Source of the DNA: Arthrobacter sp. SLBN-122
GTDB taxonomy: Bacteria > Actinomycetota > Actinomycetes > Actinomycetales > Micrococcaceae
Assembly: GCF_006715165.1 (NCBI RefSeq)
Contig: NZ_VFMS01000001.1
Coordinates: 3,348,001 to 3,412,000 of the forward strand
DNA length: 64,000 bases
Direction: 5' to 3'
A model generated the notes under the pieces. The model saw nothing but the letters and a program-made list of their open reading frames with translations. It was not told where the DNA came from and searched no databases. The translations under genes and the position numbers were made by a program. Below, piece after piece: positions 1 to 64,000 of the stretch (its first letter is position 1; every line of letters starts with the position of its first letter).

Positions 1-28
1 GGCGGACAATGTCCGCCGGTCCGTTTTT
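1..28 (+). terminator. Rho-independent terminator at left edge
   Basis: A 7-bp perfect stem (GGCGGAC/GTCCGCC, loop AAT, positions 1-17) is followed closely by a run of five T at 24-28. It would end a rightward transcript from a gene lying to the left of the window. The stem may also serve the leftward gene that stops at 54. Confidence 0.7.
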
Positions 29-53
29 GCTGTGCCGCTCTGTGGGTTGAAGT

Positions 54-317
54 TTAGTGCTCGCCGGCAGAGTCGGAACGGCCCAGGATGGTCTGCGGGA
101 TCCAGAATGCCAGCGCAAACAGGACCAGGCAGGCGGCCATGGGCCACGGGTTGCCGAGGGTGAGGAATGACAGCGAGTAGATGGCGCCCAGGAACAGGAC
201 GAAGCAGACGACGAAGAGGATCACGCTGGTGGCGAGGTTGTTCTCGTTCTGTGGGGTCCGGACGGAATCCTGGTTTGACGCCGTGTCCCGGCTGGACGCG
301 TTGATCTGGCTGGACAT
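54..317 (-). CDS. Small two-helix membrane protein, function unknown
   Basis: An 87-residue protein. The hydrophilic N-terminus (about 30 residues, rich in Ser, Asn and Gln) is followed by two hydrophobic segments, roughly residues 31-52 and 57-75, separated by a short Gly-Asn-Pro turn. This gives a hairpin in the membrane. The start is set by a strong Shine-Dalgarno, CGAGGAGGAA, two bases before ATG; an open frame continues upstream but without comparable signals. It lies 52 bases downstream of deoC on the same strand and may be cotranscribed. I do not recognise a family and assign no function. Confidence 0.75.
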   Translation of the reverse strand: MSSQINASSRDTASNQDSVRTPQNENNLATSVILFVVCFVLFLGAIYSLSFLTLGNPWPMAACLVLFALAFWIPQTILGRSDSAGEH

Positions 318-369
318 GTGTTCCTCCTCGGCCCCGCGGGGCTTGTTCTGCGGCCGCCTCCGGTTCCGG

Positions 370-1089
370 TCAGTAAGCGGCTGAACCCTGTTCACCCTTG
401 ACAATGGCAATCCCGGAGCTGGCACCAATTCGTGTTGCACCTGCTGCAATCATAGCCTGCGCGTCGGCCAGCGACCGTACGCCGCCGGAGGCCTTGACGC
501 CCAGGCCTGGGCCCACGGTCCGGCGCATCAGGGCTACGTCTTCGGCGGTGGCGCCGCCGCCGTTGAAGCCGGTGGAGGTCTTCACGAAGTCCGCCCCGGC
601 CTCCACGGCCGCCTGGCATGCCAGCACCTTCTGCTCATCCGTGAGGAGGACGGTTTCGATGATGACTTTCAGGATGGCGCCGCCTGCATGCACGGTCTCG
701 GCAACCGCTGTGATGTCGTCCGTCAGGGCACCCTTGTCGCCGGCCCTCGCGGAGGCAATGTTGATCACCATGTCCACCTCGTCCGCCCCGTCCAGCACGG
801 CGCCGCGGGCTTCGAACGATTTCACATCGGTGGGCGTGGCCCCCAGCGGGAAGCCCACTACGGAGCAGGTGAGGACGCCCGTGCCTTTGAGCGCGGTGGT
901 GACGGTCTTGACCCAGATGGGGTTGACGCAAACCGACTTGAAACGGTACTCGGCCGCCTCCGCACAGACCTTCAGCACGTCAGCCTCCGAGGCTTCGGGC
1001 TTGAGCAGCGTGTGGTCGATGTAGGAGGCGATGTCCGCGGTCCCGGCCTGGTCAGCGGTTCCTGCGTGAACGATGGCTTCGTTGCTCAT
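370..1089 (-). CDS. deoC: Deoxyribose-phosphate aldolase
   Basis: The 239-residue protein matches the normal length of class I DeoC. It cleaves 2-deoxy-D-ribose 5-phosphate to glyceraldehyde 3-phosphate and acetaldehyde in cytosolic deoxynucleoside catabolism. Visible family motifs are DEVDMVINI, the IIETVLL strand, FVKTSTGF with the Schiff-base lysine at K170, and GVKASGG with the second conserved lysine at K199. The start has GAGAGGA upstream. Purine nucleoside phosphorylase and a phosphohexomutase, which act in the same salvage route, lie about 9 kb away on the same strand rather than in one operon. Upstream, at an 89-base gap, is a small FAD oxidoreductase, so deoC may sit at the end of that transcript. 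Confidence 0.95.
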
Positions 1090-1178
1090 GATGGTCCTCT
1101 CGAAGGGCCTTGTGGGCCCGGCGTTGACTCGGTTTCGGGAACCATCTTGTCACAGCGCACCGCGCCGGAGGCGCCCGC

Positions 1179-2048
1179 TCAGGCAGCCGCCTGCAGGACC
1201 GGTGCCGCCGACGACGCGGACAGCAGCTGAGTGGCGCAGGCACCGGCCGCGGAGGCCGCTGCCACCAGCAGTCCCAGCCGCACGCCGTCGAACGCTGCTG
1301 CGTCACCGATGGCCCAGATTCCCGGGACGGACGTCCGGTAGTCGCGGCTGATCTCGATGCCGCCGCCCGGAGCGGTCCGCAGGCCCGCGCTGGCAGCGAG
1401 GCCGTCCCGGGAGACCCGCTCCTCGGCCAGGACCACCAGGTCGCCGGTCATGCTGCTGCCGTCTTCGAAGACCACCGCCGATGCGGCCACGCTGGAAGCT
1501 GAGCCGGAAACGACTGCAGGGATGACGGCGCTCGGCCTGGCGGTAGTTCGGATGGGACGTACGCCCTTTGCCCGCAGGACCGCCTCGGCTTGCCCGGCCG
1601 CGGCCCCGGTGCCCACCAGGATCCCCACGGGGCGCCGGCCCAGCTCCCGGGCAACCTTCTGCACGTCCTTGGCGATGCGCGGCGCGTCATCGATCGTGGC
1701 ATAGCTCAGGCACTGCGCGGCACCGTCCACCGGGCTGGCCACGGGGGCCGAACCGGTGGCAATCACCAGTTGGTCGTAGGCGAATTCCATGCCATCCGCC
1801 GTTGCAACGGTGCGCTTGGCGGCGTCGATGTGGCTGGCCGGCTGGCCGAAGCGCACGGAGACCTGGGGCAGCATGGCCAGCTCCAGCAGCTCTTCCGGGG
1901 TGTCGTCGCGGTTGCTCAGCACCGTGATGGTGCCGTTGAACCGTGCGCGGTCCAATTGTGCCACCAGGGCCTGGGCGGCGGGGCCGGCGCCGGCGATGAC
2001 GATGCGGGTAGCGGTGGAGGTGGACGTTGAGGGTGCCGGAGCGGACAT
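1179..2048 (-). CDS. Short NirB-like FAD-dependent pyridine nucleotide oxidoreductase
   Basis: The 289-residue protein has an N-terminal dinucleotide-binding motif (GAGPAA, about residue 20), the ATGSAP strand that closes the FAD domain, and a C-terminal WAIGDAA motif that contacts FAD. It resembles the flavin domain of NirB and other small NAD(P)H oxidoreductases, but it is about 100 residues short. The segment after the first beta-alpha-beta unit is deleted, and the NAD-binding motif (LVGTGAAAG) is degenerate. SD GAAAGGG precedes ATG. Its position between deoC and the nitrite block, plus a weak GlnR-like palindrome upstream, suggests a role in nitrogen assimilation. It may instead be a degenerate or regulatory flavoprotein. 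Confidence 0.75.
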   Translation of the reverse strand: MSAPAPSTSTSTATRIVIAGAGPAAQALVAQLDRARFNGTITVLSNRDDTPEELLELAMLPQVSVRFGQPASHIDAAKRTVATADGMEFAYDQLVIATGSAPVASPVDGAAQCLSYATIDDAPRIAKDVQKVARELGRRPVGILVGTGAAAGQAEAVLRAKGVRPIRTTARPSAVIPAVVSGSASSVAASAVVFEDGSSMTGDLVVLAEERVSRDGLAASAGLRTAPGGGIEISRDYRTSVPGIWAIGDAAAFDGVRLGLLVAAASAAGACATQLLSASSAAPVLQAAA

Positions 2049-2173
2049 GTGCTGGCCCTTTCGCTGGTGGCCGGGAACCGGCCGGATCTTCGTGATGGAA
2101 CCCAGCGTAGGGGTGTGCTTTTTCGGTTGTGTTACCCGTCCATTGCTGTTTCGCGGGCCCGTGTTCGCCAGTA

Positions 2174-2189
2174 TTTACCGGCCGGTAAC
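2174..2189 (-). promoter_or_regulatory. Possible GlnR-like half box (palindrome)
   Basis: The minus strand reads GTTAC-N6-GTAAA, and the core TTACCGGCCGGTAA is a perfect 14-bp palindrome. It lies 125 bases upstream of the short oxidoreductase. The spacing fits a GlnR a-site/b-site pair, but no in-register -10 is visible, unlike the nirB and narK boxes. A TetR-type operator is equally possible. Confidence 0.35.
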
Positions 2190-2273
2190 AGAACCCGTGA
2201 TGCATCTCTCATCCATCCGGCGCCGGACACAATTCCCCGTGTCCAGCGCCCCGGGCGGCCCGCCCACCGACAC

Positions 2274-3455
2274 TTAGACGCGGATCCGGTACCCCCGCTT
2301 GACCACCGTTTCAATGAGTTTGCCGTCCGGCAGCGATGAACGCAGCCTGCTCACGGTCATGTCCAGCGCGTGCACGGAGCCACGGAGTTCCAGCAGGTCG
2401 GAGAGTGATTCACGGGACAGGACAGCGCCGCCGGCACCCAGCAGGGCACGCAGGAGCAGCAGGGGAGCGGGCGCCAGTTCCACGGCCTGGCCGTCGACCC
2501 GCAGGCTGCGGCCGCGAAGCTCGATGTTCCCCGAGCGGGTATCCAGCCGGCGGACATGGTTCAGCGCCAGGTGCTCGCACACCAGCCGGATGAGGGCGCC
2601 CATCCGGAACCGTTCCGGGATCAGCGGGCTCAGGCCCGCGTCCAGGAGGGGCTGCGCGGTCACGGGACCCACCACGGCGGTGGTGACGTTCAGCTTCAGG
2701 CTCTCCACCAGCTGTTTGTAAAGGCCCATCTCATGGGCGGTGCTCCACATGGCGTCCACTGCCGGGGCGCTGGTGAAGGTCAGGACGTCCAGGTTCCCGC
2801 TGCAGACGGCCTCGATCAGCCGCGGCAGCTTGTCCTCGCCGTCCGGCTTAACCCAGCGGTAAGGAGTGACAGTGAGGACGGTGGCGCCGGACATCCTCAA
2901 GCGCTCGATCTGGCGCACATCCGTGTAGCCGTGCAGCTGCATGGCAACGGTCTTGCCGCGCACGCCTTCGGTGAGCAGCATGTCCACCAGCGTGGAGGTG
3001 GTTTCGTCGCTGCTGATTCCGACGTCGGCAAGGCCGGCCGCGCGCACCGCACCGCGGGCTTTGGGTCCCCGGACGAACATGCGGGTGCTCCCGAGCGTTT
3101 CCAGCAGCTCGTCGCCGATGCCGAAGGAGTCCGCGGCTTCGCACCACCGGCGCATGCCGTAGGCAGTGGTGGCGATGCACAGGTCCGGCTTGGCGGCGAT
3201 GATGGCCTTGGTGTCCTCGATGAGCCTGATGTCCTCCTGCACAGGGGCGATCTTCAGCGCCGGCGCATGCAGCACCTCAGCCCCACGGCGCTCCAGGGCC
3301 TCGATCAGATCACGCGACCGCCGGTCCGAGGTGACGCCGATGCGGAACCCCTCAAGCGGTGACTCCGCGGCATCGGTGGTTTCGCCGGCCTGCGCAGTCG
3401 GTTCGGCCTGCGTTGGTTCAGCTTGGGCCGGTTCAGCCGGTGCAAGTGCAGTCAT
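2274..3455 (-). CDS. nnaR: Uroporphyrinogen-III synthase fused to OmpR-type winged helix; NnaR-like regulator
   Basis: A HemD-like uroporphyrinogen-III synthase domain (about residues 35-290) is fused to a C-terminal OmpR/PhoB-type winged-helix DNA-binding domain (about 295-393, ending VKRGYRIRV). There is no response-regulator receiver domain. This architecture is that of NnaR of Streptomyces, a nitrate/nitrite assimilation regulator that works with GlnR, and of Rv0260c of M. tuberculosis. The protein may make uroporphyrinogen III for siroheme, regulate, or do both. The start chosen has AAAGGA nine bases upstream; an in-frame ATG at 3473 overlaps the cobA stop (ATGA) and could be used by coupling. 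It lies downstream of nirB and cobA in the same orientation. Confidence 0.85.
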   Translation of the reverse strand: MTALAPAEPAQAEPTQAEPTAQAGETTDAAESPLEGFRIGVTSDRRSRDLIEALERRGAEVLHAPALKIAPVQEDIRLIEDTKAIIAAKPDLCIATTAYGMRRWCEAADSFGIGDELLETLGSTRMFVRGPKARGAVRAAGLADVGISSDETTSTLVDMLLTEGVRGKTVAMQLHGYTDVRQIERLRMSGATVLTVTPYRWVKPDGEDKLPRLIEAVCSGNLDVLTFTSAPAVDAMWSTAHEMGLYKQLVESLKLNVTTAVVGPVTAQPLLDAGLSPLIPERFRMGALIRLVCEHLALNHVRRLDTRSGNIELRGRSLRVDGQAVELAPAPLLLLRALLGAGGAVLSRESLSDLLELRGSVHALDMTVSRLRSSLPDGKLIETVVKRGYRIRV

Positions 3456-3469
3456 GGGGGTCAATCCTT

Positions 3470-4501
3470 TCATGATCCCAGCAGCGAGGCCGCAAGCCTG
3501 TCCAGGTCTGCGGCCGCAGCGGCGTGGTTCCGGTTGGCTTCAGCCACCCGGACCACCTCGCCGATGACCAGCACTGCCGGGTTGCTGCATCCGGCAGCGG
3601 CGGAGGTGATGGTGCCGAGGTCTGCGATGGTGGTGCGCTGGCCGGGCCGGTAGCCGCGTTCCACCACGGCCATGGGCATGTCCGGGCGCATGCCGGCGCG
3701 GCGTAAACCGGCCGCCAGCTGGTGGAGGGTGCCGATGCCCATGAGCACCACGATGGTCCCGCCCAGGCCGGCCAGGTGGTGGTGCTCCTTCTCGGTCAGC
3801 GGCGCGTGCCCGGAGACCACGGTGAACATGCGGCTGACCTCGCGGTGCGTTACCGGGATGCCGGCGGCGGCGGGAACCGAAATGGCACTGGTGACGCCGG
3901 AAACTACCTGGACCTTGAGGCCCGCGGCCATGCAGGCGGCAACTTCCTCCCCGCCGCGGCCAAAGACGTAGGGGTCGCCGCCCTTGAGGCGGACCACGTT
4001 GTTTCCGGCCAGCGCGCTTTCCACCATCAGCTTTTCGATGTCCGCCTGGCTGACTTTGTGGTGCCCGGGTTTCTTTCCGACGTCCACCAGTTCCGCGGAC
4101 GTCAGCAGCGGCAGTTCCTGGTACGGTGCCAGGCGGTCATAGAACACGACGTCGGCATCGCGGAGCGCCTTGACGGCTGCCACAGTGAGCAGATCCCCGG
4201 TGCCGGGGCCGCCGCCCACCAGGGTGACGTGCCCGGCGGGACCGGCGGCCGGCTCGGCAGCGACGGGAATGCCGGTGTTCCGGCAGCGTTCCAGGAAGGC
4301 GTCCCAGCCGGGCTGTCCGTCCTCGACGGCGGCAACCAGGAACAGCCGCTCCGGCAGGTGGACGAACCGGGCCTCGGCGGGGCTGCCCAGGCGGTGCACG
4401 GCGGCGCCTGCGGCTTCGTACCGCCGCACCGCCTGCCGCGCGGCAGCGGGGCTGCCGGCCACCAGGACGTTCCGGCCGGTGAGGTCGATACTGAGCTGCA
4501 T
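3470..4501 (-). CDS. cobA: Uroporphyrinogen-III C-methyltransferase with N-terminal CysG-like domain
   Basis: The 343-residue protein has an N-terminal segment of about 105 residues resembling the Rossmann domain of CysG/Met8 (NVLVAG near the start), followed by a full SUMT domain. SUMT motifs include VGGGPGTGDLLT, VVFYDRL, VRLKGGDPYVFGRGGEE and ISVPAAAGIPVTHR. It converts uroporphyrinogen III to precorrin-2 using SAM, the first step toward the siroheme of NirB. The N-terminal domain is shorter than in CysG and its dehydrogenase/chelatase competence is doubtful. It starts 2 bases after the nirB stop and its stop overlaps the longer possible start of the next gene, so the three are translationally linked. 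Confidence 0.9.
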   Translation of the reverse strand: MQLSIDLTGRNVLVAGSPAAARQAVRRYEAAGAAVHRLGSPAEARFVHLPERLFLVAAVEDGQPGWDAFLERCRNTGIPVAAEPAAGPAGHVTLVGGGPGTGDLLTVAAVKALRDADVVFYDRLAPYQELPLLTSAELVDVGKKPGHHKVSQADIEKLMVESALAGNNVVRLKGGDPYVFGRGGEEVAACMAAGLKVQVVSGVTSAISVPAAAGIPVTHREVSRMFTVVSGHAPLTEKEHHHLAGLGGTIVVLMGIGTLHQLAAGLRRAGMRPDMPMAVVERGYRPGQRTTIADLGTITSAAAGCSNPAVLVIGEVVRVAEANRNHAAAAADLDRLAASLLGS

Positions 4502-4503
4502 GG

Positions 4504-7146
4504 CTATGCCTCGTTTCCGATGGTTTCGGCGGTGGCGGGACGGACCGGGATGGACGCGCCGATCAGGACCTTCCCTTTTTCCTCGGCTGTGGCCGGGCGC
4601 ATCTGGCCGCGCTCATCCGGGACTAACGTGATGGAGTCGTCCTTCTGGTCCGGTGCATTGACGAACGAGCGGAACCGGCGCAGCCGCTCCGGGTCCTTGA
4701 GGGTGTCTGCCCATTCGTCGACGTAGGTGTCCACGTGCTTGGCCATGGCGGCTTCGAGGTCCGCGGCGATGCCCAGGGTGTCCTTGACCACCACGTCCTC
4801 AACGTGCTTGATGCCGCCGTCGAGCTCCTCCTGCCACCGGGCCGTGCGCTGCAGGCGGTCCGCGGTGCGGATGTAGTACATGAAGTAGCGGTCGATGTAC
4901 TTGATGAGAGTTTCATCGTCCAGGTCCTTGGCCAGGAGCTGGGCGTGGGCCGGGGTGGCCCCGCCGTTGCCGCCCACATACAGGTTCCAGCCGTCGGCGG
5001 TGGCGATCACGCCCACGTCCTTGCCACGGGCCTCGGCACATTCACGGGCACACCCGGACACGCCCATCTTGAGCTTGTGCGGGCTGCGCAGGCCGCGGTA
5101 CCGCAGTTCCAGCTGGATGGCCATGGCCACCGAATCCTGGACGCCGAAGCGGCACCAGGTGGACCCGACGCAGGACTTCACCGTGCGCAGGCTCTTGCCG
5201 TAGGCCTGGCCGGACTCGAAGCCGGCGTCCACCAGCTCCTTCCAGATCTCCGGCAGCTGCTCCAGCCGGGCGCCGAACATGTCGATCCGCTGGCCGCCGG
5301 TGATCTTGGTGTACAGGCCGTACTTCTCGGCCACGGCGGCGATGACGCCAAGCTTCCTGGGGGTGATCTCGCCGCCGGCGATGCGGGGGACCACGGAGTA
5401 GGTGCCGTCCTTCTGCATGTTCGCAAGGGCGCGGTCGTTGGTGTCCTGCAGGGTGCCCCGGCCGGCATCCAGGACGTAGGCGCTGTTCTGGCTGGCCAGG
5501 ATGTTGGCGATGGTGGGCTTGCAGATGTCGCAGCCGGCGCCGCTGCCGTACTTGGCCATGATCTCTTCGAAGGAGGTCAGTTCCAGGACGCGGATGGCGT
5601 CGAACAGTTCCTGTCGGGACAGTTCGATGTGCTCGCAGAGGGCCTTGGAGACCTCGACGCCGGACTTGGTCAGCTCGGTTTCCAGCAGCTTCTTCAGCAT
5701 GGGGACGCAGGAACCGCACTGGGTACCGGCCCGGGTGCAGCCTTTCAGCTCGCCCAGTTCCTGGACCGGGGCGTTGCCCTCGCAGGCACCGCAGCCGTTG
5801 ATGGCGTCGCGGATGCTGCCGGCGGTGACGTTGTTGCAGGAGCAGAGGGTGGCGTCGTCGGGGAGTTCGGTTTCGGGGGCCTCGCCGCCGCCGGCCGCAC
5901 TCAGGAACGCGCCGGGCTCTGCTGGAAGTTCACGGCCCAGAAGGGGGCGCAGGCTCATATAAGGGGAGGCGTCGCCGACGAAGATGCCGCCCAGGAGGGT
6001 CTTGGCGTCGTCCGTCGTCACGATCTTCTGGTAGACGCCGCGGGCGGGATCGGCGTAGACGATTTCCAGGGCGTGTTCGGTGCGGGCGAAGGCGTCGCCG
6101 AAGCTGGCCACGTCAACGCCGGAAAGCTTCAGCTTGGTGGCGGTGTCGAAACCCGGGAAGGTGGCGTCGCCGCCGTGGAGGCGGTCGGCGACGATTTCCG
6201 CCATGGTGTTGGCGGGGGCCACCAGGCCCAGGCACATCCCGCCGTAGTTGGCCACTTCACCGATGGCCCAGATGCCATCCACCTCAGTGGCGCAGTAGTC
6301 GTTGATGACCACGCCGCCGCGCTGGCCCAGGCTGAAAAGCTGGTCTTCGCCGTCGGCGGTGCGGAAGAGCTCGTCGCGGGGCTTGACGCCGACCGCGACG
6401 ATCACCAGGTCGGCCGGGATGATGCGCTCGTCCGCCATCAGCACTCCGGTGACCTGGCCGTCGTCGTCCGTCAGAATCTCTGAAGGGAACACGCCGCCGT
6501 GCACTTCGAAGCCCTTCGCCTCGATGAGGCGGCCCAGGGCCTGGCCGGCGCCCTCGTCCAGCTGGGTGTTCATCAGCCACGGCGCCCCGTTGATGACAAC
6601 GGGGGTGGCGCCGAGCTGCTCGGTGCCGGCGGCCGATTCGAGCCCCAGAAGGCCGCCGCCGATGGTGACGGCGTTGACCTTGCGTCCCAGCCTGGCAGTG
6701 AGTTCCGCGATGGCCTTGTTGATGGCCCACACATCTTCAAGGGTGCGGTAGACGTGGGCGTGTCCGGCGCCGGGGATGGGCAGGCGGACGGCGTCCGAGC
6801 CGGTGGCCACCACAAGCTCGTCATATTCGTAGGCGTTTCCCGCAGCAGTTTGCACCGTCTTCGCGCCTGCATCGATCTTCACCACGCGCTCGCCGGTCTT
6901 CAGGACCAGGGAGCCGTGGTCCCACATCGAAGCCGTTCCCAGGGTGAGGTCCACCCCGGTATCGGTCAGCGCCTTGGAGAGTGCAACCCGGTCGTAGGGG
7001 AGGTGGGCTTCTTCGGTGAGGACCGTGACATGCCAGCCATCGAGGCCGCGGGCATGCATGGCGTCCGCAAAACGGTGGGCCGCTGGGCCGCCGCCGGCGA
7101 CGACGATGCGGCGCGGAGTCTCTGTGCTTGAAGTCTGTTCGGTCAC
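4504..7146 (-). CDS. nirB: NADH-dependent assimilatory nitrite reductase, large subunit
   Basis: The 880-residue protein is the cytosolic siroheme subunit that reduces nitrite to ammonium with NADH. Domains in order: an FAD domain starting GGGPAAHR; an NAD domain with GGGLLGLES; a BFD-type [2Fe-2S] region from about residue 430 (CSCNN, later TQCGSC); a sulfite/nitrite reductase ferredoxin-like half domain; and the [4Fe-4S]-siroheme motifs CVGSTWC (about 658) and CARECAE (about 700). All expected cysteines are present. The start is GTG with GAAAGG six bases upstream. It is the first gene of a leftward nirB-cobA-nnaR unit and is divergent from nirD. A GlnR-like box lies directly upstream, so induction under nitrogen limitation is likely. 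Confidence 0.97.
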   Translation of the reverse strand: MTEQTSSTETPRRIVVAGGGPAAHRFADAMHARGLDGWHVTVLTEEAHLPYDRVALSKALTDTGVDLTLGTASMWDHGSLVLKTGERVVKIDAGAKTVQTAAGNAYEYDELVVATGSDAVRLPIPGAGHAHVYRTLEDVWAINKAIAELTARLGRKVNAVTIGGGLLGLESAAGTEQLGATPVVINGAPWLMNTQLDEGAGQALGRLIEAKGFEVHGGVFPSEILTDDDGQVTGVLMADERIIPADLVIVAVGVKPRDELFRTADGEDQLFSLGQRGGVVINDYCATEVDGIWAIGEVANYGGMCLGLVAPANTMAEIVADRLHGGDATFPGFDTATKLKLSGVDVASFGDAFARTEHALEIVYADPARGVYQKIVTTDDAKTLLGGIFVGDASPYMSLRPLLGRELPAEPGAFLSAAGGGEAPETELPDDATLCSCNNVTAGSIRDAINGCGACEGNAPVQELGELKGCTRAGTQCGSCVPMLKKLLETELTKSGVEVSKALCEHIELSRQELFDAIRVLELTSFEEIMAKYGSGAGCDICKPTIANILASQNSAYVLDAGRGTLQDTNDRALANMQKDGTYSVVPRIAGGEITPRKLGVIAAVAEKYGLYTKITGGQRIDMFGARLEQLPEIWKELVDAGFESGQAYGKSLRTVKSCVGSTWCRFGVQDSVAMAIQLELRYRGLRSPHKLKMGVSGCARECAEARGKDVGVIATADGWNLYVGGNGGATPAHAQLLAKDLDDETLIKYIDRYFMYYIRTADRLQRTARWQEELDGGIKHVEDVVVKDTLGIAADLEAAMAKHVDTYVDEWADTLKDPERLRRFRSFVNAPDQKDDSITLVPDERGQMRPATAEEKGKVLIGASIPVRPATAETIGNEA

Positions 7147-7196
7147 TGTGGGCCTTTCGCATGGGCCGCAGACGGTGCTCTGCAGCTTGTGCCTCC

Positions 7197-7250
7197 AGCC
7201 TAGGGAGGGGCAGTTTCGCCTCAGTTTCCCAATTGTTTCGCCAACTTAAC
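7197..7250 (-). promoter_or_regulatory. GlnR-like box and -10 element of nirB
   Basis: On the minus strand the region reads GTTAA-N6-GAAAC-N6-GAAAC-N6-GAAAC, an exact 11-bp period (5-mers at 7246, 7235, 7224 and 7213). This matches the actinobacterial GlnR consensus gTnAC-N6-GaAAC repeated. Ten bases downstream of the last GAAAC is TAGGCT (7202-7197), a TANNNT -10 element. The box therefore lies at about -23 to -60, where activators bind. The same arrangement occurs upstream of narK. The rest of the nirB-nirD gap (7251-7404) shows no further motif I can defend. Confidence 0.7.
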
Positions 7251-7404
7251 TTCTGCATCACGAACGCATTTCCGGCCGGGTTAGGTCTCTTTTACGCGCC
7301 GGACACATTCGCCGCACCCTGTTGAAACACCCGGAGCCTAGCGTGGGACCCGGCCGCAAACGCAGCGGCTGCACGGACAACAGGCACAGGGAAAGGAGCC
7401 GGAC

Positions 7405-7785
7405 ATGACGGCAACACTGGAACTTGGGGCGCTCGCCGCCGAATCAGACCTCGCTGGATTCCATACCGGCTGGCACCGTGTCTGCACGGTGGAGGACCTC
7501 GAACCGGCCTGGGGCGAGGCCGCCCTGGTGGCAGGCCGGCAGGTGGCACTTTTCCGCACCGGTCCGGCCGAAGTCTTCGCCGTGGCACATGAGGATCCGG
7601 CCACCGGGGCCCACGTCATGGCACGCGGAATCCTTGGTTCCAAGGGCACCCGGCCCACCATCGCCTCCCCGCTGCACAAGGAGGTCTACGACCTTGAGAC
7701 CGGCGAATGCTTCACCACTCCCGGCCTGCGGCTGGCAGCATTCGGCACCCGCGTCATCGACGGCTTCGTCGAGGTACAGCTGTAG
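7405..7785 (+). CDS. nirD: Nitrite reductase (NADH) small subunit
   Basis: The 126-residue protein is the NirD partner of NirB, with a Rieske-like fold. The usual Rieske Cys-His pairs are absent (a His-Lys-Glu-Val-Tyr-Asp stretch stands where the second pair would be), as is normal for NirD, so no cluster is expected. A well-placed GGAAAGGAG precedes ATG. It is unusual that nirD is divergent from nirB instead of following it; the 258-base shared gap contains the nirB control box, which may serve both. A strong terminator follows. Confidence 0.9.
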   Translation: MTATLELGALAAESDLAGFHTGWHRVCTVEDLEPAWGEAALVAGRQVALFRTGPAEVFAVAHEDPATGAHVMARGILGSKGTRPTIASPLHKEVYDLETGECFTTPGLRLAAFGTRVIDGFVEVQL

Positions 7786-7799
7786 CACCTGCACTCTTT

Positions 7800-7840
7800 A
7801 AGGGGCGCGGGGTCCGTTAGCGGCCCTGGCGCCCCTTTGG
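7800..7840. terminator. Bidirectional terminator between nirD and phosphohexomutase
   Basis: A 9-bp stem, AAGGGGCGC (7800-7808) with GCGCCCCTT (7829-7837), encloses an inner GGG/CCC and CCG/CGG hairpin. It is flanked by T and A runs. It lies between the convergent genes ending at 7785 and 7858 and can serve both. Confidence 0.75.
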
Positions 7841-7857
7841 GCTTTAACCCAGGAGTG

Positions 7858-9606
7858 TTAAAGACCCAGTGCCTCGCTGACGTCATGCAGTACCTCATCC
7901 AGTGAGGCACGTGCGGCCTGGCGCGCTGCCGGCAACTCCGCGGCGGAGCCTGCCTGGTGGATAACCTCCAGGTAGCACTTCAGCTTGGGCTCGGTGCCGC
8001 TGGGCCGGATAATCACGCGGGTCAGGTTGCGGGTGATGTAGAGCAGCCCTTCGGTGGGCGGCAACTGGGCACTGCCCTCGGCCAGGTCCGTGAAGACCTC
8101 CACTGCTGACTGTCCGAACGATTCCGGCGGCGAAACCCGCAGGCGGTTCATCATGGCGTCCAAAAGCCCCAGGTCCGCAACCCTGATGCTCAACTGGTCG
8201 CTGGCGTGCAGGCCGTGCTGGAGGTACAGCTCATCCAGGGTGTCGAACACGGTCTTGCCTGCGGCCTTGGCGGCGGCGGCGAGTTCGGCGATCAGGACGG
8301 CGGCCGAAATGCCGTCCTTGTCCTTCACCTGTTCCGGGGCCACGCAGTACCCCAGCGCCTCCTCGTAGCCGTAGACCAGCCCGGGAACGCGGGAGATCCA
8401 CTTGAACCCGGTCAGCGTTTCCTCGTGGGCGAAGCCGGCCGCGGCGGCGATGCGGGCCAGCAGCCGTGACGAAACAATCGAATTGGCAAAGACGCCGCGG
8501 CCGTCAGCCTCCGCGCCGGCCTGGCCGTCGGAGAGCCGCGTCACCACGTGGGCGCCCAGCAGGGAACCCACTTCGTCGCCCCGGAGCATCCGCCACAAAC
8601 CGGTGTCGGGGTCCTTCGCCGCCACGGCGGCCCTGTCTGCGTCCGGGTCATTGGCGATGACGATATCGGCGTCCAGCTGCGCGGCCGTTTCGAGGGCAAG
8701 GTCCAGGGCCCCGGGTTCCTCGGGGTTGGGGAAGCTGACGGTGGGAAAATCGGGGTCCGGTTCGGCCTGTTCGGCCACCACGGTGACATCTGTGAAACCT
8801 GCCGCCTTCAGGACATCCAGTGCAGTGTCGCCGCCGACGCCGTGCAGCGGGGTGAGGACGATCCTCAGGTCGCGGGCAGGGAAGCGGTCCGGCATGGTGA
8901 GTGCCGCCGTCGCCCGCTCATACCCAGCCGCCAGCGAGCCGTCCAGGACGGTCCAGCCGCCCTGTGCCAGCGTGATGGATTCCAGCGGTCCCACGACGCT
9001 GATCCGCGCGGCGATTTCCGCATCGTAGGGCGCCACGATCTGGGCGCCGTCACCGTCCGCCGCCACGGCATGCCGGCCCAGGTACACCTTGTAGCCGTTG
9101 TCCTGCGGCGGGTTGTGGCTGGCGGTTACCATGACGCCGCCGTCGCAATCCAGGGCCCGGACAGCGTAGGCCAGCAGGGGAGTGGGGAGGGGTGCCGGGA
9201 GCAGGAAGGTCTCGATGCCGGCGGCCGTGAAGATCGCAGCCGTTTCGGCCGCGAAGGCGTCGGAGTTATGCCGGGCGTCATAGCCGACGACGGCGCGCGG
9301 CCGGGTGCCCGGCGCAGCCTTGGCCACTGCGTCCAGCAGGAAAGCGGCGAGTCCTGCGGCGGCGCGGCGCACCACCACCCGGTTCATCCGGTTCGGCCCC
9401 GGGCCCAGTGCGGCGCGCAGCCCGGCCGTGCCGAACTGCAGGGTGCCGCGGAAGCTGTCTTCCAGTTCCTGCCGGGCCACCGGATCGCCGTCCTCAACAA
9501 GGCGGACAAGCTCAAGGAGCGACGCCTTCGTTGCGGGATCCGGGTCTTGGGCAGCCCATTCGCGGGCCTCGGTGAGCAGGCGAAGTTCGGCATCGGAAGA
9601 CGTCAT
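7858..9606 (-). CDS. Phosphoglucomutase/phosphomannomutase family protein
   Basis: The 582-residue alpha-D-phosphohexomutase has the active-site serine loop VTASHNPP (about residue 163), the metal-binding loop NDPDADR, and the phosphate-binding loop RPSGTEPK near the C-terminus. It interconverts hexose or pentose 1- and 6(5)-phosphates. Next to purine nucleoside phosphorylase, a phosphopentomutase-like activity on ribose 1-phosphate is possible. The order resembles deoD-pmmB in mycobacteria. Two ATGs are close (9612 and 9606); TAGCGT seven bases before the second and no SD favour a leaderless start at 9606. It is longer than AlgC-type enzymes (about 460) and matches the long actinobacterial form. 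Confidence 0.92.
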   Translation of the reverse strand: MTSSDAELRLLTEAREWAAQDPDPATKASLLELVRLVEDGDPVARQELEDSFRGTLQFGTAGLRAALGPGPNRMNRVVVRRAAAGLAAFLLDAVAKAAPGTRPRAVVGYDARHNSDAFAAETAAIFTAAGIETFLLPAPLPTPLLAYAVRALDCDGGVMVTASHNPPQDNGYKVYLGRHAVAADGDGAQIVAPYDAEIAARISVVGPLESITLAQGGWTVLDGSLAAGYERATAALTMPDRFPARDLRIVLTPLHGVGGDTALDVLKAAGFTDVTVVAEQAEPDPDFPTVSFPNPEEPGALDLALETAAQLDADIVIANDPDADRAAVAAKDPDTGLWRMLRGDEVGSLLGAHVVTRLSDGQAGAEADGRGVFANSIVSSRLLARIAAAAGFAHEETLTGFKWISRVPGLVYGYEEALGYCVAPEQVKDKDGISAAVLIAELAAAAKAAGKTVFDTLDELYLQHGLHASDQLSIRVADLGLLDAMMNRLRVSPPESFGQSAVEVFTDLAEGSAQLPPTEGLLYITRNLTRVIIRPSGTEPKLKCYLEVIHQAGSAAELPAARQAARASLDEVLHDVSEALGL

Positions 9607-9613
9607 GGGCATA

Positions 9614-9619
9614 ACGCTA
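9614..9619 (-). promoter_or_regulatory. -10 element of a probable leaderless promoter for the phosphohexomutase
   Basis: TAGCGT on the minus strand lies seven bases before the ATG at 9606. No Shine-Dalgarno is present between it and the start. Confidence 0.45.
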
Positions 9620-9662
9620 TCGTCATTGCCCGGTCCCGTGACGCACCCGGGCGCCGCGAGCG

Positions 9663-10481
9663 TTAGAGCCGGGCGATGATATCGGCGAGCAGCCTGGAGA
9701 TGCGCGGGCCCGCCGCGCGGCCGGATTCGATCACTTCCTGGTGGCTTAAGGGCTGTGGGCTGATGCCGGCGGCGAGGTTGGTGACCAGCGAAATACCAAA
9801 CACTTCCATGCCGGCGTGCCGCCCGGCGATGGCTTCCAGCGCCGTGGACATGCCGATGAGGTCGGCACCGATGCGCTTGGCGTACTGCACTTCGGCCGGG
9901 GTCTCGTAGTGCGGGCCGGGGAACTGGGCGTACACGCCCTCCGCCAGACTGGGGTCCACCTCGCGGGCCAGGCCGCGGATCCGGGGCGAGTACAGGTCTG
10001 TCAGGTCCACGAACGTGGCGCCCTCCAAAGGGGATGCCGCGGTGAGGTTGATGTGGTCCCTGATCAGTACCGGGGTGCCGGGGGCCCAGTCCTCGTTGAG
10101 TCCGCCGCAGCCGTTGGTGAGGACCAGGGTGCCGCACCCGGTGGCCGCCGCGGTCCGGATTCCGTGGACCACCGCCCGGACACCCCTGCCCTCGTAGTAG
10201 TGCGTGCGGGCGCCCAGCACCAGTGCCCGCTTTCCCGAGGGGGTGAGGATGGAGCGGATGGTGCCCACGTGGCCCTCCACGGCGGGGGCGTGGAAGCCGG
10301 GAACTTCTTCGGCGGACAGGGTGGCGGTGGTCTCGCCGATGAGGTCCGCGGCCTCGCCCCACCCGGAGCCGAGGACCAGGGCGGTGTCGTGCCGGTCCAC
10401 GCCTGTCTCTTCGGCGATGTAGTCCGCTGCGGCGCGGGCAGCGGCAAACGGGTCCGTGTTCAGGAAGTCTGTTGTACTCAC
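9663..10481 (-). CDS. punA: Purine nucleoside phosphorylase (trimeric type)
   Basis: The 272-residue protein belongs to the PNP/MTAP family. Motifs: LVLGSGWG (phosphate-binding loop), a GxRTHYYEG-like GARTHYYEG, LTNGCGGLN, and GPHYETPAEV followed by GMSTALEAIAGRHAGM and VTNLAAG. It splits purine (deoxy)nucleosides with phosphate to base and (deoxy)ribose 1-phosphate in the cytosol. The GTG start has no SD but has TAACTT exactly six bases upstream, which suggests a leaderless message. The phosphohexomutase follows 56 bases downstream with its own possible start signal, and lpdA is divergent 97 bases away. Confidence 0.95.
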   Translation of the reverse strand: MSTTDFLNTDPFAAARAAADYIAEETGVDRHDTALVLGSGWGEAADLIGETTATLSAEEVPGFHAPAVEGHVGTIRSILTPSGKRALVLGARTHYYEGRGVRAVVHGIRTAAATGCGTLVLTNGCGGLNEDWAPGTPVLIRDHINLTAASPLEGATFVDLTDLYSPRIRGLAREVDPSLAEGVYAQFPGPHYETPAEVQYAKRIGADLIGMSTALEAIAGRHAGMEVFGISLVTNLAAGISPQPLSHQEVIESGRAAGPRISRLLADIIARL

Positions 10482-10487
10482 CAGTAC

Positions 10488-10493
10488 AAGTTA
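10488..10493 (-). promoter_or_regulatory. -10 element of a probable leaderless promoter for punA
   Basis: TAACTT on the minus strand is followed by six bases and then the GTG start. No ribosome-binding site is present. Confidence 0.55.
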
Positions 10494-10578
10494 TCGTGCC
10501 GCCCGTGTTGCCCCCGTCACGGCTGGCCCGGGCAGGGCCCTGTTTTCTTGGTGGTCAGCGGCAAATGGGCGAGAATGG

Positions 10579-12000
10579 ATGACTGTGACTACGCATCCAG
10601 ATTTCAGTTCCCCCCGGATCGCAATCCTGGGAGGTGGCCCCGGCGGATACGAAGCCGCCATGGTGGCCGCCTCGCTCGGGGCGACGGTCACCATCATCGA
10701 ACGCGCGGGCCTGGGTGGATCGGCCGTGCTGACCGATGTGGTTCCCTCCAAGACCCTCATTGCCACGGCCGACCTGATGACCCGCGTGGCCGAGGCCGGA
10801 GAGCTGGGCGTGAAATTCGACGTCGATGGCGGCGACTTCGTGCCGGTGATGCGCGCCGACCTCAAGCACATCAACGACCGGCTCCTCAACCTGGCCCGCA
10901 ACCAGTCCCACGACATCCGCGACGGTCTGGAGAAGCTGGGCGTGCGGATCATTGCCGGTTCCGGCCGGCTCCTGGACAACCACACCATCGAGGTCCTGAC
11001 GGTGGACGGTACGGAGACTGTTGAAGCGGACACCATCCTGCTGGCCGTGGGCGCGCACCCCCGCGAGCTGGAGACGGCCCGCCCCGACGGCGAGCGGATC
11101 CTGAACTGGACCCAGATCTACAACCTGGACGAACTGCCCGAGGAACTTATCGTGGTGGGGTCCGGCGTCACTGGTGCGGAGTTCGCCTCCGCCTACAACG
11201 GCCTGGGTTCCAAGGTCACCCTGGTGTCCAGCCGCGACCGGGTGCTGCCCGGCTCCGACGTTGACGCCGCCGTCGTCCTGGAGGAAGTCTTCGAACGCCG
11301 CGGGGTCCGGGTCCTGTCCCGCTCCCGCGCCCAGACCGTGGAACGCACGGACGATGGCGTACTGGTAACGCTTTCCGACGGCTCCACGGTGACCGGCAGC
11401 CACTGCCTGCTCTGCCTCGGGTCCATCCCCAACACGGCAGGCCTGGGCCTCGAGGAGGCCGGCGTGGCCGTCAGCGAAAGCGGCCACATCAAGGTGGACG
11501 GTGTTTCCCGCACCACCGCCCCGAACATCTACGCCGCCGGTGACTGCACCGGCGTCCTGCCACTGGCCTCCGTGGCCGCCATGCAGGGCCGCATCGCCGT
11601 GGCGCACTTCATGGGCGATGTCGTCACCCCCCTCAAGCTCCACCAGGTGGCATCCAACATCTTCACCTCGCCCGAAATCGCGAACGTGGGCATCTCCGAA
11701 GCAGACATCGAGTCCGGCAAGTACCAGGCAGACGTCGTCAAGCTCTCCCTACGCAGCAACGCCCGCGCCAAGATGCGCAACGCCAAGGACGGGTTCGTCA
11801 AGATCTTCGCGCGCAAGGGCTCCGGCACGGTGATCGGCGGCGTGGTGGTGGGCCCCAACGCCTCCGAACTGATATTCCCGATCTCCATCGCGGTCAAGCA
11901 AAAGCTGCATGTGGACGACCTCGCCAGCACCTTCACGGTCTACCCGTCGCTGACCGGATCCATCTCCGAGGCCGCCCGCCGCCTGCACGTCCACATGTAG
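10579..12000 (+). CDS. lpdA: LpdA-type NAD(P)H dehydrogenase (quinone) flavoprotein
   Basis: The 473-residue protein has the full fold of the dihydrolipoamide dehydrogenase/mercuric reductase family: an FAD motif GGGPGGYEAA near residue 15, an NAD motif VVGSGVTGAEF near 195, the YAAGDCTG motif near 315, and a C-terminal dimerisation domain. The redox-active CxxxxC is absent: the helix reads AGLGGSAVLTDVVPSK. This loss is typical of M. tuberculosis LpdA (Rv3303c), which uses quinones and is not a lipoamide dehydrogenase. I assign that role by analogy. The ATG at 10579 is preceded by no clear SD; a GTG two codons later is an alternative. It is divergent from punA, the same neighbourhood as in mycobacteria. 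Confidence 0.88.
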   Translation: MTVTTHPDFSSPRIAILGGGPGGYEAAMVAASLGATVTIIERAGLGGSAVLTDVVPSKTLIATADLMTRVAEAGELGVKFDVDGGDFVPVMRADLKHINDRLLNLARNQSHDIRDGLEKLGVRIIAGSGRLLDNHTIEVLTVDGTETVEADTILLAVGAHPRELETARPDGERILNWTQIYNLDELPEELIVVGSGVTGAEFASAYNGLGSKVTLVSSRDRVLPGSDVDAAVVLEEVFERRGVRVLSRSRAQTVERTDDGVLVTLSDGSTVTGSHCLLCLGSIPNTAGLGLEEAGVAVSESGHIKVDGVSRTTAPNIYAAGDCTGVLPLASVAAMQGRIAVAHFMGDVVTPLKLHQVASNIFTSPEIANVGISEADIESGKYQADVVKLSLRSNARAKMRNAKDGFVKIFARKGSGTVIGGVVVGPNASELIFPISIAVKQKLHVDDLASTFTVYPSLTGSISEAARRLHVHM

Positions 12001-12054
12001 GGCACCCGCCCATGTAAGGGCCGAAGGGCCCGCATTCCACGGGCAACCCGTTGC

Positions 12055-12060
12055 TACACT
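12055..12060 (+). promoter_or_regulatory. -10 element of a probable leaderless promoter for the Lgt/radical SAM operon
   Basis: TACACT is followed by six bases and then the ATG at 12067, with no Shine-Dalgarno. No good -35 is visible. It would drive the five-gene operon to 15516. Confidence 0.55.
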
Positions 12061-12066
12061 CTGCTC

Positions 12067-12825
12067 ATGATCGGGCTTCCCTTCGCGGGAAACGGGCTGG
12101 TACATGCCGGCTTCGTCGGGCTGGGAATCCTCGCAGCCCTGCTGTTCTACGCTTACGAGAAGCGCCGCCGCGGGCTTGCCGATCCCCGGTTGTGGCCCAT
12201 TGCCGGTTTTGCCGTTGCTTTCGGCGCCATCGGTTCCCGGGTGCTTACCTGGGACATCTCCCGCCAGGTTTCACTGGCTGACTGGTGGGGCAATGGCGAC
12301 CGCAGCATCCTCGCCGGGCTGGTAGGAGCCTGGTTCGGCGTCCTCCTGGCCAAACGATTGACCGGTTACCGGCAGCCGACGGGTGACCTGCTGGCCCCGG
12401 CAGTAGCCCTGGCGCTCATCATCGGGCGCATCGGCTGCCTTCTAACAGAGCTCCCCGGAACGCCGACCGGGGGAGCCTGGGGAGTGTTCCTCACTCCGGC
12501 GCAGGCCGCGCTGACCGGGGCCCAGGCCGGGGTGGGACTTCATCCGTCGTTCGCCTACGAGATTGTCTTCCACCTCGCGGCCTTTGCCCTGATGTGGCGC
12601 TGCCGGGACCGCCTGCCCCACCCTGGCGACCTCTTTATCTGCTTCGTCAGCGCCTATGCCCTCTTCAGGTTCGTCGTCGAATTCGTCCGGGGCAACGAGG
12701 TGCTCTGGCTGGGGATGAGCCGGCCCCAATGGTTCCTGCTGGCGGTTTTGCCCCTCCTGGTATGGCGGGTCCGGCGTGTCTTCGGCCCATCACTCCGCCG
12801 TGAGATGGAAGGAACCGCAGCATGA
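12067..12825 (+). CDS. Diverged Lgt-like (prolipoprotein diacylglyceryl transferase family) membrane protein
   Basis: The 252-residue protein has about seven hydrophobic segments and an Lgt-family layout: GRIGCLLTELPG at about residue 120, corresponding to the Lgt signature GRIGNFxNxE; LHPSFAYE, corresponding to the conserved HPxQLYE; and FRFVVEFVRG, corresponding to the distal Arg/Glu-Phe-x-Arg motif. It differs from true Lgt at functional positions. The signature Asn is Cys, and the essential His of the HGGLxG motif is replaced (SILAGLVG). Housekeeping Lgt is therefore probably encoded elsewhere, and this paralogue may move a lipid to or from another acceptor. It overlaps the next gene by ATGA, and a Tes-like radical SAM protein is in the same operon, which points to lipid chemistry. 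The exact substrate is unknown. Confidence 0.8.
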   Translation: MIGLPFAGNGLVHAGFVGLGILAALLFYAYEKRRRGLADPRLWPIAGFAVAFGAIGSRVLTWDISRQVSLADWWGNGDRSILAGLVGAWFGVLLAKRLTGYRQPTGDLLAPAVALALIIGRIGCLLTELPGTPTGGAWGVFLTPAQAALTGAQAGVGLHPSFAYEIVFHLAAFALMWRCRDRLPHPGDLFICFVSAYALFRFVVEFVRGNEVLWLGMSRPQWFLLAVLPLLVWRVRRVFGPSLRREMEGTAA

Positions 12826-13172
12826 GTGAGGACCCGGCTGACTTTCCCAGTATCCCGCCGTCCCGGGGAGAAGAACCGCGCCCTGAACCAGGACTCGGTC
12901 TCATAGTGCTCGGAATCGTGTTAGGGGCTCCGGCCCTTTATGCCCTTTATTTCGGGACAACAAGTGGCATCGCTCCGAACGAGGGATACAGGACCTTCCT
13001 TACCGGGCCCAGAACGTTCATCCCAATCGCCGCGTATTTGGTGGTGGCCGTTGTGCTGACGGTCCGGCCACGCACATCCGGGTTGGGTGCGGGCCTGCTG
13101 ATCGGGCTGGGGATCTTCACACTGCTCGGCGGCGGACTCTGCGTCGCCTACCTGGCCCAGGCCCGGGCCTGA
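12822..13172 (+). CDS. Small three-helix membrane protein, paralogue A
   Basis: The 116-residue protein has a charged, Pro-rich N-terminus of about 27 residues and then three hydrophobic helices (about 28-48, 63-82, 89-112). The last contains GLLIGLGIFTLLGGG. It shares this C-terminal stretch and the overall layout with the protein encoded immediately downstream, so the two arose by tandem duplication. The start overlaps the stop of the Lgt-like gene (ATGA), implying coupled translation. I recognise no known family. Location suggests a partner subunit of the Lgt-like or radical SAM protein. Confidence 0.75.
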   Translation: MSEDPADFPSIPPSRGEEPRPEPGLGLIVLGIVLGAPALYALYFGTTSGIAPNEGYRTFLTGPRTFIPIAAYLVVAVVLTVRPRTSGLGAGLLIGLGIFTLLGGGLCVAYLAQARA

Positions 13173-13173
13173 C

Positions 13174-13521
13174 ATGAACGACGACCAGCCGGTTCCGCCA
13201 CCAAGGGAGCAGGGGAGCGGGCAGAAGCGGGAAAACCGGGGTGGCTATCTGGGGTCCGGAGCCGTTTTCGGCGCTCTGGCCCTGTACATCCTCTACCTTG
13301 GGGCAGCAGTCGGCATCGGAGCACCGAATGCATGGGCAACCAGCATCTTTGCCGGGCCGGCCGCCTTCGTCCCGATCGCCGTCTATCTGGGGCTGGCCAT
13401 TGTTCTTGCCGTTAATCCCCGCACGTCACGCACCGGGGCGGGCTTACTGATTGGGCTCGGCGTTTTCACGTTGCTCGGCGGGGGACTTTGCGTGGGTGCC
13501 CTTACACAGGCCGGAATTTGA
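13174..13521 (+). CDS. Small three-helix membrane protein, paralogue B
   Basis: The 115-residue protein has a basic and Pro/Gln-rich N-terminus, then three hydrophobic helices at about 28-48, 60-80 and 88-112, ending with GLLIGLGVFTLLGGG. This is nearly identical to the end of the preceding protein, while the N-termini differ. It starts one base after that gene's stop. Retention of both copies suggests either hetero-oligomerisation or separate partners. No function can be assigned from the sequence. Confidence 0.75.
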   Translation: MNDDQPVPPPREQGSGQKRENRGGYLGSGAVFGALALYILYLGAAVGIGAPNAWATSIFAGPAAFVPIAVYLGLAIVLAVNPRTSRTGAGLLIGLGVFTLLGGGLCVGALTQAGI

Positions 13522-13537
13522 AGAAGGGTGCAGAATC

Positions 13538-15124
13538 ATGAGGACTCAACAGTTGCCAGGGCCAGGCCAGCCGCTGCGCGGTGACAGGATCCATCGTTAT
13601 GTGACCGCTTTCTGCCCCCAATGCCACGAAACCAACCCTCCACTCAGCGAGGTCCGGCGGCTGTCCGGGGCGTTGCTTGTCCGTGAAGGTCGTGTGTGGC
13701 TCGAACGCGGCTGCCCGGACCATGGCCTGGTCCGCACGCTGTACGACGAGTCGGCGGAAATCCTGCGCTACCTGGAGAAGTGGCAGGCGCCCACGAAGCA
13801 GCACATCCCTGACCAGACCGACAATTTCCGCGCTGTCCCCGAGGCCTATGCCTTCGGGCTTCCGGCCATGCAGACGCAACACACCTGCATCCTCCTCCAG
13901 GACATCATCGAGCACTGCAACCTGCGCTGCCCCACCTGCTTTACGGCGTCGGGCCCGCAACTGCAGGGAGTCGCACCGCTTCAGGAGGTGCTCGACAACG
14001 TGGACACCCGCTTGGCCCGGGAGAACAACCGGCTGGATGTGCTGATGCTCTCCGGCGGTGAACCTACGCTGTACCCCTATCTTGCCGAACTGCTGGACGA
14101 ACTCGTTTCCCGGCCGATCGTCCGGATCATGGTGAACAGCAATGGCATGCTGATTGCCACTGATGACGACCTCCTCGCCTTGCTGGCACGGCACAGGGAC
14201 AGGGTGGAGGTGTACCTCCAATACGACGGTCCCTCCAGGCAATCGTCGATTTACCACCGCGGCGGAGATTTGACCCGCTTCAAAGATGCGGCAATCTCCC
14301 GCTTGTCGGAAGCGGGCATCTTCACCACGCTGACCATGACGGCATCCCTTGGCGTGAACGACGGCGAAGTGGGCGCCGTGGTGATGCGTGCCCTGGAGAC
14401 TCCCTTTATTGGCGGGGTGGCGCTGCAGCCCGTCTTCGGTTCAGGACGCGGACACGGCATCGACCCCTTGGACCGGCTCACCCATACCGGCGTCCTGGAG
14501 AGGTTGGCTGAGCAGACCAACGGTGTGGTGTCCTGGCACGACCTGACGGCATTGCCCTGCTCCCACCCGCACTGCGCCTCAGTGGGCTATATGCTGAAGG
14601 ACGACGCGGGAGTCTGGAGGTCCCTGACATCATTGATCGGTCACGATCAGCTGCTCACCTGGCTGGAGCTCAACCCTGACAGCCTTGCGAACCGGATCGC
14701 TGACAGCTCCATCCCGCTGGAGCTGCGGAACCTGATGAAAACCTCACTGCTGGACCTGCTGAGCGAGCAGGCGTCGCTGTCCCACCCACGCACCATGGAC
14801 CTCTGGAAGAACATCTGCTCCCAGTGCGACTTGGGCATCGGCACGCTGACCACCTTGGCGGCAGGCAAGCTCCCTGGCCAGCAACAACGCCTGCGCAGGC
14901 TCCTCGCGGAACGGGTCACCCGGATCATGGTCAAACCCTTCATGGACATCTCCACGATGATCGAGGAGCGGCTCACCCAATGCTGCGTCCACGTAGGAAC
15001 CAAGAGCGACGCCGGCGCCCACCAGTGCGCTCCGTTCTGCGCAGTGCAGGCGTGGCCTTCGCTGGCGAGGCAGCGCATGAGCACGGCCACGCGTGTCCGG
15101 CCGCTCCCGGTGCGTCAGGTTTAG
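13538..15124 (+). CDS. Radical SAM protein resembling tetraether lipid synthase (Tes)
   Basis: The 528-residue protein carries a radical SAM CX3CX2C cluster motif at C127, C131, C134 (CNLRCPTC) and the SAM-contacting LSGGEPTLYP. Upstream is a rubredoxin-like set, CPQC (C26, C29) with C59 in RGCPDHG. Downstream are more cysteines: PCSHPHC, ICSQC, TQCC and HQCAPFC. An N-terminal rubredoxin-like site plus radical SAM and extra C-terminal clusters is the plan of archaeal Tes (MJ0619/MA_1486), which joins isoprenoid chain ends. A role in unusual carbon-carbon coupling or modification of membrane lipids is therefore inferred. The SD AAGAAGGG lies ahead of ATG. It is the core of an operon with an Lgt-like protein and three small membrane proteins. 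Other radical SAM chemistry cannot be excluded. Confidence 0.82.
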   Translation: MRTQQLPGPGQPLRGDRIHRYVTAFCPQCHETNPPLSEVRRLSGALLVREGRVWLERGCPDHGLVRTLYDESAEILRYLEKWQAPTKQHIPDQTDNFRAVPEAYAFGLPAMQTQHTCILLQDIIEHCNLRCPTCFTASGPQLQGVAPLQEVLDNVDTRLARENNRLDVLMLSGGEPTLYPYLAELLDELVSRPIVRIMVNSNGMLIATDDDLLALLARHRDRVEVYLQYDGPSRQSSIYHRGGDLTRFKDAAISRLSEAGIFTTLTMTASLGVNDGEVGAVVMRALETPFIGGVALQPVFGSGRGHGIDPLDRLTHTGVLERLAEQTNGVVSWHDLTALPCSHPHCASVGYMLKDDAGVWRSLTSLIGHDQLLTWLELNPDSLANRIADSSIPLELRNLMKTSLLDLLSEQASLSHPRTMDLWKNICSQCDLGIGTLTTLAAGKLPGQQQRLRRLLAERVTRIMVKPFMDISTMIEERLTQCCVHVGTKSDAGAHQCAPFCAVQAWPSLARQRMSTATRVRPLPVRQV

Positions 15125-15132
15125 GAGGAATG

Positions 15133-15516
15133 ATGGACCCAGCGTCCAATGCCAGGCGGATCGCCGCCGGGCCGCTGCCCTCACAGCTGCTGGGCGGCAG
15201 GCACGGCACCACTCCTGAAGCACCCACGGCCCCACCGGGTTCCGTCCCTGGCAGCACCCAAGAAGCGCCTTTTGACCCCCTGCGCCTGTGCATCTTCGCC
15301 ACAATTGCCCTGCTGGGGTGGCTCGCGGGCCCCTTGGCGCTGTCCGTCTTTGCAGCCATAGGGTTCATCGGATATTGGAAGGCGCGGCGACGTGGACTGA
15401 CGAAGTCCAAGTGCTACCTGCGCGATACGCGGCTGGTGCTGGCTTATCTGGCTGTCCTCCTGGCCTCCGGCGTCTACGGAATCTACCTGCTCACGGGACG
15501 TATGTTCGGGGTGTGA
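15133..15516 (+). CDS. Small membrane protein at end of the Lgt/radical SAM operon
   Basis: The 127-residue protein has a polar N-terminus of about 45 residues and then hydrophobic segments at about 52-80 and 100-122, with a basic loop KARRRGLTKSK between them. The Shine-Dalgarno TAGGAGGA overlaps the stop of the radical SAM gene. Two tandem ATGs follow (15130 and 15133), and the second has the better spacing. Tight coupling argues that it works with the radical SAM protein. I recognise no family and give no function. The operon seems to end here; only a weak GC-rich hairpin follows. Confidence 0.7.
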   Translation: MDPASNARRIAAGPLPSQLLGGRHGTTPEAPTAPPGSVPGSTQEAPFDPLRLCIFATIALLGWLAGPLALSVFAAIGFIGYWKARRRGLTKSKCYLRDTRLVLAYLAVLLASGVYGIYLLTGRMFGV

Positions 15517-15571
15517 ACAGGCCCTGCGGGCGGGGTGTCCTGGGGGCTGGACCGCCGCCCGGGCACCTGCA

Positions 15572-15648
15572 TAGACTCGAACGAGGCAGGGCCGGGAATT
15601 TCCAACGAAGTTCCCGGCCGTACCTTTATGACCGGTCAAAGCGAGGAG
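15572..15648 (+). promoter_or_regulatory. Promoter -10 and leader hairpin before a small gene
   Basis: TAGACT (15572-15577) is a likely -10. The resulting leader would carry a perfect 9-bp stem, GGCCGGGAA/TTCCCGGCC (15590-15598 with 15611-15619, 12-base loop), and then GAGGAG (15643-15648) before the ATG at 15655. The hairpin could tune expression or stability. Confidence 0.4.
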
Positions 15649-15654
15649 AAGCCC

Positions 15655-15903
15655 ATGGAATTGCAGGATGTGAAATGGAACGAGCAGGCGCGTGAAAAGA
15701 TCCTGCTGGACGCCGACCGGGCCCTGCAGGAGGCCGTCCGCGAAGCGGCGTCGTCGCTGTCCGGATCGGACAAGGACCAGGTGTATAAATTCCTGTTTGA
15801 AAAGTTGAAGGACCAGTTCGTGGACTTCCAGCCGGGTCCGGACCTGACCCACTACGCCGAGGCCGTGGCCAACGGGGAGCTTGATCCGGCACGTACGGCC
15901 TAG
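15655..15903 (+). CDS. Small soluble helical protein, function unknown
   Basis: An 82-residue, charged, probably all-helical cytosolic protein, with no cysteine and no membrane segment. The start ATG has a strong GAGGAG six bases upstream; an ATG nine codons earlier (15628) lacks one. It stands alone between the Lgt/radical SAM operon and the convergent nitrate operon. I do not recognise a family. Heptad-like hydrophobic spacing in the first 50 residues would allow a small helical bundle or dimer. Confidence 0.65.
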   Translation: MELQDVKWNEQAREKILLDADRALQEAVREAASSLSGSDKDQVYKFLFEKLKDQFVDFQPGPDLTHYAEAVANGELDPARTA

Positions 15904-15943
15904 AAAGCGGCGGCGGGTCCTGCCGATCCTGTGCAGGGCCGGA

Positions 15944-17506
15944 TCAGGCTGCCGGCACGGCCTGGAAATGCCGTTCAATCAAGCCCTTGATGTCCTCGTG
16001 GCAGCCGCCGCATCCGGTGCCGGCGCGCGTGGACTTGGAGACGTCCGCCACCGTGGAACACCCTTCCTCCACCGCTCCCTGGATGGCAGCCCCGCTGACA
16101 CCGGCGCACCGGCATACGGTCACGGCCGGGTCTGCTGCGGCGGTGGCGGGCAGCTGGTCCGGCCCGTCCAGGCGGAGGAGGAGCGAGCGGTCGGCAGGCA
16201 GTTCGGCGCCCCGTTCAAAGAGTCCTACCAGTTCTGAGGCGGTGCGGGGCATCCCCACCGCCACCAGGCCTTCGAGCACTCCGCCGCGCGTGGTCATCTT
16301 GACGTACCGGCCATGCTCGGGGTCAGCCCACTGGGCCACCTGCAGGCGGGCCCTGCCGTTGGCTGCCCCGGCCGTGAGCGCTTCCTCATCCCAGGGATCG
16401 GCGGCATTGTTCCCGGCCACGGCCATGTTCATGCCACGGGCCTTCAGGACCACGACGCCGGGCTGTTCAGGCGGCAGGGCGGGCAGCAGTTCCGCCTCCT
16501 CCGCCTCGCCGGCGGCCAGCAGCGTGAGATAGCCCGCCAGCCACTCAGCCTGCCGCCAGCCCGGGCCCACCAGCCCGGACGGCCCGGTGGAGTTCCGGCA
16601 CGCGCCGCAGCCGGGATCCGGGCAGCGGACCTCGGCGCAGTCACCGATGGCAAAGATGTGCGGTTCGTGGTGCGCCCGCAGGCGGTGGTCCACCAGGATC
16701 CCGGTCCCGGTGGAAAGCCCGCAGCCATCGGCCAGCTCGGTGCGGGGACGCACCCCGCACGAGATGACCAGGAGTTCGCCGTCAATCGCCTGCCCGTCGT
16801 CCAGCAGCAAAGCGGAGAAACCGCCGTCGGGAGCGTTGTGCTCAACGCCGGTGGAGCGGGCGTTCCCCGCCACGCGGACACCGCAGCGGCGGAGTCCGGC
16901 AGCCAGGACGCCTCCGCCGCCGCGGTCGATGCTCCGGCCCAGGGGGTGCGGCCCGTTATGGACCACGGTGACGGTGGCGCCTTCCTCCGCGGCGGCCAGC
17001 GCCGTTTCCAGGCCCAGGACGCCGCCGCCCAGGACCACCACCCGCTTGCCGCCGTCCACCGCCTGCCGCAGGACAGCGGCGTCGCGGAGGTCCCGCAGCG
17101 CTGTGACACCCGCGGGAAGCACGGGCGAGGCCGGATCCGGGTTGATTCCGGTCAGGTTCGGGATGACGGGCCGGGACCCGGTGGCAAACACCAGCCGGTC
17201 GTAGTGCACGGGTGCGCCGCCGGCGAGCAGGACCTGCTGCCGGGCCCTGTCCACGCGCTTGACCCGCACACCCAGCCGGACCTCCACGCCCTCCGCCGCC
17301 AGTTCGGCGGCATCGGCAAGGGCCAGTGCGTCAGCGGTGGTCCGGCCAACGCCGAGGTCGGCCACGAGGACGCGGTTGTAGGCGGCCTCGGTTTCCTCGC
17401 CGAGCACAGTGAGCTTGACCTGCCCTGCACGCACGGCAGGGAGGAGCTCGTCCACCAGCCTGGCAGCCACGGGGCCGAATCCCACGATGACAATCTGCTC
17501 GCTCAT
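15944..17506 (-). CDS. NADH-dependent electron-transfer flavoprotein of assimilatory nitrate reductase (NasB/NirB-like)
   Basis: The 520-residue protein has an FAD motif IVGFGPVAARL at the N-terminus, an NAD motif VVLGGGVLGLET near the middle, an AIGDCAE FAD contact, and a C-terminal BFD-type [2Fe-2S] domain with C465, C467, C499 and C502 (CRC, CGGC). It would carry electrons from NADH to the nitrate reductase encoded just upstream, whose own C-terminal BFD domain is missing. The start overlaps the nitrate reductase stop (ATGA), so the two are coupled. An unusual Cys-rich segment, CPDPGCGAC, follows the AIGDCAE motif. It lacks the siroheme domain, so it is not a nitrite reductase. Confidence 0.88.
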   Translation of the reverse strand: MSEQIVIVGFGPVAARLVDELLPAVRAGQVKLTVLGEETEAAYNRVLVADLGVGRTTADALALADAAELAAEGVEVRLGVRVKRVDRARQQVLLAGGAPVHYDRLVFATGSRPVIPNLTGINPDPASPVLPAGVTALRDLRDAAVLRQAVDGGKRVVVLGGGVLGLETALAAAEEGATVTVVHNGPHPLGRSIDRGGGGVLAAGLRRCGVRVAGNARSTGVEHNAPDGGFSALLLDDGQAIDGELLVISCGVRPRTELADGCGLSTGTGILVDHRLRAHHEPHIFAIGDCAEVRCPDPGCGACRNSTGPSGLVGPGWRQAEWLAGYLTLLAAGEAEEAELLPALPPEQPGVVVLKARGMNMAVAGNNAADPWDEEALTAGAANGRARLQVAQWADPEHGRYVKMTTRGGVLEGLVAVGMPRTASELVGLFERGAELPADRSLLLRLDGPDQLPATAAADPAVTVCRCAGVSGAAIQGAVEEGCSTVADVSKSTRAGTGCGGCHEDIKGLIERHFQAVPAA

Positions 17507-19710
17507 GAGGCCTCCGTCGTTTGCAGCGTGCGGGCGGAATCGGGGGTGGCCACGGGCCGGACCCACACGGTGTTGAATTTGAATTCGGGCATCCCGGAGA
17601 TGGGATCGGTGGCGGCTTCGGTGAGGCGGTTTGCGCTTTCCGCGCCAGGGAAGTGGAAGGGCAGGAAGACCGTCTCGGGACGGATGGCAGTGCTGAGCTC
17701 CGCCCGGCAGACCACCTCACCGCGCCCGTTTGCCACGGAGACCGGGGATCCTGCGGCGATGCCCATGGCGTCTGCGGCAGAGGGATGGATCTGCACTCTG
17801 GCTTCAGGCTGGGCGGCGATGAGTTCGGTCACCCGCCGGGTCTGGGCGCCGGACTGGTAATGCTCCAGGAGCCGGCCGGTGATGAGGATCATGGCTTTGC
17901 CGGCGGGATCCACTGACGCGGCGGCGTCGTTGGCGGAAGTGCGACGCCGGCGTGGCACCACCGGGACCATCAGCGCCTTCCCGTCGGGGTGCGCGAAGCC
18001 ATCCGCGAACAGCCGGGGCGTTCCAGAGCTGCCGGCCGGGTAGGGCCAGTAGGCGGCCTCGCCGCGGTCCAGCATGGCGTAGTCGATGCCCGAGTAGTCG
18101 GCCAGGCCCCCTGCGGAGGCACGGCGCAGTTCCTCGAAAACTGTTTCCGGATCCTCGCTGTAGGTGGACGGGGCGTCAAGCCGCGCGGCGAGGCGGGCCA
18201 TGATCCACAGCTCGCTGCGGGCGCCGGCGGGAGGGGAGATGGCGCGGCGGCGGCGCAGGACCCGTCCCTCCAGGTTGGTCAAGGTCCCGTCCTCTTCCGC
18301 CCACTGCAGCACGGGGAGGATCAGGTCCGCCTCGGCGGCGGTTTCGGACATGAAGAAGTCGCAGACCACCAGGAAGTCCAGGCTCCGCAACCCCTCGATC
18401 ACGGCGTTCGCGTCCGGTGCTGCCACCGCAATATTGGAGGCGTGCACGAAAAGGCACCGGACGCCGTCGGGCTTTCCCAATGACTTCAGCAGCTGTACGG
18501 CGGGCAGGCCCGGTCCGGGGATGGTCTCCTCAGGAACGCCCCAGACCGCGGCGACGTGCGCGCGGGCGGCGGGATCGGTGATCTTGCGGTAGCCCGGGAG
18601 TTGGTCCGCCTTCTGGCCGTGCTCGCGGCCGCCCTGGCCGTTGCCCTGGCCGGTGAGGGTTCCGTACCCGCTGCGGGCCGCGCCGGGAAGGCCCAGGAGG
18701 AGGCTGAGGTTGATGGCGGCGGTTGCGGTGTCGGTGCCGTCCACATGCTGTTCCACACCGCGCCCGGTGAGGATGTAGCTCCCGCCTTCCCGTGCCCCCG
18801 CGGCGAGCATGCGGGCGGTCTGGCGGATCAGGTCCGCGGGGACGCCGGTCAACGACTGGACGCGTTCGGGCCAGAAGGCGTTGACGCTGCGGACTACGGC
18901 GCTGTAGCCCGAGGTGCGCTCCTGGACATAGGCGGTGTCCACCAGGTTCTCGTGGATGACCACGTGGGACAGGCCCAGCAGCAGGGTGAGGTCGGTGCCC
19001 GGCAGGGGCTGGAGGTGGAGGCCTCCGCCGTCGGCCGTGAAAGCTGCCGTAGCCGAACGGCGGGGGTCAACCACCACCAGTCCGCTTGCGTCGCGGGCTC
19101 CGCGCAGGTGCTGCACGAACGGAGGCATGGTCTCGGCAACGTTCGAACCGAGCATCAGGATGGTGCTGGCGGTGTCCAGGGCTTCGAGCGGGAACGGCAG
19201 GCCACGGTCCACGCCGAAAGCACGCATTCCTGCGGCGGCGGCGGAGGACATGCAGAACCGGCCGTTGTAGTCGATGCGGGAGGTGCCGAGGGCCAGGCGG
19301 GCAAACTTGCCCAGCATGTAGGCCTTCTCATTGGTGAGGCCACCGCCACCGAAAACGCCGACGGCGTCCGCGCCGTAGCGTGCGCGGGCGTCCTTCACGG
19401 CCTGCGCGGCGAGGTCCAGGGCACGGTCCCAGCTGATGGGCCGGTGTACGCCGTCGGCACCTTTCAGGAGCGGTTCGGTGATCCGGCCGGCGTGGTTCAG
19501 GAGGGCGGGGGAGGTCCAGCCTTTGCGGCACAGGCCGCCGCGGTTGGTGGGGAAGTCCCGGCCTGCAACCTCCAGTGCAGGCGCGGAGGGAAGTGCAGGC
19601 GCGGAGCCTGGCCCCGGCTGGGCAGCCGGGGCCAGGTCCGCAGGGGACGTGAGCGTCATGGCGCACTGCAGGGCGCAGTAAGGGCAGTGCGTGTCGGCGC
19701 TTGTGGTCAT
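17503..19710 (-). CDS. Assimilatory nitrate reductase catalytic subunit (Mo-bis-MGD, [4Fe-4S])
   Basis: The 735-residue protein is a cytosolic molybdopterin oxidoreductase of the NarB/NasA type, reducing nitrate to nitrite. The [4Fe-4S] ligands are C9, C12, C16 and C61; a Pro/Ala-rich insert of about 25 residues separates the third and fourth, which is longer than usual. Later motifs include GRFCMSSAAAAGMRAFG and a C-terminal molybdopterin dinucleotide-binding domain. No twin-arginine signal and no C-terminal [2Fe-2S] domain are present; the latter is supplied by the downstream flavoprotein. It begins one base after narK stops and overlaps the next gene by four bases, making a narK/reductase/flavoprotein operon under the narK promoter. 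Nitrite produced feeds NirBD. Confidence 0.95.
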   Translation of the reverse strand: MTTSADTHCPYCALQCAMTLTSPADLAPAAQPGPGSAPALPSAPALEVAGRDFPTNRGGLCRKGWTSPALLNHAGRITEPLLKGADGVHRPISWDRALDLAAQAVKDARARYGADAVGVFGGGGLTNEKAYMLGKFARLALGTSRIDYNGRFCMSSAAAAGMRAFGVDRGLPFPLEALDTASTILMLGSNVAETMPPFVQHLRGARDASGLVVVDPRRSATAAFTADGGGLHLQPLPGTDLTLLLGLSHVVIHENLVDTAYVQERTSGYSAVVRSVNAFWPERVQSLTGVPADLIRQTARMLAAGAREGGSYILTGRGVEQHVDGTDTATAAINLSLLLGLPGAARSGYGTLTGQGNGQGGREHGQKADQLPGYRKITDPAARAHVAAVWGVPEETIPGPGLPAVQLLKSLGKPDGVRCLFVHASNIAVAAPDANAVIEGLRSLDFLVVCDFFMSETAAEADLILPVLQWAEEDGTLTNLEGRVLRRRRAISPPAGARSELWIMARLAARLDAPSTYSEDPETVFEELRRASAGGLADYSGIDYAMLDRGEAAYWPYPAGSSGTPRLFADGFAHPDGKALMVPVVPRRRRTSANDAAASVDPAGKAMILITGRLLEHYQSGAQTRRVTELIAAQPEARVQIHPSAADAMGIAAGSPVSVANGRGEVVCRAELSTAIRPETVFLPFHFPGAESANRLTEAATDPISGMPEFKFNTVWVRPVATPDSARTLQTTEAS

Positions 19711-19711
19711 G

Positions 19712-21124
19712 TTAGACGTGTCCCATCGCGTTCCGGCCGGCGTTGCGGATGTAGCAGGTCCAGCAGACCAGCAGCATCAGCACGTAGGCGCCAACGAATC
19801 CGTAGAATGCGGGGGTGTAGGAGCCGCTGGCGGTGCTGGAGGCGTTCAGGACCTGGGGAATGACGAAGCCGCCGTACGCGCCGATTGCGGAGATCAGCCC
19901 GAGGGCCGAGGACGCCAGGCGCTGGGTGGCCACCGAGCTGGCGCCCCTGCGTGCGGCCCGGCTGGAGGTGGCGAAGATGACCGGAATCATCCGGTACGTG
20001 GCGCCGTTTCCAAAGCCGCTGGCGGTGAACAGCATCAGGAAGAGGACCAGGAAGAGCCAGAAGTTCTTCAACGGCAGGGTCCAGATCATGGTGAGCGTGA
20101 TGACGGCCATGGAAGCGAAGGCAGCCACGGTCATCCGGGCCCCGCCCATCCGGTCCGCCATGCGTCCGCCGTAGGGGCGGGCCAGCGAGCCCACCAGAGG
20201 GCCCAGGAACGCAAGGGACAGGGCTACGGTGCCTACTCCGATGGAGGAGAACGCGGGGAAGTAGTCCTTGATCAGCTTGGGGAATACACCGGCAAAGCCG
20301 ATGAAGGAGCCGAAAGTACCGATGTACAGCAGCGCCATGATCCACAGGTGCGGTTCCTTGAGTGCCGCGACCGAGCCGGCCACGTCACCCTTGGCGCTGG
20401 TGAGGTTGTTCATGTATTTGAAGGCGCCGAACGCCGCGAGAAGGATGAAGGGAACCCACATCCAGCCGGCCATGGGCAGGTTGACGGTGCCGGCGGCCAG
20501 CAGGGTGATCACGATGGGAACGGCAAGCTGTGCGACGGCGGCGCCCAGGTTTCCGCCGGCGGCGTTCAGGCCCAGCGCCCAGCCCTTTTCGCGGGCCGGG
20601 TAGAAGAAGGTGATGTTCGCCATGGAGCTGGCGAAGTTGCCGCCGCCGAAGCCGGCGAGGGCGGCCACGAGCAGCATGACGCCGAACGGAGTCTCCGGGT
20701 TGGAGACACACAGGGCCAGGCCGGTGGAGGGGATCAGCAGCAGCAGGGCGGACACGATGGTCCAGTTGCGGCCGCCGAAGCGGGGCACCATGAAGGTGTA
20801 CGGGATGCGAAGGGTGGCGCCCACGAGGCTTGGCATCGAGATGAGCCAGAAGATTTCCGAGGTGGAGAAGGTGAAGCCGGCGGCGGGAAGCTGGACCACC
20901 ACGATGGACCACAGTTGCCAGACGACAAAGCCGAGGAATTCGGCGAAGATGGACCAGTTCAGGTTGCGGCGGGCGATGGTGCGGCCAGCGGTTTCCCATT
21001 GTTCCTTGTTCTCGGCATCCCAGTTGGCGATCCAGCGGCCGGGGCGGAACTCAAGGGCAAGGGTGTCTGTGGTGCGGGTAGAGCCGGGCTGTACGCCGGC
21101 ATCGACAGTGCGGTCAACAGTCAC
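19712..21124 (-). CDS. narK: Nitrate/nitrite MFS transporter
   Basis: The 470-residue, 12-helix major facilitator has the nitrate-porter signatures: GGGNFASSMANITFF followed by the GLNAAGGNLGAA loop, and a second AIGAYGGFVIPQ-like segment. It imports nitrate (and possibly exports nitrite) across the plasma membrane. The GTG start has an excellent SD, GAAGGAGGTAACCC. It is the first gene of the nitrate operon, and a GlnR-like box with a -10 element lies 48 bases upstream. The N-terminal cytosolic segment of about 60 residues is long but normal for actinobacterial NarK. Confidence 0.95.
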   Translation of the reverse strand: MTVDRTVDAGVQPGSTRTTDTLALEFRPGRWIANWDAENKEQWETAGRTIARRNLNWSIFAEFLGFVVWQLWSIVVVQLPAAGFTFSTSEIFWLISMPSLVGATLRIPYTFMVPRFGGRNWTIVSALLLLIPSTGLALCVSNPETPFGVMLLVAALAGFGGGNFASSMANITFFYPAREKGWALGLNAAGGNLGAAVAQLAVPIVITLLAAGTVNLPMAGWMWVPFILLAAFGAFKYMNNLTSAKGDVAGSVAALKEPHLWIMALLYIGTFGSFIGFAGVFPKLIKDYFPAFSSIGVGTVALSLAFLGPLVGSLARPYGGRMADRMGGARMTVAAFASMAVITLTMIWTLPLKNFWLFLVLFLMLFTASGFGNGATYRMIPVIFATSSRAARRGASSVATQRLASSALGLISAIGAYGGFVIPQVLNASSTASGSYTPAFYGFVGAYVLMLLVCWTCYIRNAGRNAMGHV

Positions 21125-21156
21125 GGGTTACCTCCTTCGGGGGATGTTGTTCCTCC

Positions 21157-21210
21157 AAGGTAGGGACGGCGCGTTTCGCGGACGGTCGATGTTTGTTAAC
21201 GCGCTGTGAC
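21157..21210 (-). promoter_or_regulatory. GlnR-like box and -10 element of narK
   Basis: In 11-bp register on the minus strand: GTCAC (21210), TTAAC (21199), a non-matching CGACC (21188), GAAAC (21177). The outer two fit the gTnAC and GaAAC consensus perfectly. Ten bases after GAAAC comes TACCTT (21162-21157), a -10 element. The GAAAC-N10-TANNNT spacing is identical to that upstream of nirB. Confidence 0.6.
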
Positions 21211-21292
21211 TTTTGCCTATCCGGCTGGCCGGGGCAGCGTGAGGCTGTCCTTCCCGCCCGGAATGTGGGACACGCAACAGCGGTCCGCATAG

Positions 21293-21317
21293 TGGACGTT
21301 TCGTCCATTGACTGGAC
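21293..21317 (+). promoter_or_regulatory. Overlapping palindromic operator upstream of the MHS transporter
   Basis: TGGACGTTTCGTCCA (21293-21307) is a perfect 15-bp palindrome. It shares its right arm with a second inverted repeat, GTCCA-TTGAC-TGGAC (21303-21317). The arrangement of alternating TGGAC/GTCCA half-sites suits an IclR- or LysR-type regulator. It lies about 85 bases before the transporter start. No regulator gene is adjacent. Confidence 0.45.
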
Positions 21318-21401
21318 GCGGCGAAGTAAGATCGAACTCTAACTATTCGAGCCGGGAGGCAGCCTTGCCTGCGCCCGGCCGGTCCATGAAAGCGTTTACC
21401 T

Positions 21402-22811
21402 ATGTCATCCACCGATATCACCAAGGTGCCTGGTTCGCACCAGCCGGTGAACTCCCGAGGCCGCGTCATCGTGGCCAGCCTGATCGGCACCACAGTGGAG
21501 TTCTACGACTTCTACGTCTATGCCACGGCCGCCGTGCTCGTGTTCCCGAAGCTTTTCTTCCCGAATGTGAACGAAACCACCCAGCTGCTGAGCTCCTTCG
21601 CCGTCTTCGGCGTGGCCTTCATTGCCCGCCCCCTCGGCTCGATCGTCTTCGGGCACTTCGGGGATAAGTTCGGCCGCAAGGGAACCCTTGTTGCGTCGCT
21701 GCTGACCATGGGCATTGCCACCTTCCTCATCGGCTGCCTGCCCACCGCAAAGGTGGAAGGCTGGGAGTTCTGGGCACCGGCCCTGCTGGTGGTCATGCGC
21801 TTCGCCCAGGGCCTGGCCCTCGGCGGCGAGTGGAGCGGCGCGGCCCTGCTGGCCACCGAGAACGCACCCGCCAACAAGCGCGCCATCTACGGCACCTTCC
21901 CGCAGCTCGGAGCCCCGATCGGCTTCATCATCGCCAACGTCATCTTCCTGGTGGCCAGCTACACGCTGACCCCGGAGGCCTTCGCAGCATGGGGCTGGCG
22001 CGTGCCGTTCCTGCTCAGCGCCATCATGGTGATCATTGGCCTGTATGTGCGTCTCAAGCTCATTGAAACCCCTGCCTTCACCAAGGTGGTGGAATCCAAC
22101 GAGGTAGCCAAGCTTCCGCTGGGGCGCGTCTTCAAGACGAGCTGGCGCCAGCTGATCCTGGGCACGTTCATCATGCTGGCCACCTACGTGCTGTTTTACC
22201 TGATGACCACGTTCACGCTGACCTACGGCACCAAGCCCACCTTAGAGGGTGCCAAGGCTGCCGCCGAGAAGGCCGGAAAGCCCATGACGGAAGCCGCAGC
22301 TGCCGCGTTCGTTCCCGGCCTTGGCTACAGCCGCAACGACTTCCTCTGGATGCTGATTGCCGGCGTCGTCTTCTTCGGCATCTTCACCCTTGTGTCCGGA
22401 CCCCTGGCCGAGAAGTACGGTCGGCGTAAGATGCTCCTGGCCGTCACTGGGGGCATCTTCGTGTTCGGCCTGCTGTTCGTGCCGCTGTTCAGCGGCGGCT
22501 TCGTGGGCACCATGGGCCTGCTGATCCTTGGCTTCTCCCTGATGGGCCTGACCTTCGGGCCGATGGGAGCGCTGCTGCCGGAGCTGTTCCCCACGAACGT
22601 CCGGTACACCGGCTCGGCCATCAGCTACAACTTCTCCAGCATCCTGGGTGCGGCCGTGGCTCCGTTCATCGCCGTGGCCCTCTGGGAAACGGCCAAAGGC
22701 AGCCCCGTCCTGGTGGGCGTCTACCTGACGGCCATGGCGGTGCTCACCCTGGTAGCGCTGTTCCTCACCCGCGAAACGCGCGACCTGGACTACGAGAACA
22801 ACGTGGCCTGA
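21402..22811 (+). CDS. MFS transporter, metabolite:H+ symporter (MHS) family
   Basis: The 469-residue, 12-helix transporter belongs to the ProP/KgtP/ShiA group. Its typical first helix is GTTVEFYDFYVYATAA; GHFGDKFGRKGTL is the loop 2-3 signature, and GLALGGEWSGAALLATE is the helix 5 signature. It probably imports an organic acid or osmolyte by proton symport, but the substrate cannot be read from sequence. The central loop contains an Ala/Lys-rich insert of about 40 residues. No strong SD precedes the ATG. It stands as a single gene with its own palindromic operator upstream and a strong terminator downstream, so it is not part of the nitrate operon. Confidence 0.88.
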   Translation: MSSTDITKVPGSHQPVNSRGRVIVASLIGTTVEFYDFYVYATAAVLVFPKLFFPNVNETTQLLSSFAVFGVAFIARPLGSIVFGHFGDKFGRKGTLVASLLTMGIATFLIGCLPTAKVEGWEFWAPALLVVMRFAQGLALGGEWSGAALLATENAPANKRAIYGTFPQLGAPIGFIIANVIFLVASYTLTPEAFAAWGWRVPFLLSAIMVIIGLYVRLKLIETPAFTKVVESNEVAKLPLGRVFKTSWRQLILGTFIMLATYVLFYLMTTFTLTYGTKPTLEGAKAAAEKAGKPMTEAAAAAFVPGLGYSRNDFLWMLIAGVVFFGIFTLVSGPLAEKYGRRKMLLAVTGGIFVFGLLFVPLFSGGFVGTMGLLILGFSLMGLTFGPMGALLPELFPTNVRYTGSAISYNFSSILGAAVAPFIAVALWETAKGSPVLVGVYLTAMAVLTLVALFLTRETRDLDYENNVA

Positions 22812-22848
22812 CGCCTCGTGTGCATTCCAGCCCAGTTGGTGGCTGAGG

Positions 22849-22897
22849 TGCCCGGCGCCGTCCCTGCAATGTCAGGGATGGTGCCGGGCATTTGCTT
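22849..22897 (+). terminator. Rho-independent terminator after the MHS transporter
   Basis: An 18-pair stem (22849-22866 with 22873-22890, two G-T pairs, six-base loop CAATGT) is followed by TTTGCTTT. It ends the rightward transporter transcript before a convergent gene. Confidence 0.85.
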
Positions 22898-22980
22898 TGG
22901 GTGGCGGAGGCAACCGGGCAGGAATGCGCGACGGCGGGCTGGCTCGGCTTGGGGCGCGTGGGTTTTTGCAGGCATGGGGT

Positions 22981-23712
22981 TCAGCGGGCGTAGTGGGCCA
23001 CAAAGTTCTTCAGCACGGTCATGGGTTCGGTGACGGTGAACCTTCGGGCGTTGTCCATCAGTTCCTCCGCGGATTCCGGAGGGAAGTATCCGGCGTGCCG
23101 GTAGATGTCGATCCGCGTCACCAGGCCGTCGGCGTCCAGCTCCGGGTGGAACTGGGTGGCGTAGAGATTGGTCTTGATGCGGAACATGTGGACCGGGCAG
23201 GTGACTGAGCTCGCAAGCAGCACCGCATGCGGTGGCAGCGAACTGACGGCCTCCTTGTGTCCGGTAAAGGCCGTGAAGGTCCGCGGCATGCCCTGCAGCA
23301 GGGGATCCTGGAGCCCGGCGTCGGTCAGTTCGATCTCCACGGCGCCCAGCGGCTCGCCGTAGGTCCGGTCGATGACGGCGCCCTGGTGCCTACCCAGCGT
23401 GCCTACCCCGTAGCAGGCGCCCAGGAACGGGAAGTCACTGGCCATCAGCTGGTCCAGGAGGCCTGACAACTCCCGCTCCACGCGCTGCTGGACCAGGCTC
23501 TTCTGCTCCGGCGGGTCGCTGGAGGTGAACGGGCTGCCGCCCACGATGACGCCGGAGAACTCCGAAAGATCCAGTGCTGGCAGGGGAGCGGCCTCAAGCC
23601 GGACCCGGCGCAGCTCCCGTTCCTCCAGGCCGCCGTACCTCAGGTAGGCGGCGTATTCGTCCTCCGCGGCGGCGTCTTCCGCGCGGGAGGCGAGGAGCAG
23701 GAAAGGCAGCAT
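22981..23712 (-). CDS. Class I glutamine amidotransferase-like protein (GMP synthase glutaminase-like)
   Basis: The 243-residue protein has the class I amidotransferase triad: the nucleophile in LGACYGVGTLG, the histidine in QFHPELD, and a Glu following two residues later. GVIVGGSPFTSSD is the oxyanion-region motif. Stand-alone proteins of this type are usually annotated as GMP synthase-like glutaminases; the acceptor substrate is unknown. It could hydrolyse gamma-glutamyl compounds. Its neighbours give no pathway, and a 28-bp tandem repeat lies just upstream. Confidence 0.8.
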   Translation of the reverse strand: MLPFLLLASRAEDAAAEDEYAAYLRYGGLEERELRRVRLEAAPLPALDLSEFSGVIVGGSPFTSSDPPEQKSLVQQRVERELSGLLDQLMASDFPFLGACYGVGTLGRHQGAVIDRTYGEPLGAVEIELTDAGLQDPLLQGMPRTFTAFTGHKEAVSSLPPHAVLLASSVTCPVHMFRIKTNLYATQFHPELDADGLVTRIDIYRHAGYFPPESAEELMDNARRFTVTEPMTVLKNFVAHYAR

Positions 23713-23732
23713 GAGCTAAGTCTGCATCCTGT

Positions 23733-23816
23733 CGGCGCCCCCGGCCAGCACCGGCTCAGCCGGCGCCCCCGGCCAGCACCGGCTCAGCCGGCGCCCCCGG
23801 CCAGCACCGGCTCAGC
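23733..23816. repeat. Three tandem copies of a 28-bp GC-rich unit
   Basis: Three exact 28-bp copies start at 23733, 23761 and 23789 (each begins CGGCGCCCCCGG), and a partial fourth follows. The last copy runs into the stop codon of the gene ending at 23812. Unit number is likely to vary by slippage. The repeat lies upstream of the amidotransferase-like gene and could influence its expression. Confidence 0.9.
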
Positions 23817-24249
23817 CGGCGGGCTGGGTCAGCGACCGGCGGGACTGCGGCCGCGCTGCGGGGTCGGCGTGGCGGTGCACAAGCTTCCAATACCCTTCCT
23901 CGCGGCGGAAGATACTGGTCACGCGAAGCGCGAACTCCTCGGTGGCGGCTGCCCCGTCCAGCCGTGCCCGGAAGTGCTCGGTTTCCACCAGGTAGGCGGT
24001 GTCGCGGGCGGTATAGGAGGTGACGGTATCGAAGCCCAGCATCTCGCCGTCGCGGAACTGCCGGGCAGCCTGGTCCAGCCGGGCCTCCACCTGGGCCCAG
24101 CCGCGGGCTATGCCGCCGAACGGATTGGCCAGGGTGACGTCGTCAAGGCGCGAGTAGAGCTCCTTGATGGGGCCAGGGTCGCCCTGGGTGATTTCGGGAA
24201 CCGCCTGGTGGTAGCGGTCCACTTCTTCCTGGAAGCTTGGTGCGAGCAT
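23812..24249 (-). CDS. SnoaL/DUF4440-like small protein (NTF2 fold)
   Basis: The 145-residue protein has the pattern of NTF2-like proteins: an N-terminal helix pair, FGGIARGWAQVEARLDQ, and C-terminal strands VTSIFRREEGYWKLVHRHAD. Such proteins act as ketosteroid isomerase-like enzymes, cyclases or ligand-binding scaffolds. No catalytic assignment is possible here. It starts 18 bases after the acyl-CoA carboxylase alpha stop and is probably cotranscribed with it. Its final codons overlap the 28-bp tandem repeat, so slippage could alter the C-terminus. Confidence 0.75.
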   Translation of the reverse strand: MLAPSFQEEVDRYHQAVPEITQGDPGPIKELYSRLDDVTLANPFGGIARGWAQVEARLDQAARQFRDGEMLGFDTVTSYTARDTAYLVETEHFRARLDGAAATEEFALRVTSIFRREEGYWKLVHRHADPAARPQSRRSLTQPAG

Positions 24250-24267
24250 GGCTGCCTGGACTGCTTT

Positions 24268-26079
24268 CTAGTCTTCGATGGTGGCGATGATGGCGCCCGC
24301 GGACACCGTTTCGCCAGCCGTTGCCGTGAGGCCAGTAATGGTGCCTGACCGGTGGGCGGTGAGGGGCTGCTCCATCTTCATGGCCTCGAGGACCACCACC
24401 AGGTCGCCTTCGGACACCACGTCCCCGTGCGTTACGGCCACCTTCACGATGGTGCCCTGCATGGGGGAGGTGAGGGCGTTGCCCGTCGCGGCTGCGGGGC
24501 CGGCGGAACGGGACCGCTTCTTGGACTTGCCCGGCTTGCCGGCGGCGGCTGCCGCGGTGCCCGGCGTGCCCAGGGAGGCGGGGAGGACCACCTCAAGGCG
24601 CTTGCCGCCCACTTCCACCACCACGCGCTGGCGCTCCTCGGCAGTGCCGTCGACGTCGGTTGCGGCGTCCGGGGTCCAGGCGGGGATGTCGTTCACGAAG
24701 GATGTCTCGATCCAGCGCGTGTGGACCTTGAACGGTCCCTCGGCGGGGGCGAAATCGGTGTTGGAGACGACGGCGAGGTCGAACGGGATGACGGTGGGGA
24801 TGCCCTCCACCACCATTTCCTCCAGGGCGCGGCGGGAGCGCTGCAGGGCCTGGGTGCGGTTGGCGCCGGTAACCACCAGCTTGGAGAGCATGGAGTCGAA
24901 GTTCCCGCTGATGACGTCGCCCTGCTCCACGCCGGAGTCGATCCGGACGCCGGGGCCGGTGGGGTTCTTCAGGCCTGTGATGGTGCCCGGGGCGGGCATG
25001 AAGTTCCGGCCCGGGTCCTCGCCGGTGATGCGGAACTCGATCGAGTGGCCGCGGACCTCGGGATCGCCGTAGCCCAGTTCCTCGCCGCGGGCCAGCCGGA
25101 ACTGTTCGCGGACCAGGTCGATGCCGGTGACTTCCTCGGAGACGCAGTGCTCCACCTGCAGGCGGGTGTTGACCTCAAGGAAGGAGATGGTGCCGTCCTG
25201 GCCGACGAGGAACTCGCAGGTGCCGGCACCCAGGTAGCCGGCCTCCTTCAGGATGGCCTTGGAGGATTCGTAGAGCCGCTGGTTCTGTTCGTCGGTGAGG
25301 AATGGTGCCGGGGCCTCTTCGACCAGTTTCTGGTTGCGCCGCTGCAGCGAGCAGTCGCGGGTGGAGACCACGACAACATTGCCGTGTGCGTCGGCGAGGC
25401 ACTGTGTCTCGACGTGCCGCGGGGCGTCCAGGAAGCGTTCGATGAAGCACTCGCCGCGGCCGAAGGCGGCCGTGGCTTCCCGGACGGCGGATTCGAACAG
25501 TTCGGGGATCTCTTCGCGGGTGCGTGCCACCTTGATGCCGCGTCCGCCGCCGCCGAAGGCCGCCTTGATGGCCACGGGCAGGCCGAACTTGTCGACGAAC
25601 TCCAGGATTTCCTCTGCGGAACTGACCGGGTCCGCGGTCCCGGGGACCTGTGGTGCGCCCACCTTTTCGGCGATGTGCCGTGCCTGGACCTTGTCGCCCA
25701 GCGCAGAGATCGCCTCAGGGGAGGGGCCGATCCAGGTGATGCCCGCTTCGATGACGCGCGCGGCAAACTGGGCATTTTCGGCCAGGAAGCCGTAGCCGGG
25801 GTGGATAGCGTCGGCGCCGGAGCGCAGGGCCACCTCGATCAGCTTGTCCATCACCAGGTAGGACTCTGCGGCGGTGCTGCCGCCCAGGGCGTAGGCTTCG
25901 TCGGCGAGCTTCACGTGCAGTGCGTCGCGGTCCGGGTCTGCGTAGACGGCCACGGAGGCGATGCCTTCGTCGCGCGCCGCCCGGATGATGCGCACGGCAA
26001 TCTCACCCCGGTTGGCAATCAGCACCTTTGTGAGGCTGGGCTGCGTGGTACCTGCGGACTGCTCCAAATTTGCTGACAA
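24268..26079 (-). CDS. Acyl-CoA carboxylase alpha subunit (biotin carboxylase plus BCCP)
   Basis: The 603-residue protein has an N-terminal biotin carboxylase module ([14 protein letters not shown], the ATP-grasp GGGGRGIKV, and [15 protein letters not shown]) and a C-terminal biotinyl domain with the biotinylated lysine at K568 in EAMKME. A Lys/Arg-Ala linker precedes the BCCP. It carboxylates biotin with ATP and bicarbonate for the beta subunits that make malonyl- or methylmalonyl-CoA for lipid synthesis. The TTG start has AAGGAG six bases upstream. The palindrome 92 bases upstream recurs before accD (37121), so the alpha and beta loci are likely co-regulated. It resembles AccA3 of mycobacteria. 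Confidence 0.95.
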
Positions 26080-26170
26080 GGCGTCTCCTTCTTTCCTTCA
26101 GGGAGCCTAGCGCGGTTTTGAGGGTTCCGCCGATATTACTTGCGGAATCCGCGTGTAAAGCGGCCTTCCT

Positions 26171-26187
26171 TTGTAGGGAAGCTACAA
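26171..26187. promoter_or_regulatory. Shared acyl-CoA carboxylase palindrome, copy 1
   Basis: TTGTAGGGAAGCTACAA is an inverted repeat with 6-bp arms, 92 bases upstream of the alpha-subunit start. It differs by two bases from the 17-mer before accD at 37121. A second inverted repeat, TTCCGC-N11-GCGGAA, lies at 26125-26147. Confidence 0.65.
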
Positions 26188-26208
26188 GCTGTGCGGAAAG
26201 GGAGCGTT

Positions 26209-26853
26209 TTACCGCGGCGGCCAGAGGTCCGTGATGCGGACGTTGGCGGACGCGAGCAGGCCGCGCAGGGTGGAGACTGAGAGTCCGACGACGGCGTGCG
26301 GGTCGCCGTCGACCTTCCGGATGAAGGCCCCGCCCAGGCCGTCGATGGTGAAGGAGCCGGCACAGTGGAGCGGTTCGCCGGTGGCGATGTAGGCGTCGAT
26401 CTCTGCCGGGTCCATCTCCAGGAAGGAAACCTCGGCTGAGGCAACCGCCCCCACCGTGGCGCCCGAGCCGCGGCCCCCGCTGCCGTCGTCGTCCGTGTCC
26501 CTGCAGTCCACCAGCCAGTGCCCCGTGTGCAGCACCCCGGCGCTGCCGCTCATCCGGAGCATCCGCTCGCGGGCCACGTCGGCGGTGTAAGGCTTGCCGT
26601 GCGCCTCGCCGTCGAACTCGAAGACCGAGTCGCATCCCAGCACCAGGGCGCCGTCCGCTTCCGGCAGCGCCGCCACGGCCTCGGCCTTGGCGCGGGCCAG
26701 CAGCAGCGCGGTGTCGTGCGGGTCCGTGACGCCGTAGTGCGCCTGCACGGCGGCCTCGTCGACGTCGGAGACCAGCACGGTGTGCCGGATGCCGGCCTCG
26801 GCCAGGAGCTTGGTGCGGGCGGGGGACTGGGAGGCGAGGATCAGATGGAGCAC
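26209..26853 (-). CDS. maf: Maf-like nucleoside triphosphate pyrophosphatase
   Basis: The 214-residue protein starts LILASQSPARTKLLAEAG, the Maf signature (S-x-S-P-R-R type, here with Ala-Arg), and contains the metal/base-binding CDSVFEFDG and the GLGGAFIRKVDGD loop. Maf proteins hydrolyse non-canonical or housekeeping nucleotides and have been linked to division arrest. A Ser/Gly/Asp-rich insertion (about residues 116-130) is longer than typical. The GTG start lacks an SD, but TAGGCT lies six bases upstream, suggesting a leaderless transcript; the first three bases of that element are the stop codon of the MMPL gene. The order maf near acyl-CoA carboxylase matches mycobacteria. Confidence 0.9.
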   Translation of the reverse strand: MLHLILASQSPARTKLLAEAGIRHTVLVSDVDEAAVQAHYGVTDPHDTALLLARAKAEAVAALPEADGALVLGCDSVFEFDGEAHGKPYTADVARERMLRMSGSAGVLHTGHWLVDCRDTDDDGSGGRGSGATVGAVASAEVSFLEMDPAEIDAYIATGEPLHCAGSFTIDGLGGAFIRKVDGDPHAVVGLSVSTLRGLLASANVRITDLWPPR

Positions 26854-26859
26854 CGCTTC

Positions 26860-26865
26860 AGCCTA
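26860..26865 (-). promoter_or_regulatory. -10 element of a probable leaderless promoter for maf
   Basis: TAGGCT on the minus strand is followed by six bases and then the GTG start of maf. Its TAG is also the stop codon of the upstream MMPL gene. Confidence 0.45.
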
Positions 26866-29385
26866 GTGGACCAGCTCGCCGGAGACCGGTGCCGCCTCGC
26901 CGCGGTTCAGCTTGGCGCCCTCCACGTCCACGTCGGGCAGGATCCGGTCCAGCCACCGCGGCAGCCACCAGGACTTGGCGCCGAGCAGGTACATCACGGC
27001 CGGGACGATGGTCATGCGGACCACGAAGGCGTCGAACAGGACGCCGAACGCCATGGCAAAGCCCAGCGGCCGCACCATGGTGAGGTGGCTGAAGATGAAG
27101 CCGGAGAAGACGCTGACCATGATGATCGCGGCGGCGGTGACCACGGCGGCCGCGTGCCGGAAGCCAACCCGGACCGCTTCCTTGGCGGATGATCCGTGCA
27201 TGTACGCCTCCCGCATGCCGGAGGCGATGAACACCTGGTAGTCCATGGCCAGGCCGAACAGCACGCCGATCAGGATGATGGGCAGGAAGCTGAGTACCGC
27301 GCCGGGGTTGGCCACGTCGAAGACGTTCCCCAGCCAGCCCCACTGGTACACGGCCACCACAGCACCGAAGGCGGCGGACAGGGACAGCAGGAAGCCGCCG
27401 GTGGCCAGCAGCGGGACCACGATGGAACGGAACACCAGCAGCAGGAGGACCAGGGAGAGTCCGACGACGATGGCCAGGTAGGGCGGCAGGGCGTCACCGA
27501 GTTTGGTGGAAACATCCACGTTGCCGGCGGTCTGCCCGGTCAGGCCCATGGCCACGTCGTAGTCCGCCTTGATCTCACCGTTCAGGCCACGGAGCTCTGA
27601 GACCACCTTGACGGTGCTGGCGCTGGCAGGGCCTTCCTTGGGGATGACCTGGAACACCGCGGTCCGGCGGTCCTCGCTGAGCGCCACCGGCACGGCGGCC
27701 ACCACGTTGTCCACGGCGCGGAGCTTGTCGGCGACGTCATACTGCAGCTTCTGCGCCTGCGCTTCGTCCAGGTTCGCGGGGAACTCGCCCACTGCCACGA
27801 TGGGTCCCGTGACGCCTTCGCCGAAGCTGCGGGCGGTCAGGTCGTAGGCCTGGTAGGCCTCGGATTCCACGGGTTCGGAGCCGCCGTCCGGCAGGGCCAG
27901 CTGCAGCTGGGTGGCGGGCAGGGCCAGGGTGCCGAGCAGGAGGACACCGGCAATCAGTGCCACCCACGGGTGCCGGGTGACCAGGCCGCCCCACCCGCGG
28001 GTGCTGCGTTCCCGATCGGTGGCAAGGTCTGCCGCTTCATGGTCCGGTTTGGCGTTGTGTGCTTCCGCTTTGGCCCAGGCGCGCTTGGAGATGATGCGCC
28101 GGCCGATCAGGGAGAGCATGGCGGGTGTCAGGGTGATGGCCACGAGGACTGCCACTGCCACGGTTCCCGCTGCCGCAAGGCCCATGACGGTGAGGAACGG
28201 CAGTCCGGGGACCACCAGTGCGGCGAGGGCGATGATTACGGTGAGGCCGGCGAATACGACCGCATTGCCGGACGTGCCGTTGGCCCGGGCAACGGACTCC
28301 TCAGGTGCCATGCCTGCCAGCAGTTGGGTGCGGTGCCGGTTGACGATGAACAGCGAGTAGTCGATGCCTACGGCGAGGCCCAGCATGAGGGCCAGCATGG
28401 GGGAGATGGAGCTCATGTCGAACAGGCCGGAGAGGGCGAAGGTGATGCCGACGCCCACGCCGACGCCGATGATGGCCATCAGCAGCGGCAGCCCGGCGGC
28501 GATCAGCGTGCCCAGCATGAGGATGAGGACCAGCGCTGCCACGGCGATGCCCACGATTTCCGCGGTGCCGAACAGGGCTGAGATGTCCTCGGTGATTTCC
28601 TTGCTGGCCAGCGCGGTGACGCCGGCGGCGGAGGTTTCGTGGGCGATCTCCTGCACCTGCTTGCGCACGGCCGGAGCGAGCCCGTTGATGGAGGTCTTGA
28701 ACTGCACCTGTGCCACCGCTGCCTTGTTGTCTGCCGAGACGAAGCGGATAGCCGATGCTGCCTGCGCCTGGCGTTTGCCCTGTTCGAGCTTGGCCTTGCT
28801 GGCCGCTAGTTCCTGGGTGCCGGCGTCGAGCTTGGCCTGGCCCTGCGAGAGTGCTGCCTTCTGCTGGCCCAGCTGTGCTTCAATCAGTGCTGCCGGTGCC
28901 CCGGCGGCGGCGAGCTGCTGCTCGGCTGCGGCCAGCTGTGCCTTGCCGGCCTCCAGCTGGATGCGGGAGGCATCAAGCTGTGCCTGCCCGGCCCTCAACT
29001 GCTGCTCGCCGTCGGTGATGGCCTTGCCGGCCTGGTCCACCTGCGCCTGCGTAGCGAAGGGATCCACCGTGCCGCGGACCTCTGGGAGGGTCTGGAGTTT
29101 CTTCAGGGCATCGGTCACGGCCGCCCGGCTTTCGCCCGTGAAGCCGCCGTCCGGGGCTTCGAAAACGATCGTGGCGCTGCCGCCGGAGGCCGAGGGCAGT
29201 TCCTGCTTGAGCTTGTCCGCGATCCGCTGGGTTTCCGTCCCCGGGATCTGGAAGTTGTTGGACAGGGTGCCGTGGAACGCCGCGGCCGATCCGCCCACAG
29301 CCACCAGCGCGGCAAGCCACAGGGAGATGACCAGCCAGCGCCGGCGGTAGGAGAACGTGCCGAGGCGGTAGAGGAGGAGTGCCAT
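26863..29385 (-). CDS. MMPL-family RND transporter
   Basis: The 840-residue protein has two halves of about six helices each with large extracytoplasmic loops, the layout of MMPL/YdfJ exporters. GIDYSLFIVNRHR in the first half and AMDYQVFIASGMREAY in the second are the conserved Asp-Tyr segments of the proton pathway. The first loop (about residues 120-225) is an Ala/Gln-rich coiled coil, which in this group extends away from the membrane. It probably exports a lipid or hydrophobic compound. It begins 18 bases after the tetR stop without an SD, so it is in the tetR operon and likely controlled by that repressor. Confidence 0.9.
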   Translation of the reverse strand: MALLLYRLGTFSYRRRWLVISLWLAALVAVGGSAAAFHGTLSNNFQIPGTETQRIADKLKQELPSASGGSATIVFEAPDGGFTGESRAAVTDALKKLQTLPEVRGTVDPFATQAQVDQAGKAITDGEQQLRAGQAQLDASRIQLEAGKAQLAAAEQQLAAAGAPAALIEAQLGQQKAALSQGQAKLDAGTQELAASKAKLEQGKRQAQAASAIRFVSADNKAAVAQVQFKTSINGLAPAVRKQVQEIAHETSAAGVTALASKEITEDISALFGTAEIVGIAVAALVLILMLGTLIAAGLPLLMAIIGVGVGVGITFALSGLFDMSSISPMLALMLGLAVGIDYSLFIVNRHRTQLLAGMAPEESVARANGTSGNAVVFAGLTVIIALAALVVPGLPFLTVMGLAAAGTVAVAVLVAITLTPAMLSLIGRRIISKRAWAKAEAHNAKPDHEAADLATDRERSTRGWGGLVTRHPWVALIAGVLLLGTLALPATQLQLALPDGGSEPVESEAYQAYDLTARSFGEGVTGPIVAVGEFPANLDEAQAQKLQYDVADKLRAVDNVVAAVPVALSEDRRTAVFQVIPKEGPASASTVKVVSELRGLNGEIKADYDVAMGLTGQTAGNVDVSTKLGDALPPYLAIVVGLSLVLLLLVFRSIVVPLLATGGFLLSLSAAFGAVVAVYQWGWLGNVFDVANPGAVLSFLPIILIGVLFGLAMDYQVFIASGMREAYMHGSSAKEAVRVGFRHAAAVVTAAAIIMVSVFSGFIFSHLTMVRPLGFAMAFGVLFDAFVVRMTIVPAVMYLLGAKSWWLPRWLDRILPDVDVEGAKLNRGEAAPVSGELVH

Positions 29386-29403
29386 GCGGGTGAACCGATC
29401 TGA

Positions 29404-30081
29404 TCAGGAGGAACGGGTGGCGGATGGTGGAGCGGGGGTGTTGAAGCCTGTGGCAAGCAGGGCCATGGCATCGATGAGCAGTTGGCGGAGCTCTGCCAGG
29501 GATGCGGGTGTCAGGTCCGGACCGCGCCGGCTGAACCACACCTCCATGGCGGCTTTTCCGCAGGAGATGATGGAGCCGGCCAGTGCGTGGACGTACAGCT
29601 CGTCCTGCGCCCCTGGGGTTCCGGCGAGGCGCTCGCGGGCCACGGTGAAGACCTGCGCCCGGCAGTGGTCCCACGCCTCAAGCTCGGTGTGCGACATCAG
29701 GGGGCTCTGCTGGGTCAGCGTGAAGAGTTCTGCCAGCGGGGCCACGGCCTTCGGGTCGGCCAGGGCCACCAACGCGGCTTGTGCGGATTCCAGCATGGGC
29801 TCGTCCACCGGACGCAGCCGCAGTTGCTTGATCGCGTTGTCCAGGAAGCCGTGGACGATGGAGGCCAAGGCGGCGTCGGTGCTGCTGAAGTAGTTGAAAA
29901 AGGTGCGGCGCGAAATCCCTGCGGCGTCGGCGATGTCCTCGACGGTGAAGTTTCCGGGGCCGTTGGATCGCAATAGTCCCAGTGCGGCGTCGGTGATTGC
30001 CTGCCGGGTGGCAGCCTTGTTCAGTTCGCGCCGGGTAGGCGCTGGAGGCCCGGCGTCAGGATGCGGGCGGGGTTCGGTCAC
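29404..30081 (-). CDS. TetR-family transcriptional repressor
   Basis: The 225-residue protein has an N-terminal TetR DNA-binding domain (residues about 18-65: ATRQAITDAALGLL, FTVEDIADAAGISRRTFFNYFSS) and a helical ligand domain. The GTG start is six bases after TAGTGT with no SD, so the message is probably leaderless. The promoter spacer and upstream region hold two TGCAA/TTGCA inverted repeats, a clear autoregulatory operator. The repressor most likely controls itself and the MMPL exporter encoded directly downstream. The ligand is unknown. Confidence 0.9.
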   Translation of the reverse strand: MTEPRPHPDAGPPAPTRRELNKAATRQAITDAALGLLRSNGPGNFTVEDIADAAGISRRTFFNYFSSTDAALASIVHGFLDNAIKQLRLRPVDEPMLESAQAALVALADPKAVAPLAELFTLTQQSPLMSHTELEAWDHCRAQVFTVARERLAGTPGAQDELYVHALAGSIISCGKAAMEVWFSRRGPDLTPASLAELRQLLIDAMALLATGFNTPAPPSATRSS

Positions 30082-30087
30082 GCTCTT

Positions 30088-30123
30088 ACACTATGTGCAA
30101 GTTTGCACTCCATGCAACTTGCA
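30088..30123 (-). promoter_or_regulatory. TetR operator overlapping a leaderless promoter
   Basis: Two adjacent palindromes, TGCAAGTTTGCA (30096-30107) and TGCAACTTGCA (30113-30123), also form outer 8-bp arms TGCAAGTT/AACTTGCA. On the minus strand a -35 TTGCAT, an 18-base spacer and -10 TAGTGT (30093-30088) run through them, with GTG six bases later. A bound repressor would occlude the promoter. Confidence 0.75.
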
Positions 30124-30247
30124 TTCACAGGAGAACGAAAGGTTCCCGACAGCCTCTCCTGAAGTGGCCTGGCGATGCTTGGTATGTCTCGCCACGAGGC
30201 ACATCAACAGCAGCCGTCAAGGCGACGGCTCGATCAGGAGACACGAT

Positions 30248-30811
30248 ATGAACCCCACAAGAAAGATGACCCTGGGCATGTCGGGGGCAGCGCTGGCGCT
30301 TGCTGCCGGCATCGGTTTCGCCGGCATGGCCTCGGCGACCACCACCACGCCCAGCCCCTCACCGAGCGCAAGCTCCAGCGCTTCGGCTGATGGAAGCACA
30401 GGCATGGCCCCAGACGGCATGGGACGCCACGGCGGCCGGGGCGGCCACGGAATGGTGCAGGCTTCTGCCCTCGCTGCCAAGCTTGGCGTGGACGAAACCA
30501 AGGTGAGCGACGCGCTGAAGGCCTTCCGCGACGCCAACAAGCCCACCACGCCGCCCTCTGACGGCCAGAAACCCGATCCGGCCACCCGCGACGCAGCCCT
30601 TGCCAAGGCCCTGGCTGAATCGTTGGGCATCGATGAGGCGAAGGTGACCCAGGCCCTGGAAGAGCTTCGCACCGAGGCCCAGGCTGAACGCGCCGCCGGG
30701 CTCAAGACGCGCCTGGACCAGGCTGTCACCGACGGCAAGCTGACCCAGGCCGAGGCCGACGCCGTCACCAAGGCGGTCCAGAACGGGATCATCGGAGGAG
30801 GCGGCCGCTGA
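30248..30811 (+). CDS. Secreted protein with repeated helical modules, function unknown
   Basis: The 187-residue protein has a Sec signal peptide (MNPTRKM, then a hydrophobic core to AGMASA) followed by a Ser/Thr/Pro and Gly/His/Arg-rich linker. Two related helical modules follow (LAAKLGVDETKVSDALKAF and LAESLGIDEAKVTQALEEL), then a third helical segment. The modules resemble small helix-hairpin DNA- or ligand-binding folds found in several actinobacterial exported proteins, but no function is established. SD AGGAG precedes ATG. It is divergent from the tetR/MMPL operon across a 166-base gap that holds the TetR operator, so it may share that control. Confidence 0.75.
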   Translation: MNPTRKMTLGMSGAALALAAGIGFAGMASATTTTPSPSPSASSSASADGSTGMAPDGMGRHGGRGGHGMVQASALAAKLGVDETKVSDALKAFRDANKPTTPPSDGQKPDPATRDAALAKALAESLGIDEAKVTQALEELRTEAQAERAAGLKTRLDQAVTDGKLTQAEADAVTKAVQNGIIGGGGR

Positions 30812-30850
30812 CCTGAGCCGGCGGTTGACGGGTACTTGATCCCTTAAAGC

Positions 30851-30887
30851 AGGAATGTCCCCGGGAGAATCTCCCGGGGACATTCCT
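30851..30887. terminator. Strong bidirectional terminator
   Basis: A perfect 18-bp inverted repeat (30851-30868 with 30870-30887) separated by a single A forms a very stable hairpin. It lies between the secreted protein gene and the convergent symporter gene, with T/A-rich flanks on both sides. Confidence 0.85.
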
Positions 30888-30901
30888 TATAGTGGCGCTG
30901 G

Positions 30902-32344
30902 TTAGGCCTTGGCATCCTGCAGTTCGCGGGGTGCGGTGTCGGCGCTGATGCCGTCGGTGGCGGTTTCGCCGCCGGCAGCGTCGCTGTCATCCACGAACGG
31001 GGTGCCGTTGCGGGGTGCGTTGTACAGCGACTCGTCCAGGATGCCCTGGCGCTTTGCCACGATGGTGGGGACCAGGGCCTGGCCGGCCACGTTCACGGCG
31101 GTGCGGCCCATGTCCAGGATGGGGTCGATGGCCAGCAGGAGTCCGACGCCGGCCAGGGGCAGTCCCAGCGTGGAGAGCGTCAGGGTGAGCATCACCACGG
31201 CGCCGGTGGTGCCGGCGGTTGCGGCGGAGCCGAGCACGGAGACCAGGGCGATGAGCAGGTACTGGCTGAAGTCCAGGTGGATGCCAAAGAACTGGGCCAC
31301 GAAGATCGCGGAGATTGCCGGGTAGATGGCGGCGCAGCCGTCCATCTTGGTGGTGGCACCCAGCGGCACGGCGAAGGAGGCGTAGGCGCGGGGGACACCC
31401 AGGCTGCGTTCGGTCACTCGCTGGGTCAGCGGCAGGGTTCCCACGGAGGAGCGGGACACGAAGGCCAGCTGGACGGCAGGCCATACGCCGGAGAAGTACT
31501 GCTTGACGGACAGGCCGTGGCTGCGGACCAGGATGGGGTAGACCACGAACAGGACCAGGACCAGGCCGGCGTAGATGGCCACCGTGAACTTGCCCAGCGA
31601 GCCGATGGTGTCCCACCCGTAGACGGCGACGGCGTTGCCGATGAGGCCAACGGTGCCCAGCGGGGCGATGCGGATGATCCACCAGAGGACCTTCTGGATC
31701 ACGGCAAGGGCCGAGGCGTTGAGGTTCAGGAACGGCTCCGCTGCCTTGCCCACCTTGAGGGCGGCGACGCCTACGGCGATGGCGATCACGAGGATCTGCA
31801 GGACGTTGAAGCTGATGGAGGTGGTGACGGCGCCGGACTCCGCGACGGTGGAGCTGGCACCCAGGCCCAGGAAGTTCTTGGGGAAGAGGCCCACGAGGAA
31901 GGCCCACCAGTCACCGGATTTGCCGGTGTACTTGGCGTCCCCGCTGATGCCGGTGTTGGCGCCGGGCTGCAGCAGCACGCCCAGGCCGATGCCGATCAGC
32001 ACGGCGATCAGGGACGTGATGGCGAACCAGAGCAGCGTGTTCCAGGCCAGCCGGGCGGCGTTGGACACCTGGCGCAGGTTGGAGATGGAGCTGACGACGG
32101 CGGTGAAGATCAGCGGGACCACGGCGGTCTGCAGCAGCGACACATAGCTGGAGCCGATGGTCTGCAGGGTGGCGCCGAGGGCGTTGGGGTTGGTCTTGGT
32201 GCTGCCGGTGTACTTTGCCAGCAGGCCGAGGCCCAGGCCCACGATGAGGGCGGCGATGATCTGGAAGCCGAACGAGCCCGCCCACTTGGGCAGCTGGAAT
32301 CCGGTCTTCCCGGCGGGGGACGGGGTGCTTGTCTGAGTGCTCAC
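30902..32344 (-). CDS. Dicarboxylate/amino acid:cation symporter (DAACS family)
   Basis: The 480-residue protein has the fold of GltP/DctA: eight helices with two re-entrant loops. The Ser-rich loop appears as SRSSVGTLPLT and the second hairpin as GTTGAVVMLTL, with the cation/substrate helix ending AIDPILDMGRTAVNVAG. It would import C4-dicarboxylates or acidic amino acids using H+ or Na+. The polar C-terminal tail is longer than usual. The GTG start lacks an SD but has TAGCTT exactly six bases upstream. It is a monocistronic gene. Confidence 0.92.
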   Translation of the reverse strand: MSTQTSTPSPAGKTGFQLPKWAGSFGFQIIAALIVGLGLGLLAKYTGSTKTNPNALGATLQTIGSSYVSLLQTAVVPLIFTAVVSSISNLRQVSNAARLAWNTLLWFAITSLIAVLIGIGLGVLLQPGANTGISGDAKYTGKSGDWWAFLVGLFPKNFLGLGASSTVAESGAVTTSISFNVLQILVIAIAVGVAALKVGKAAEPFLNLNASALAVIQKVLWWIIRIAPLGTVGLIGNAVAVYGWDTIGSLGKFTVAIYAGLVLVLFVVYPILVRSHGLSVKQYFSGVWPAVQLAFVSRSSVGTLPLTQRVTERSLGVPRAYASFAVPLGATTKMDGCAAIYPAISAIFVAQFFGIHLDFSQYLLIALVSVLGSAATAGTTGAVVMLTLTLSTLGLPLAGVGLLLAIDPILDMGRTAVNVAGQALVPTIVAKRQGILDESLYNAPRNGTPFVDDSDAAGGETATDGISADTAPRELQDAKA

Positions 32345-32350
32345 CAGAAC

Positions 32351-32356
32351 AAGCTA
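32351..32356 (-). promoter_or_regulatory. -10 element of a probable leaderless promoter for the symporter
   Basis: TAGCTT on the minus strand, six bases, then GTG. No Shine-Dalgarno is present. Confidence 0.55.
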
Positions 32357-32409
32357 GACCCACAGCAAATACCACGTCGAACCAATATTTAGAAATGTTA
32401 CGTGGCAGC

Positions 32410-32421
32410 ATTTCATGAAAT
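32410..32421. promoter_or_regulatory. 12-bp palindrome in the symporter upstream region
   Basis: ATTTCATGAAAT is a perfect palindrome in an AT-rich patch, about 65 bases upstream of the symporter start. It may be an operator; nothing else supports this. Confidence 0.3.
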
Positions 32422-32463
32422 ATCAGGAAAACCGCGGGAAATCAGGGCATGCGGGGGCCTTTG

Positions 32464-33333
32464 TTACTTATTCCCGGCAACGGTGTGCTTAACGTCTCGT
32501 GAGCCGCGGTGCTTCCGCACCGTCAGATAGAGCCGGTGGGCGGTGATCACGATTGCCAGCCACGCGGCACCGAGTGCCCATGCAGCAAGCACGTCCGTGA
32601 GCCAGTGGTGTCCCAGGAAGACCCTGCTGAGGCCGATGGCAACAGCGAAGAGGGCGGCGGCTGCGGCCGTGAGGATCCGGGCCCGGTTGGAATGAAGCCG
32701 AAGGATGATCAGGTAGGCCACGATGCCGGCAATCACCACCGCGTTGAGCGAGTGGCCGCTCGGGAAGGACGGCGAATGCTCGTAGGGTGGCACGGCGTCG
32801 CTGAGGTCGGGGCGGGTGCGTCCCACAAGGCGCTTGCCGGCGACGGTCATGAGCAGCGAGCCCAGGCCCGCGAGGACGATCAGGATGACGGGAGTCCAGG
32901 AGCGGCGGCGCAAAGCGAGGACGGCCATGATGACGACGGCCAGGACCGGCATGCCTATGGTTCCGCCGACATCCGTGAACGCCGTGACAACCAGGTCCAG
33001 CGTGGGCGTGCGGAGGTCCTTGCTGGCGTCCAGTGCCGGGTGGTCCAGCCCTGCCACGCCGTTAGCGGCCACTACGGCCTCATAAACCTCGCTGAAGGCG
33101 GCGGTCAAGGCAGCGGAAATGACCGCGCCCACCAGCAGGGTCAGGAACAGTGCGCCGTGTGGACCCAGCACCTGGCTTATGCGGTGTGCTGCGTCGACCA
33201 GTGTCCGGCCGGCGCGGCTGTCCCATCGGGTGAGGTCCTTGCCGCCCACGGAAGTGTCCTGGCGCAGTTCGCCCCGCACTCCCGTCCCGGCCGGTGTCCC
33301 TTGGGGCTCAGTCAATGGGCTCTCCCTCTCCAT
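32464..33333 (-). CDS. PAP2-family membrane phosphatase
   Basis: The 289-residue protein has six hydrophobic segments and the three phosphatase motifs of the PAP2 superfamily: KRLVGRTRP, PSFPSGHS, and SRVFLGHHWLTDVL with the catalytic histidine. It would dephosphorylate a lipid phosphate such as phosphatidic acid or undecaprenyl pyrophosphate at the outer face. The start is uncertain. ATG 33333 has no SD, whereas a TTG at 33315 has AGGGAG six bases upstream and a TTG at 33357 extends the frame. Neighbours give no pathway. Confidence 0.88.
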   Translation of the reverse strand: MERESPLTEPQGTPAGTGVRGELRQDTSVGGKDLTRWDSRAGRTLVDAAHRISQVLGPHGALFLTLLVGAVISAALTAAFSEVYEAVVAANGVAGLDHPALDASKDLRTPTLDLVVTAFTDVGGTIGMPVLAVVIMAVLALRRRSWTPVILIVLAGLGSLLMTVAGKRLVGRTRPDLSDAVPPYEHSPSFPSGHSLNAVVIAGIVAYLIILRLHSNRARILTAAAAALFAVAIGLSRVFLGHHWLTDVLAAWALGAAWLAIVITAHRLYLTVRKHRGSRDVKHTVAGNK

Positions 33334-33433
33334 CTTGCAACGCACGGCCGCACTCAATTAGTAAGCAAGCTTATTGATTGCTGTGCGCACTGTCCATTAC
33401 GGAGGTGGGGGACCCGGCCGGAAAGTGGGCGGA

Positions 33434-35119
33434 CTACGTAAGCAGCGCCCGGCGGAGGGTATCCAGTCCCACGGAGCCGATGTTGAGGGCCTTGGTGTGG
33501 AACTCCTTGAGGTCGAACCCGGGCCGGGCTTCGAGTTCGGCGCGGATCTGTTCCCAGAGGCGCTGGCCCACTTTGTAGGAGGGGGCCTGGCCGGGCCAAC
33601 CGAGGTAGCGGGTGAACTCGAAGGTGAGCTGGCCTTCGCTGATGGGGAGGTTTTCCTTGAGGAAGCCGTAGCCCTTGTCCGCGGTCCAGGTGCCGGTTCC
33701 CCAGCGCCGGGGCATCTCGAGTTCGAGGTGCACGCCGATGTCGAAGACCACGCGGGCGGCACGCATGCGCTGCATGTCCAGCATGCCCATGTGGTCGCCG
33801 GGATCGTTGAGGTAGCCCAGTTCCTGCATGAGCTTTTCCGCGTAGAGGGCCCAGCCTTCGCCGTGGCCGGAGGTCCAGCAGACGTTCCGGCGCCATTTGT
33901 TGAGCAGTTCACGGCGGTAGGTTGCGGTAGCCACCTGGAGGTGGTGGCCGGGAACGCCCTCGTGGTACACGGTGGTGGTTTCGGCCCAGGTGGTGAACGT
34001 GTCCTCGCCGGCGGGGACGGACCACCACATGCGGCCGGGGCGGCTGAAGTCGTCGGACGGGCCGGTGTAGTAGATGCCGCCCTCGTCCGTAGGGGCGATT
34101 CGGCATTCGAGTTTCTTCATGACGTCAGGGATGTCGAAGTGCACGCCGGCGAGTTCGGCAACGGCTTTGTCGGATAGGTCCTGCATCCAGGCGCGGAGTG
34201 CCTCGGTGCCTTTGAGCTGGCGTGCGGGATCGTTGTTGAGGATGTCCTTGGCCTCGGCGATCGTGGCGCCTGCCTTGATGCTGCCGGCAACGCGTTCCTG
34301 TTCCGCGATGAGGCGGTCCAGTTCCTCGACGCCCCACGCGTACGTTTCTTCCAGGTCCACTTCGGCCCCAAGGAAGGAGCGGGAAGCAAGTGCGTAACGT
34401 GCCCTGCCCACGGCGTCCTTCTCGGGCGCGGCGGGGAGCAGTTCGGTGCGCAGGAATTCCGCCAGGCGGGTGTAGGCACCCCTGGCTGCGTCAGCGCCGG
34501 CGTCGAGCCTGTCCTTAAGGGCAGCGGGAAGCGGCCCGTCGGTGGTGGCGGCCTCCGCGGCGAGCTTGGCGAAAAAGCCGTCGACGGCGGCATACTTGGC
34601 CACCTGTTCGATGACGATCCGCACCTGGCGGGCGGCGGCCACCCTGCCGGAGTCCCTGGCCATGCGGAGGGACTCGATGTAGCCGCTGATGGCAGCGGGT
34701 ACGTTGTGGGCGCGCCCGGCGATGTGCTCCCAGTCCTGTTCGGTGTCCGTGGGCATGAGATCGAAGATGGCCCTGATGTCCTGGGCGGGGGAGGCGATGT
34801 TGTTCAGGTCCGCGTATTCCCAGCCGGAGGCGTGGATCAGCAGCTGGAGGCCCAGCCGTTCCCGCATGGCGTCCAGGGTCACCGCGTCAACGTCGTCTTC
34901 CGGTTCCAGGCCCTCCAGGGCGGCCAGGGCTTCCCGTGCCGCCTCTGCGAATCCGGCAATGCCGGCAGGTGAGAAGTCCTGGTACTCCGTCTCATGTCCG
35001 GGCAGGCCAAGGGTGGTGGCGAACGTCGGGTTGAGCCTGATCAGGGTGTCCGTGTAGTTGTCCGCGACGGCGTCGATCCGGGTATGCGGGCGCGCGGCGG
35101 GTGCAGTGTCTGTAGTCAC
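33434..35119 (-). CDS. DUF885 family metallopeptidase-like protein
   Basis: The 561-residue, soluble, helix-rich protein has the DUF885 signature YHEGVPGHHLQ, an HExxxHH-like zinc-binding motif, at about residue 390. Helices around ARVVFDIGVHLE follow. Members are predicted zinc carboxypeptidases or dipeptidases distantly related to thermolysin-type folds. No signal peptide is visible, so it is cytosolic. The GTG start has TAGTCT exactly six bases upstream and no SD, a probable leaderless transcript. It lies between the PAP2 gene and the acyl-CoA carboxylase epsilon gene without obvious functional ties. Confidence 0.85.
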   Translation of the reverse strand: MTTDTAPAARPHTRIDAVADNYTDTLIRLNPTFATTLGLPGHETEYQDFSPAGIAGFAEAAREALAALEGLEPEDDVDAVTLDAMRERLGLQLLIHASGWEYADLNNIASPAQDIRAIFDLMPTDTEQDWEHIAGRAHNVPAAISGYIESLRMARDSGRVAAARQVRIVIEQVAKYAAVDGFFAKLAAEAATTDGPLPAALKDRLDAGADAARGAYTRLAEFLRTELLPAAPEKDAVGRARYALASRSFLGAEVDLEETYAWGVEELDRLIAEQERVAGSIKAGATIAEAKDILNNDPARQLKGTEALRAWMQDLSDKAVAELAGVHFDIPDVMKKLECRIAPTDEGGIYYTGPSDDFSRPGRMWWSVPAGEDTFTTWAETTTVYHEGVPGHHLQVATATYRRELLNKWRRNVCWTSGHGEGWALYAEKLMQELGYLNDPGDHMGMLDMQRMRAARVVFDIGVHLELEMPRRWGTGTWTADKGYGFLKENLPISEGQLTFEFTRYLGWPGQAPSYKVGQRLWEQIRAELEARPGFDLKEFHTKALNIGSVGLDTLRRALLT

Positions 35120-35125
35120 ATTCCG

Positions 35126-35131
35126 AGACTA
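35126..35131 (-). promoter_or_regulatory. -10 element of a probable leaderless promoter for the DUF885 gene
   Basis: TAGTCT on the minus strand, six bases, then GTG. It lies just downstream of the accE stop. Confidence 0.5.
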
Positions 35132-35159
35132 GTAGCCAGGGTGCGAAAGATCCGGCTTT

Positions 35160-35407
35160 TCAGCCGCGGCTTCGTTTCCAGGCGCCCGGTCCCGGGGTGG
35201 GGTCCAGCTTGAGCTGCTGCCGGCGGACCCAGTGCCGCACGGACGGCTTGGCCGTGCGCACCGGTTCGGCGCCGCCGAGGGAGAGGACGACGGCGGTCAG
35301 CGCGGCGAGCTCCTCGGCGTTCGGCTGTCCCTTGACAACAGAGAGCAGGGGAGCGGCCTGGGCTTCGGAAGTTTCCACGGCCCCCGCCTCGCCATCGTGT
35401 GCGGCGG

Positions 35408-35411
<4 letters not shown>
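35160..35411 (-). CDS. accE: Acyl-CoA carboxylase epsilon subunit
   Basis: The 83-residue protein carries the epsilon signature: a central [18 protein letters not shown] segment and a C-terminal Trp-containing basic tail (HWVRRQQ, AWKRS). Epsilon subunits bind the beta subunit and enhance actinobacterial acyl-CoA carboxylases. The GTG start overlaps the accD stop (GTGA), indicating coupling and a 1:1 partner relation. The disordered acidic N-terminus of about 20 residues is typical of the family. Confidence 0.9.
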
Positions 35412-36991
<1,580 letters not shown>

Positions 36992-37120
36992 CAAGTGTCT
37001 CCGGCTCTGTAGCAGGTCAGTTCTGTTGGCTGGTGGCCTGTGTTGTCCGGACTATTAAGTAGCATCCACACAAAAGACCAACCCTGCTGGCAAGTCTAGT
37101 GACGCTTTGGACGCTCACAG

Positions 37121-37137
37121 CTGTAGGGAACCTACAA
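37121..37137. promoter_or_regulatory. Shared acyl-CoA carboxylase palindrome, copy 2
   Basis: CTGTAGGGAACCTACAA matches TTGTAGGGAAGCTACAA (26171-26187) at 15 of 17 positions, and its TGTAG/CTACA arms remain perfect. It lies 129 bases upstream of accD and 69 upstream of the divergent SDR gene. Confidence 0.65.
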
Positions 37138-37168
37138 TTTTCTGCGTTTCCAGCAGCCGCCCCTACAT

Positions 37169-37200
37169 GTTACTCGCCGGTAACATACTTGGGCTACAGT
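37169..37200 (+). promoter_or_regulatory. GTTAC/GTAAC palindrome and -10 of the SDR gene
   Basis: GTTAC-N6-GTAAC (37169-37184) is a 16-bp element with symmetric outer arms, overlapping where the -35 should be. TACAGT (37195-37200) is followed by six bases and ATG 37207, a leaderless arrangement. The element could be a GlnR-type pair or a TetR-type operator. Confidence 0.5.
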
Positions 37201-37206
37201 GTTCCC

Positions 37207-38094
37207 ATGACTTCAAGCAACGATGCTGTGCATGCTTCCGAAAGCCCCTACGGGGCGGCAGGTTCCTTGGCGGGCAGGACCATCCTGATCTCCGGCGGCA
37301 GCCGCGGGATCGGGCTGGCCATAGCCACGCGGGCGGCCAGGGACGGCGCCAACATCGTGCTCCTGGCCAAGACGGGGGAGCCGCACCCCAAACTGGCCGG
37401 CACCGTGTTTACAGCCGCCGAAGAACTCGTGCAGGCGGGTGGCCAGGCACTGCCGTTGGTGGGCGATGTGCGCCGGGATGAAGACGTGGCCGGCGCCGTG
37501 GCCGCAGCCGTTGACCGGTTCGGCGGCATTGACGTCGTCATCAACAATGCCTCCGCCATTGACCTCTCCGCCACGGACGCCGTGGACATGAAGAAGTACG
37601 ACCTGATGCAGGACATCAACGTCCGCGGCTCCTTCCTGTTGTCCAAGCTTGCGCTCCCGGCACTGCGGAAATCGGAGCAGGGGCACATCCTCACGCTGTC
37701 GCCGCCGTTGAACCTCCACCCCTCCTGGGCGGGAAAGCACCTTGCCTACACCATGGCCAAATACGGGATGAGCCTGACTACGCTGGGGCTGGCGGAGGAA
37801 CTGAAGGCGGACGGCATCTGTGTCAACTCGCTGTGGCCATGCACCCTCATCGACACCGCAGCCATCCGGAACATGCCGCACGGCGAAACTATGGTGCTGG
37901 CCGCCCGCGGCCCGCAGATCATGGCAGATGCAGCGCACGCCATCCTTACCGGTGCCAACCTGTCCGCCGGGGACCCGCCGTCGGGCAATTTCTACACGGA
38001 CGAGCAGGTGCTGGCGGCAGCGGGAGTGGACGATTTCCGCCCCTACAGCCTGGGAGCACCCGAAGACCAGCTGGTTCCGGACATCTTCCTTTAG
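37207..38094 (+). CDS. SDR family oxidoreductase, HSDL2-like
   Basis: The 295-residue short-chain dehydrogenase has the cofactor motif GGSRGIGLA, the NNAS structural motif, and a YxxxK pair in YTMAKYG. The long insertion after strand 2 (KTGEPHPKLAGTVFTAAEELVQAGGQ) and the LSPPLNLHP segment in place of the usual Ser-containing strand are features of the HSDL2-like group, which is linked to lipid metabolism. The substrate is unknown. It is divergent from accD, so it shares the control region with an acyl-CoA carboxylase gene. No SD is present; the -10 is six bases before ATG. Confidence 0.88.
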   Translation: MTSSNDAVHASESPYGAAGSLAGRTILISGGSRGIGLAIATRAARDGANIVLLAKTGEPHPKLAGTVFTAAEELVQAGGQALPLVGDVRRDEDVAGAVAAAVDRFGGIDVVINNASAIDLSATDAVDMKKYDLMQDINVRGSFLLSKLALPALRKSEQGHILTLSPPLNLHPSWAGKHLAYTMAKYGMSLTTLGLAEELKADGICVNSLWPCTLIDTAAIRNMPHGETMVLAARGPQIMADAAHAILTGANLSAGDPPSGNFYTDEQVLAAAGVDDFRPYSLGAPEDQLVPDIFL

Positions 38095-38195
38095 CCGGAT
38101 GTCCTGCCGTGCCCGGATTGTCCACGCCCTGCCGTGACGGGCCGGGCAGTGGCGGGACGGGCAGTGACCGGCTCGTTGGGACTGGCCAGGCTCGG

Positions 38196-38201
38196 TAGGA
38201 T
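38196..38201 (+). promoter_or_regulatory. -10 element of a probable leaderless promoter for birA
   Basis: TAGGAT is followed by six bases and ATG 38208. The AGGA inside it could alternatively act as a Shine-Dalgarno at an eight-base spacing, so this case is ambiguous. Confidence 0.4.
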
Positions 38202-38207
38202 TTGGAT

Positions 38208-39116
38208 ATGGACGACGCACACGCACCGGGCACACCCCTGAACCGAGGGGACCTGGCCGACCAGCGTTTCCTCGCTGCCACCGGAATACCGGGGATCGAT
38301 GTTGTGGACTCCACCGGATCCACCAACGCGGACCTCCTGCGCGGTGTCACCGTGGAACCTTCGGCGTGGCCGGACCTCTCCGTGCTGACGGCCGAGTACC
38401 AGACTGCCGCCAGGGGGCGGCTGGACAGGCGCTGGGAAGCTCCGCCGCTGAGCTCCGTGTCCGTGTCCGTGGTGCTGCGTCCGGTCAACGCGGAGGGCAG
38501 GCCCCTTCCCACCCAGAGCTATTCCTGGTTGTCCCTGATCGCTGCCCTGGCGCTGCGCGAAACCCTCCTGGAAACAGCCGGCATTCCGGCCGAACTCAAA
38601 TGGCCCAACGACGTCCTGGTCCGCGGCAGGAAAATCGCCGGCATCCTGGCCCAGCTGGGCCCCATGGTTGACGGCAAGGTGCCCCCCGTCATCCTGGGGA
38701 CCGGCCTGAACGTCACCCTGGGCGAAGGCGAACTTCCGGTGCCCACCGCCACCTCCGTGGCCCTGGAAGATGCCCGCACCACCGACCGCACTGCGCTGCT
38801 CAAGAGCTACCTGACCAACTTTGCCGTCCTGTACCGCAGTTTCTGCAACGCCGACGGCGATCCCGCGGCAGGGCTGACGGGTGGCCCATCACTGCACAAG
38901 AGGGTGGAAGCTGTGATGGTCACCCTGGGCAAGCAGGTGCGCGCGCAGTTGCCCGGCGACCACGAAATCATCGGACACGCGTCCCGGCTGGATGACTACG
39001 GCTCCCTGCTGGTGGTGGACCGTGACGCGCGGGAGCACGTGGTGACCGCCGGGGACGTGGTTCACCTGCGGCCCTGGACGGCACCGGACGCGCCCAACCA
39101 AGGCGGTTATGCGTAA
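38208..39116 (+). CDS. birA: Biotin-[acetyl-CoA carboxylase] ligase
   Basis: The 302-residue protein has the biotin ligase core: DSTGSTNADL, the biotinyl-AMP loop RGRLDRRW, and KWPNDVLV. A C-terminal SH3-like domain follows. It lacks the N-terminal winged helix of repressor-type BirA, so it is only an enzyme. It attaches biotin to K568 of the acyl-CoA carboxylase alpha subunit. Its position next to accD/accE matches mycobacteria. Its last codons overlap the next gene. Confidence 0.95.
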   Translation: MDDAHAPGTPLNRGDLADQRFLAATGIPGIDVVDSTGSTNADLLRGVTVEPSAWPDLSVLTAEYQTAARGRLDRRWEAPPLSSVSVSVVLRPVNAEGRPLPTQSYSWLSLIAALALRETLLETAGIPAELKWPNDVLVRGRKIAGILAQLGPMVDGKVPPVILGTGLNVTLGEGELPVPTATSVALEDARTTDRTALLKSYLTNFAVLYRSFCNADGDPAAGLTGGPSLHKRVEAVMVTLGKQVRAQLPGDHEIIGHASRLDDYGSLLVVDRDAREHVVTAGDVVHLRPWTAPDAPNQGGYA

Positions 39117-39720
39117 AACCCTCCTTCCCGGGGAGCAGGTCATCGTCACTACCCGCCCGCAGCCCAGGAAGCTGGCCGGGGCAGCTGTGGCCTTCGTGCT
39201 GGCACCGGCACTGGCTGCCTACGCAAGTGCCTGGATCATCCGCGGCGGGGCAGCCCGCCTGGCGCCTGCGCTTGGCCGCCAGTGGACGCCGTGGCTTGTC
39301 ACGGCCTGTGTGGCCGCCGCCGTGGCCGTGTGGCTGGCCTATAGCCTGCCTCGTCTCCTCCGCTGGCAGGGGACCCGCTACACACTGACCAGCCAGCGGA
39401 TGGTGGCCCGCTACGGATTGCTCAACAGGCGGGACCAGCAGGTGAACCTGGCATCGGTGCGTAACCTGACGGTCCACGAATCCTTGCTGCAGCGTTTGGT
39501 GCGCTCGGGGAATATATCCTTGGAAACCGGGTACCAGGGCGTGGTGACCTTTCGCGACGTGCCCGAGGTTGCCAGGTTCCGCGACTTTATCCTCGACGCC
39601 ATCGGGGAACTGCCGGACGACAGCCCGGATTTCAGCGAGGCCCAGCCGGGTGGCGCGACGCATTACCCCGCCGGTGCTTTTCCGGAGGACTTGAGAGAAG
39701 GTGGACGGGATGACCGATGA
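39109..39720 (+). CDS. PH domain-containing membrane protein (bPH2 type)
   Basis: The 203-residue protein has two hydrophobic helices (about residues 20-45 and 62-82) followed by a bacterial PH domain with the typical YTLTSQRMVARYGLLNRRDQQVNLASVRNL start. An acidic C-terminal tail follows. The ATG overlaps the end of birA by eight bases and has AAGG upstream. Function is unknown, but the gene lies beside birA in related genomes (compare Rv3278c). It overlaps the adenylate cyclase start by 11 bases, so the birA, PH and cyclase genes form an operon. Confidence 0.85.
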   Translation: MRKTLLPGEQVIVTTRPQPRKLAGAAVAFVLAPALAAYASAWIIRGGAARLAPALGRQWTPWLVTACVAAAVAVWLAYSLPRLLRWQGTRYTLTSQRMVARYGLLNRRDQQVNLASVRNLTVHESLLQRLVRSGNISLETGYQGVVTFRDVPEVARFRDFILDAIGELPDDSPDFSEAQPGGATHYPAGAFPEDLREGGRDDR

Positions 39721-40921
39721 GGCCCAGCAGGAACGCGTTGACAGCATCGTCCCTGCCACCGCCGCCTTTGAACCAGCCGATGCATCCGCCGGGGTGAACG
39801 CTGCCGGCGACCAGACGCCTGCACCGGACACGGCAGCGGCCGCGCCGGCTGTGGACCGGCACCCGCCCACCGGGGCCATGTCCGCCGAACGCCTGGCCAT
39901 GAAGGCCCTCGAAGCCCGTCTCCTGGGCGGGGAACGCAAGCTCCGCCGTCGTGAAGTTGCTGCCGGCGCGGGACTGTCCCTCCTCTCTGCCCGCAAACTC
40001 TGGCGTGCCCTGGGATTCCCGAATTTCGGCGACGAGGACGTCGCCTTCACCGAACGCGACCAGGCCGCCCTGTCCACGGTGGTGGATCTGGTCCGGGCCG
40101 GAAAGCTCACGGAAGAGGCAGCCATTTCGGTGACCCGCTCCATCGGGCAGATGACGGACCGCATGGTGGTCTGGCAGATCGAAGCCCTGGTGGAGGACAT
40201 GGTCCACGAGCAGGGCGTCACCGATGCCGTGGCCCGCAAACGCCTGGTCAATGAACTTCCTGCCCTGGTGGACGCCCTCGAAGAGGTCCTGGTGTACTCC
40301 TGGCGGCGCCAGCTCAACGCCGGGGTCCAGCGGCTGGCGGTGCGCGCCGAAGCAGGGCTGCAGGCCAGCGAGGAAGGCCGCGAAGGCGATGAGGACGACG
40401 CTCCGCTGCCCCTGGCCCGCGCGGTGGGTTTCGCGGACCTGGTCTCCTACACCAGCCTGTCCCGGCGGATGAACGAAAAGACCCTGGCCCGCCTGGTCCA
40501 GCGCTTCGAAAACAAGTGCGCCGAAATCATCTCTGTCGGTGGCGGCCGGCTGGTCAAGACCGTGGGTGACGAAGTCCTCTACATCGCCGAGACCCCGGCC
40601 GCCGGAGCCGAGATCTCACTGGCGCTGGCCGAGGCCTTTACCGAGGACGAGATCCTTCCCGAAGCCCGGGTTGCCATGGTGTGGGGCAGGATACTGTCCC
40701 GCCTGGGTGACATTTACGGCCCCACGGTCAACCTGGCGGCCCGCCTGACCACCCTTGCCGACCCCGGCACCGTGCTGGTGGACTCCATGACGGCTTCGGC
40801 CCTGGAGCACGACGAGCGGTTCGTCATGATTCCCCAGGCCCCGGAAAACGTCCGCGGGTTCGGCGAAATCAATCCCGTCCGCCTCACCCGCGGCCGCGGC
40901 AGGGGCCTGGTCCTGGACTAG
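39710..40921 (+). CDS. Class III adenylate cyclase with N-terminal regulatory domain
   Basis: The 403-residue protein has a Pro/Ala-rich N-terminus, then a helical regulatory domain (about residues 60-215, like the autoinhibitory domain of Rv1264), then a class III catalytic domain (about 220-385). Metal-binding aspartates are in VGFADLVSYT and KTVGDEVLYI; the transition-state pair is in GPTVNLAARL. It makes cAMP from ATP as a homodimer in the cytosol. If it behaves like Rv1264 it would be pH-sensing, which is inference. ATG 39710 is favoured over a GTG three codons earlier. Confidence 0.92.
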   Translation: MTDEAQQERVDSIVPATAAFEPADASAGVNAAGDQTPAPDTAAAAPAVDRHPPTGAMSAERLAMKALEARLLGGERKLRRREVAAGAGLSLLSARKLWRALGFPNFGDEDVAFTERDQAALSTVVDLVRAGKLTEEAAISVTRSIGQMTDRMVVWQIEALVEDMVHEQGVTDAVARKRLVNELPALVDALEEVLVYSWRRQLNAGVQRLAVRAEAGLQASEEGREGDEDDAPLPLARAVGFADLVSYTSLSRRMNEKTLARLVQRFENKCAEIISVGGGRLVKTVGDEVLYIAETPAAGAEISLALAEAFTEDEILPEARVAMVWGRILSRLGDIYGPTVNLAARLTTLADPGTVLVDSMTASALEHDERFVMIPQAPENVRGFGEINPVRLTRGRGRGLVLD

Positions 40922-41064
40922 TAAACCGGCAGTTGCGGCTCCCGCCGAAGCTGGCTGAAAGAATTTGTCCATTTGTTGGCGTATAGCGGTATCGTTGTGG
41001 TGCCCGGGGTCCTGTGACGCCGGCTGCAGGCACAGAGCCTAGATCTACCGGGGGATTTTCACTC

Positions 41065-44000
41065 ATGAAACGTCGCGGACAAGCGCGCGCCCAAAGCCCT
41101 GCCTACGGCGCGCCCCGGCGCCGCCGCTGGCGGCGCCCGCGATGGTTCACGGGCACTGCGTTTGGTGCTGTGGTGGCGGTGGTGGTGACGGGTGCTGTGT
41201 TGTATCCGGGGTTTAAGACCACTGAGGTTGAGTTGAACGACGGCGGCGTGTGGGTGGTGTCGAAGTCGAAGAATGCTGTGGGGCGGTTGAATTATCCTTC
41301 GCGGGTGCTCGATGGTGCGGTGACGCCGGCGTCGACGACGTTTGATGTGTTGCAGCATGCCGGTGAGGTGTTTGTTGATGATGAGGCTGGTTCGACGTTG
41401 AACCAGGTGTCGCCGGCGAATATGCGATTGGGTGGGGACAAGCAGTTGCCGGGGGCGGCTGATGTGAGTTTTGGTGCCCGGACGATTTCGGTGACCGATG
41501 CTGCCTCGGGGAAGGTGTGGGCGGTGTCGCCGTCCACGGTGAATGGTTTTGATAAGGAGGCGTCGGAGCCGGTTTTGGTGGGTTCTGCGGGTCTGGTGTC
41601 CGCGGTGGGTTCTGATGACCGGATTTATTCGGCGGATCCGAAGACCGGTGTGGTGTCGGTGACGGGTGTTGACGCCACTGGCGGGGTGATGTCGTCGGAG
41701 TCTGAGACCTGGGCTGGGTTGAGGGGTGCCGGGGATGTGCAGATGACGGTGGTGGGGGACCGGCCGGTGGTGTTGGATGCTGCGGCGGGGAACCTGTTTT
41801 TGCCTGGTGGTAAGCGGCTGGCGTTGGAGGGTGCGCGGGATGCGAAGCTGCAGCAGCCGGGCCCGGGCAGTGATGTTGTTGCCGTGGCGACCCGGAAGGC
41901 GCTGCTGAAGCAGCCTCTTGATGGCGGTACGGCGAAGACGGTGGCGTTCGACGGCGAGGGCGTGCCTGCTGCTCCGGTGCAGTTGGGCGGGTGCGTGCAC
42001 GCGGCGTGGTCCGGTGCGAACAAGTATGTGCGGGACTGCGTCAATGATGGTGACGATAAGAAGGTGGACGTGCCCAGGGCGAGTGCGTCGCCGTCGTATG
42101 TTTTCCGGGTGAACCGGGACCTGGTGGTCCTCAATGACGTGAACTCGGGCAATGTGTGGCTGGTGAACCAGAACATGCAGCTGGTCAACAACTGGGACGA
42201 CGTCATCCCACCCAAGGAAACCTCCGACGACGCCGACAAGGACTCCGCCGACGAAGTCCAGCAGACCGTCCTGCCGGACCGAACCAAGCCCAACAACGCC
42301 CCGGTAGCCAAACCGGACCAGTTCGGCATCCGCGCCGGCAAGACCACCATCCTGCCGGTGCTGGACAACGACTCCGACCCCGACGGCGACGTCCTCACCG
42401 TCCGTACCCCGGAAGGCGTCAGGACTGGCTCCGTTTCGCCCATCTACGGCTCCACGGGGCTGCAGATTGCCGTGCCGGCGGACAAAGCGGGCAGTGAGAC
42501 CTTCAAGTACACCGTTGACGACGGCCGCGGCCTCTCAGCGTCGGCGGACATCACCCTCAACATCATCCCGCCCGGCACCAACACTGCGCCGCGGCAAAAG
42601 CCCAACCGGAACACCATGCTGGTGGTCCAGTCAGGCAAAGCGGTCACGCAGAATATCCTCCCGGACTGGATCGACCCCGACGGCGATGACCTGTTCGCCG
42701 TCTCTGCGTCGAGCAGCGATCCCTTGGACCAGGTCCGGATCCGGCCCGACGGCCAGTTGACCTTCCAGGACTCCGGCGCCGCTCCCGGCCGCAAGGTCCT
42801 CACCGTGTCGGTCTCGGACGGACAGTCCACCGCCGAAGGCAAGGTCACGGTGGACGTCAGGAGCCCCGGCGCCCTGCCACCGATCGCCAATGCCGACCAT
42901 GTTGTGGCCGTTGCCGGCACCGATACCGTCATCACTCCGCTGAAGAACGATTCCGACCCCCAGGGCGGGACGCTGCGGCTGGCGCAGGCCACGCCCGATG
43001 CTGAATCCACAGCCACCCTCAACCCGGACCAGCAAACCTTCACCTTCAACTCCAGCACCCTTGGGGCGCACTACGTCAGCTACCTGGCCACCAACGGTCC
43101 CGCCAGCGCCCAGCAGCTGGTGCGCGTGGACGTGGTGCCCGGCACCGATGAAGGTGCGCCCGTCGCCGTCCGCGACACCGCGCTGCTTCCCACCGGTGGG
43201 GACGTCCTGGTGGACGTCCTGGGCAACGACTCGGATCCGTCCGGCGGTGTGCTGGTGGTGCAGTCCGTGACCGCCGACGCCGGCCTGCCGGTGAGCGTGG
43301 CAGTGCTGGACCACTCGGTGGTAAGGATCACCGACATCCGCGCCGAAGGCCAGCTGACCGTCCGGTACACCGTGTCCAACGGCCGCTCCTCCGCCACCGG
43401 CGAGATCTCCGTGCTGATCGTCCCCGCCCCCGCCAAGCTGCAGGCACCCCAGGCCAAGCCGGACGAAGCAACGGTCCGGGTCAACGACGTCGTCACCATC
43501 CCCGTCCTGGCCAATGATGCCGACCCCAACGGCTCCAAGCTCACCCTCCTGCCCGAACTCGCCCAACAGCCCGACGCCGCCGACGGCCGCATGTTCGTGG
43601 CGGGCGACCAGCTGCGGTTCGTTGCCGGACCCGAGGCGAAAACCGTCTACGCCATTTACAAGGTGCAGAACGAATCCGGGCAGGTGGATTCCCAGCAGGT
43701 GACCATCCGCATCCGCGCCCGGGACGATGACCGGAACTCCCGCCCCGAGCCCCGGAACCTGACCGCCCGCGTGGTGGCCGGCATGACCGTCAAAGTGCCC
43801 GTGCCCCTGGACGGCATCGACGCCGACGGCGACTCCGTCCAGCTCATCGGCATCGACAAGGCACCGGCCATGGGAACCGCGGTGGTGCGGGACGGCTACC
43901 TGGAATTCACGGCAGCAGGAGATGCTGCCGGCACCGACAGCTTTACCTACCGGGTGCGGGACCGGATCGGCGCCGAGAACACGGGCACGGTCATTGTGGG

Positions 44001-47000
44001 AATCGCTTCGCCGGAGGCCAACAACCAGAAGCCCATCGCGGTGGACGACGCCGTGGATGTCAGGCCGGGCCGCAAGGTGGCCGTGGAGGCCCTGGCAAAC
44101 GATTCAGACCCCGACGGCGATCCGCTGAGCCTGGTTGCCGACGGCTTTGAGGCCAAGCCGGACCTCCAGGTGGAGGCAACGGACGGCGCCAAGGTGCTCT
44201 TCACAGCGCCCGGCACCGCCGGCAACGAGAGCATCAGCTATCGCATCCAGGACGACAAGAAGGCCTCCGCCAGCGCCGTGATCCGGGTCCGGATTAGCCC
44301 GGACGCCGAATTCAAGCGTCCCGTGGCCAAGGATGACCGGGTGACTGTGGCCGAAACCCTCGGCAAGACCGCAGTGGACGTCCCCGTCCTGAAAAACGAC
44401 TCGGATGCCGACGGCGTGGCCACCGACCTGAAAATCAGCCTGCCCGACGGCAACCCGAACGCCCGGACCGGCGACTCGGGCAACGTGGTGGTGACCCTCA
44501 CCCCTGAAGACCAGCTGATTCCCTACACCGTCACCGACATTGACGGCCTCACCTCCACCGCCCTGATGTGGATTCCCGGCCAGGGCGTGCAGTACCCCAC
44601 CCTGGCGAAGACCGACCCCGTTGAAGTCATGTCCGGCAAGGACGTCACCCTGGACCTGTCCGAATACGTCCGGGTCCGGAACGGCCGCACCGCCAGGATC
44701 ACCGTTGCTGATTCCGTGCGCGTCCAGGGCGGATCGCCGGAGGGCGTCATCCAGTCCGATGGCAAGGCCCTGCGCTACGCCGCGAAACCGGACTATGTGG
44801 GCCCCGGCTCCATCACCTTCGAGGTGACGGACGGCTCCGGACCCGATGACGGCGACGGCCTGAAATCCACGCTGGTGATCATGACCAAGGTGATCCCGGA
44901 CCCCAACGCCAACCACCCGCCCACGTTCAGCGGCACCTCCGTGGACGTCCCCAAGGCCGAACAGGCAACAGTGGACCTGGCAGGGCTGGCCAAGGACGTG
45001 GACGAACGGGACAAGGACAACCTCCGCTTCGAACTGGACGGGACCCTTCCCGCCGGCTTCAGCGCAAAGGTCGACGGCGCCACGCTCGCCCTCACTGCCG
45101 ACGGTTCCCTTGGGATCGGCGTCACCGGAAACATCCAGGTGAGGGTCACCGACGGCAGGTCACCGGCCGTGGGTGCCACCATCACCGCACGCCACGTTGC
45201 CTCCAACCGGCCCCTGCCGGTGGCCAACGATGATGCGGTGGACAAGGCCAACGCCGGGAAGACGGAACAGGTCAACGTCCTGGCCAACGACTTCAACCCC
45301 TTCCCGGACACGCCCCTGCGGATCGTTGGCGCCACGGTGGAGACGGGCTCCGCAGCCGGTCAGCCGGCCGTGTCGGGAGACAGCATCACCGTTACCCCGG
45401 CCGACGGGTACAAGGGCGTCATGGTAGTCCGCTACACCGTGGCCGACAAGACGGGCGACCTGTCCCGCCAGGTGGACGGGCGCCTGCGGCTCACCGTCCG
45501 GGGCAAACCCGACGCGCCTTCCGCCCCCAGCGCCACCGACGTCCGCAGCCGCACCGCCGTGCTCAAGTGGGCGCCGCCGTCGGACAACGGCGCCGCCATC
45601 ACCGGGTACACCGTCCGCTCAAACAACGGCTTCGAACAGAAGTGCCCCACCACCACCTGCACATTGAGCGGGCTCACCAACAACGTGAAGTACGTTTTCA
45701 CGGTGCTCGCCACCAACGAGGTGGGGGACTCGCAGGCTTCGCCGCAGTCCAACGAAATCCGGCCCGACGAGAAGCCGTCACCGCCGGATGCCCCCACGGT
45801 GAAGGCGGGCGACAAGACCATGGCGGTCACCTGGCCCGCGGCGAAGACCGAGGGCTCACCGGTGAAGCACTACAACCTGGAGATCTCGCCGCCGCCGGCC
45901 AGCGGGGTCGCGGTCAAGAACGAGGTCGCCGGGCTGAACTACACCTGGACCGGCCTCACCAACGGCGTCAAGTACAAGGTGCGGGCGCAGGCCGTCAACG
46001 AGCTAGGCGCCTCCGACTGGGGAACGTATTCTGCGGAGGACAATCCCGCCGGTGTCCCGGCGGCACCTGCAGCGCCTTCCTCTGCCGTCGCAGCATCCGT
46101 GGGGACCCAGAACCAGCTTCGGGTCACGTGGGCCGAACCCAACGCCAACGGTGACCCCATCAGCACCTACTACGTCACCATGAGCGGCGGCAATGCCCCC
46201 ACCCAGACACAGACCGTCCCCGGCAACGTCCGCACGGCAAACTTCACCGCCAACAATTCCGAGGCGGCCTACACCTTCACAGTGCAGGCCGAGAACAAGG
46301 CCGGAAAGGGAGCGGTCAGCCCACCGTCGGCACCCCGCCGCGCAACCGGCAAGCTGTCCCCGGTCTCCGGCGTCACGGCAACGCCCGCCAACACCGGCGG
46401 GGCAGGACGCGAAGTAACAGTGGACTTCCGCAGACTCACCGCGGCGGAACGCAACGGCTCTGCGGAGAACGAAGTCAGCTACACCTACAACGCCAGCAAT
46501 GGTGCCCGCGGACCCATCACTCCCGGGCAGACCATCGGGGGCTTCAGCAACGGCACAGCCGTCAGCATCACGGTCATCGCCAACTCCACGGTGGCACCGA
46601 GCTCGGACGGCAGCACACCCGCGACCACCACGCCCTACGGATCCCCGGGCACCCCCTCGGCGTCAGGCCAAAACGGCGGCGTGAACCAGAAGTCAGCCAC
46701 CCTCAACTGGTCCTCGCCGTCCACCAGCACCAATGACGTGGCGCAAACCAAGATCAGGATCAACAACGGCGGCTGGGAGAACGTTGCCCCGTCCGGCAGC
46801 AGGACGGTCAACACGGCAAACTTCGGTGACACCGTCACCATTGCAGTCCAGACCTTCAACTCCATGGGGACCGGCAGCGCGGTGGTCACGGCCAGTGCCA
46901 ACGCAGGCAAGCAGGGACTGTGGGAAACCCGGATCAAGACCTCCGACCCCAACTTCGAACGGACCTGTACTTTCACACAGGGCGGATCCAACTACCGGCC

Positions 47001-47238
47001 GTATCCGTACACCGACTGTGACGGTGTCAACGGGGACAGCCCACCCTGGTTCTACAAGGTCACCCAGGACCGCATCATGGTGGCGTGCTACATCGATCAG
47101 AGTGATAACTGGTCGGGCACCGGCATCATCCGCTGGTGGCGGGTCGAATCGGGTTCTGCACGGAACGTTGGCCGCTACGTTATCGCCGGACACACCACGC
47201 TTCCTGACCCCGCCGCGCTGGGAGCCCCACATTGCTAA
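41065..47238 (+). CDS. Giant surface-anchored Ig-like/fibronectin III repeat protein, copy 1
   Basis: The 2057-residue protein has an Arg-rich cytosolic N-terminus (about 28 residues), a single transmembrane anchor (about 30-50) and an extracellular region of about 360 residues resembling a propeller-like sensor. About ten bacterial Ig-like domains follow from about 410 to 1480, each marked by a (N/D)-D-x-D-P-x-G-D motif that suggests Ca2+ binding (LDNDSDPDGD at about 433, ANDSDPDGD at about 1012). Then come at least three FN3 domains (about 1485-1760) and a Cys-containing C-terminal domain ending GAPHC. It has no sortase motif. It heads the MoxR/FHA/kinase locus. The first kilobase of coding sequence is nearly identical to copy 2 and has odd codon use. 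It is probably an adhesin or envelope scaffold. Confidence 0.85.
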   Translation: MKRRGQARAQSPAYGAPRRRRWRRPRWFTGTAFGAVVAVVVTGAVLYPGFKTTEVELNDGGVWVVSKSKNAVGRLNYPSRVLDGAVTPASTTFDVLQHAGEVFVDDEAGSTLNQVSPANMRLGGDKQLPGAADVSFGARTISVTDAASGKVWAVSPSTVNGFDKEASEPVLVGSAGLVSAVGSDDRIYSADPKTGVVSVTGVDATGGVMSSESETWAGLRGAGDVQMTVVGDRPVVLDAAAGNLFLPGGKRLALEGARDAKLQQPGPGSDVVAVATRKALLKQPLDGGTAKTVAFDGEGVPAAPVQLGGCVHAAWSGANKYVRDCVNDGDDKKVDVPRASASPSYVFRVNRDLVVLNDVNSGNVWLVNQNMQLVNNWDDVIPPKETSDDADKDSADEVQQTVLPDRTKPNNAPVAKPDQFGIRAGKTTILPVLDNDSDPDGDVLTVRTPEGVRTGSVSPIYGSTGLQIAVPADKAGSETFKYTVDDGRGLSASADITLNIIPPGTNTAPRQKPNRNTMLVVQSGKAVTQNILPDWIDPDGDDLFAVSASSSDPLDQVRIRPDGQLTFQDSGAAPGRKVLTVSVSDGQSTAEGKVTVDVRSPGALPPIANADHVVAVAGTDTVITPLKNDSDPQGGTLRLAQATPDAESTATLNPDQQTFTFNSSTLGAHYVSYLATNGPASAQQLVRVDVVPGTDEGAPVAVRDTALLPTGGDVLVDVLGNDSDPSGGVLVVQSVTADAGLPVSVAVLDHSVVRITDIRAEGQLTVRYTVSNGRSSATGEISVLIVPAPAKLQAPQAKPDEATVRVNDVVTIPVLANDADPNGSKLTLLPELAQQPDAADGRMFVAGDQLRFVAGPEAKTVYAIYKVQNESGQVDSQQVTIRIRARDDDRNSRPEPRNLTARVVAGMTVKVPVPLDGIDADGDSVQLIGIDKAPAMGTAVVRDGYLEFTAAGDAAGTDSFTYRVRDRIGAENTGTVIVGIASPEANNQKPIAVDDAVDVRPGRKVAVEALANDSDPDGDPLSLVADGFEAKPDLQVEATDGAKVLFTAPGTAGNESISYRIQDDKKASASAVIRVRISPDAEFKRPVAKDDRVTVAETLGKTAVDVPVLKNDSDADGVATDLKISLPDGNPNARTGDSGNVVVTLTPEDQLIPYTVTDIDGLTSTALMWIPGQGVQYPTLAKTDPVEVMSGKDVTLDLSEYVRVRNGRTARITVADSVRVQGGSPEGVIQSDGKALRYAAKPDYVGPGSITFEVTDGSGPDDGDGLKSTLVIMTKVIPDPNANHPPTFSGTSVDVPKAEQATVDLAGLAKDVDERDKDNLRFELDGTLPAGFSAKVDGATLALTADGSLGIGVTGNIQVRVTDGRSPAVGATITARHVASNRPLPVANDDAVDKANAGKTEQVNVLANDFNPFPDTPLRIVGATVETGSAAGQPAVSGDSITVTPADGYKGVMVVRYTVADKTGDLSRQVDGRLRLTVRGKPDAPSAPSATDVRSRTAVLKWAPPSDNGAAITGYTVRSNNGFEQKCPTTTCTLSGLTNNVKYVFTVLATNEVGDSQASPQSNEIRPDEKPSPPDAPTVKAGDKTMAVTWPAAKTEGSPVKHYNLEISPPPASGVAVKNEVAGLNYTWTGLTNGVKYKVRAQAVNELGASDWGTYSAEDNPAGVPAAPAAPSSAVAASVGTQNQLRVTWAEPNANGDPISTYYVTMSGGNAPTQTQTVPGNVRTANFTANNSEAAYTFTVQAENKAGKGAVSPPSAPRRATGKLSPVSGVTATPANTGGAGREVTVDFRRLTAAERNGSAENEVSYTYNASNGARGPITPGQTIGGFSNGTAVSITVIANSTVAPSSDGSTPATTTPYGSPGTPSASGQNGGVNQKSATLNWSSPSTSTNDVAQTKIRINNGGWENVAPSGSRTVNTANFGDTVTIAVQTFNSMGTGSAVVTASANAGKQGLWETRIKTSDPNFERTCTFTQGGSNYRPYPYTDCDGVNGDSPPWFYKVTQDRIMVACYIDQSDNWSGTGIIRWWRVESGSARNVGRYVIAGHTTLPDPAALGAPHC
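41150..42215 (+). repeat. Near-identical 1-kb block, copy 1
   Basis: This block aligns without any indel to 47441-48506 (constant offset 6291). It includes an exact run of 109 bases (41387-41495). Codons here end mostly in G or T (TTG, GTG, GGT), unlike the C-ending codons on either side. Confidence 0.9.
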
Positions 47239-47385
47239 GGGGATCAGGGCAGCGCGACGCGGGCAGTTGTCCCCATCGCGGGGGTTGCAACGGTTCGGTA
47301 GGCTTGCGCCGGGGAAAAGAGAGCGTCGTACCGGTCTCTGAACTGGCCGTCCTGCGGCCACACAATCTGAGGGAAAAGTAACGCT

Positions 47386-50300
47386 GTGACAACTCTGCTG
47401 GGGAAGCTTGGGCTGAAGAAGCGACATAGGAAACTCGCCTCGGGCACTGCGTTTGGTGCTGTGGTGGCTGTTGTGGTGACGGGTGCTGTGTTGTATCCGG
47501 GGTTTAAGACCACTGAGGTTGAGTTGAATGACGGTGGCGTGTGGGTGGTGTCGAAGGCCAAGAATGCTGTGGGGCGGTTGAATTATCCGTCGCGGGTGTT
47601 GGATGGGGCGGTGACTCCGGCGTCGACGACGTTTGATGTGTTGCAGCATGCCGGTGAGGTGTTTGTTGAGGATGGGACTGGTTCGACGTTGAACCAGGTG
47701 TCGCCGGCGAATATGCGATTGGGTGGGGACAAGCAGTTGCCGGGGGCGGCTGATGTGAGTTTTGGTGCCCGGACGATTTCGGTGACGGATGCGGGGTCCG
47801 GGAAGGTATGGGCGGTGTCGCCGTCCACGGTTAACGGCTTCGACAAGGAGGCGTCGGAGCCGGTGATGGTGGGGTCGGCGGGGATTGTCTCTGTGGTGGG
47901 TTCTGATGACCGGATCTATTCGGCGGATCCGAAGACCGGCACCGTGACGGTGACCGGGGTGGATGCCAACGGTGCGGTGACGTCCTCGGATTCCAGTACC
48001 TGGGATGGGCTTAAGGGTGCCGGGGATTTGCAGATGACGGTGGTGGGGGACCAGCCGGTGGTGCTTGATGCTGCGGCGGGGAACCTGTTTTTGCCGGGCG
48101 GTAAGCGGTTGGTGTTGGAGAATGCGCGGGATGCGAAGCTGCAGCAGGCCGGGCCGGGCAGTGATGTTGTGGCGGTTTCGACGCAGAAGGCGTTGGTGAA
48201 GCAGCCTCTGGACGGGGGTACTGCCCGGACGGTGACGTTCGACGGTGAGGGGGTTCCGGCTGCTCCGGTGCAGTTGGGCGGGTGCGTGCATGCGGCGTGG
48301 TCGGGTTCGAACAAGTATGTCCGGGACTGCACCAATGATGGGGATGACAAGAAGGTGGACGTGCCTAAGGCGAGTGCGTCGCCGTCGTATGTTTTCCGGG
48401 TGAACCGGGACCTGGTGGTCCTCAATGACGTGAACTCGGGCAATGTGTGGCTGGTGAACCAGAACATGCAGCTGGTCAACAACTGGGACGACGTCGTGCC
48501 GCCCAAGAACCAGTCCGACGACCAGGACCAGGAGTCGGCTGACAACAACACCATCAACGTCCTGCCGGACCGCACCAAGCCCAACCGGCCGCCGGAAACC
48601 AAGCCCGACGCCGTCGGCGTCCGTCCGGGCCGCACCACTATCCTGAGCGTCCTGGACAACGACTCCGATCCTGACGGCGACGTCCTGACGGCTGCCGTGG
48701 CGGCAGACGCCGGCCCCAAGTCGGGCACCCTGGAAAGCATTTACGGCGGGACGGCGTTCCAGATCACCGTCCCCGCGGACGCCAAGCCAGGCACGGAGAC
48801 CTTCAACTACAGCGCCTCCGACGGCCGCGGCCTCTCCGCCACCGGCCAGGTGACGCTGGCCGTGGTGGGACCCGACGAAAACAAGCCGCCCAAGTTCAAG
48901 CGCGGTGAGGACACCACCATGCTGGTGGAACAGGGCAAGACCGTCAGCCAGAACATCCTCACCGACTGGATCGACCCCGACGGCGACGACTTGGTCCTGC
49001 TTGACGCCAAGGCCGACAACGACCAGGACCAGGTCAAGGTCCGCCGTGACGGGCTGCTCACCTTCCAGGATTCCGGCGCCACCGCAGGCAAGAAGAACGT
49101 CCAGGTCACCATCTGGGACGGCCGCGCCACCGTGACCGGCAAGGTTGTGGTCAACGTCCAGCCGCCCGGAGCCCTGGCACCGGTGGTCAACGCCGACCAC
49201 GTCACCGCCGTGGTGGGGCAGGACCTGGTCATCTCCCCGTTGAAGAACGACGTGGACCCCAACGGAGGTGCCCTCCGCCTGGCACAGGTGGAGGCCAACG
49301 GTCCTGCCGACCTTGGCCCCGTCACCGACGGCGGCACATTCACTTTCCGCAGCACCACCCCCGGCCCGGTCTACCTGACCTACATTGCCAGCAACGGGCC
49401 GCAAAGCAGCCAGGGCCTCATCCGCGTGGACGTGGAATCCGGCAACGACGGCGGCGATCCCGTGGCGGTGCATGACGTTGCCCTGATGCCCACGGGCGGA
49501 AGCGTGCTGCTGGACCCCCTGGCCAACGACTCCGACCCCTCCGGCGGGGTACTGGTGCTGCAGTCCGTGAAGCTTCCGGACAACGCGACGGTCTCCGTCA
49601 GCGTGATCAACCACAGCGTCCTGCGGATCACCGACATCCTGGGGACCAAGGATCCCATCCTGTTCGAATACACCATGTCCAACGGCAAGAAGTCTGCCAC
49701 CGGCAGCGTGTCAGTGGTGCCCGTCCCGGCGCCGGCCGTTGTGGAAGCGCCGCAACCCAAACCGGACGAAGTGAATGTGCGCGTCAATGACGTGGTCACC
49801 ATCCCGGTGCTGGATAACGACACCCACCCGCAGGGCCAGGAACTCACCGTGGACCCCGTCCTGCCGCAGGCGGTTGATCCTGCCGACGGCAAGAGCTTCG
49901 TCTCCGAGAACACCCTCCGCTTCATCGCGGGCAGCCAGCCCAAGACCGTCCGTGCCATCTACAACGCGGTGGATCCGCAGGGCCAGAAGAGCGCCGCTGC
50001 CGTGACCATCCACATCCTTCCGCTCGAAGGCGCCCAGAACTCCCGGCCCCAGCCGCGGAACCTGACGGCCCGCGTGGTGGCTGCCGGCACGGTCCGCATC
50101 CCGGTTCCCTTGGACGGGATTGATCCCGACGGCGACTCCGTGCAGCTGACCGGCATCGACAGCACCCCAGCCATGGGAACCGCCACTGTCGGCAGCAACT
50201 TCATCGACTTCACCGCCGCGGGGGACGGCACCGGTACCGACACCTTCCGCTACAAGGTGGTGGACCGCCAAGGCGCCGTAAACACGGGCACCGTGACCGT

Positions 50301-53300
50301 GGGCATCGCTCCCCGGGGCGAGATGAACCAGAAGCCCACCCCGGTGGACGACGAGGTCCGGGTGCGTCCGGGGCGGCAGATCGCCGTCGACGCGACCGCC
50401 AACGACACCGATCCCGACGGCGACCGCATCCGCATCCTGACGGACGGAGTCGAGGCCGACCCCGCCCTGCAGGCGAACGTCAGCAAGAACAGCGGCCGCA
50501 TCATCCTCCTTGCCCCCAACGAGGCCGGGACGGTCAATGTCCGCTACACCATCGCCGACGACCGGGACGCAACAGCCCAGGCCACGATCCGGCTGGTGGT
50601 TGACAATAACGTGCCGCTGAAGGCCCCCATTGCCCGCGACGACCGGGTGACCTCGGCACAGGCCATGGGCAAGACCGCCGTGGACGTGCCCGTCCTCAAG
50701 AACGATGAGGACCCGGACGGCGTGGGCGAGAACCTCAAGATCAGCACTGAGGCCGCCACCGCCCGTCCGGGCGGCAACGGCAACGTGCTGGTGGACCTCA
50801 CCGAACAGCCGCAGCTCATCCCGTATACCGTGGAAGACGTTGACGGCCAGCAGTCCACGGCCATCATCTGGGTACCGGGCCTGGGCCAGCAGGTTCCTAC
50901 CTTGGCCAAGGACGAGGTCATTGAGGTTGTTGCCGGGCAGTCCGTCGACGTCGACCTCAAGGAATGGGTGAAGGTACGTGAAGGCCGGTCGCCCCGGCTG
51001 ACCCAGGCGGACCGGATCAAGCTCATCGGAGCCGACGGCGGCGATCCCATCATCCGGGACGGTGCCGGCCTGAAATATACCGCAGGTGCTGACTACGTCG
51101 GCCCCGGGTCGCTCACGTTCGAGGTTACCGACGGTACTGGCCCGGATGACCCCGCCGGTCTGAAATCAACCTTGAGCATCCGTACCAAAGTCCTGCCGAA
51201 CCCCAACAAGAACAACCCGCCGGAGCTGCTTGGCGCCAATGTGGACGTTCCCAAGGGTGACTCGGCCAGCACTGACCTGGGCAAGCTGACCTCCGACCCC
51301 GACCAGGACGACGTCGAGAAGATGAATTATGAGCTGGTGGGGGATTCACCCGGCGGCTTCAACGTCCGCGTCGAAGGCGCGGCGCTGAAGGTTTCGGCGG
51401 CAGAGTCCACGGCCACCGGAACCCGGGCGGCCGTGCAGGTGAAGGCGACGGATCCGCGCGGGCTTGAAGCCACGGCCACGTACCAGCTTGCCGTGACCGC
51501 CTCCAACCGGCCCAAGCCCGTTGCCAACGACGACGTGCAGGACAACGCCGCCGCCGGCAAGCCGGTGACCATCAACGTCCTTGCCAATGACGCCAACCCG
51601 TTCCCGGAAACACCGCTGAAGATCATCGCGGCAAACACCGAAACGGGAAGCGGCAACGTGGACGTCAACGGGGACTCGGTCACCGTTACCCCTGCTCCGG
51701 GCTTCACCGGAACCCTGGTGGTGGCGTACACGGTGGAGGACAAGACGCGGGACAGCTCACGGCATGCCACGGCACGCCTCCGGCTCACCGTCAAGGACAA
51801 GCCGGCGGCGCCGACCACGCCGCAGGCACAGAGCGTGGGCGACCAGACCGCGTTGCTCAATTGGTCCGCGCCGGCCGATAAGGGCTCAGTCATCACCAAG
51901 TACACGGTGTACGGGGAAGGTGGCTTCCGGCAGGACTGTGCGGCCAACACCTGTACGCTGAACGGCCTCACGAACAACACCACCTACCACTTCCAGGTGA
52001 CGGCCACCAACGAGTTCGGTGATTCCGAGCGGTCCCCGGCCTCTGCCGATGTCCGCCCCGACGTGAAGCCGGATACCCCGCTGGCGCCGTCGCTGAAGTT
52101 CGGCGACAAGCAGCTTGCTGTCAACTGGGCCGCTCCGGCCAGCAAGGGCTCGCCCGTGAAGTCCTATGACCTGGAAATTTCGCCTGCTCCTGCCGGGCAG
52201 AATGCCCAGATCCAGGGACTGACGTCCGTCAGCTACGTGTGGAAGGGGCTGCAGAACGGCGTCTCCTACAAGGTCCGCGTTTTGGCCCGGAACGATGCCA
52301 AGGACCCGTCCGAGTGGAGTGCGTATTCGGCGGCTGAAGTCCCGGCCGGTGTGCCCGCCACTCCGGCTGCACCGAGTGTGGCCCAGGCAACTCCGGTTGG
52401 TTCCCAAAGCCAGCTCCGCGTCGTGTGGACGGCACCCAACAACAACGGTGATGCCGTATCCGCCTACACGCTGACCACCCTCCGCGGCGGTGCCGCCATC
52501 GCAAGCCAGCAGGTGGCAGGCACTTCGCAGAACGTGACAGTGGACAACTCCGAGTCCAGCTACACGTTCACGGTGTCGGCTACGAACAAGGCCGGAACCG
52601 GCGCCACCAGCGCGCCCTCAGCAGCCACGCGTGCGGTGGGCAAGCCCGGAACAGTGGGAGCGCCCTCGGCCACCCTGGTGGATACCAACGCCGATGGCGG
52701 CAAGATCGATGTCCGGTTTACGCAGTTGACGGACGCCCAGCGCAACGGCTCATCGCCGACGGAGATCACCTACCGCTACAGCCTGACGTCCGGAGGTGGG
52801 TCCGGCACCATCCCTGCAGGCGGAGGCGTGGTTGCGGCAGCCAACGGCACCCAGACATCTGTGGTGGTGTGGGCGGTCTCCTCCAGCAGCACCTCGGCGG
52901 GTGACGCCAGCGCCCCGTCGAACGCCGTCAACCCCTACGGTCTCGCTTTTGCCCCCACCGTCTCCGGCAGCAACAGCAGCGGCGTCGGTGACCAGACCGT
53001 GTCCTGGACGTGGAACCAGCCAAGCGGCAACGGCCGTGCGGTGACCGGTTACCGGTACAGCCTGGACAACGGTCCATGGCAGGACACCACCCAGCGGAGC
53101 TTCTCCAAGAAAGTCGGTTACAGCGAGACGCACAAGCTCGAGGTCCGCGCCGTGAGTGCCGGACAACCCGGGCGGATCGGCAGTGACACGTCCCGCAGCG
53201 GGGCCGAACCGCCGCCGCCGGTACCGACGTCCTGGAACATCACCGCCAGCCCCACGCGAAGCTGCACCGAGCCCCGGCAGGGAACCGACAGTTTCGTCGA

Positions 53301-53511
53301 CGGCAACCCGTCCCAGTGCAATGGCGCGGGCAAGTGGCTGGACGCCGGGGCGCCCGCCACGACCGACCGTTACCAGGTCTGGTACAAGACCTCCAACAAC
53401 CCCACCGGCATCTGGTACCACCTGACCTCCGGCATGGCATCCGGCAACTGGCTCCGCTGTGACACCTCAAATATCGGCTGCAACCCGCCCAAGGACATGC
53501 CGAACCGCTAG
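47386..53511 (+). CDS. Giant surface-anchored Ig-like/fibronectin III repeat protein, copy 2
   Basis: The 2041-residue paralogue of the preceding gene keeps the same order: a short basic N-terminus (MTTLLGKLGLKKRHRK), one transmembrane helix, an extracellular sensor-like region nearly identical to copy 1, about ten Ig-like domains with DND-DPDGD motifs, FN3 domains, and a Cys-containing C-terminus. The C-terminal 100 residues differ wholly from copy 1 (PPPPVPTSWNI onward), so the exposed tips probably have different ligands. The GTG start has only a distant GAGGGA. It lies 147 bases after copy 1 and 80 before moxR. Function is inferred as an envelope adhesin or assembly substrate of the downstream genes. 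Confidence 0.85.
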   Translation: MTTLLGKLGLKKRHRKLASGTAFGAVVAVVVTGAVLYPGFKTTEVELNDGGVWVVSKAKNAVGRLNYPSRVLDGAVTPASTTFDVLQHAGEVFVEDGTGSTLNQVSPANMRLGGDKQLPGAADVSFGARTISVTDAGSGKVWAVSPSTVNGFDKEASEPVMVGSAGIVSVVGSDDRIYSADPKTGTVTVTGVDANGAVTSSDSSTWDGLKGAGDLQMTVVGDQPVVLDAAAGNLFLPGGKRLVLENARDAKLQQAGPGSDVVAVSTQKALVKQPLDGGTARTVTFDGEGVPAAPVQLGGCVHAAWSGSNKYVRDCTNDGDDKKVDVPKASASPSYVFRVNRDLVVLNDVNSGNVWLVNQNMQLVNNWDDVVPPKNQSDDQDQESADNNTINVLPDRTKPNRPPETKPDAVGVRPGRTTILSVLDNDSDPDGDVLTAAVAADAGPKSGTLESIYGGTAFQITVPADAKPGTETFNYSASDGRGLSATGQVTLAVVGPDENKPPKFKRGEDTTMLVEQGKTVSQNILTDWIDPDGDDLVLLDAKADNDQDQVKVRRDGLLTFQDSGATAGKKNVQVTIWDGRATVTGKVVVNVQPPGALAPVVNADHVTAVVGQDLVISPLKNDVDPNGGALRLAQVEANGPADLGPVTDGGTFTFRSTTPGPVYLTYIASNGPQSSQGLIRVDVESGNDGGDPVAVHDVALMPTGGSVLLDPLANDSDPSGGVLVLQSVKLPDNATVSVSVINHSVLRITDILGTKDPILFEYTMSNGKKSATGSVSVVPVPAPAVVEAPQPKPDEVNVRVNDVVTIPVLDNDTHPQGQELTVDPVLPQAVDPADGKSFVSENTLRFIAGSQPKTVRAIYNAVDPQGQKSAAAVTIHILPLEGAQNSRPQPRNLTARVVAAGTVRIPVPLDGIDPDGDSVQLTGIDSTPAMGTATVGSNFIDFTAAGDGTGTDTFRYKVVDRQGAVNTGTVTVGIAPRGEMNQKPTPVDDEVRVRPGRQIAVDATANDTDPDGDRIRILTDGVEADPALQANVSKNSGRIILLAPNEAGTVNVRYTIADDRDATAQATIRLVVDNNVPLKAPIARDDRVTSAQAMGKTAVDVPVLKNDEDPDGVGENLKISTEAATARPGGNGNVLVDLTEQPQLIPYTVEDVDGQQSTAIIWVPGLGQQVPTLAKDEVIEVVAGQSVDVDLKEWVKVREGRSPRLTQADRIKLIGADGGDPIIRDGAGLKYTAGADYVGPGSLTFEVTDGTGPDDPAGLKSTLSIRTKVLPNPNKNNPPELLGANVDVPKGDSASTDLGKLTSDPDQDDVEKMNYELVGDSPGGFNVRVEGAALKVSAAESTATGTRAAVQVKATDPRGLEATATYQLAVTASNRPKPVANDDVQDNAAAGKPVTINVLANDANPFPETPLKIIAANTETGSGNVDVNGDSVTVTPAPGFTGTLVVAYTVEDKTRDSSRHATARLRLTVKDKPAAPTTPQAQSVGDQTALLNWSAPADKGSVITKYTVYGEGGFRQDCAANTCTLNGLTNNTTYHFQVTATNEFGDSERSPASADVRPDVKPDTPLAPSLKFGDKQLAVNWAAPASKGSPVKSYDLEISPAPAGQNAQIQGLTSVSYVWKGLQNGVSYKVRVLARNDAKDPSEWSAYSAAEVPAGVPATPAAPSVAQATPVGSQSQLRVVWTAPNNNGDAVSAYTLTTLRGGAAIASQQVAGTSQNVTVDNSESSYTFTVSATNKAGTGATSAPSAATRAVGKPGTVGAPSATLVDTNADGGKIDVRFTQLTDAQRNGSSPTEITYRYSLTSGGGSGTIPAGGGVVAAANGTQTSVVVWAVSSSSTSAGDASAPSNAVNPYGLAFAPTVSGSNSSGVGDQTVSWTWNQPSGNGRAVTGYRYSLDNGPWQDTTQRSFSKKVGYSETHKLEVRAVSAGQPGRIGSDTSRSGAEPPPPVPTSWNITASPTRSCTEPRQGTDSFVDGNPSQCNGAGKWLDAGAPATTDRYQVWYKTSNNPTGIWYHLTSGMASGNWLRCDTSNIGCNPPKDMPNR
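47441..48506 (+). repeat. Near-identical 1-kb block, copy 2
   Basis: The partner of 41150-42215, with no gaps. Identity falls and codon use returns to GC-rich C-ending codons just after 48490, although the reading frames remain collinear for longer. Confidence 0.9.
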
Positions 53512-53591
53512 CACCACACCGCATCCCACGGCACGGCCCGGAGCCTCCGGGCGGTGCAACCAATTTGACCCAGTAGAAGGAAACAACTTTC

Positions 53592-54563
53592 ATGACCATG
53601 ACCATCGAGCAGGCCGAGTGGTTTGCCGACACATTCGAAAAGCTGGTTGCCAACGTGGGGCAGGCGGTGCTGGGCAAGGAACACGTCATCCGGCTGACCT
53701 TCACCGCGATGCTGGCCGAAGGGCATGTCCTGTTCGAGGACGCCCCGGGCACAGGCAAAACCTCCCTGGCCCGTGCTCTGGCCGCCACCGTGCAGGGCTC
53801 CAACAACCGCATCCAGTTCACCCCGGACCTGCTGCCGTCGGACGTGACCGGTGTGACCATCTACGACCAGAAGACGCAGAAGTTCGAGTTCCATAAGGGC
53901 CCGATCTTCAACAACATCGTCCTGGCCGATGAAATCAACCGCGCCTCGCCGAAGACCCAGTCGGCGCTGCTGGAGGTCATGGAGGAGTCCCGGGTGACGG
54001 TGGACGGCGTCACGTATTCCGCCGGCCGGCCCTTCATGGTGATGGCCACGCAGAACCCCATCGAGCAGGCCGGAACTTACCGCCTTCCCGAGGCGCAGCT
54101 GGACCGCTTCCTGCTCAAGACCTCCATCGGCTACCCGGACCATGCATCCACCGTCCGGCTCCTGGGCGGCAGCAACCTGAAGGACCGCTCCAAGGAACTC
54201 TCCGCCGTCATCACCACGCAGGCAGTGGCCGACATGGCGGACCTCGCCGCGACGGCGCACGTCGACACCGCGGTCCTGGAGTACATCTCCCGCCTGTGCG
54301 AAGAGACCCGCAATGCCCCGGAAACCCGGCTCGGCGTCTCGGTCCGCGGCGCCCTGGCCATGGTGCGCGCCGCCAAGGTCTGGGCTGCCTCCCAGAGCCG
54401 GAACTTCGTCCTGCCGGACGACATCAAGGAACTGGCCCCTGTGGTGTGGACCCACCGGTTCGTCATGGATCCCGAAGCCGAGTTCTCCGGCGCCACCGCC
54501 GAGGCCGTGCTCACCAGAATCCTGGCCGATGTCGCGGCCCCGCAGCAGCGCACCAACGCCTGA
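53592..54563 (+). CDS. MoxR-family AAA+ ATPase
   Basis: The 323-residue protein has Walker A in EDAPGTGKTS (about residue 55), Walker B in IVLADEINRAS, and an MoxR-type sensor region in VMATQNPIEQAGTYRLPEAQLDRF. MoxR ATPases act as chaperones that mature or assemble partner complexes, often with DUF58 and transglutaminase proteins, as here. SD GAAGG is upstream. It is the first of seven genes in the signalling operon and follows the giant surface proteins by 80 bases, so it may be cotranscribed with them. Confidence 0.93.
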   Translation: MTMTIEQAEWFADTFEKLVANVGQAVLGKEHVIRLTFTAMLAEGHVLFEDAPGTGKTSLARALAATVQGSNNRIQFTPDLLPSDVTGVTIYDQKTQKFEFHKGPIFNNIVLADEINRASPKTQSALLEVMEESRVTVDGVTYSAGRPFMVMATQNPIEQAGTYRLPEAQLDRFLLKTSIGYPDHASTVRLLGGSNLKDRSKELSAVITTQAVADMADLAATAHVDTAVLEYISRLCEETRNAPETRLGVSVRGALAMVRAAKVWAASQSRNFVLPDDIKELAPVVWTHRFVMDPEAEFSGATAEAVLTRILADVAAPQQRTNA

Positions 54564-54633
54564 CCGCGTGGCAGCAGCCTGACGCTGCAGCCACCACCAC
54601 TCCATTCCAGCGCAACAACGAAGGCACATCCCT

Positions 54634-55977
54634 ATGTCCGACGGCACGTCCAGCGGCACCCCGTTGACCCGGTACGCGGAGCGTTTCCAGCAGCCCTTCC
54701 ACCGGAACGGCCGCCCCACCCGCCTGCACCCGGCAGCGGTATGGTCCGAAGCCAGCAGCACAGTCGTCCAGGCCCTGACACCCGCCTGGCGGGGCGTCCG
54801 CGACAGCTGGCTGAAGTATGTGTGGCCGGTCCTTTCCGTGGTCAGCATCCTGGGCTGGTCCGTCCTGGCCGCCGCCATCCTGCTCTGGACCACGGGCCAG
54901 GCTTTCGGCTGGCAGGAAGCCACGGCAGCGTCCATCGCCGCGTTCGCGATGTTCGTGATCGCGGTGGCCTTCATCCTGGGCCGGTCCTCTTACGGAGTGG
55001 TATTGGATCTGGCCCGCACGCGGGTGGCGGTGGGGGACAGCGCCGTGGGCAGCATTGCCGTCTCCAACACCTCGGCCCGTCCACTGCTGCCGGCCGCGCT
55101 GGAGCTGCCGGTGGGCAGCACCACCGCCGTCTTCCACCTGCCACGGATGAAGCCCGGGCAGGTCCACGAGGACCTGTTCACCATTCCCACCGCCCGGCGC
55201 GCCGTCATCGTGGTGGGCCCCGTCCGTTCCGTCCGGGCAGACCCCCTGCACCTGCTGCGCCGCCAGGTCCTGTGGACCGAGCCGGAGGACCTCTTCGTCC
55301 ACCCGCGCACGGTTGCCCTTGCAGGATCTGCCGCGGGGTTCATCCGCGACCTTGAAGGCATGCCCACCACGGACCTCTCCAGTGCCGACGTCTCCTTCCA
55401 CGCCCTGCGCGATTACGTGCCGGGCGATGACCGCCGGCACATCCACTGGAAAACCACTGCCCGGACCAACAAACTGATGGTGCGCCAGTTCGAGGAAACC
55501 CGGCGCGCCCACCTGGCCATATCGCTGTCCATCAACACCGACGAGTACTCCTCTCAAAACGAATTCGAGATGGCCATCTCGGTGGCTGCCTCCATCGGCC
55601 GGCAGGCTATCCGTGAACAACGGGAACTGGATGTCCTGACCCAGAAGGGGCCGCTGCGCTGCGAAACCGGCCGCAACATGCTGGACGACATGACCCGGAT
55701 CGTCGGCACCCCAATGCGCCGCACCGCCGTCGACCTCGCCAGGACCTTGGCCGACACGGTTCCCAACGCCTCCGTGGTCTTCTTCGTGGTGGGCAGCAAC
55801 GTAACGGCAACCCAGCTTCGTTCCGCCGCCGCTTCCGTCCCGCCAGGCGTCCGCAGCCTGGCGGTCCGGGTGGAAGCCGGCGCCGCCCCCACCAGGGCAA
55901 ATATCGCAGACCTCACTGTCCTGACGCTCGGCGACCTTGCCGACCTTGCCATCGTGCTGAGAAAGGCCGCCGCATGA
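54634..55977 (+). CDS. DUF58 domain membrane protein
   Basis: The 447-residue protein has two transmembrane helices near residues 63-88 and 92-112. A beta-rich segment and then the DUF58 domain follow, with its hallmark DYVPGDDRRHIHWKTTAR. The rest resembles a von Willebrand A-like fold. In MoxR clusters the DUF58 protein is the likely client or adaptor of the ATPase. SD AAGG lies nine bases before ATG. The stop overlaps the next start (ATGA). Confidence 0.9.
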   Translation: MSDGTSSGTPLTRYAERFQQPFHRNGRPTRLHPAAVWSEASSTVVQALTPAWRGVRDSWLKYVWPVLSVVSILGWSVLAAAILLWTTGQAFGWQEATAASIAAFAMFVIAVAFILGRSSYGVVLDLARTRVAVGDSAVGSIAVSNTSARPLLPAALELPVGSTTAVFHLPRMKPGQVHEDLFTIPTARRAVIVVGPVRSVRADPLHLLRRQVLWTEPEDLFVHPRTVALAGSAAGFIRDLEGMPTTDLSSADVSFHALRDYVPGDDRRHIHWKTTARTNKLMVRQFEETRRAHLAISLSINTDEYSSQNEFEMAISVAASIGRQAIREQRELDVLTQKGPLRCETGRNMLDDMTRIVGTPMRRTAVDLARTLADTVPNASVVFFVVGSNVTATQLRSAAASVPPGVRSLAVRVEAGAAPTRANIADLTVLTLGDLADLAIVLRKAAA

Positions 55978-58547
55978 GCGCCACACCGGGCCGGTCCCCA
56001 CAAACGCCGGCCGCACAAACACAGTCCCCGCAATCCCGTACCCGCCGCAAGGCTGCAAACCCGGACTCCGCATTCACCACCGGCCAGCCGCCCTGGCATT
56101 TCGTGCTCGACGCCGGAGCCCTGGTGGTCCTGCTGGGCCTGGGCCTGCTCGGCTTCGGCCTGAGCTTCGGCGGTGACCCCTACTACCTCCTGTCCGGGTT
56201 CGGCGGCATCATCCTGGGACTGGCCATCGGGGCGGCCAACGCCCATCTGCGCCTGGGCCTGCTGATCACCACCGCACTGGCACTGGCCGCCTACCTGGTG
56301 TTTGGGACCTGGCTGGCCGTGCCGGACGCCGCCATCGCGGGATTTGTCCCTTCCCTGGATTCGCTGCGCACCCTGCTGCTGGGCGTCGTGTTCGCCTGGA
56401 AGGACATGCTCACCGTGGGCGTGCCGGTGGGAACCGCCGGCGGCGTGCTCATTGTCCCCTTCCTGAGCTCGTTGGTCACGGCCCTCGTGGCCTCCATCCT
56501 GACGTGGCGGGCCCGCAGTCCCTACCTGCCCCTCATCCCGGTTCTGGTCCTGTTCGTCACAGGCATCGCCTTCAGCACCAACGCCGCATTCCTGACCCTG
56601 GAACGCGGCATCGGCCTGACCGTGCTGGGCATCGCATGGGCCACCTTCCGCCGCGATGCCCTGCGGCGGAACAGCACCAGGCGGGTGGCGGTCAACAACC
56701 CGCAGAATGACAGCGCCACCGCACGGCATGCCCGAATCCGCCGGCTGGGGATGGCCGCAGGAGTCATTGCCGTGAGCGTGGGGATCACTGCCGTGGCCGC
56801 GCCACTGGTCAGCGCCGGGGAGGACCGGAAAGTCCTTCGCAACGTGGTGATACCGCCGTTTGATCCTAAGGACTACATCACGCCCCTGGCCAGCTTCCGG
56901 ACCTACGTCAAGGACAAGAAGGACGACACCCTGTTCGTGGTCAAGGGGCTCCCGCGGGACGGCCGGGTGCGCCTGGGGGCCCTGGATGCCTTCAACGGCA
57001 CCAACTACAACATGGACCCCAACGGCTCGGGCAACTTCAGCAAGGTGGGTGACGCCAAGTCCATCAACACCCTCGCCGACACGTCCGGAGTGGTGCCCAC
57101 CAACGACTACTCGATCAGCATCAACGTGGAGGACTACCAGGGCTACTTTGTCCCCGGCGGCCGGAAGACCACCGGCATCAGCTTTGAGCAGTCCGGCTCC
57201 GCCGCTGCTGCGGGCCTCTACTTCAACCAGGGAACGGACACCGCCGTCACCACCAACGGCCTGTCCCGCGGCGACGCCTACACCGTGCAGGTCTCCGATC
57301 CCGTCAAGCTCGAGCACGGGCAGCTGACACAGTACGACTTCGCGAAAATCTCCCTGCCGGCTCCGCTGGAGGTGCCGCCGGCGGTCGGTTCCCAGGCCAA
57401 TGACCTGTCCGCCGACGCCCCCACGGCCATCGACCGCGTGCGCCAGATCGAGGCACATTTCCAGAAGACAGGGGCCTTCAGCAACGGCCTGGTCAGCGAG
57501 GGGCAGCTGCCCAGCGTCTCGGGCCATGGCGCGGCGCGGATCCGCAACCTGCTGACTGCCAAGCAAATGCTCGGCGACGATGAACAGTACGCCGTGGCCA
57601 TGTCCCTGATGCTCCGGCACCTGGGCATCCCCTCCCGCGTGGTGATGGGCTTCTACCCGGAGCCCACCAGCCCGGAGAACGGTGCCGGCCAGGTGAAGAT
57701 CACCGGAAAGGACGTCCACGCCTGGGTGGAGGTGGCGTTCGAGCGGGTGGGCTGGGTCAGCTTCGATCCCACCCCGCCCAAGGACAACATCCCCATCCCG
57801 CCGGACCCGGAAAGCAAGTCCAAACCCAAGCCGCAGGTGCTGCAGCCGCCGCCCCCGCCGCAGGAGCCGGCGGACCTGCCGCCGGACTCTTCACCGGACG
57901 CCCTGGACGCGGACCAGAAGAAAAACAACCCGTGGCTGTTCTGGGGCGCACTCCTGGGCGCGCTGGGCGTTGCGGCGATCCCGCTGGTGATCCTGGCCCT
58001 CCCGCTATTGCTGATCGCCTTGCTGAAGGCACGACGGCGGAAGTCGCGTTTCCGCGATGGCCACCCCGCCCGGCGTGTGGGCGGCGGATGGAACGAGGTG
58101 GTAAGCCTCGCGACCGACCTGGGCGCCGCCGTCGACACCCGCTCGACACGGCGCGAAAGCGCCGCCGTCCTGGCCGAAGCGTTCCCTGCCACCCAGGGGA
58201 CCACCTCCCTGCTGGCCCGCCGGGCGGACGCCTCGATCTTCGGTGCCGGCGAGCCCACCGAGGAGGACGTTCGCGAGTACTGGACCATCGTTGACGGGTC
58301 GCTCAAGGAAATGACCTCCGGCATGGGCTTCTGGCGCCGGCAGCAGGCACGGTTCTCGCCGCGCTCGCTGCTGGCCGACGCCCGGACCGCCATGAACTCC
58401 GGCAAGGGCCCCGGCCTGCGCGGCGGCCGGCAGCCACTGCCTGCGGTTTCCGCGTTCGTTGCCGCCCGGCGGCGTCGTGCCTCCGGAAGTGCTGACGCGC
58501 CTCCGGCCCGGGAAGGACGCAGCCAGGAAGGCCCCGGCCGGCAGTGA
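55974..58547 (+). CDS. Transglutaminase-like membrane protein lacking the catalytic cysteine
   Basis: The 857-residue protein has about six N-terminal helices (TgpA-like region, residues about 38-235), an extracellular transglutaminase-like domain (about 440-605), another helix near 650, and a cytosolic C-terminus. In the transglutaminase core the usual G-x-C-E-Q-F/Y-A motif reads GDDEQYA, so D536 takes the place of the nucleophile. The histidine (H582 in DVHAWVEV) and aspartate (D598 in SFDPTP) remain. A similar Cys-less motif occurs in other actinobacterial MoxR-linked proteins as I remember them. It is therefore probably a binding or scaffolding domain and not a cross-linking enzyme. Confidence 0.88.
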   Translation: MSATPGRSPQTPAAQTQSPQSRTRRKAANPDSAFTTGQPPWHFVLDAGALVVLLGLGLLGFGLSFGGDPYYLLSGFGGIILGLAIGAANAHLRLGLLITTALALAAYLVFGTWLAVPDAAIAGFVPSLDSLRTLLLGVVFAWKDMLTVGVPVGTAGGVLIVPFLSSLVTALVASILTWRARSPYLPLIPVLVLFVTGIAFSTNAAFLTLERGIGLTVLGIAWATFRRDALRRNSTRRVAVNNPQNDSATARHARIRRLGMAAGVIAVSVGITAVAAPLVSAGEDRKVLRNVVIPPFDPKDYITPLASFRTYVKDKKDDTLFVVKGLPRDGRVRLGALDAFNGTNYNMDPNGSGNFSKVGDAKSINTLADTSGVVPTNDYSISINVEDYQGYFVPGGRKTTGISFEQSGSAAAAGLYFNQGTDTAVTTNGLSRGDAYTVQVSDPVKLEHGQLTQYDFAKISLPAPLEVPPAVGSQANDLSADAPTAIDRVRQIEAHFQKTGAFSNGLVSEGQLPSVSGHGAARIRNLLTAKQMLGDDEQYAVAMSLMLRHLGIPSRVVMGFYPEPTSPENGAGQVKITGKDVHAWVEVAFERVGWVSFDPTPPKDNIPIPPDPESKSKPKPQVLQPPPPPQEPADLPPDSSPDALDADQKKNNPWLFWGALLGALGVAAIPLVILALPLLLIALLKARRRKSRFRDGHPARRVGGGWNEVVSLATDLGAAVDTRSTRRESAAVLAEAFPATQGTTSLLARRADASIFGAGEPTEEDVREYWTIVDGSLKEMTSGMGFWRRQQARFSPRSLLADARTAMNSGKGPGLRGGRQPLPAVSAFVAARRRRASGSADAPPAREGRSQEGPGRQ

Positions 58548-60145
58548 CTTCCGACGACGAACGCTGCCCGCGCTGCCAACAGCCCATCCGGGCGGGGGCC
58601 ACCTTTTGCCCCGCCTGCGCGGCGCCGCTGCCCAACCGGGCGGCACGCCGCCCCCGCACCCCCGACCTGCCCGCGGACCGCGGAAGGAGTGCTGCGGGCG
58701 AGGCGCGCCCCGCGCATGGGCCCGGGAATCCCGGTACTATCCCGGTAGTAGAAATGCCCCCGGCAGGTCGGCCGGCGGGTACCGCATTTACGGGCACCGC
58801 GCAGGCGGGCACCTTGCACACGGGGACTGCGCCGGACAGGACCGGCGGATTCACACGGGTGCAGGCCGCTCCAGGGGGAGGAACGGGAATGGCAGTGAAC
58901 CTTCAGCTTGTTCCGGCTGCCGCGGGCAAGCGGCTCGGCGCTGCCGTCATTGACTGGCTGCCGGGGGTGGCGGTGCTGGTGGTGGCGTTTGCCATCGGAT
59001 TTGCCGGGATCACCCGGACCAGGAGCGGGGGCTTCATTGTCTACGACACCTCATCGCTGGTCCTCTTTGGCGGCATCGGCCTTGGCCTGACCCTGGCCTA
59101 CCTGTCCGTGGTGCTCGGCCTGGAGGCCCGCACCGGCAAAACCCCCGGCAATCTGCTCATGGGGATCCGCAGCGCGGACCAGGACGGCTATGCGCCCGGC
59201 GCCGGTGCCGTCTTCCTGCGCGGCCTCATCACCGGGGCAGGCATCCTGCTGGCCGTGCTGGCTGCTGTGCTGGTGGTGGTCTTCAAGTGGTTCGACGCCG
59301 CCCTGTTCATCCTTGGCCCACTGCTGCTGGTAGGTGCTGCGTGGGCCGTGCTGGTGGTCGTTTCCAACCGCTGGGACAAGAACGGCGGGCTGCGCGGCTG
59401 GAATGACGCCGCCGCCAGGACCCTGGTGTTCGACGTCAAGGCCGGCCGCGACCCCATCACTACCGGCGGCATCCAGGGCCCCTACAGCTTCGCGCCGCTG
59501 GACCTTCCGCCCGTGCAGCAGGTGCTGTCCCCGGTGGCCGGGGCCACCGCAGCCCAGTCTCCGGCACCCCAGCCCTCCGCACCGCCAGCACCTTCGCCGT
59601 CGGCCACGATGCCGTCACAGACCATGCCCTACACCGCGCCGGCCTCCTTTGCGCCGACGGCACCCGCGCAAGCTGCCGGCCAAGGGATGATGCCCTGTTT
59701 CGCGCACGGTTTTGCATCGACAGGTTCAGCCGGACACCGGGTTCCTCCCCAGCACGTGGACGACGACGTCGAACGCACCCAGGTGCGGCCCGGAACAAGC
59801 GGCCCCGCCCCTGTCGCCGTCCTCCGTATCCGCCTGGACGACGGCCGCGACTTCCAGCTGGACCGCAGCGTCCTGGTGGGCCGCAACCCGGTGGGGCAGG
59901 CCGGGGAACAGCACGCACAGCTGCTGGCCGTGGACGATCCCGGGCGCTCCATCTCCAAGACGCACCTGCACCTGCTCACCGACGGCGCAGGTGTTTGGGT
60001 GACGGACCGGCAGTCAACCAACGGAAGCGCCGTCACCACCCCGGACGGCCTGCGCACCCCACTGGTGCCGGGCGTCCCCACGTTTGTTAACCCGGGATCC
60101 AGCGTGCATTTTGGAGACCGTACCTTTTACCTAGGACAGGCATGA
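58544..60145 (+). CDS. Zinc-ribbon/RDD/FHA domain membrane protein
   Basis: The 533-residue protein has a double CxxC zinc ribbon at the N-terminus (CPRC, CPAC), a Pro/Gly-rich linker, an RDD membrane domain of four helices (about 125-270), and a Pro/Ala-rich linker. A C-terminal FHA domain follows (about 425-530) with VGRNP, SISKTHL and STNGS. The FHA domain binds phosphothreonine, so it is a likely target of the kinase encoded at the end of the operon. The GTG overlaps the preceding stop (GTGA). Its stop overlaps the PP2C start. Confidence 0.88.
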   Translation: MTSDDERCPRCQQPIRAGATFCPACAAPLPNRAARRPRTPDLPADRGRSAAGEARPAHGPGNPGTIPVVEMPPAGRPAGTAFTGTAQAGTLHTGTAPDRTGGFTRVQAAPGGGTGMAVNLQLVPAAAGKRLGAAVIDWLPGVAVLVVAFAIGFAGITRTRSGGFIVYDTSSLVLFGGIGLGLTLAYLSVVLGLEARTGKTPGNLLMGIRSADQDGYAPGAGAVFLRGLITGAGILLAVLAAVLVVVFKWFDAALFILGPLLLVGAAWAVLVVVSNRWDKNGGLRGWNDAAARTLVFDVKAGRDPITTGGIQGPYSFAPLDLPPVQQVLSPVAGATAAQSPAPQPSAPPAPSPSATMPSQTMPYTAPASFAPTAPAQAAGQGMMPCFAHGFASTGSAGHRVPPQHVDDDVERTQVRPGTSGPAPVAVLRIRLDDGRDFQLDRSVLVGRNPVGQAGEQHAQLLAVDDPGRSISKTHLHLLTDGAGVWVTDRQSTNGSAVTTPDGLRTPLVPGVPTFVNPGSSVHFGDRTFYLGQA

Positions 60146-61092
60146 ACCAGCACCCCGCCAGTGTTTCCTCCACCATCCAGCCGGGGCCGGGACCCAGCCT
60201 CAGCTACGGCTACGGGACGGACAGGGGACTCCGCCGGGAACTGAACGAAGATTCCTACATCGCGGCCGACCCCGTCTTCGCCGTTGCTGACGGCATGGGG
60301 GGCCACGAAGCCGGCGAAATCGCCAGCGGCCTGTGTGTGCGGGCACTCGCCGAAATGCCCCAAGTCAGCACGGGGGAGCGGAGCATCACCGCTGCCGTCC
60401 TCCAGCAGTACCTGGTCCGCGCGGACAATTCCATCCGTGAGGCCACCGGAGCCCGCGCGGGCACCACCCTCACCGGTGCGGTGGTGGTGGAACAGATGGG
60501 CATGCCGTACTGGCTGGTCCTGAACATCGGCGATTCCCGCACCTACCGGCTCAGCCAGGGACGGTTCGAACAAATCAGCGTGGACCATTCGGAGGTCCAG
60601 GAACTCGTGGACGCGGGCGAAATCACCGCGCAGGAAGCAACCATCCACCCGCGCCGGCACGTGGTCACCCGTGCCCTGGGCACAGGGGACGAAACGGAGG
60701 CGGACTACTGGCTCCTCCCCGTGGAGGAAGGCGACCGCGTCCTGGTCTGCTCTGACGGACTGACGGGGGAACTGTCGGATGAGGAAATCCTGGGGATCCT
60801 CAGCACCGTGGCGGATCCGCAGGAGGCTGTGGACGCCCTGATCCAGGCCGCGCTGCGCAAGGGCGGGCGGGACAACGTCACGGCCATTGTGGTGGATGCC
60901 AGGAACGTTGCGAACGACGACGGTGCGGGCACCACAGCGCCCCGCCTCACCTCTGCTGACGGAGACGAAGTGACGCTGCCGCGCCCGCAGGCATCCGAAG
61001 CCGTGACGCAGCCGCTGCCCGAACCGGTTGAGGAGACGGCCGACCAGGACACCACTGCCCAACACTGGGAGCAGGGCAATGACGGCCGCTAG
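60142..61092 (+). CDS. PP2C-family Ser/Thr protein phosphatase
   Basis: The 316-residue cytosolic PPM phosphatase has the metal-binding motifs RELNEDSY, ADGMGGHEAGE, GDSRTYRL, CSDGLT and GGRDNVTAIV. A Thr/Glu/Pro-rich C-terminal tail of about 60 residues follows. It would reverse phosphorylation by the kinase at 63271. No membrane segment is present, unlike PstP, so it is probably a locus-specific phosphatase. The start overlaps the FHA/RDD stop (ATGA), and the next gene overlaps its last 14 bases. Confidence 0.93.
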   Translation: MNQHPASVSSTIQPGPGPSLSYGYGTDRGLRRELNEDSYIAADPVFAVADGMGGHEAGEIASGLCVRALAEMPQVSTGERSITAAVLQQYLVRADNSIREATGARAGTTLTGAVVVEQMGMPYWLVLNIGDSRTYRLSQGRFEQISVDHSEVQELVDAGEITAQEATIHPRRHVVTRALGTGDETEADYWLLPVEEGDRVLVCSDGLTGELSDEEILGILSTVADPQEAVDALIQAALRKGGRDNVTAIVVDARNVANDDGAGTTAPRLTSADGDEVTLPRPQASEAVTQPLPEPVEETADQDTTAQHWEQGNDGR

Positions 61093-63274
61093 CTACATCC
61101 CGGGCACTTGGCTGGGCGTTGTCAGGTCCCGCACCGCTGTCCTCCTGGGCCCCGGGTCCTCAGCCGAACTCGCAGGCGCGCTGTGGGAGCTCCTGGCGGG
61201 CCGGCCCGAGCCGCACGAGGTCCTCGCAGCCGTGACCAGCACGTCGGGTGGATCCCTCACCCGGATTCCCTCCTTCGGCATCCTCGACTTCAACGTGTCC
61301 CTGCGGGTGTTCCTGCGCGGCGACATCGACCTCACCGTCGAGCAGGCCGGCGGAGCCATGGACCTTGACGGCCGGGACGTGACCACCTGGAACGAACGCA
61401 GGTTCGTGCTGCCCGGCACGTGCCGGGTGCGGATCGCAGATGGTGGCGCCGGCAGTCCCGGGCATGCCGCCGAACAACCGGAACTTCCGCTGGGTGAGGG
61501 TGTGGTGCTGCTGCAGTCCCTGACCATGGCAGCACCGTCCGCTCCCGCTGCCGTGGGTGGCCCGGCCGCAGCGGATGCCGCAGCAGTAACGGGAACTTCC
61601 GCCGCCGGCCCAGCGGCTGATGGCCCGGCTGCTGAAGTTCCGGCCGCTGTAATACCGGCCGCTCCCGCCGCTGAGGCAGAGCCCCCTGCTGACGCACCGC
61701 CCCCTGCTGTCCTGCCCGAAACGGAGGACGTGCCGCAGACCACCCTCCTTTCCGAAGCCACGCTCCTTTCCGAACATGGAGCCTCGGGTGAAACGGTGCT
61801 GGGAGTCATCGATGAGGACCCGGCCGACGAGCACACTGCTGGCGGGGCTGTGGATCTCCCGACCGCGGGCGGCCTGGACCCGGACGCCACGATTGCCCCG
61901 GACGGCATTATTGGCGTCGACGGGGAGAACCATTCGGACGGGGACAACGGGGAGATCATCGCCGACGGGGAGCTGGCCGGGGAAGCCGACGCGGTGCCCG
62001 AACTCCCCGACGCAGCGGACGCAGCTGCTGCGGGCGGCGCTTCCACCGGAGCCGGTGCCGGTTCCGCAGGGGAGATGACGACGTCCTACGACCACCTCTG
62101 GGACCGCACCGTGATGCGGCACATCGAAGACGCCGCCGTGCGCGAGGAACCCGACGCCGACTCGGGCCACGTTTCCCGGCAGCAACGTCCCGCACTGCCC
62201 GCGGCCGAACCGCTGCCCGCCCTCGGCGCTGCAGGAGAGCCTCCCCTCGAAGTTTCACCAGCCGGTCCAGGGACCGGCGCAGAAGCTGAAAACGGCGGCC
62301 AGTCCGGACCCGGCACCGGACCTGACCCCAGCCCGGAGGAGCGGCCTGCCGTGCCGCCCCGTCCCGCCTCCACCGGCGTCCTCATCGATTCCGTCCCATG
62401 GCGCATCGGGGGAGCCACGCCGGTACCTGCCCCGCCGCCAACCGCGGGCTCCCCGGCTGAGTCGCCGTCGGCCCCCGTTCCGGCTCCATCCACGCCGATG
62501 CCTGCGGCACCCGGCCGCGGCCCCGCCGGCCCGGCCCCCGGTTCCAGCCACGACCCCGGATCCAGCCCGGCATCGGGATCCTTTCCAGCGACGGCGTCCG
62601 GTGCCGGCAAGGAACACAGCACCAGCCAGGAACACAGGGCCCACCAGAAACACAGCACCAGCCAGGAACACAGCTCCGGCCAGGGGCCGGGCGCCGGGTT
62701 CGGCGCCGCCTTCGACCCTGACCACGATGGCCAGACGGTCATGAAGAGCAGCCTCCCGGGAGCAGTATCCGGTCAGGCAACGAACGCACCGGCCGTTCAG
62801 CAGGACGCCGCCGGCGGGCCGCTGGTGCTGGCGCGCGTCTGCGCGCAGGGCCACGCCAATCCGCCCACCCGTGCCCAGTGCAGCGCCTGCGGGGGTGCCC
62901 TGTTGCCTGATGCCGTGCAGGTGGCCCGTCCCCGGCTGGGCCGGATGCGCCTGTCCACCGGCGAACTCCTGGACCTCGACCAGTCCATGGTGATCGGCCG
63001 GCAGCCGTCCGTGTCCCGGGTCCAGGGCGGCGTCATGCCGCGGCTGGTCCAAGTGGCAAGCCCCGGCGGGGACATTTCCAGGTCCCATCTGGAGGTGCGG
63101 CTCGAGGGCTGGCACGTGATGCTCTGCGACCTCAAGGCCACCAACGGCACGGTCCTGGTCCGGGAAGGGCAGCCGCCGCGGCGCCTGGCCCAGAACGAGA
63201 TGGCCATCCTGCTCGACGGCGACATCGCCGAACTGGGCGACAACATCTCACTGCGTTTTGAGGAGATTCCTTGA
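61079..63274 (+). CDS. Long FHA-domain protein with disordered central region
   Basis: The 731-residue protein has an N-terminal folded domain of about 140 residues of unknown type. A long low-complexity region (about 145-585) is rich in Ala, Pro, Gly and Glu, with short repeats containing EHSTSQEH. Then come a zinc-ribbon-like CAQGH...CSACGG and a C-terminal FHA domain (about 625-725) with IGRQPSVSR, ISRSHLE and ATNGT. Thr residues in the disordered part are plausible kinase sites. ATG 61079 has GGGAG/CAGGG upstream. No membrane segment is visible, so it is likely a cytosolic scaffold for the kinase/phosphatase pair. Confidence 0.85.
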   Translation: MTAASYIPGTWLGVVRSRTAVLLGPGSSAELAGALWELLAGRPEPHEVLAAVTSTSGGSLTRIPSFGILDFNVSLRVFLRGDIDLTVEQAGGAMDLDGRDVTTWNERRFVLPGTCRVRIADGGAGSPGHAAEQPELPLGEGVVLLQSLTMAAPSAPAAVGGPAAADAAAVTGTSAAGPAADGPAAEVPAAVIPAAPAAEAEPPADAPPPAVLPETEDVPQTTLLSEATLLSEHGASGETVLGVIDEDPADEHTAGGAVDLPTAGGLDPDATIAPDGIIGVDGENHSDGDNGEIIADGELAGEADAVPELPDAADAAAAGGASTGAGAGSAGEMTTSYDHLWDRTVMRHIEDAAVREEPDADSGHVSRQQRPALPAAEPLPALGAAGEPPLEVSPAGPGTGAEAENGGQSGPGTGPDPSPEERPAVPPRPASTGVLIDSVPWRIGGATPVPAPPPTAGSPAESPSAPVPAPSTPMPAAPGRGPAGPAPGSSHDPGSSPASGSFPATASGAGKEHSTSQEHRAHQKHSTSQEHSSGQGPGAGFGAAFDPDHDGQTVMKSSLPGAVSGQATNAPAVQQDAAGGPLVLARVCAQGHANPPTRAQCSACGGALLPDAVQVARPRLGRMRLSTGELLDLDQSMVIGRQPSVSRVQGGVMPRLVQVASPGGDISRSHLEVRLEGWHVMLCDLKATNGTVLVREGQPPRRLAQNEMAILLDGDIAELGDNISLRFEEIP

Positions 63275-64000
63275 GTTCCAAACGGCCCGTTGCGCCGCCG
63301 CCCCGCATCCCGGGGTTCACCTATATCAGCCTGCTGGGGTCCGGCGGGTTTTCCGATGTCTACCTGTATGAACAGGACCGGCCGCGCCGCAAGGTCGCCG
63401 TCAAGGTGCTGCTCTCGGACCTCAAGACCGAAGGCGCGCGGCGGCGTTTCGAGTCCGAAGCCAACCTCATGGCCCAGCTGTCCTCGCACCCGTACATCGT
63501 CACGATTTTCGAGGCTGAAGTTACGGACGACGGGCATTCCTACCTGGCCATGGAGTACTGCTCCCGGCCCAGCCTGGACGTGCGGTACCGGCGCCAGCGC
63601 TTCAGCGTGGACGAGGTCCTGGCCGTCGGCATCCAGGTGGCCTCCGCCGTCGAAACCGCCCACCGGGCCGGGATCGCCCACCGCGACATCAAGCCCGCCA
63701 ACATCCTGGTGACGGACTACAACCGTCCCGCCCTCACCGACTTTGGCATCTCCGGCACCCTGGCCGGGGATTCAGACGACGATTCGGGCATGTCCATTCC
63801 CTGGTCCCCGCCGGAGCAGTTCCGGGACGGCAGCGTTGACGGCGTCATGGTGGACGTGTGGGCCCTCGGCGCCACGCTGTACACCCTGCTGGCCGGACGC
63901 TCCCCCTTCGTGATGCCCGGGGCAGACAACTCCCAGCGTGAACTGATCAACCGGATCTCCAACATGGCGCTGCCCAAACTGGGCCGTGCCGATGTGCCGG
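63271..64000 (+). CDS. Ser/Thr protein kinase, N-terminal part (cut by window end)
   Basis: The first 243 codons are present. Kinase motifs are complete: glycine loop LGSGGFSDVYL, VAVKVL lysine, AHRDIKPANILV catalytic loop, TDFGIS, and SPPEQ in the APE position. It is a PknB-type eukaryotic-like kinase. The TTG start overlaps the FHA stop (TTGA) and has GAGGAG five bases upstream. The reading frame is open to the right edge, so the C-terminus, including any transmembrane or sensor domain, is not seen. It is the probable writer of the phosphothreonines read by the two FHA proteins. Confidence 0.92.
   Translation, partial: MSSKRPVAPPPRIPGFTYISLLGSGGFSDVYLYEQDRPRRKVAVKVLLSDLKTEGARRRFESEANLMAQLSSHPYIVTIFEAEVTDDGHSYLAMEYCSRPSLDVRYRRQRFSVDEVLAVGIQVASAVETAHRAGIAHRDIKPANILVTDYNRPALTDFGISGTLAGDSDDDSGMSIPWSPPEQFRDGSVDGVMVDVWALGATLYTLLAGRSPFVMPGADNSQRELINRISNMALPKLGRADVP

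Follow-up and report, generated by a model that had tools for sequence, protein, structure and literature searches.

A Tes-fold radical SAM protein paired with an Lgt-like membrane protein points to a possible bacterial membrane-lipid modification system

Why should a radical SAM protein that resembles an archaeal tetraether lipid synthase (Tes) be encoded in an Arthrobacter genome next to a relative of prolipoprotein diacylglyceryl transferase (Lgt)? The question is raised by five genes in a 64,000-nucleotide stretch of DNA of the soil actinobacterium Arthrobacter sp. SLBN-122, the whole of which we refer to as the window. All five lie on the + strand. The first (12067..12825) encodes an integral membrane Lgt-like protein of 252 aa, the second PF01790 protein of the genome. 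Its 3' end overlaps by 4 bases the start of the gene for a small three-helix membrane protein (copy a, 12822..13172, 116 aa), which is followed after 1 base by that for its paralogue (copy b, 13174..13521, 115 aa) and, 16 bases beyond this, by the gene for the 528-aa Tes-fold radical SAM protein, here called rSAM (13538..15124). A last small membrane protein of 127-128 aa is encoded at 15130..15516; it starts with the ATG at 15130 or 15133, thus 5 or 8 bases past rSAM. The original prediction of five genes with overlapping or near-touching ends, including an Lgt-family protein and an additional small membrane protein, was borne out, and the curated Pfam cut-offs for LGT, Radical_SAM and Zn_ribbon_HMPTM were passed at the locus. 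No consensus promoter or terminator was found in 11900-16000 and no Rfam match in 10000-18000, so we infer a single transcript from gene spacing alone.

The five-gene module and an 82-aa downstream ORF (15655-15903) together make up an accessory segment (12001..15943), whose flanking genes are directly adjacent in two congeneric genomes (L119 and L120) of the six genomes examined. A phage origin of the module was rejected, with zero matches among 50,697 records. The gene set is more than a chance finding, judged by dN/dS values against six relatives (rSAM, 0.05-0.07; Lgt-like gene, 0.07-0.15; three small genes, 0.08-0.44, where the best match of a duplicated gene may be the other copy).

We asked how widely the two larger genes occur together. 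Linkage to the Lgt-like gene, which the original prediction had singled out for checking across actinobacteria, is strongly conserved and reaches beyond them: the Lgt-like gene lies beside rSAM in 64/64 Mycobacterium and 13/13 Micrococcaceae rSAM carriers, and the pair is also found, in differing surroundings, in Verrucomicrobiota and Persicobacter. Among loci on genome contigs, 33 of 37 have the Lgt-like gene; those without the full pair are cut by contig ends (L009 and L038) or are partial second rSAM copies (L024 and L025). At L033 and L034, ~4.8 kb separates the Lgt-like gene from rSAM. Only three of the 67 Mycobacterium carriers of the Lgt-like clade have no rSAM, two of them near contig ends and one a remnant. 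rSAM itself is present in 98 of 387 Mycobacterium species genomes that are at least 98% complete, about a quarter, and in cultured soil Arthrobacter. When ORFs from 26 actinobacterial stretches were clustered, no non-pair gene family appeared in more than 8 of them, and a conserved third partner in Verrucomicrobiota was dropped because the other ORF clusters of 13 loci looked like shadow frames of the pair or were shared by three loci only. On this clustering, no methyl or sulfur donor protein was seen to accompany the pair. The literature searches listed no paper on the Lgt-rSAM pairing; PMC8939145 and PMC7641849 hold both terms but, in their available parts, concern other things. The presence of the pair across phyla points to a membrane-lipid modification that, as far as we found, has no prior description.

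What chemistry might rSAM carry out? Its rubredoxin-type CxxC..CxxH site (C26xxC29...C59xxH62) and its CX3CX2C radical SAM site (C127xxxC131xxC134) are each kept in 69/69 alignment rows, a set that leaves out L061 (stops in the frame read) and in which, as in the Lgt-like alignment, most rows were picked by sequence search rather than by neighbourhood. Further cysteines are found at 117, 341, 346, 427, 430, 482, 483, 497 and 501, and the C-terminal domain is Cys-rich; the positions agree with the rubredoxin-like CPQC/C59 site and extra cysteine clusters first described. By sequence, 7tol was the sole informative PDB match (8e-30), and the predicted fold matches Tes over the whole chain. C346, C482, C483 and C501 align with C338, C455, C456 and C470 in the C-terminal cluster domain of MJ0619. 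The suggested likeness to Tes thus holds for most of the cysteine plan and extends to sequence and fold, and it fails at the N-terminal [4Fe-4S] cluster: its cysteines (C73, C77 and C80) are missing in the actinobacterial and verrucomicrobial rSAM rows inspected, and are retained in five inspected relatives without Lgt and in the Lgt-linked Persicobacter protein. Two further Tes residues are replaced in the alignment to MJ0619: Met439 by Lys466 (Lys in 65/65 rows of the actinobacterial and verrucomicrobial clades, whose long branches may attract each other in trees) and Tyr459 by Val486 (nearly invariant). According to the available part of PMC9433317, both residues are completely conserved in 1000 archaeal Tes homologues, and M439A Tes stayed active.

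A profile search against the Tes family, also proposed as a check, went against orthology. rSAM scored 140.3 bits with the equivalog NF045702, whose cut-off is 450, and three Lgt-linked relatives (L019, L030 and L060) scored 142-154 bits. Since rSAM is not a Tes orthologue, chain-end coupling is one possibility and not an established function. The best-scoring curated family was TrsS (NF045646), at 174.3 bits, yet its cut-off is 490; the gene has no internal stop or in-frame UGA (selenocysteine), and not all TrsS members need be selenoproteins. rSAM could accordingly perform some other radical reaction on lipid tails, such as desaturation, methyl transfer or thiolation, with no chain-chain coupling. 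This would fit the higher score for TrsS than for Tes, both under cut-off, as well as the replaced Met439 and Tyr459 and the methyltransferase genes that adjoin two distant Tes-like relatives without Lgt, which make other chemistry possible in the family; the Tes reaction itself runs through a carbon-sulfur intermediate that sits on one of the enzyme's clusters (PMC9433317, in its available part). As no methyl or sulfur donor protein was seen travelling with the pair in the 26 actinobacterial stretches or the 13 verrucomicrobial loci, we regard a reaction of this kind as possible but doubtful.

Several database names, together with the Pfam "HMPTM zinc ribbon" domain, would make rSAM a 7,8-dihydro-6-hydroxymethylpterin dimethyltransferase, a name that presumably goes back to MJ0619. 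However, the pterin methylase annotation of MJ0619 was considered wrong in the light of its structure (PMC9433317, available in part), and it is hard to see why an enzyme of pterin metabolism should travel with an Lgt-like membrane protein. We give this assignment next to no credence.

The Lgt-like protein belongs to PF01790 and has the fold of E. coli Lgt, although it scores 45.5 bits with TIGR00544 against a cut-off of 118.9. It matched 5azb in a VIA re-alignment and in a profile search; Foldseek alone gave its model no PDB match at E <= 0.001, and phmmer gave none for the other Lgt of the genome. Equivalents of both phosphatidylglycerol-contacting arginines of E. coli Lgt are present, R121 for R143 (39/40 rows of the Lgt-like clade) and R201 for R239 (40/40). 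At the position of Y26 the protein has H13, with His in 32/32 actinobacterial and Tyr in 8/8 verrucomicrobial rows, and at that of N146 it has C124, with Cys in 40/40 clade rows. Y26 and N146 are both essential in E. coli Lgt, and H103 varies among homologues (PMC13251419, available part). An argument from C124 to loss of Lgt activity was nevertheless dropped, partly on account of the variation at H103 and partly after a control: in six genomes of one actinobacterial family, the sole PF01790 protein carries GRxGC, with Cys at the N146 position, so C124 alone does not exclude activity.

These six genomes would also suit a low-activity second prolipoprotein transferase whose place beside rSAM is meaningless, as would M. 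smegmatis MSMEG_5408, which has the same Y26H/N146C and is presumed to have low Lgt activity in the available part of PMC13251419. The tight adjacency to rSAM argues otherwise, given that it holds for every Mycobacterium and Micrococcaceae carrier (64/64 and 13/13) and persists in differing surroundings in Verrucomicrobiota and Persicobacter. Moreover, a PF01790 protein is present in all 21 genomes examined, and the 14 rSAM carriers among them each keep a further, higher-scoring one. Owing to the tight pairing, a plain second Lgt was rejected as a sufficient explanation, and we consider it very unlikely.

Are the small membrane proteins the targets of the pair? Copies a and b are indeed paralogues, as predicted, with 53-54% identity and three hydrophobic segments each. 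The cysteine at the end of helix 3 is kept in 44/46 aligned members of their family, and the two cysteines of the last small protein (DPLRLC and SxC motifs) in 28/28 each. The three-helix family was found in 35 and the two-Cys family in 33 of 39 actinobacterial loci, a set that includes L113 (which repeats the L005 genome) and L032 (a second, partial locus of the L013 genome). Such near-invariant cysteines in proteins encoded at most of these loci could mean that these proteins, and not free lipid, are the targets of the pair, through peptide maturation and lipidation; Lgt ordinarily forms a thioether on a Cys, and the next neighbours of rSAM in sequence and fold include radical SAM peptide maturases, SkfB for one. 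However, the lipobox consensus has a small residue at -1, and the sequence around the three-helix Cys (GGGLC, GPC) mostly has none there, and maturases match only the core of the rSAM fold, whereas Tes matches its whole length. Searches of the 13 verrucomicrobial loci and of the Persicobacter locus turned up neither small family, and the small proteins were therefore dropped as a universal substrate. We find a protein-modification system rather unlikely. The small proteins of the predicted operon would be accessories in actinobacteria; judged by the sequences compared, the core consists of two genes, rSAM and the Lgt-like gene, and includes none of those for the small membrane proteins.

The reading that we prefer is that the module is stand-alone and horizontally moving, and serves for the two-step modification of a phosphatidylglycerol-type membrane lipid, first by rSAM and then by the Lgt-like protein; we put its probability a little short of one half. 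The cytoplasmic, Tes-fold rSAM would take lipid tails into a hydrophobic pocket, where a 5'-deoxyadenosyl radical would abstract hydrogen from an unactivated tail carbon. This carbon would be held on the C-terminal iron-sulfur cluster and a new bond formed, most likely a C-C bond to a second tail. The Lgt-like protein would bind the same lipid class at the outer face through its two conserved arginines, and would detach the diacylglyceryl part from the glycerol-phosphate headgroup of the modified lipid and pass it to an acceptor. Since the other Lgt of the genome already serves prolipoproteins, we propose an acceptor other than an ordinary prolipoprotein. In actinobacteria the small proteins may assist: the last small protein, whose two cysteines are predicted to lie in the cytosol, would dock rSAM or reduce it, and the three-helix protein, whose Cys is predicted to lie at the outer face, could act as carrier or acceptor.

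Several points weigh against this reading: the rSAM score under the Tes cut-off, the lost N-terminal cluster cysteines, the exchanges at Met439 and Tyr459 of Tes and at Y26 and N146 of Lgt, the methyltransferase genes beside two Tes-like relatives, and the fact that membrane-spanning lipids are not a known feature of the mycobacteria that have been studied well. The Lgt-Tes pair might be an ancient, transferable two-enzyme pathway for an undescribed class of bacterial lipid, either tail-coupled (membrane-spanning) or a cluster-sulfur-derived thioether, with the Lgt-like enzyme re-attaching its diacylglyceryl end; the hosts (mycobacteria, Arthrobacter and relatives, Verrucomicrobiota and Persicobacter) are not credited with such lipids. 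We offer this wider proposal, pathway and hosts taken together, as a speculative one that is more apt to fail than to hold. Because roughly one in four Mycobacterium species genomes carries rSAM, as do cultured Arthrobacter from soil, any new lipid of this kind would have a wide distribution and not be exotic, and a Tes-fold clade tied to a membrane transferase provides a concrete, easily deleted two-gene pathway. The data also suggest that the names prolipoprotein diacylglyceryl transferase and pterin dimethyltransferase may be wrong for many of the proteins that bear them. An unconfirmed proposal assigns the synthesis of branched tetraether lipids, which serve as climate proxies, to bacterial homologues of Tes (PMC8941075 and PMC11868695, available parts).

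Among known systems, the bacterial membrane-spanning lipid synthase Mss, with the glycerol ester reductase Ger, is likewise a bacterial enzyme that joins lipid tails; in contrast to our pair, the available parts of PMC11868695 and PMC13274423 mention no Lgt partner for Mss/Ger, a comparison made by description only. Tes/GDGT-MAS (MJ0619, PDB 7TOL/7TOM, NF045702) shares with rSAM the whole-chain fold, the rubredoxin-type and radical SAM sites and ~22% identity, whereas rSAM falls below the family cut-off, has lost the N-terminal cluster cysteines, carries Lys for Met439 and Val for Tyr459, and has an Lgt-like partner gene. TrsS gives the top curated score, but rSAM is far under its cut-off, without a UGA and with the Lgt-like partner. 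Lgt (PDB 5AZB/5AZC, PF01790) has in common with the Lgt-like protein its fold and the equivalents of R143, R239, Y235, E243 and R246; the Lgt-like protein differs in Y26 to His, H103 to Leu and N146 to Cys, in its score under the TIGR00544 cut-off and in being an extra paralogue beside a stronger-scoring Lgt. MSMEG_5408, as described in the available part of PMC13251419, is likewise a second Lgt homologue, and its Y26H/N146C combination is that of the 32/32 aligned actinobacterial rows.

The stretch under study corresponds to positions 3348001-3412000 of a 4.47-Mb single-contig genome. Its closest named relatives belong to Arthrobacter and Pseudarthrobacter, and the Tes-like radical SAM protein (rSAM) of Arthrobacter sp. 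Soil764 is 98% identical. The original prediction described five genes with overlapping or almost touching ends, and we found this arrangement on the + strand at 12067-15516: an Lgt-like gene (12067-12825), two copies of a three-helix protein gene (12822-13172 and 13174-13521), the rSAM gene (13538-15124) and a gene for a small two-cysteine protein (15130-15516). Compared with six relatives, dN/dS was 0.05-0.07 for rSAM, 0.07-0.15 for the Lgt-like gene, 0.21-0.44 for the three-helix genes and 0.08-0.36 for the two-cysteine gene. Each ratio lies well below 1. All five are real genes, with constraint strongest on the two enzymes. Downstream lies an 82-aa ORF (15655-15903) with no family match above the cut-off, 96% and 86% identical to the copies at two comparison loci, L003 and L010. 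The flank beyond it (15944-21124, - strand) reads on translation as a nitrate/nitrite assimilation cluster, with an FAD reductase, a molybdopterin oxidoreductase and a NarK-like transporter.

The genome encodes two PF01790 (Lgt family) proteins, one elsewhere scoring 212.8 bits, which we take as the canonical Lgt, versus 87.4 bits for the module protein, which has Cys124 at the position of E. coli Lgt N146. A cysteine at this position occurs in presumably working Lgts, since the sole PF01790 protein of six genomes from one actinobacterial family contains GRxGC and then a pair of cysteines.

By their distribution, the rSAM and Lgt-like genes form one unit. Among 296 genomes sampled across the phylum, the close rSAM clade occurred in 6 and the close Lgt-like clade in the identical 6. 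Nine further genomes held only distant rSAM relatives, and eight others only distant Lgt matches and no rSAM match. No Lgt-like gene was present in eight stretches around distant rSAM genes (seven of these nine genomes plus a second gene of one sampled genome, G253; two stretches on short contigs), nor in short pieces from the remaining two. The gene neighborhood that the original prediction proposed to test across actinobacteria proved conserved: in the family sample (149 genomes) all 13 rSAM carriers, and no others, had the Lgt-like gene, by coordinates within ~1.1 kb in 13/13, and among 248 Mycobacterium genomes all 64 rSAM carriers had it on the same contig, 103-867 bases away. Three of the 67 Mycobacterium genomes with the Lgt-like gene lacked rSAM; in two of the three this gene lies near a contig end, and in the other it is a remnant. 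Of 387 genomes in a larger Mycobacterium sample, searched for rSAM only, 98 carried it. In Verrucomicrobiota, the Lgt-like gene was found at 12 of 13 loci (≤0.8 kb away in 10, ~4.8 kb in two), with no further conserved neighbor seen beside the pair. The two genes overlap on plasmid pPP1 of Persicobacter psychrovividus (Bacteroidota), where rSAM retains the N-terminal cluster motif. About 2.2 kb from that pair is a 1809-aa ketosynthase-like ORF (L134:11578-17007, on the Persicobacter stretch), whose start, by reading, resembles polyunsaturated fatty acid synthase.

A 26-row rSAM tree separated 17 rows of the Lgt-linked kind (neighbor seen in 15, two placed by sequence), from three phyla, from nine others without a known Lgt neighbor (support 91/89); actinobacterial and verrucomicrobial rows alone gave 100/97. 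A 29-row Lgt tree likewise split 24 rSAM-linked-type rows (neighbor seen in 16, eight placed by sequence) from five others (97/96). Both trees, whose root is not fixed and some of whose branches are long, are compatible with the coupling having arisen once and the N-terminal cluster having been lost afterwards. Six verrucomicrobial rSAM proteins carry a cysteine-rich CCxGGxCC-type stretch near the position of the Tes N-terminal cluster cysteines, which could be a substitute cluster site. Partial second rSAM copies, alongside a full copy, in Arthrobacter rhizosphaerae, Arthrobacter sp. ISL-5 and Arthrobacter sp. UNC362MFTsu5.1 suggest duplication and decay.

At 39 actinobacterial loci (one genome repeated, some loci truncated by contig ends), the three-helix family occurred in 35 and the two-cysteine family in 33. 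Both cysteines of the latter are kept in 28/28 aligned members and the single cysteine of the former in 44/46; by our own reading of hydropathy and charge, rather than by a dedicated program, these would lie on the cytosolic side and at the outer side, respectively. The small proteins look accessory, because neither family was found in the verrucomicrobial and Persicobacter loci searched.

Gene surroundings of the module vary from genus to genus. The 3.9-kb segment between the two flanking genes in the window has no counterpart in two of six module-free congeneric genomes, where these genes are direct neighbors. In a third genome ~1.4 kb of different DNA separates them, and in the remaining three the second flanking gene lies outside the retrieved stretch. 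Mycobacterium branderi plasmid pJCM12687 carries the module, whose genes are annotated there as Lgt-family, radical SAM and two hypothetical proteins. An Lgt-like gene also adjoins rSAM on Nonomuraea plasmid I, and an M. avium plasmid record contains a related rSAM. Phage records gave no match. Another pairing of the same rSAM class was seen on Mycolicibacterium vanbaalenii and haloarchaeal plasmids, where distant Tes-like genes lie immediately upstream of a methyltransferase gene; CcdA and a disulfide oxidoreductase are also nearby in M. vanbaalenii.

Passages in the literature describe Tes binding lipids, archaetidylglycerol among them (PMC9433317), and Lgt binding phosphatidylglycerol (PMC4728403). 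Both core families work on phospholipid and, most simply, two such enzymes that travel together would share one lipid substrate. We tentatively favor a scheme in which rSAM would change the lipid tails and the Lgt-like enzyme would act at the diacylglyceryl end; of the individual reactions, chain coupling would be the most probable. A different tail chemistry is a less probable alternative, and a protein target in place of the lipid slightly less probable than that.

Tes homologues in bacteria are already known. One survey records 456 (PMC8941075), a later one calls their function unconfirmed (PMC11868695), and GDGT-MAS homologues are noted in bacteria without known biphytanyl chains (PMC9433317). 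Our literature search found no account of a Tes-like rSAM paired with an Lgt-like gene, and the pairing is absent from the portions used of PMC8939145 and PMC7641849. As far as we found, it is this pairing that is new.
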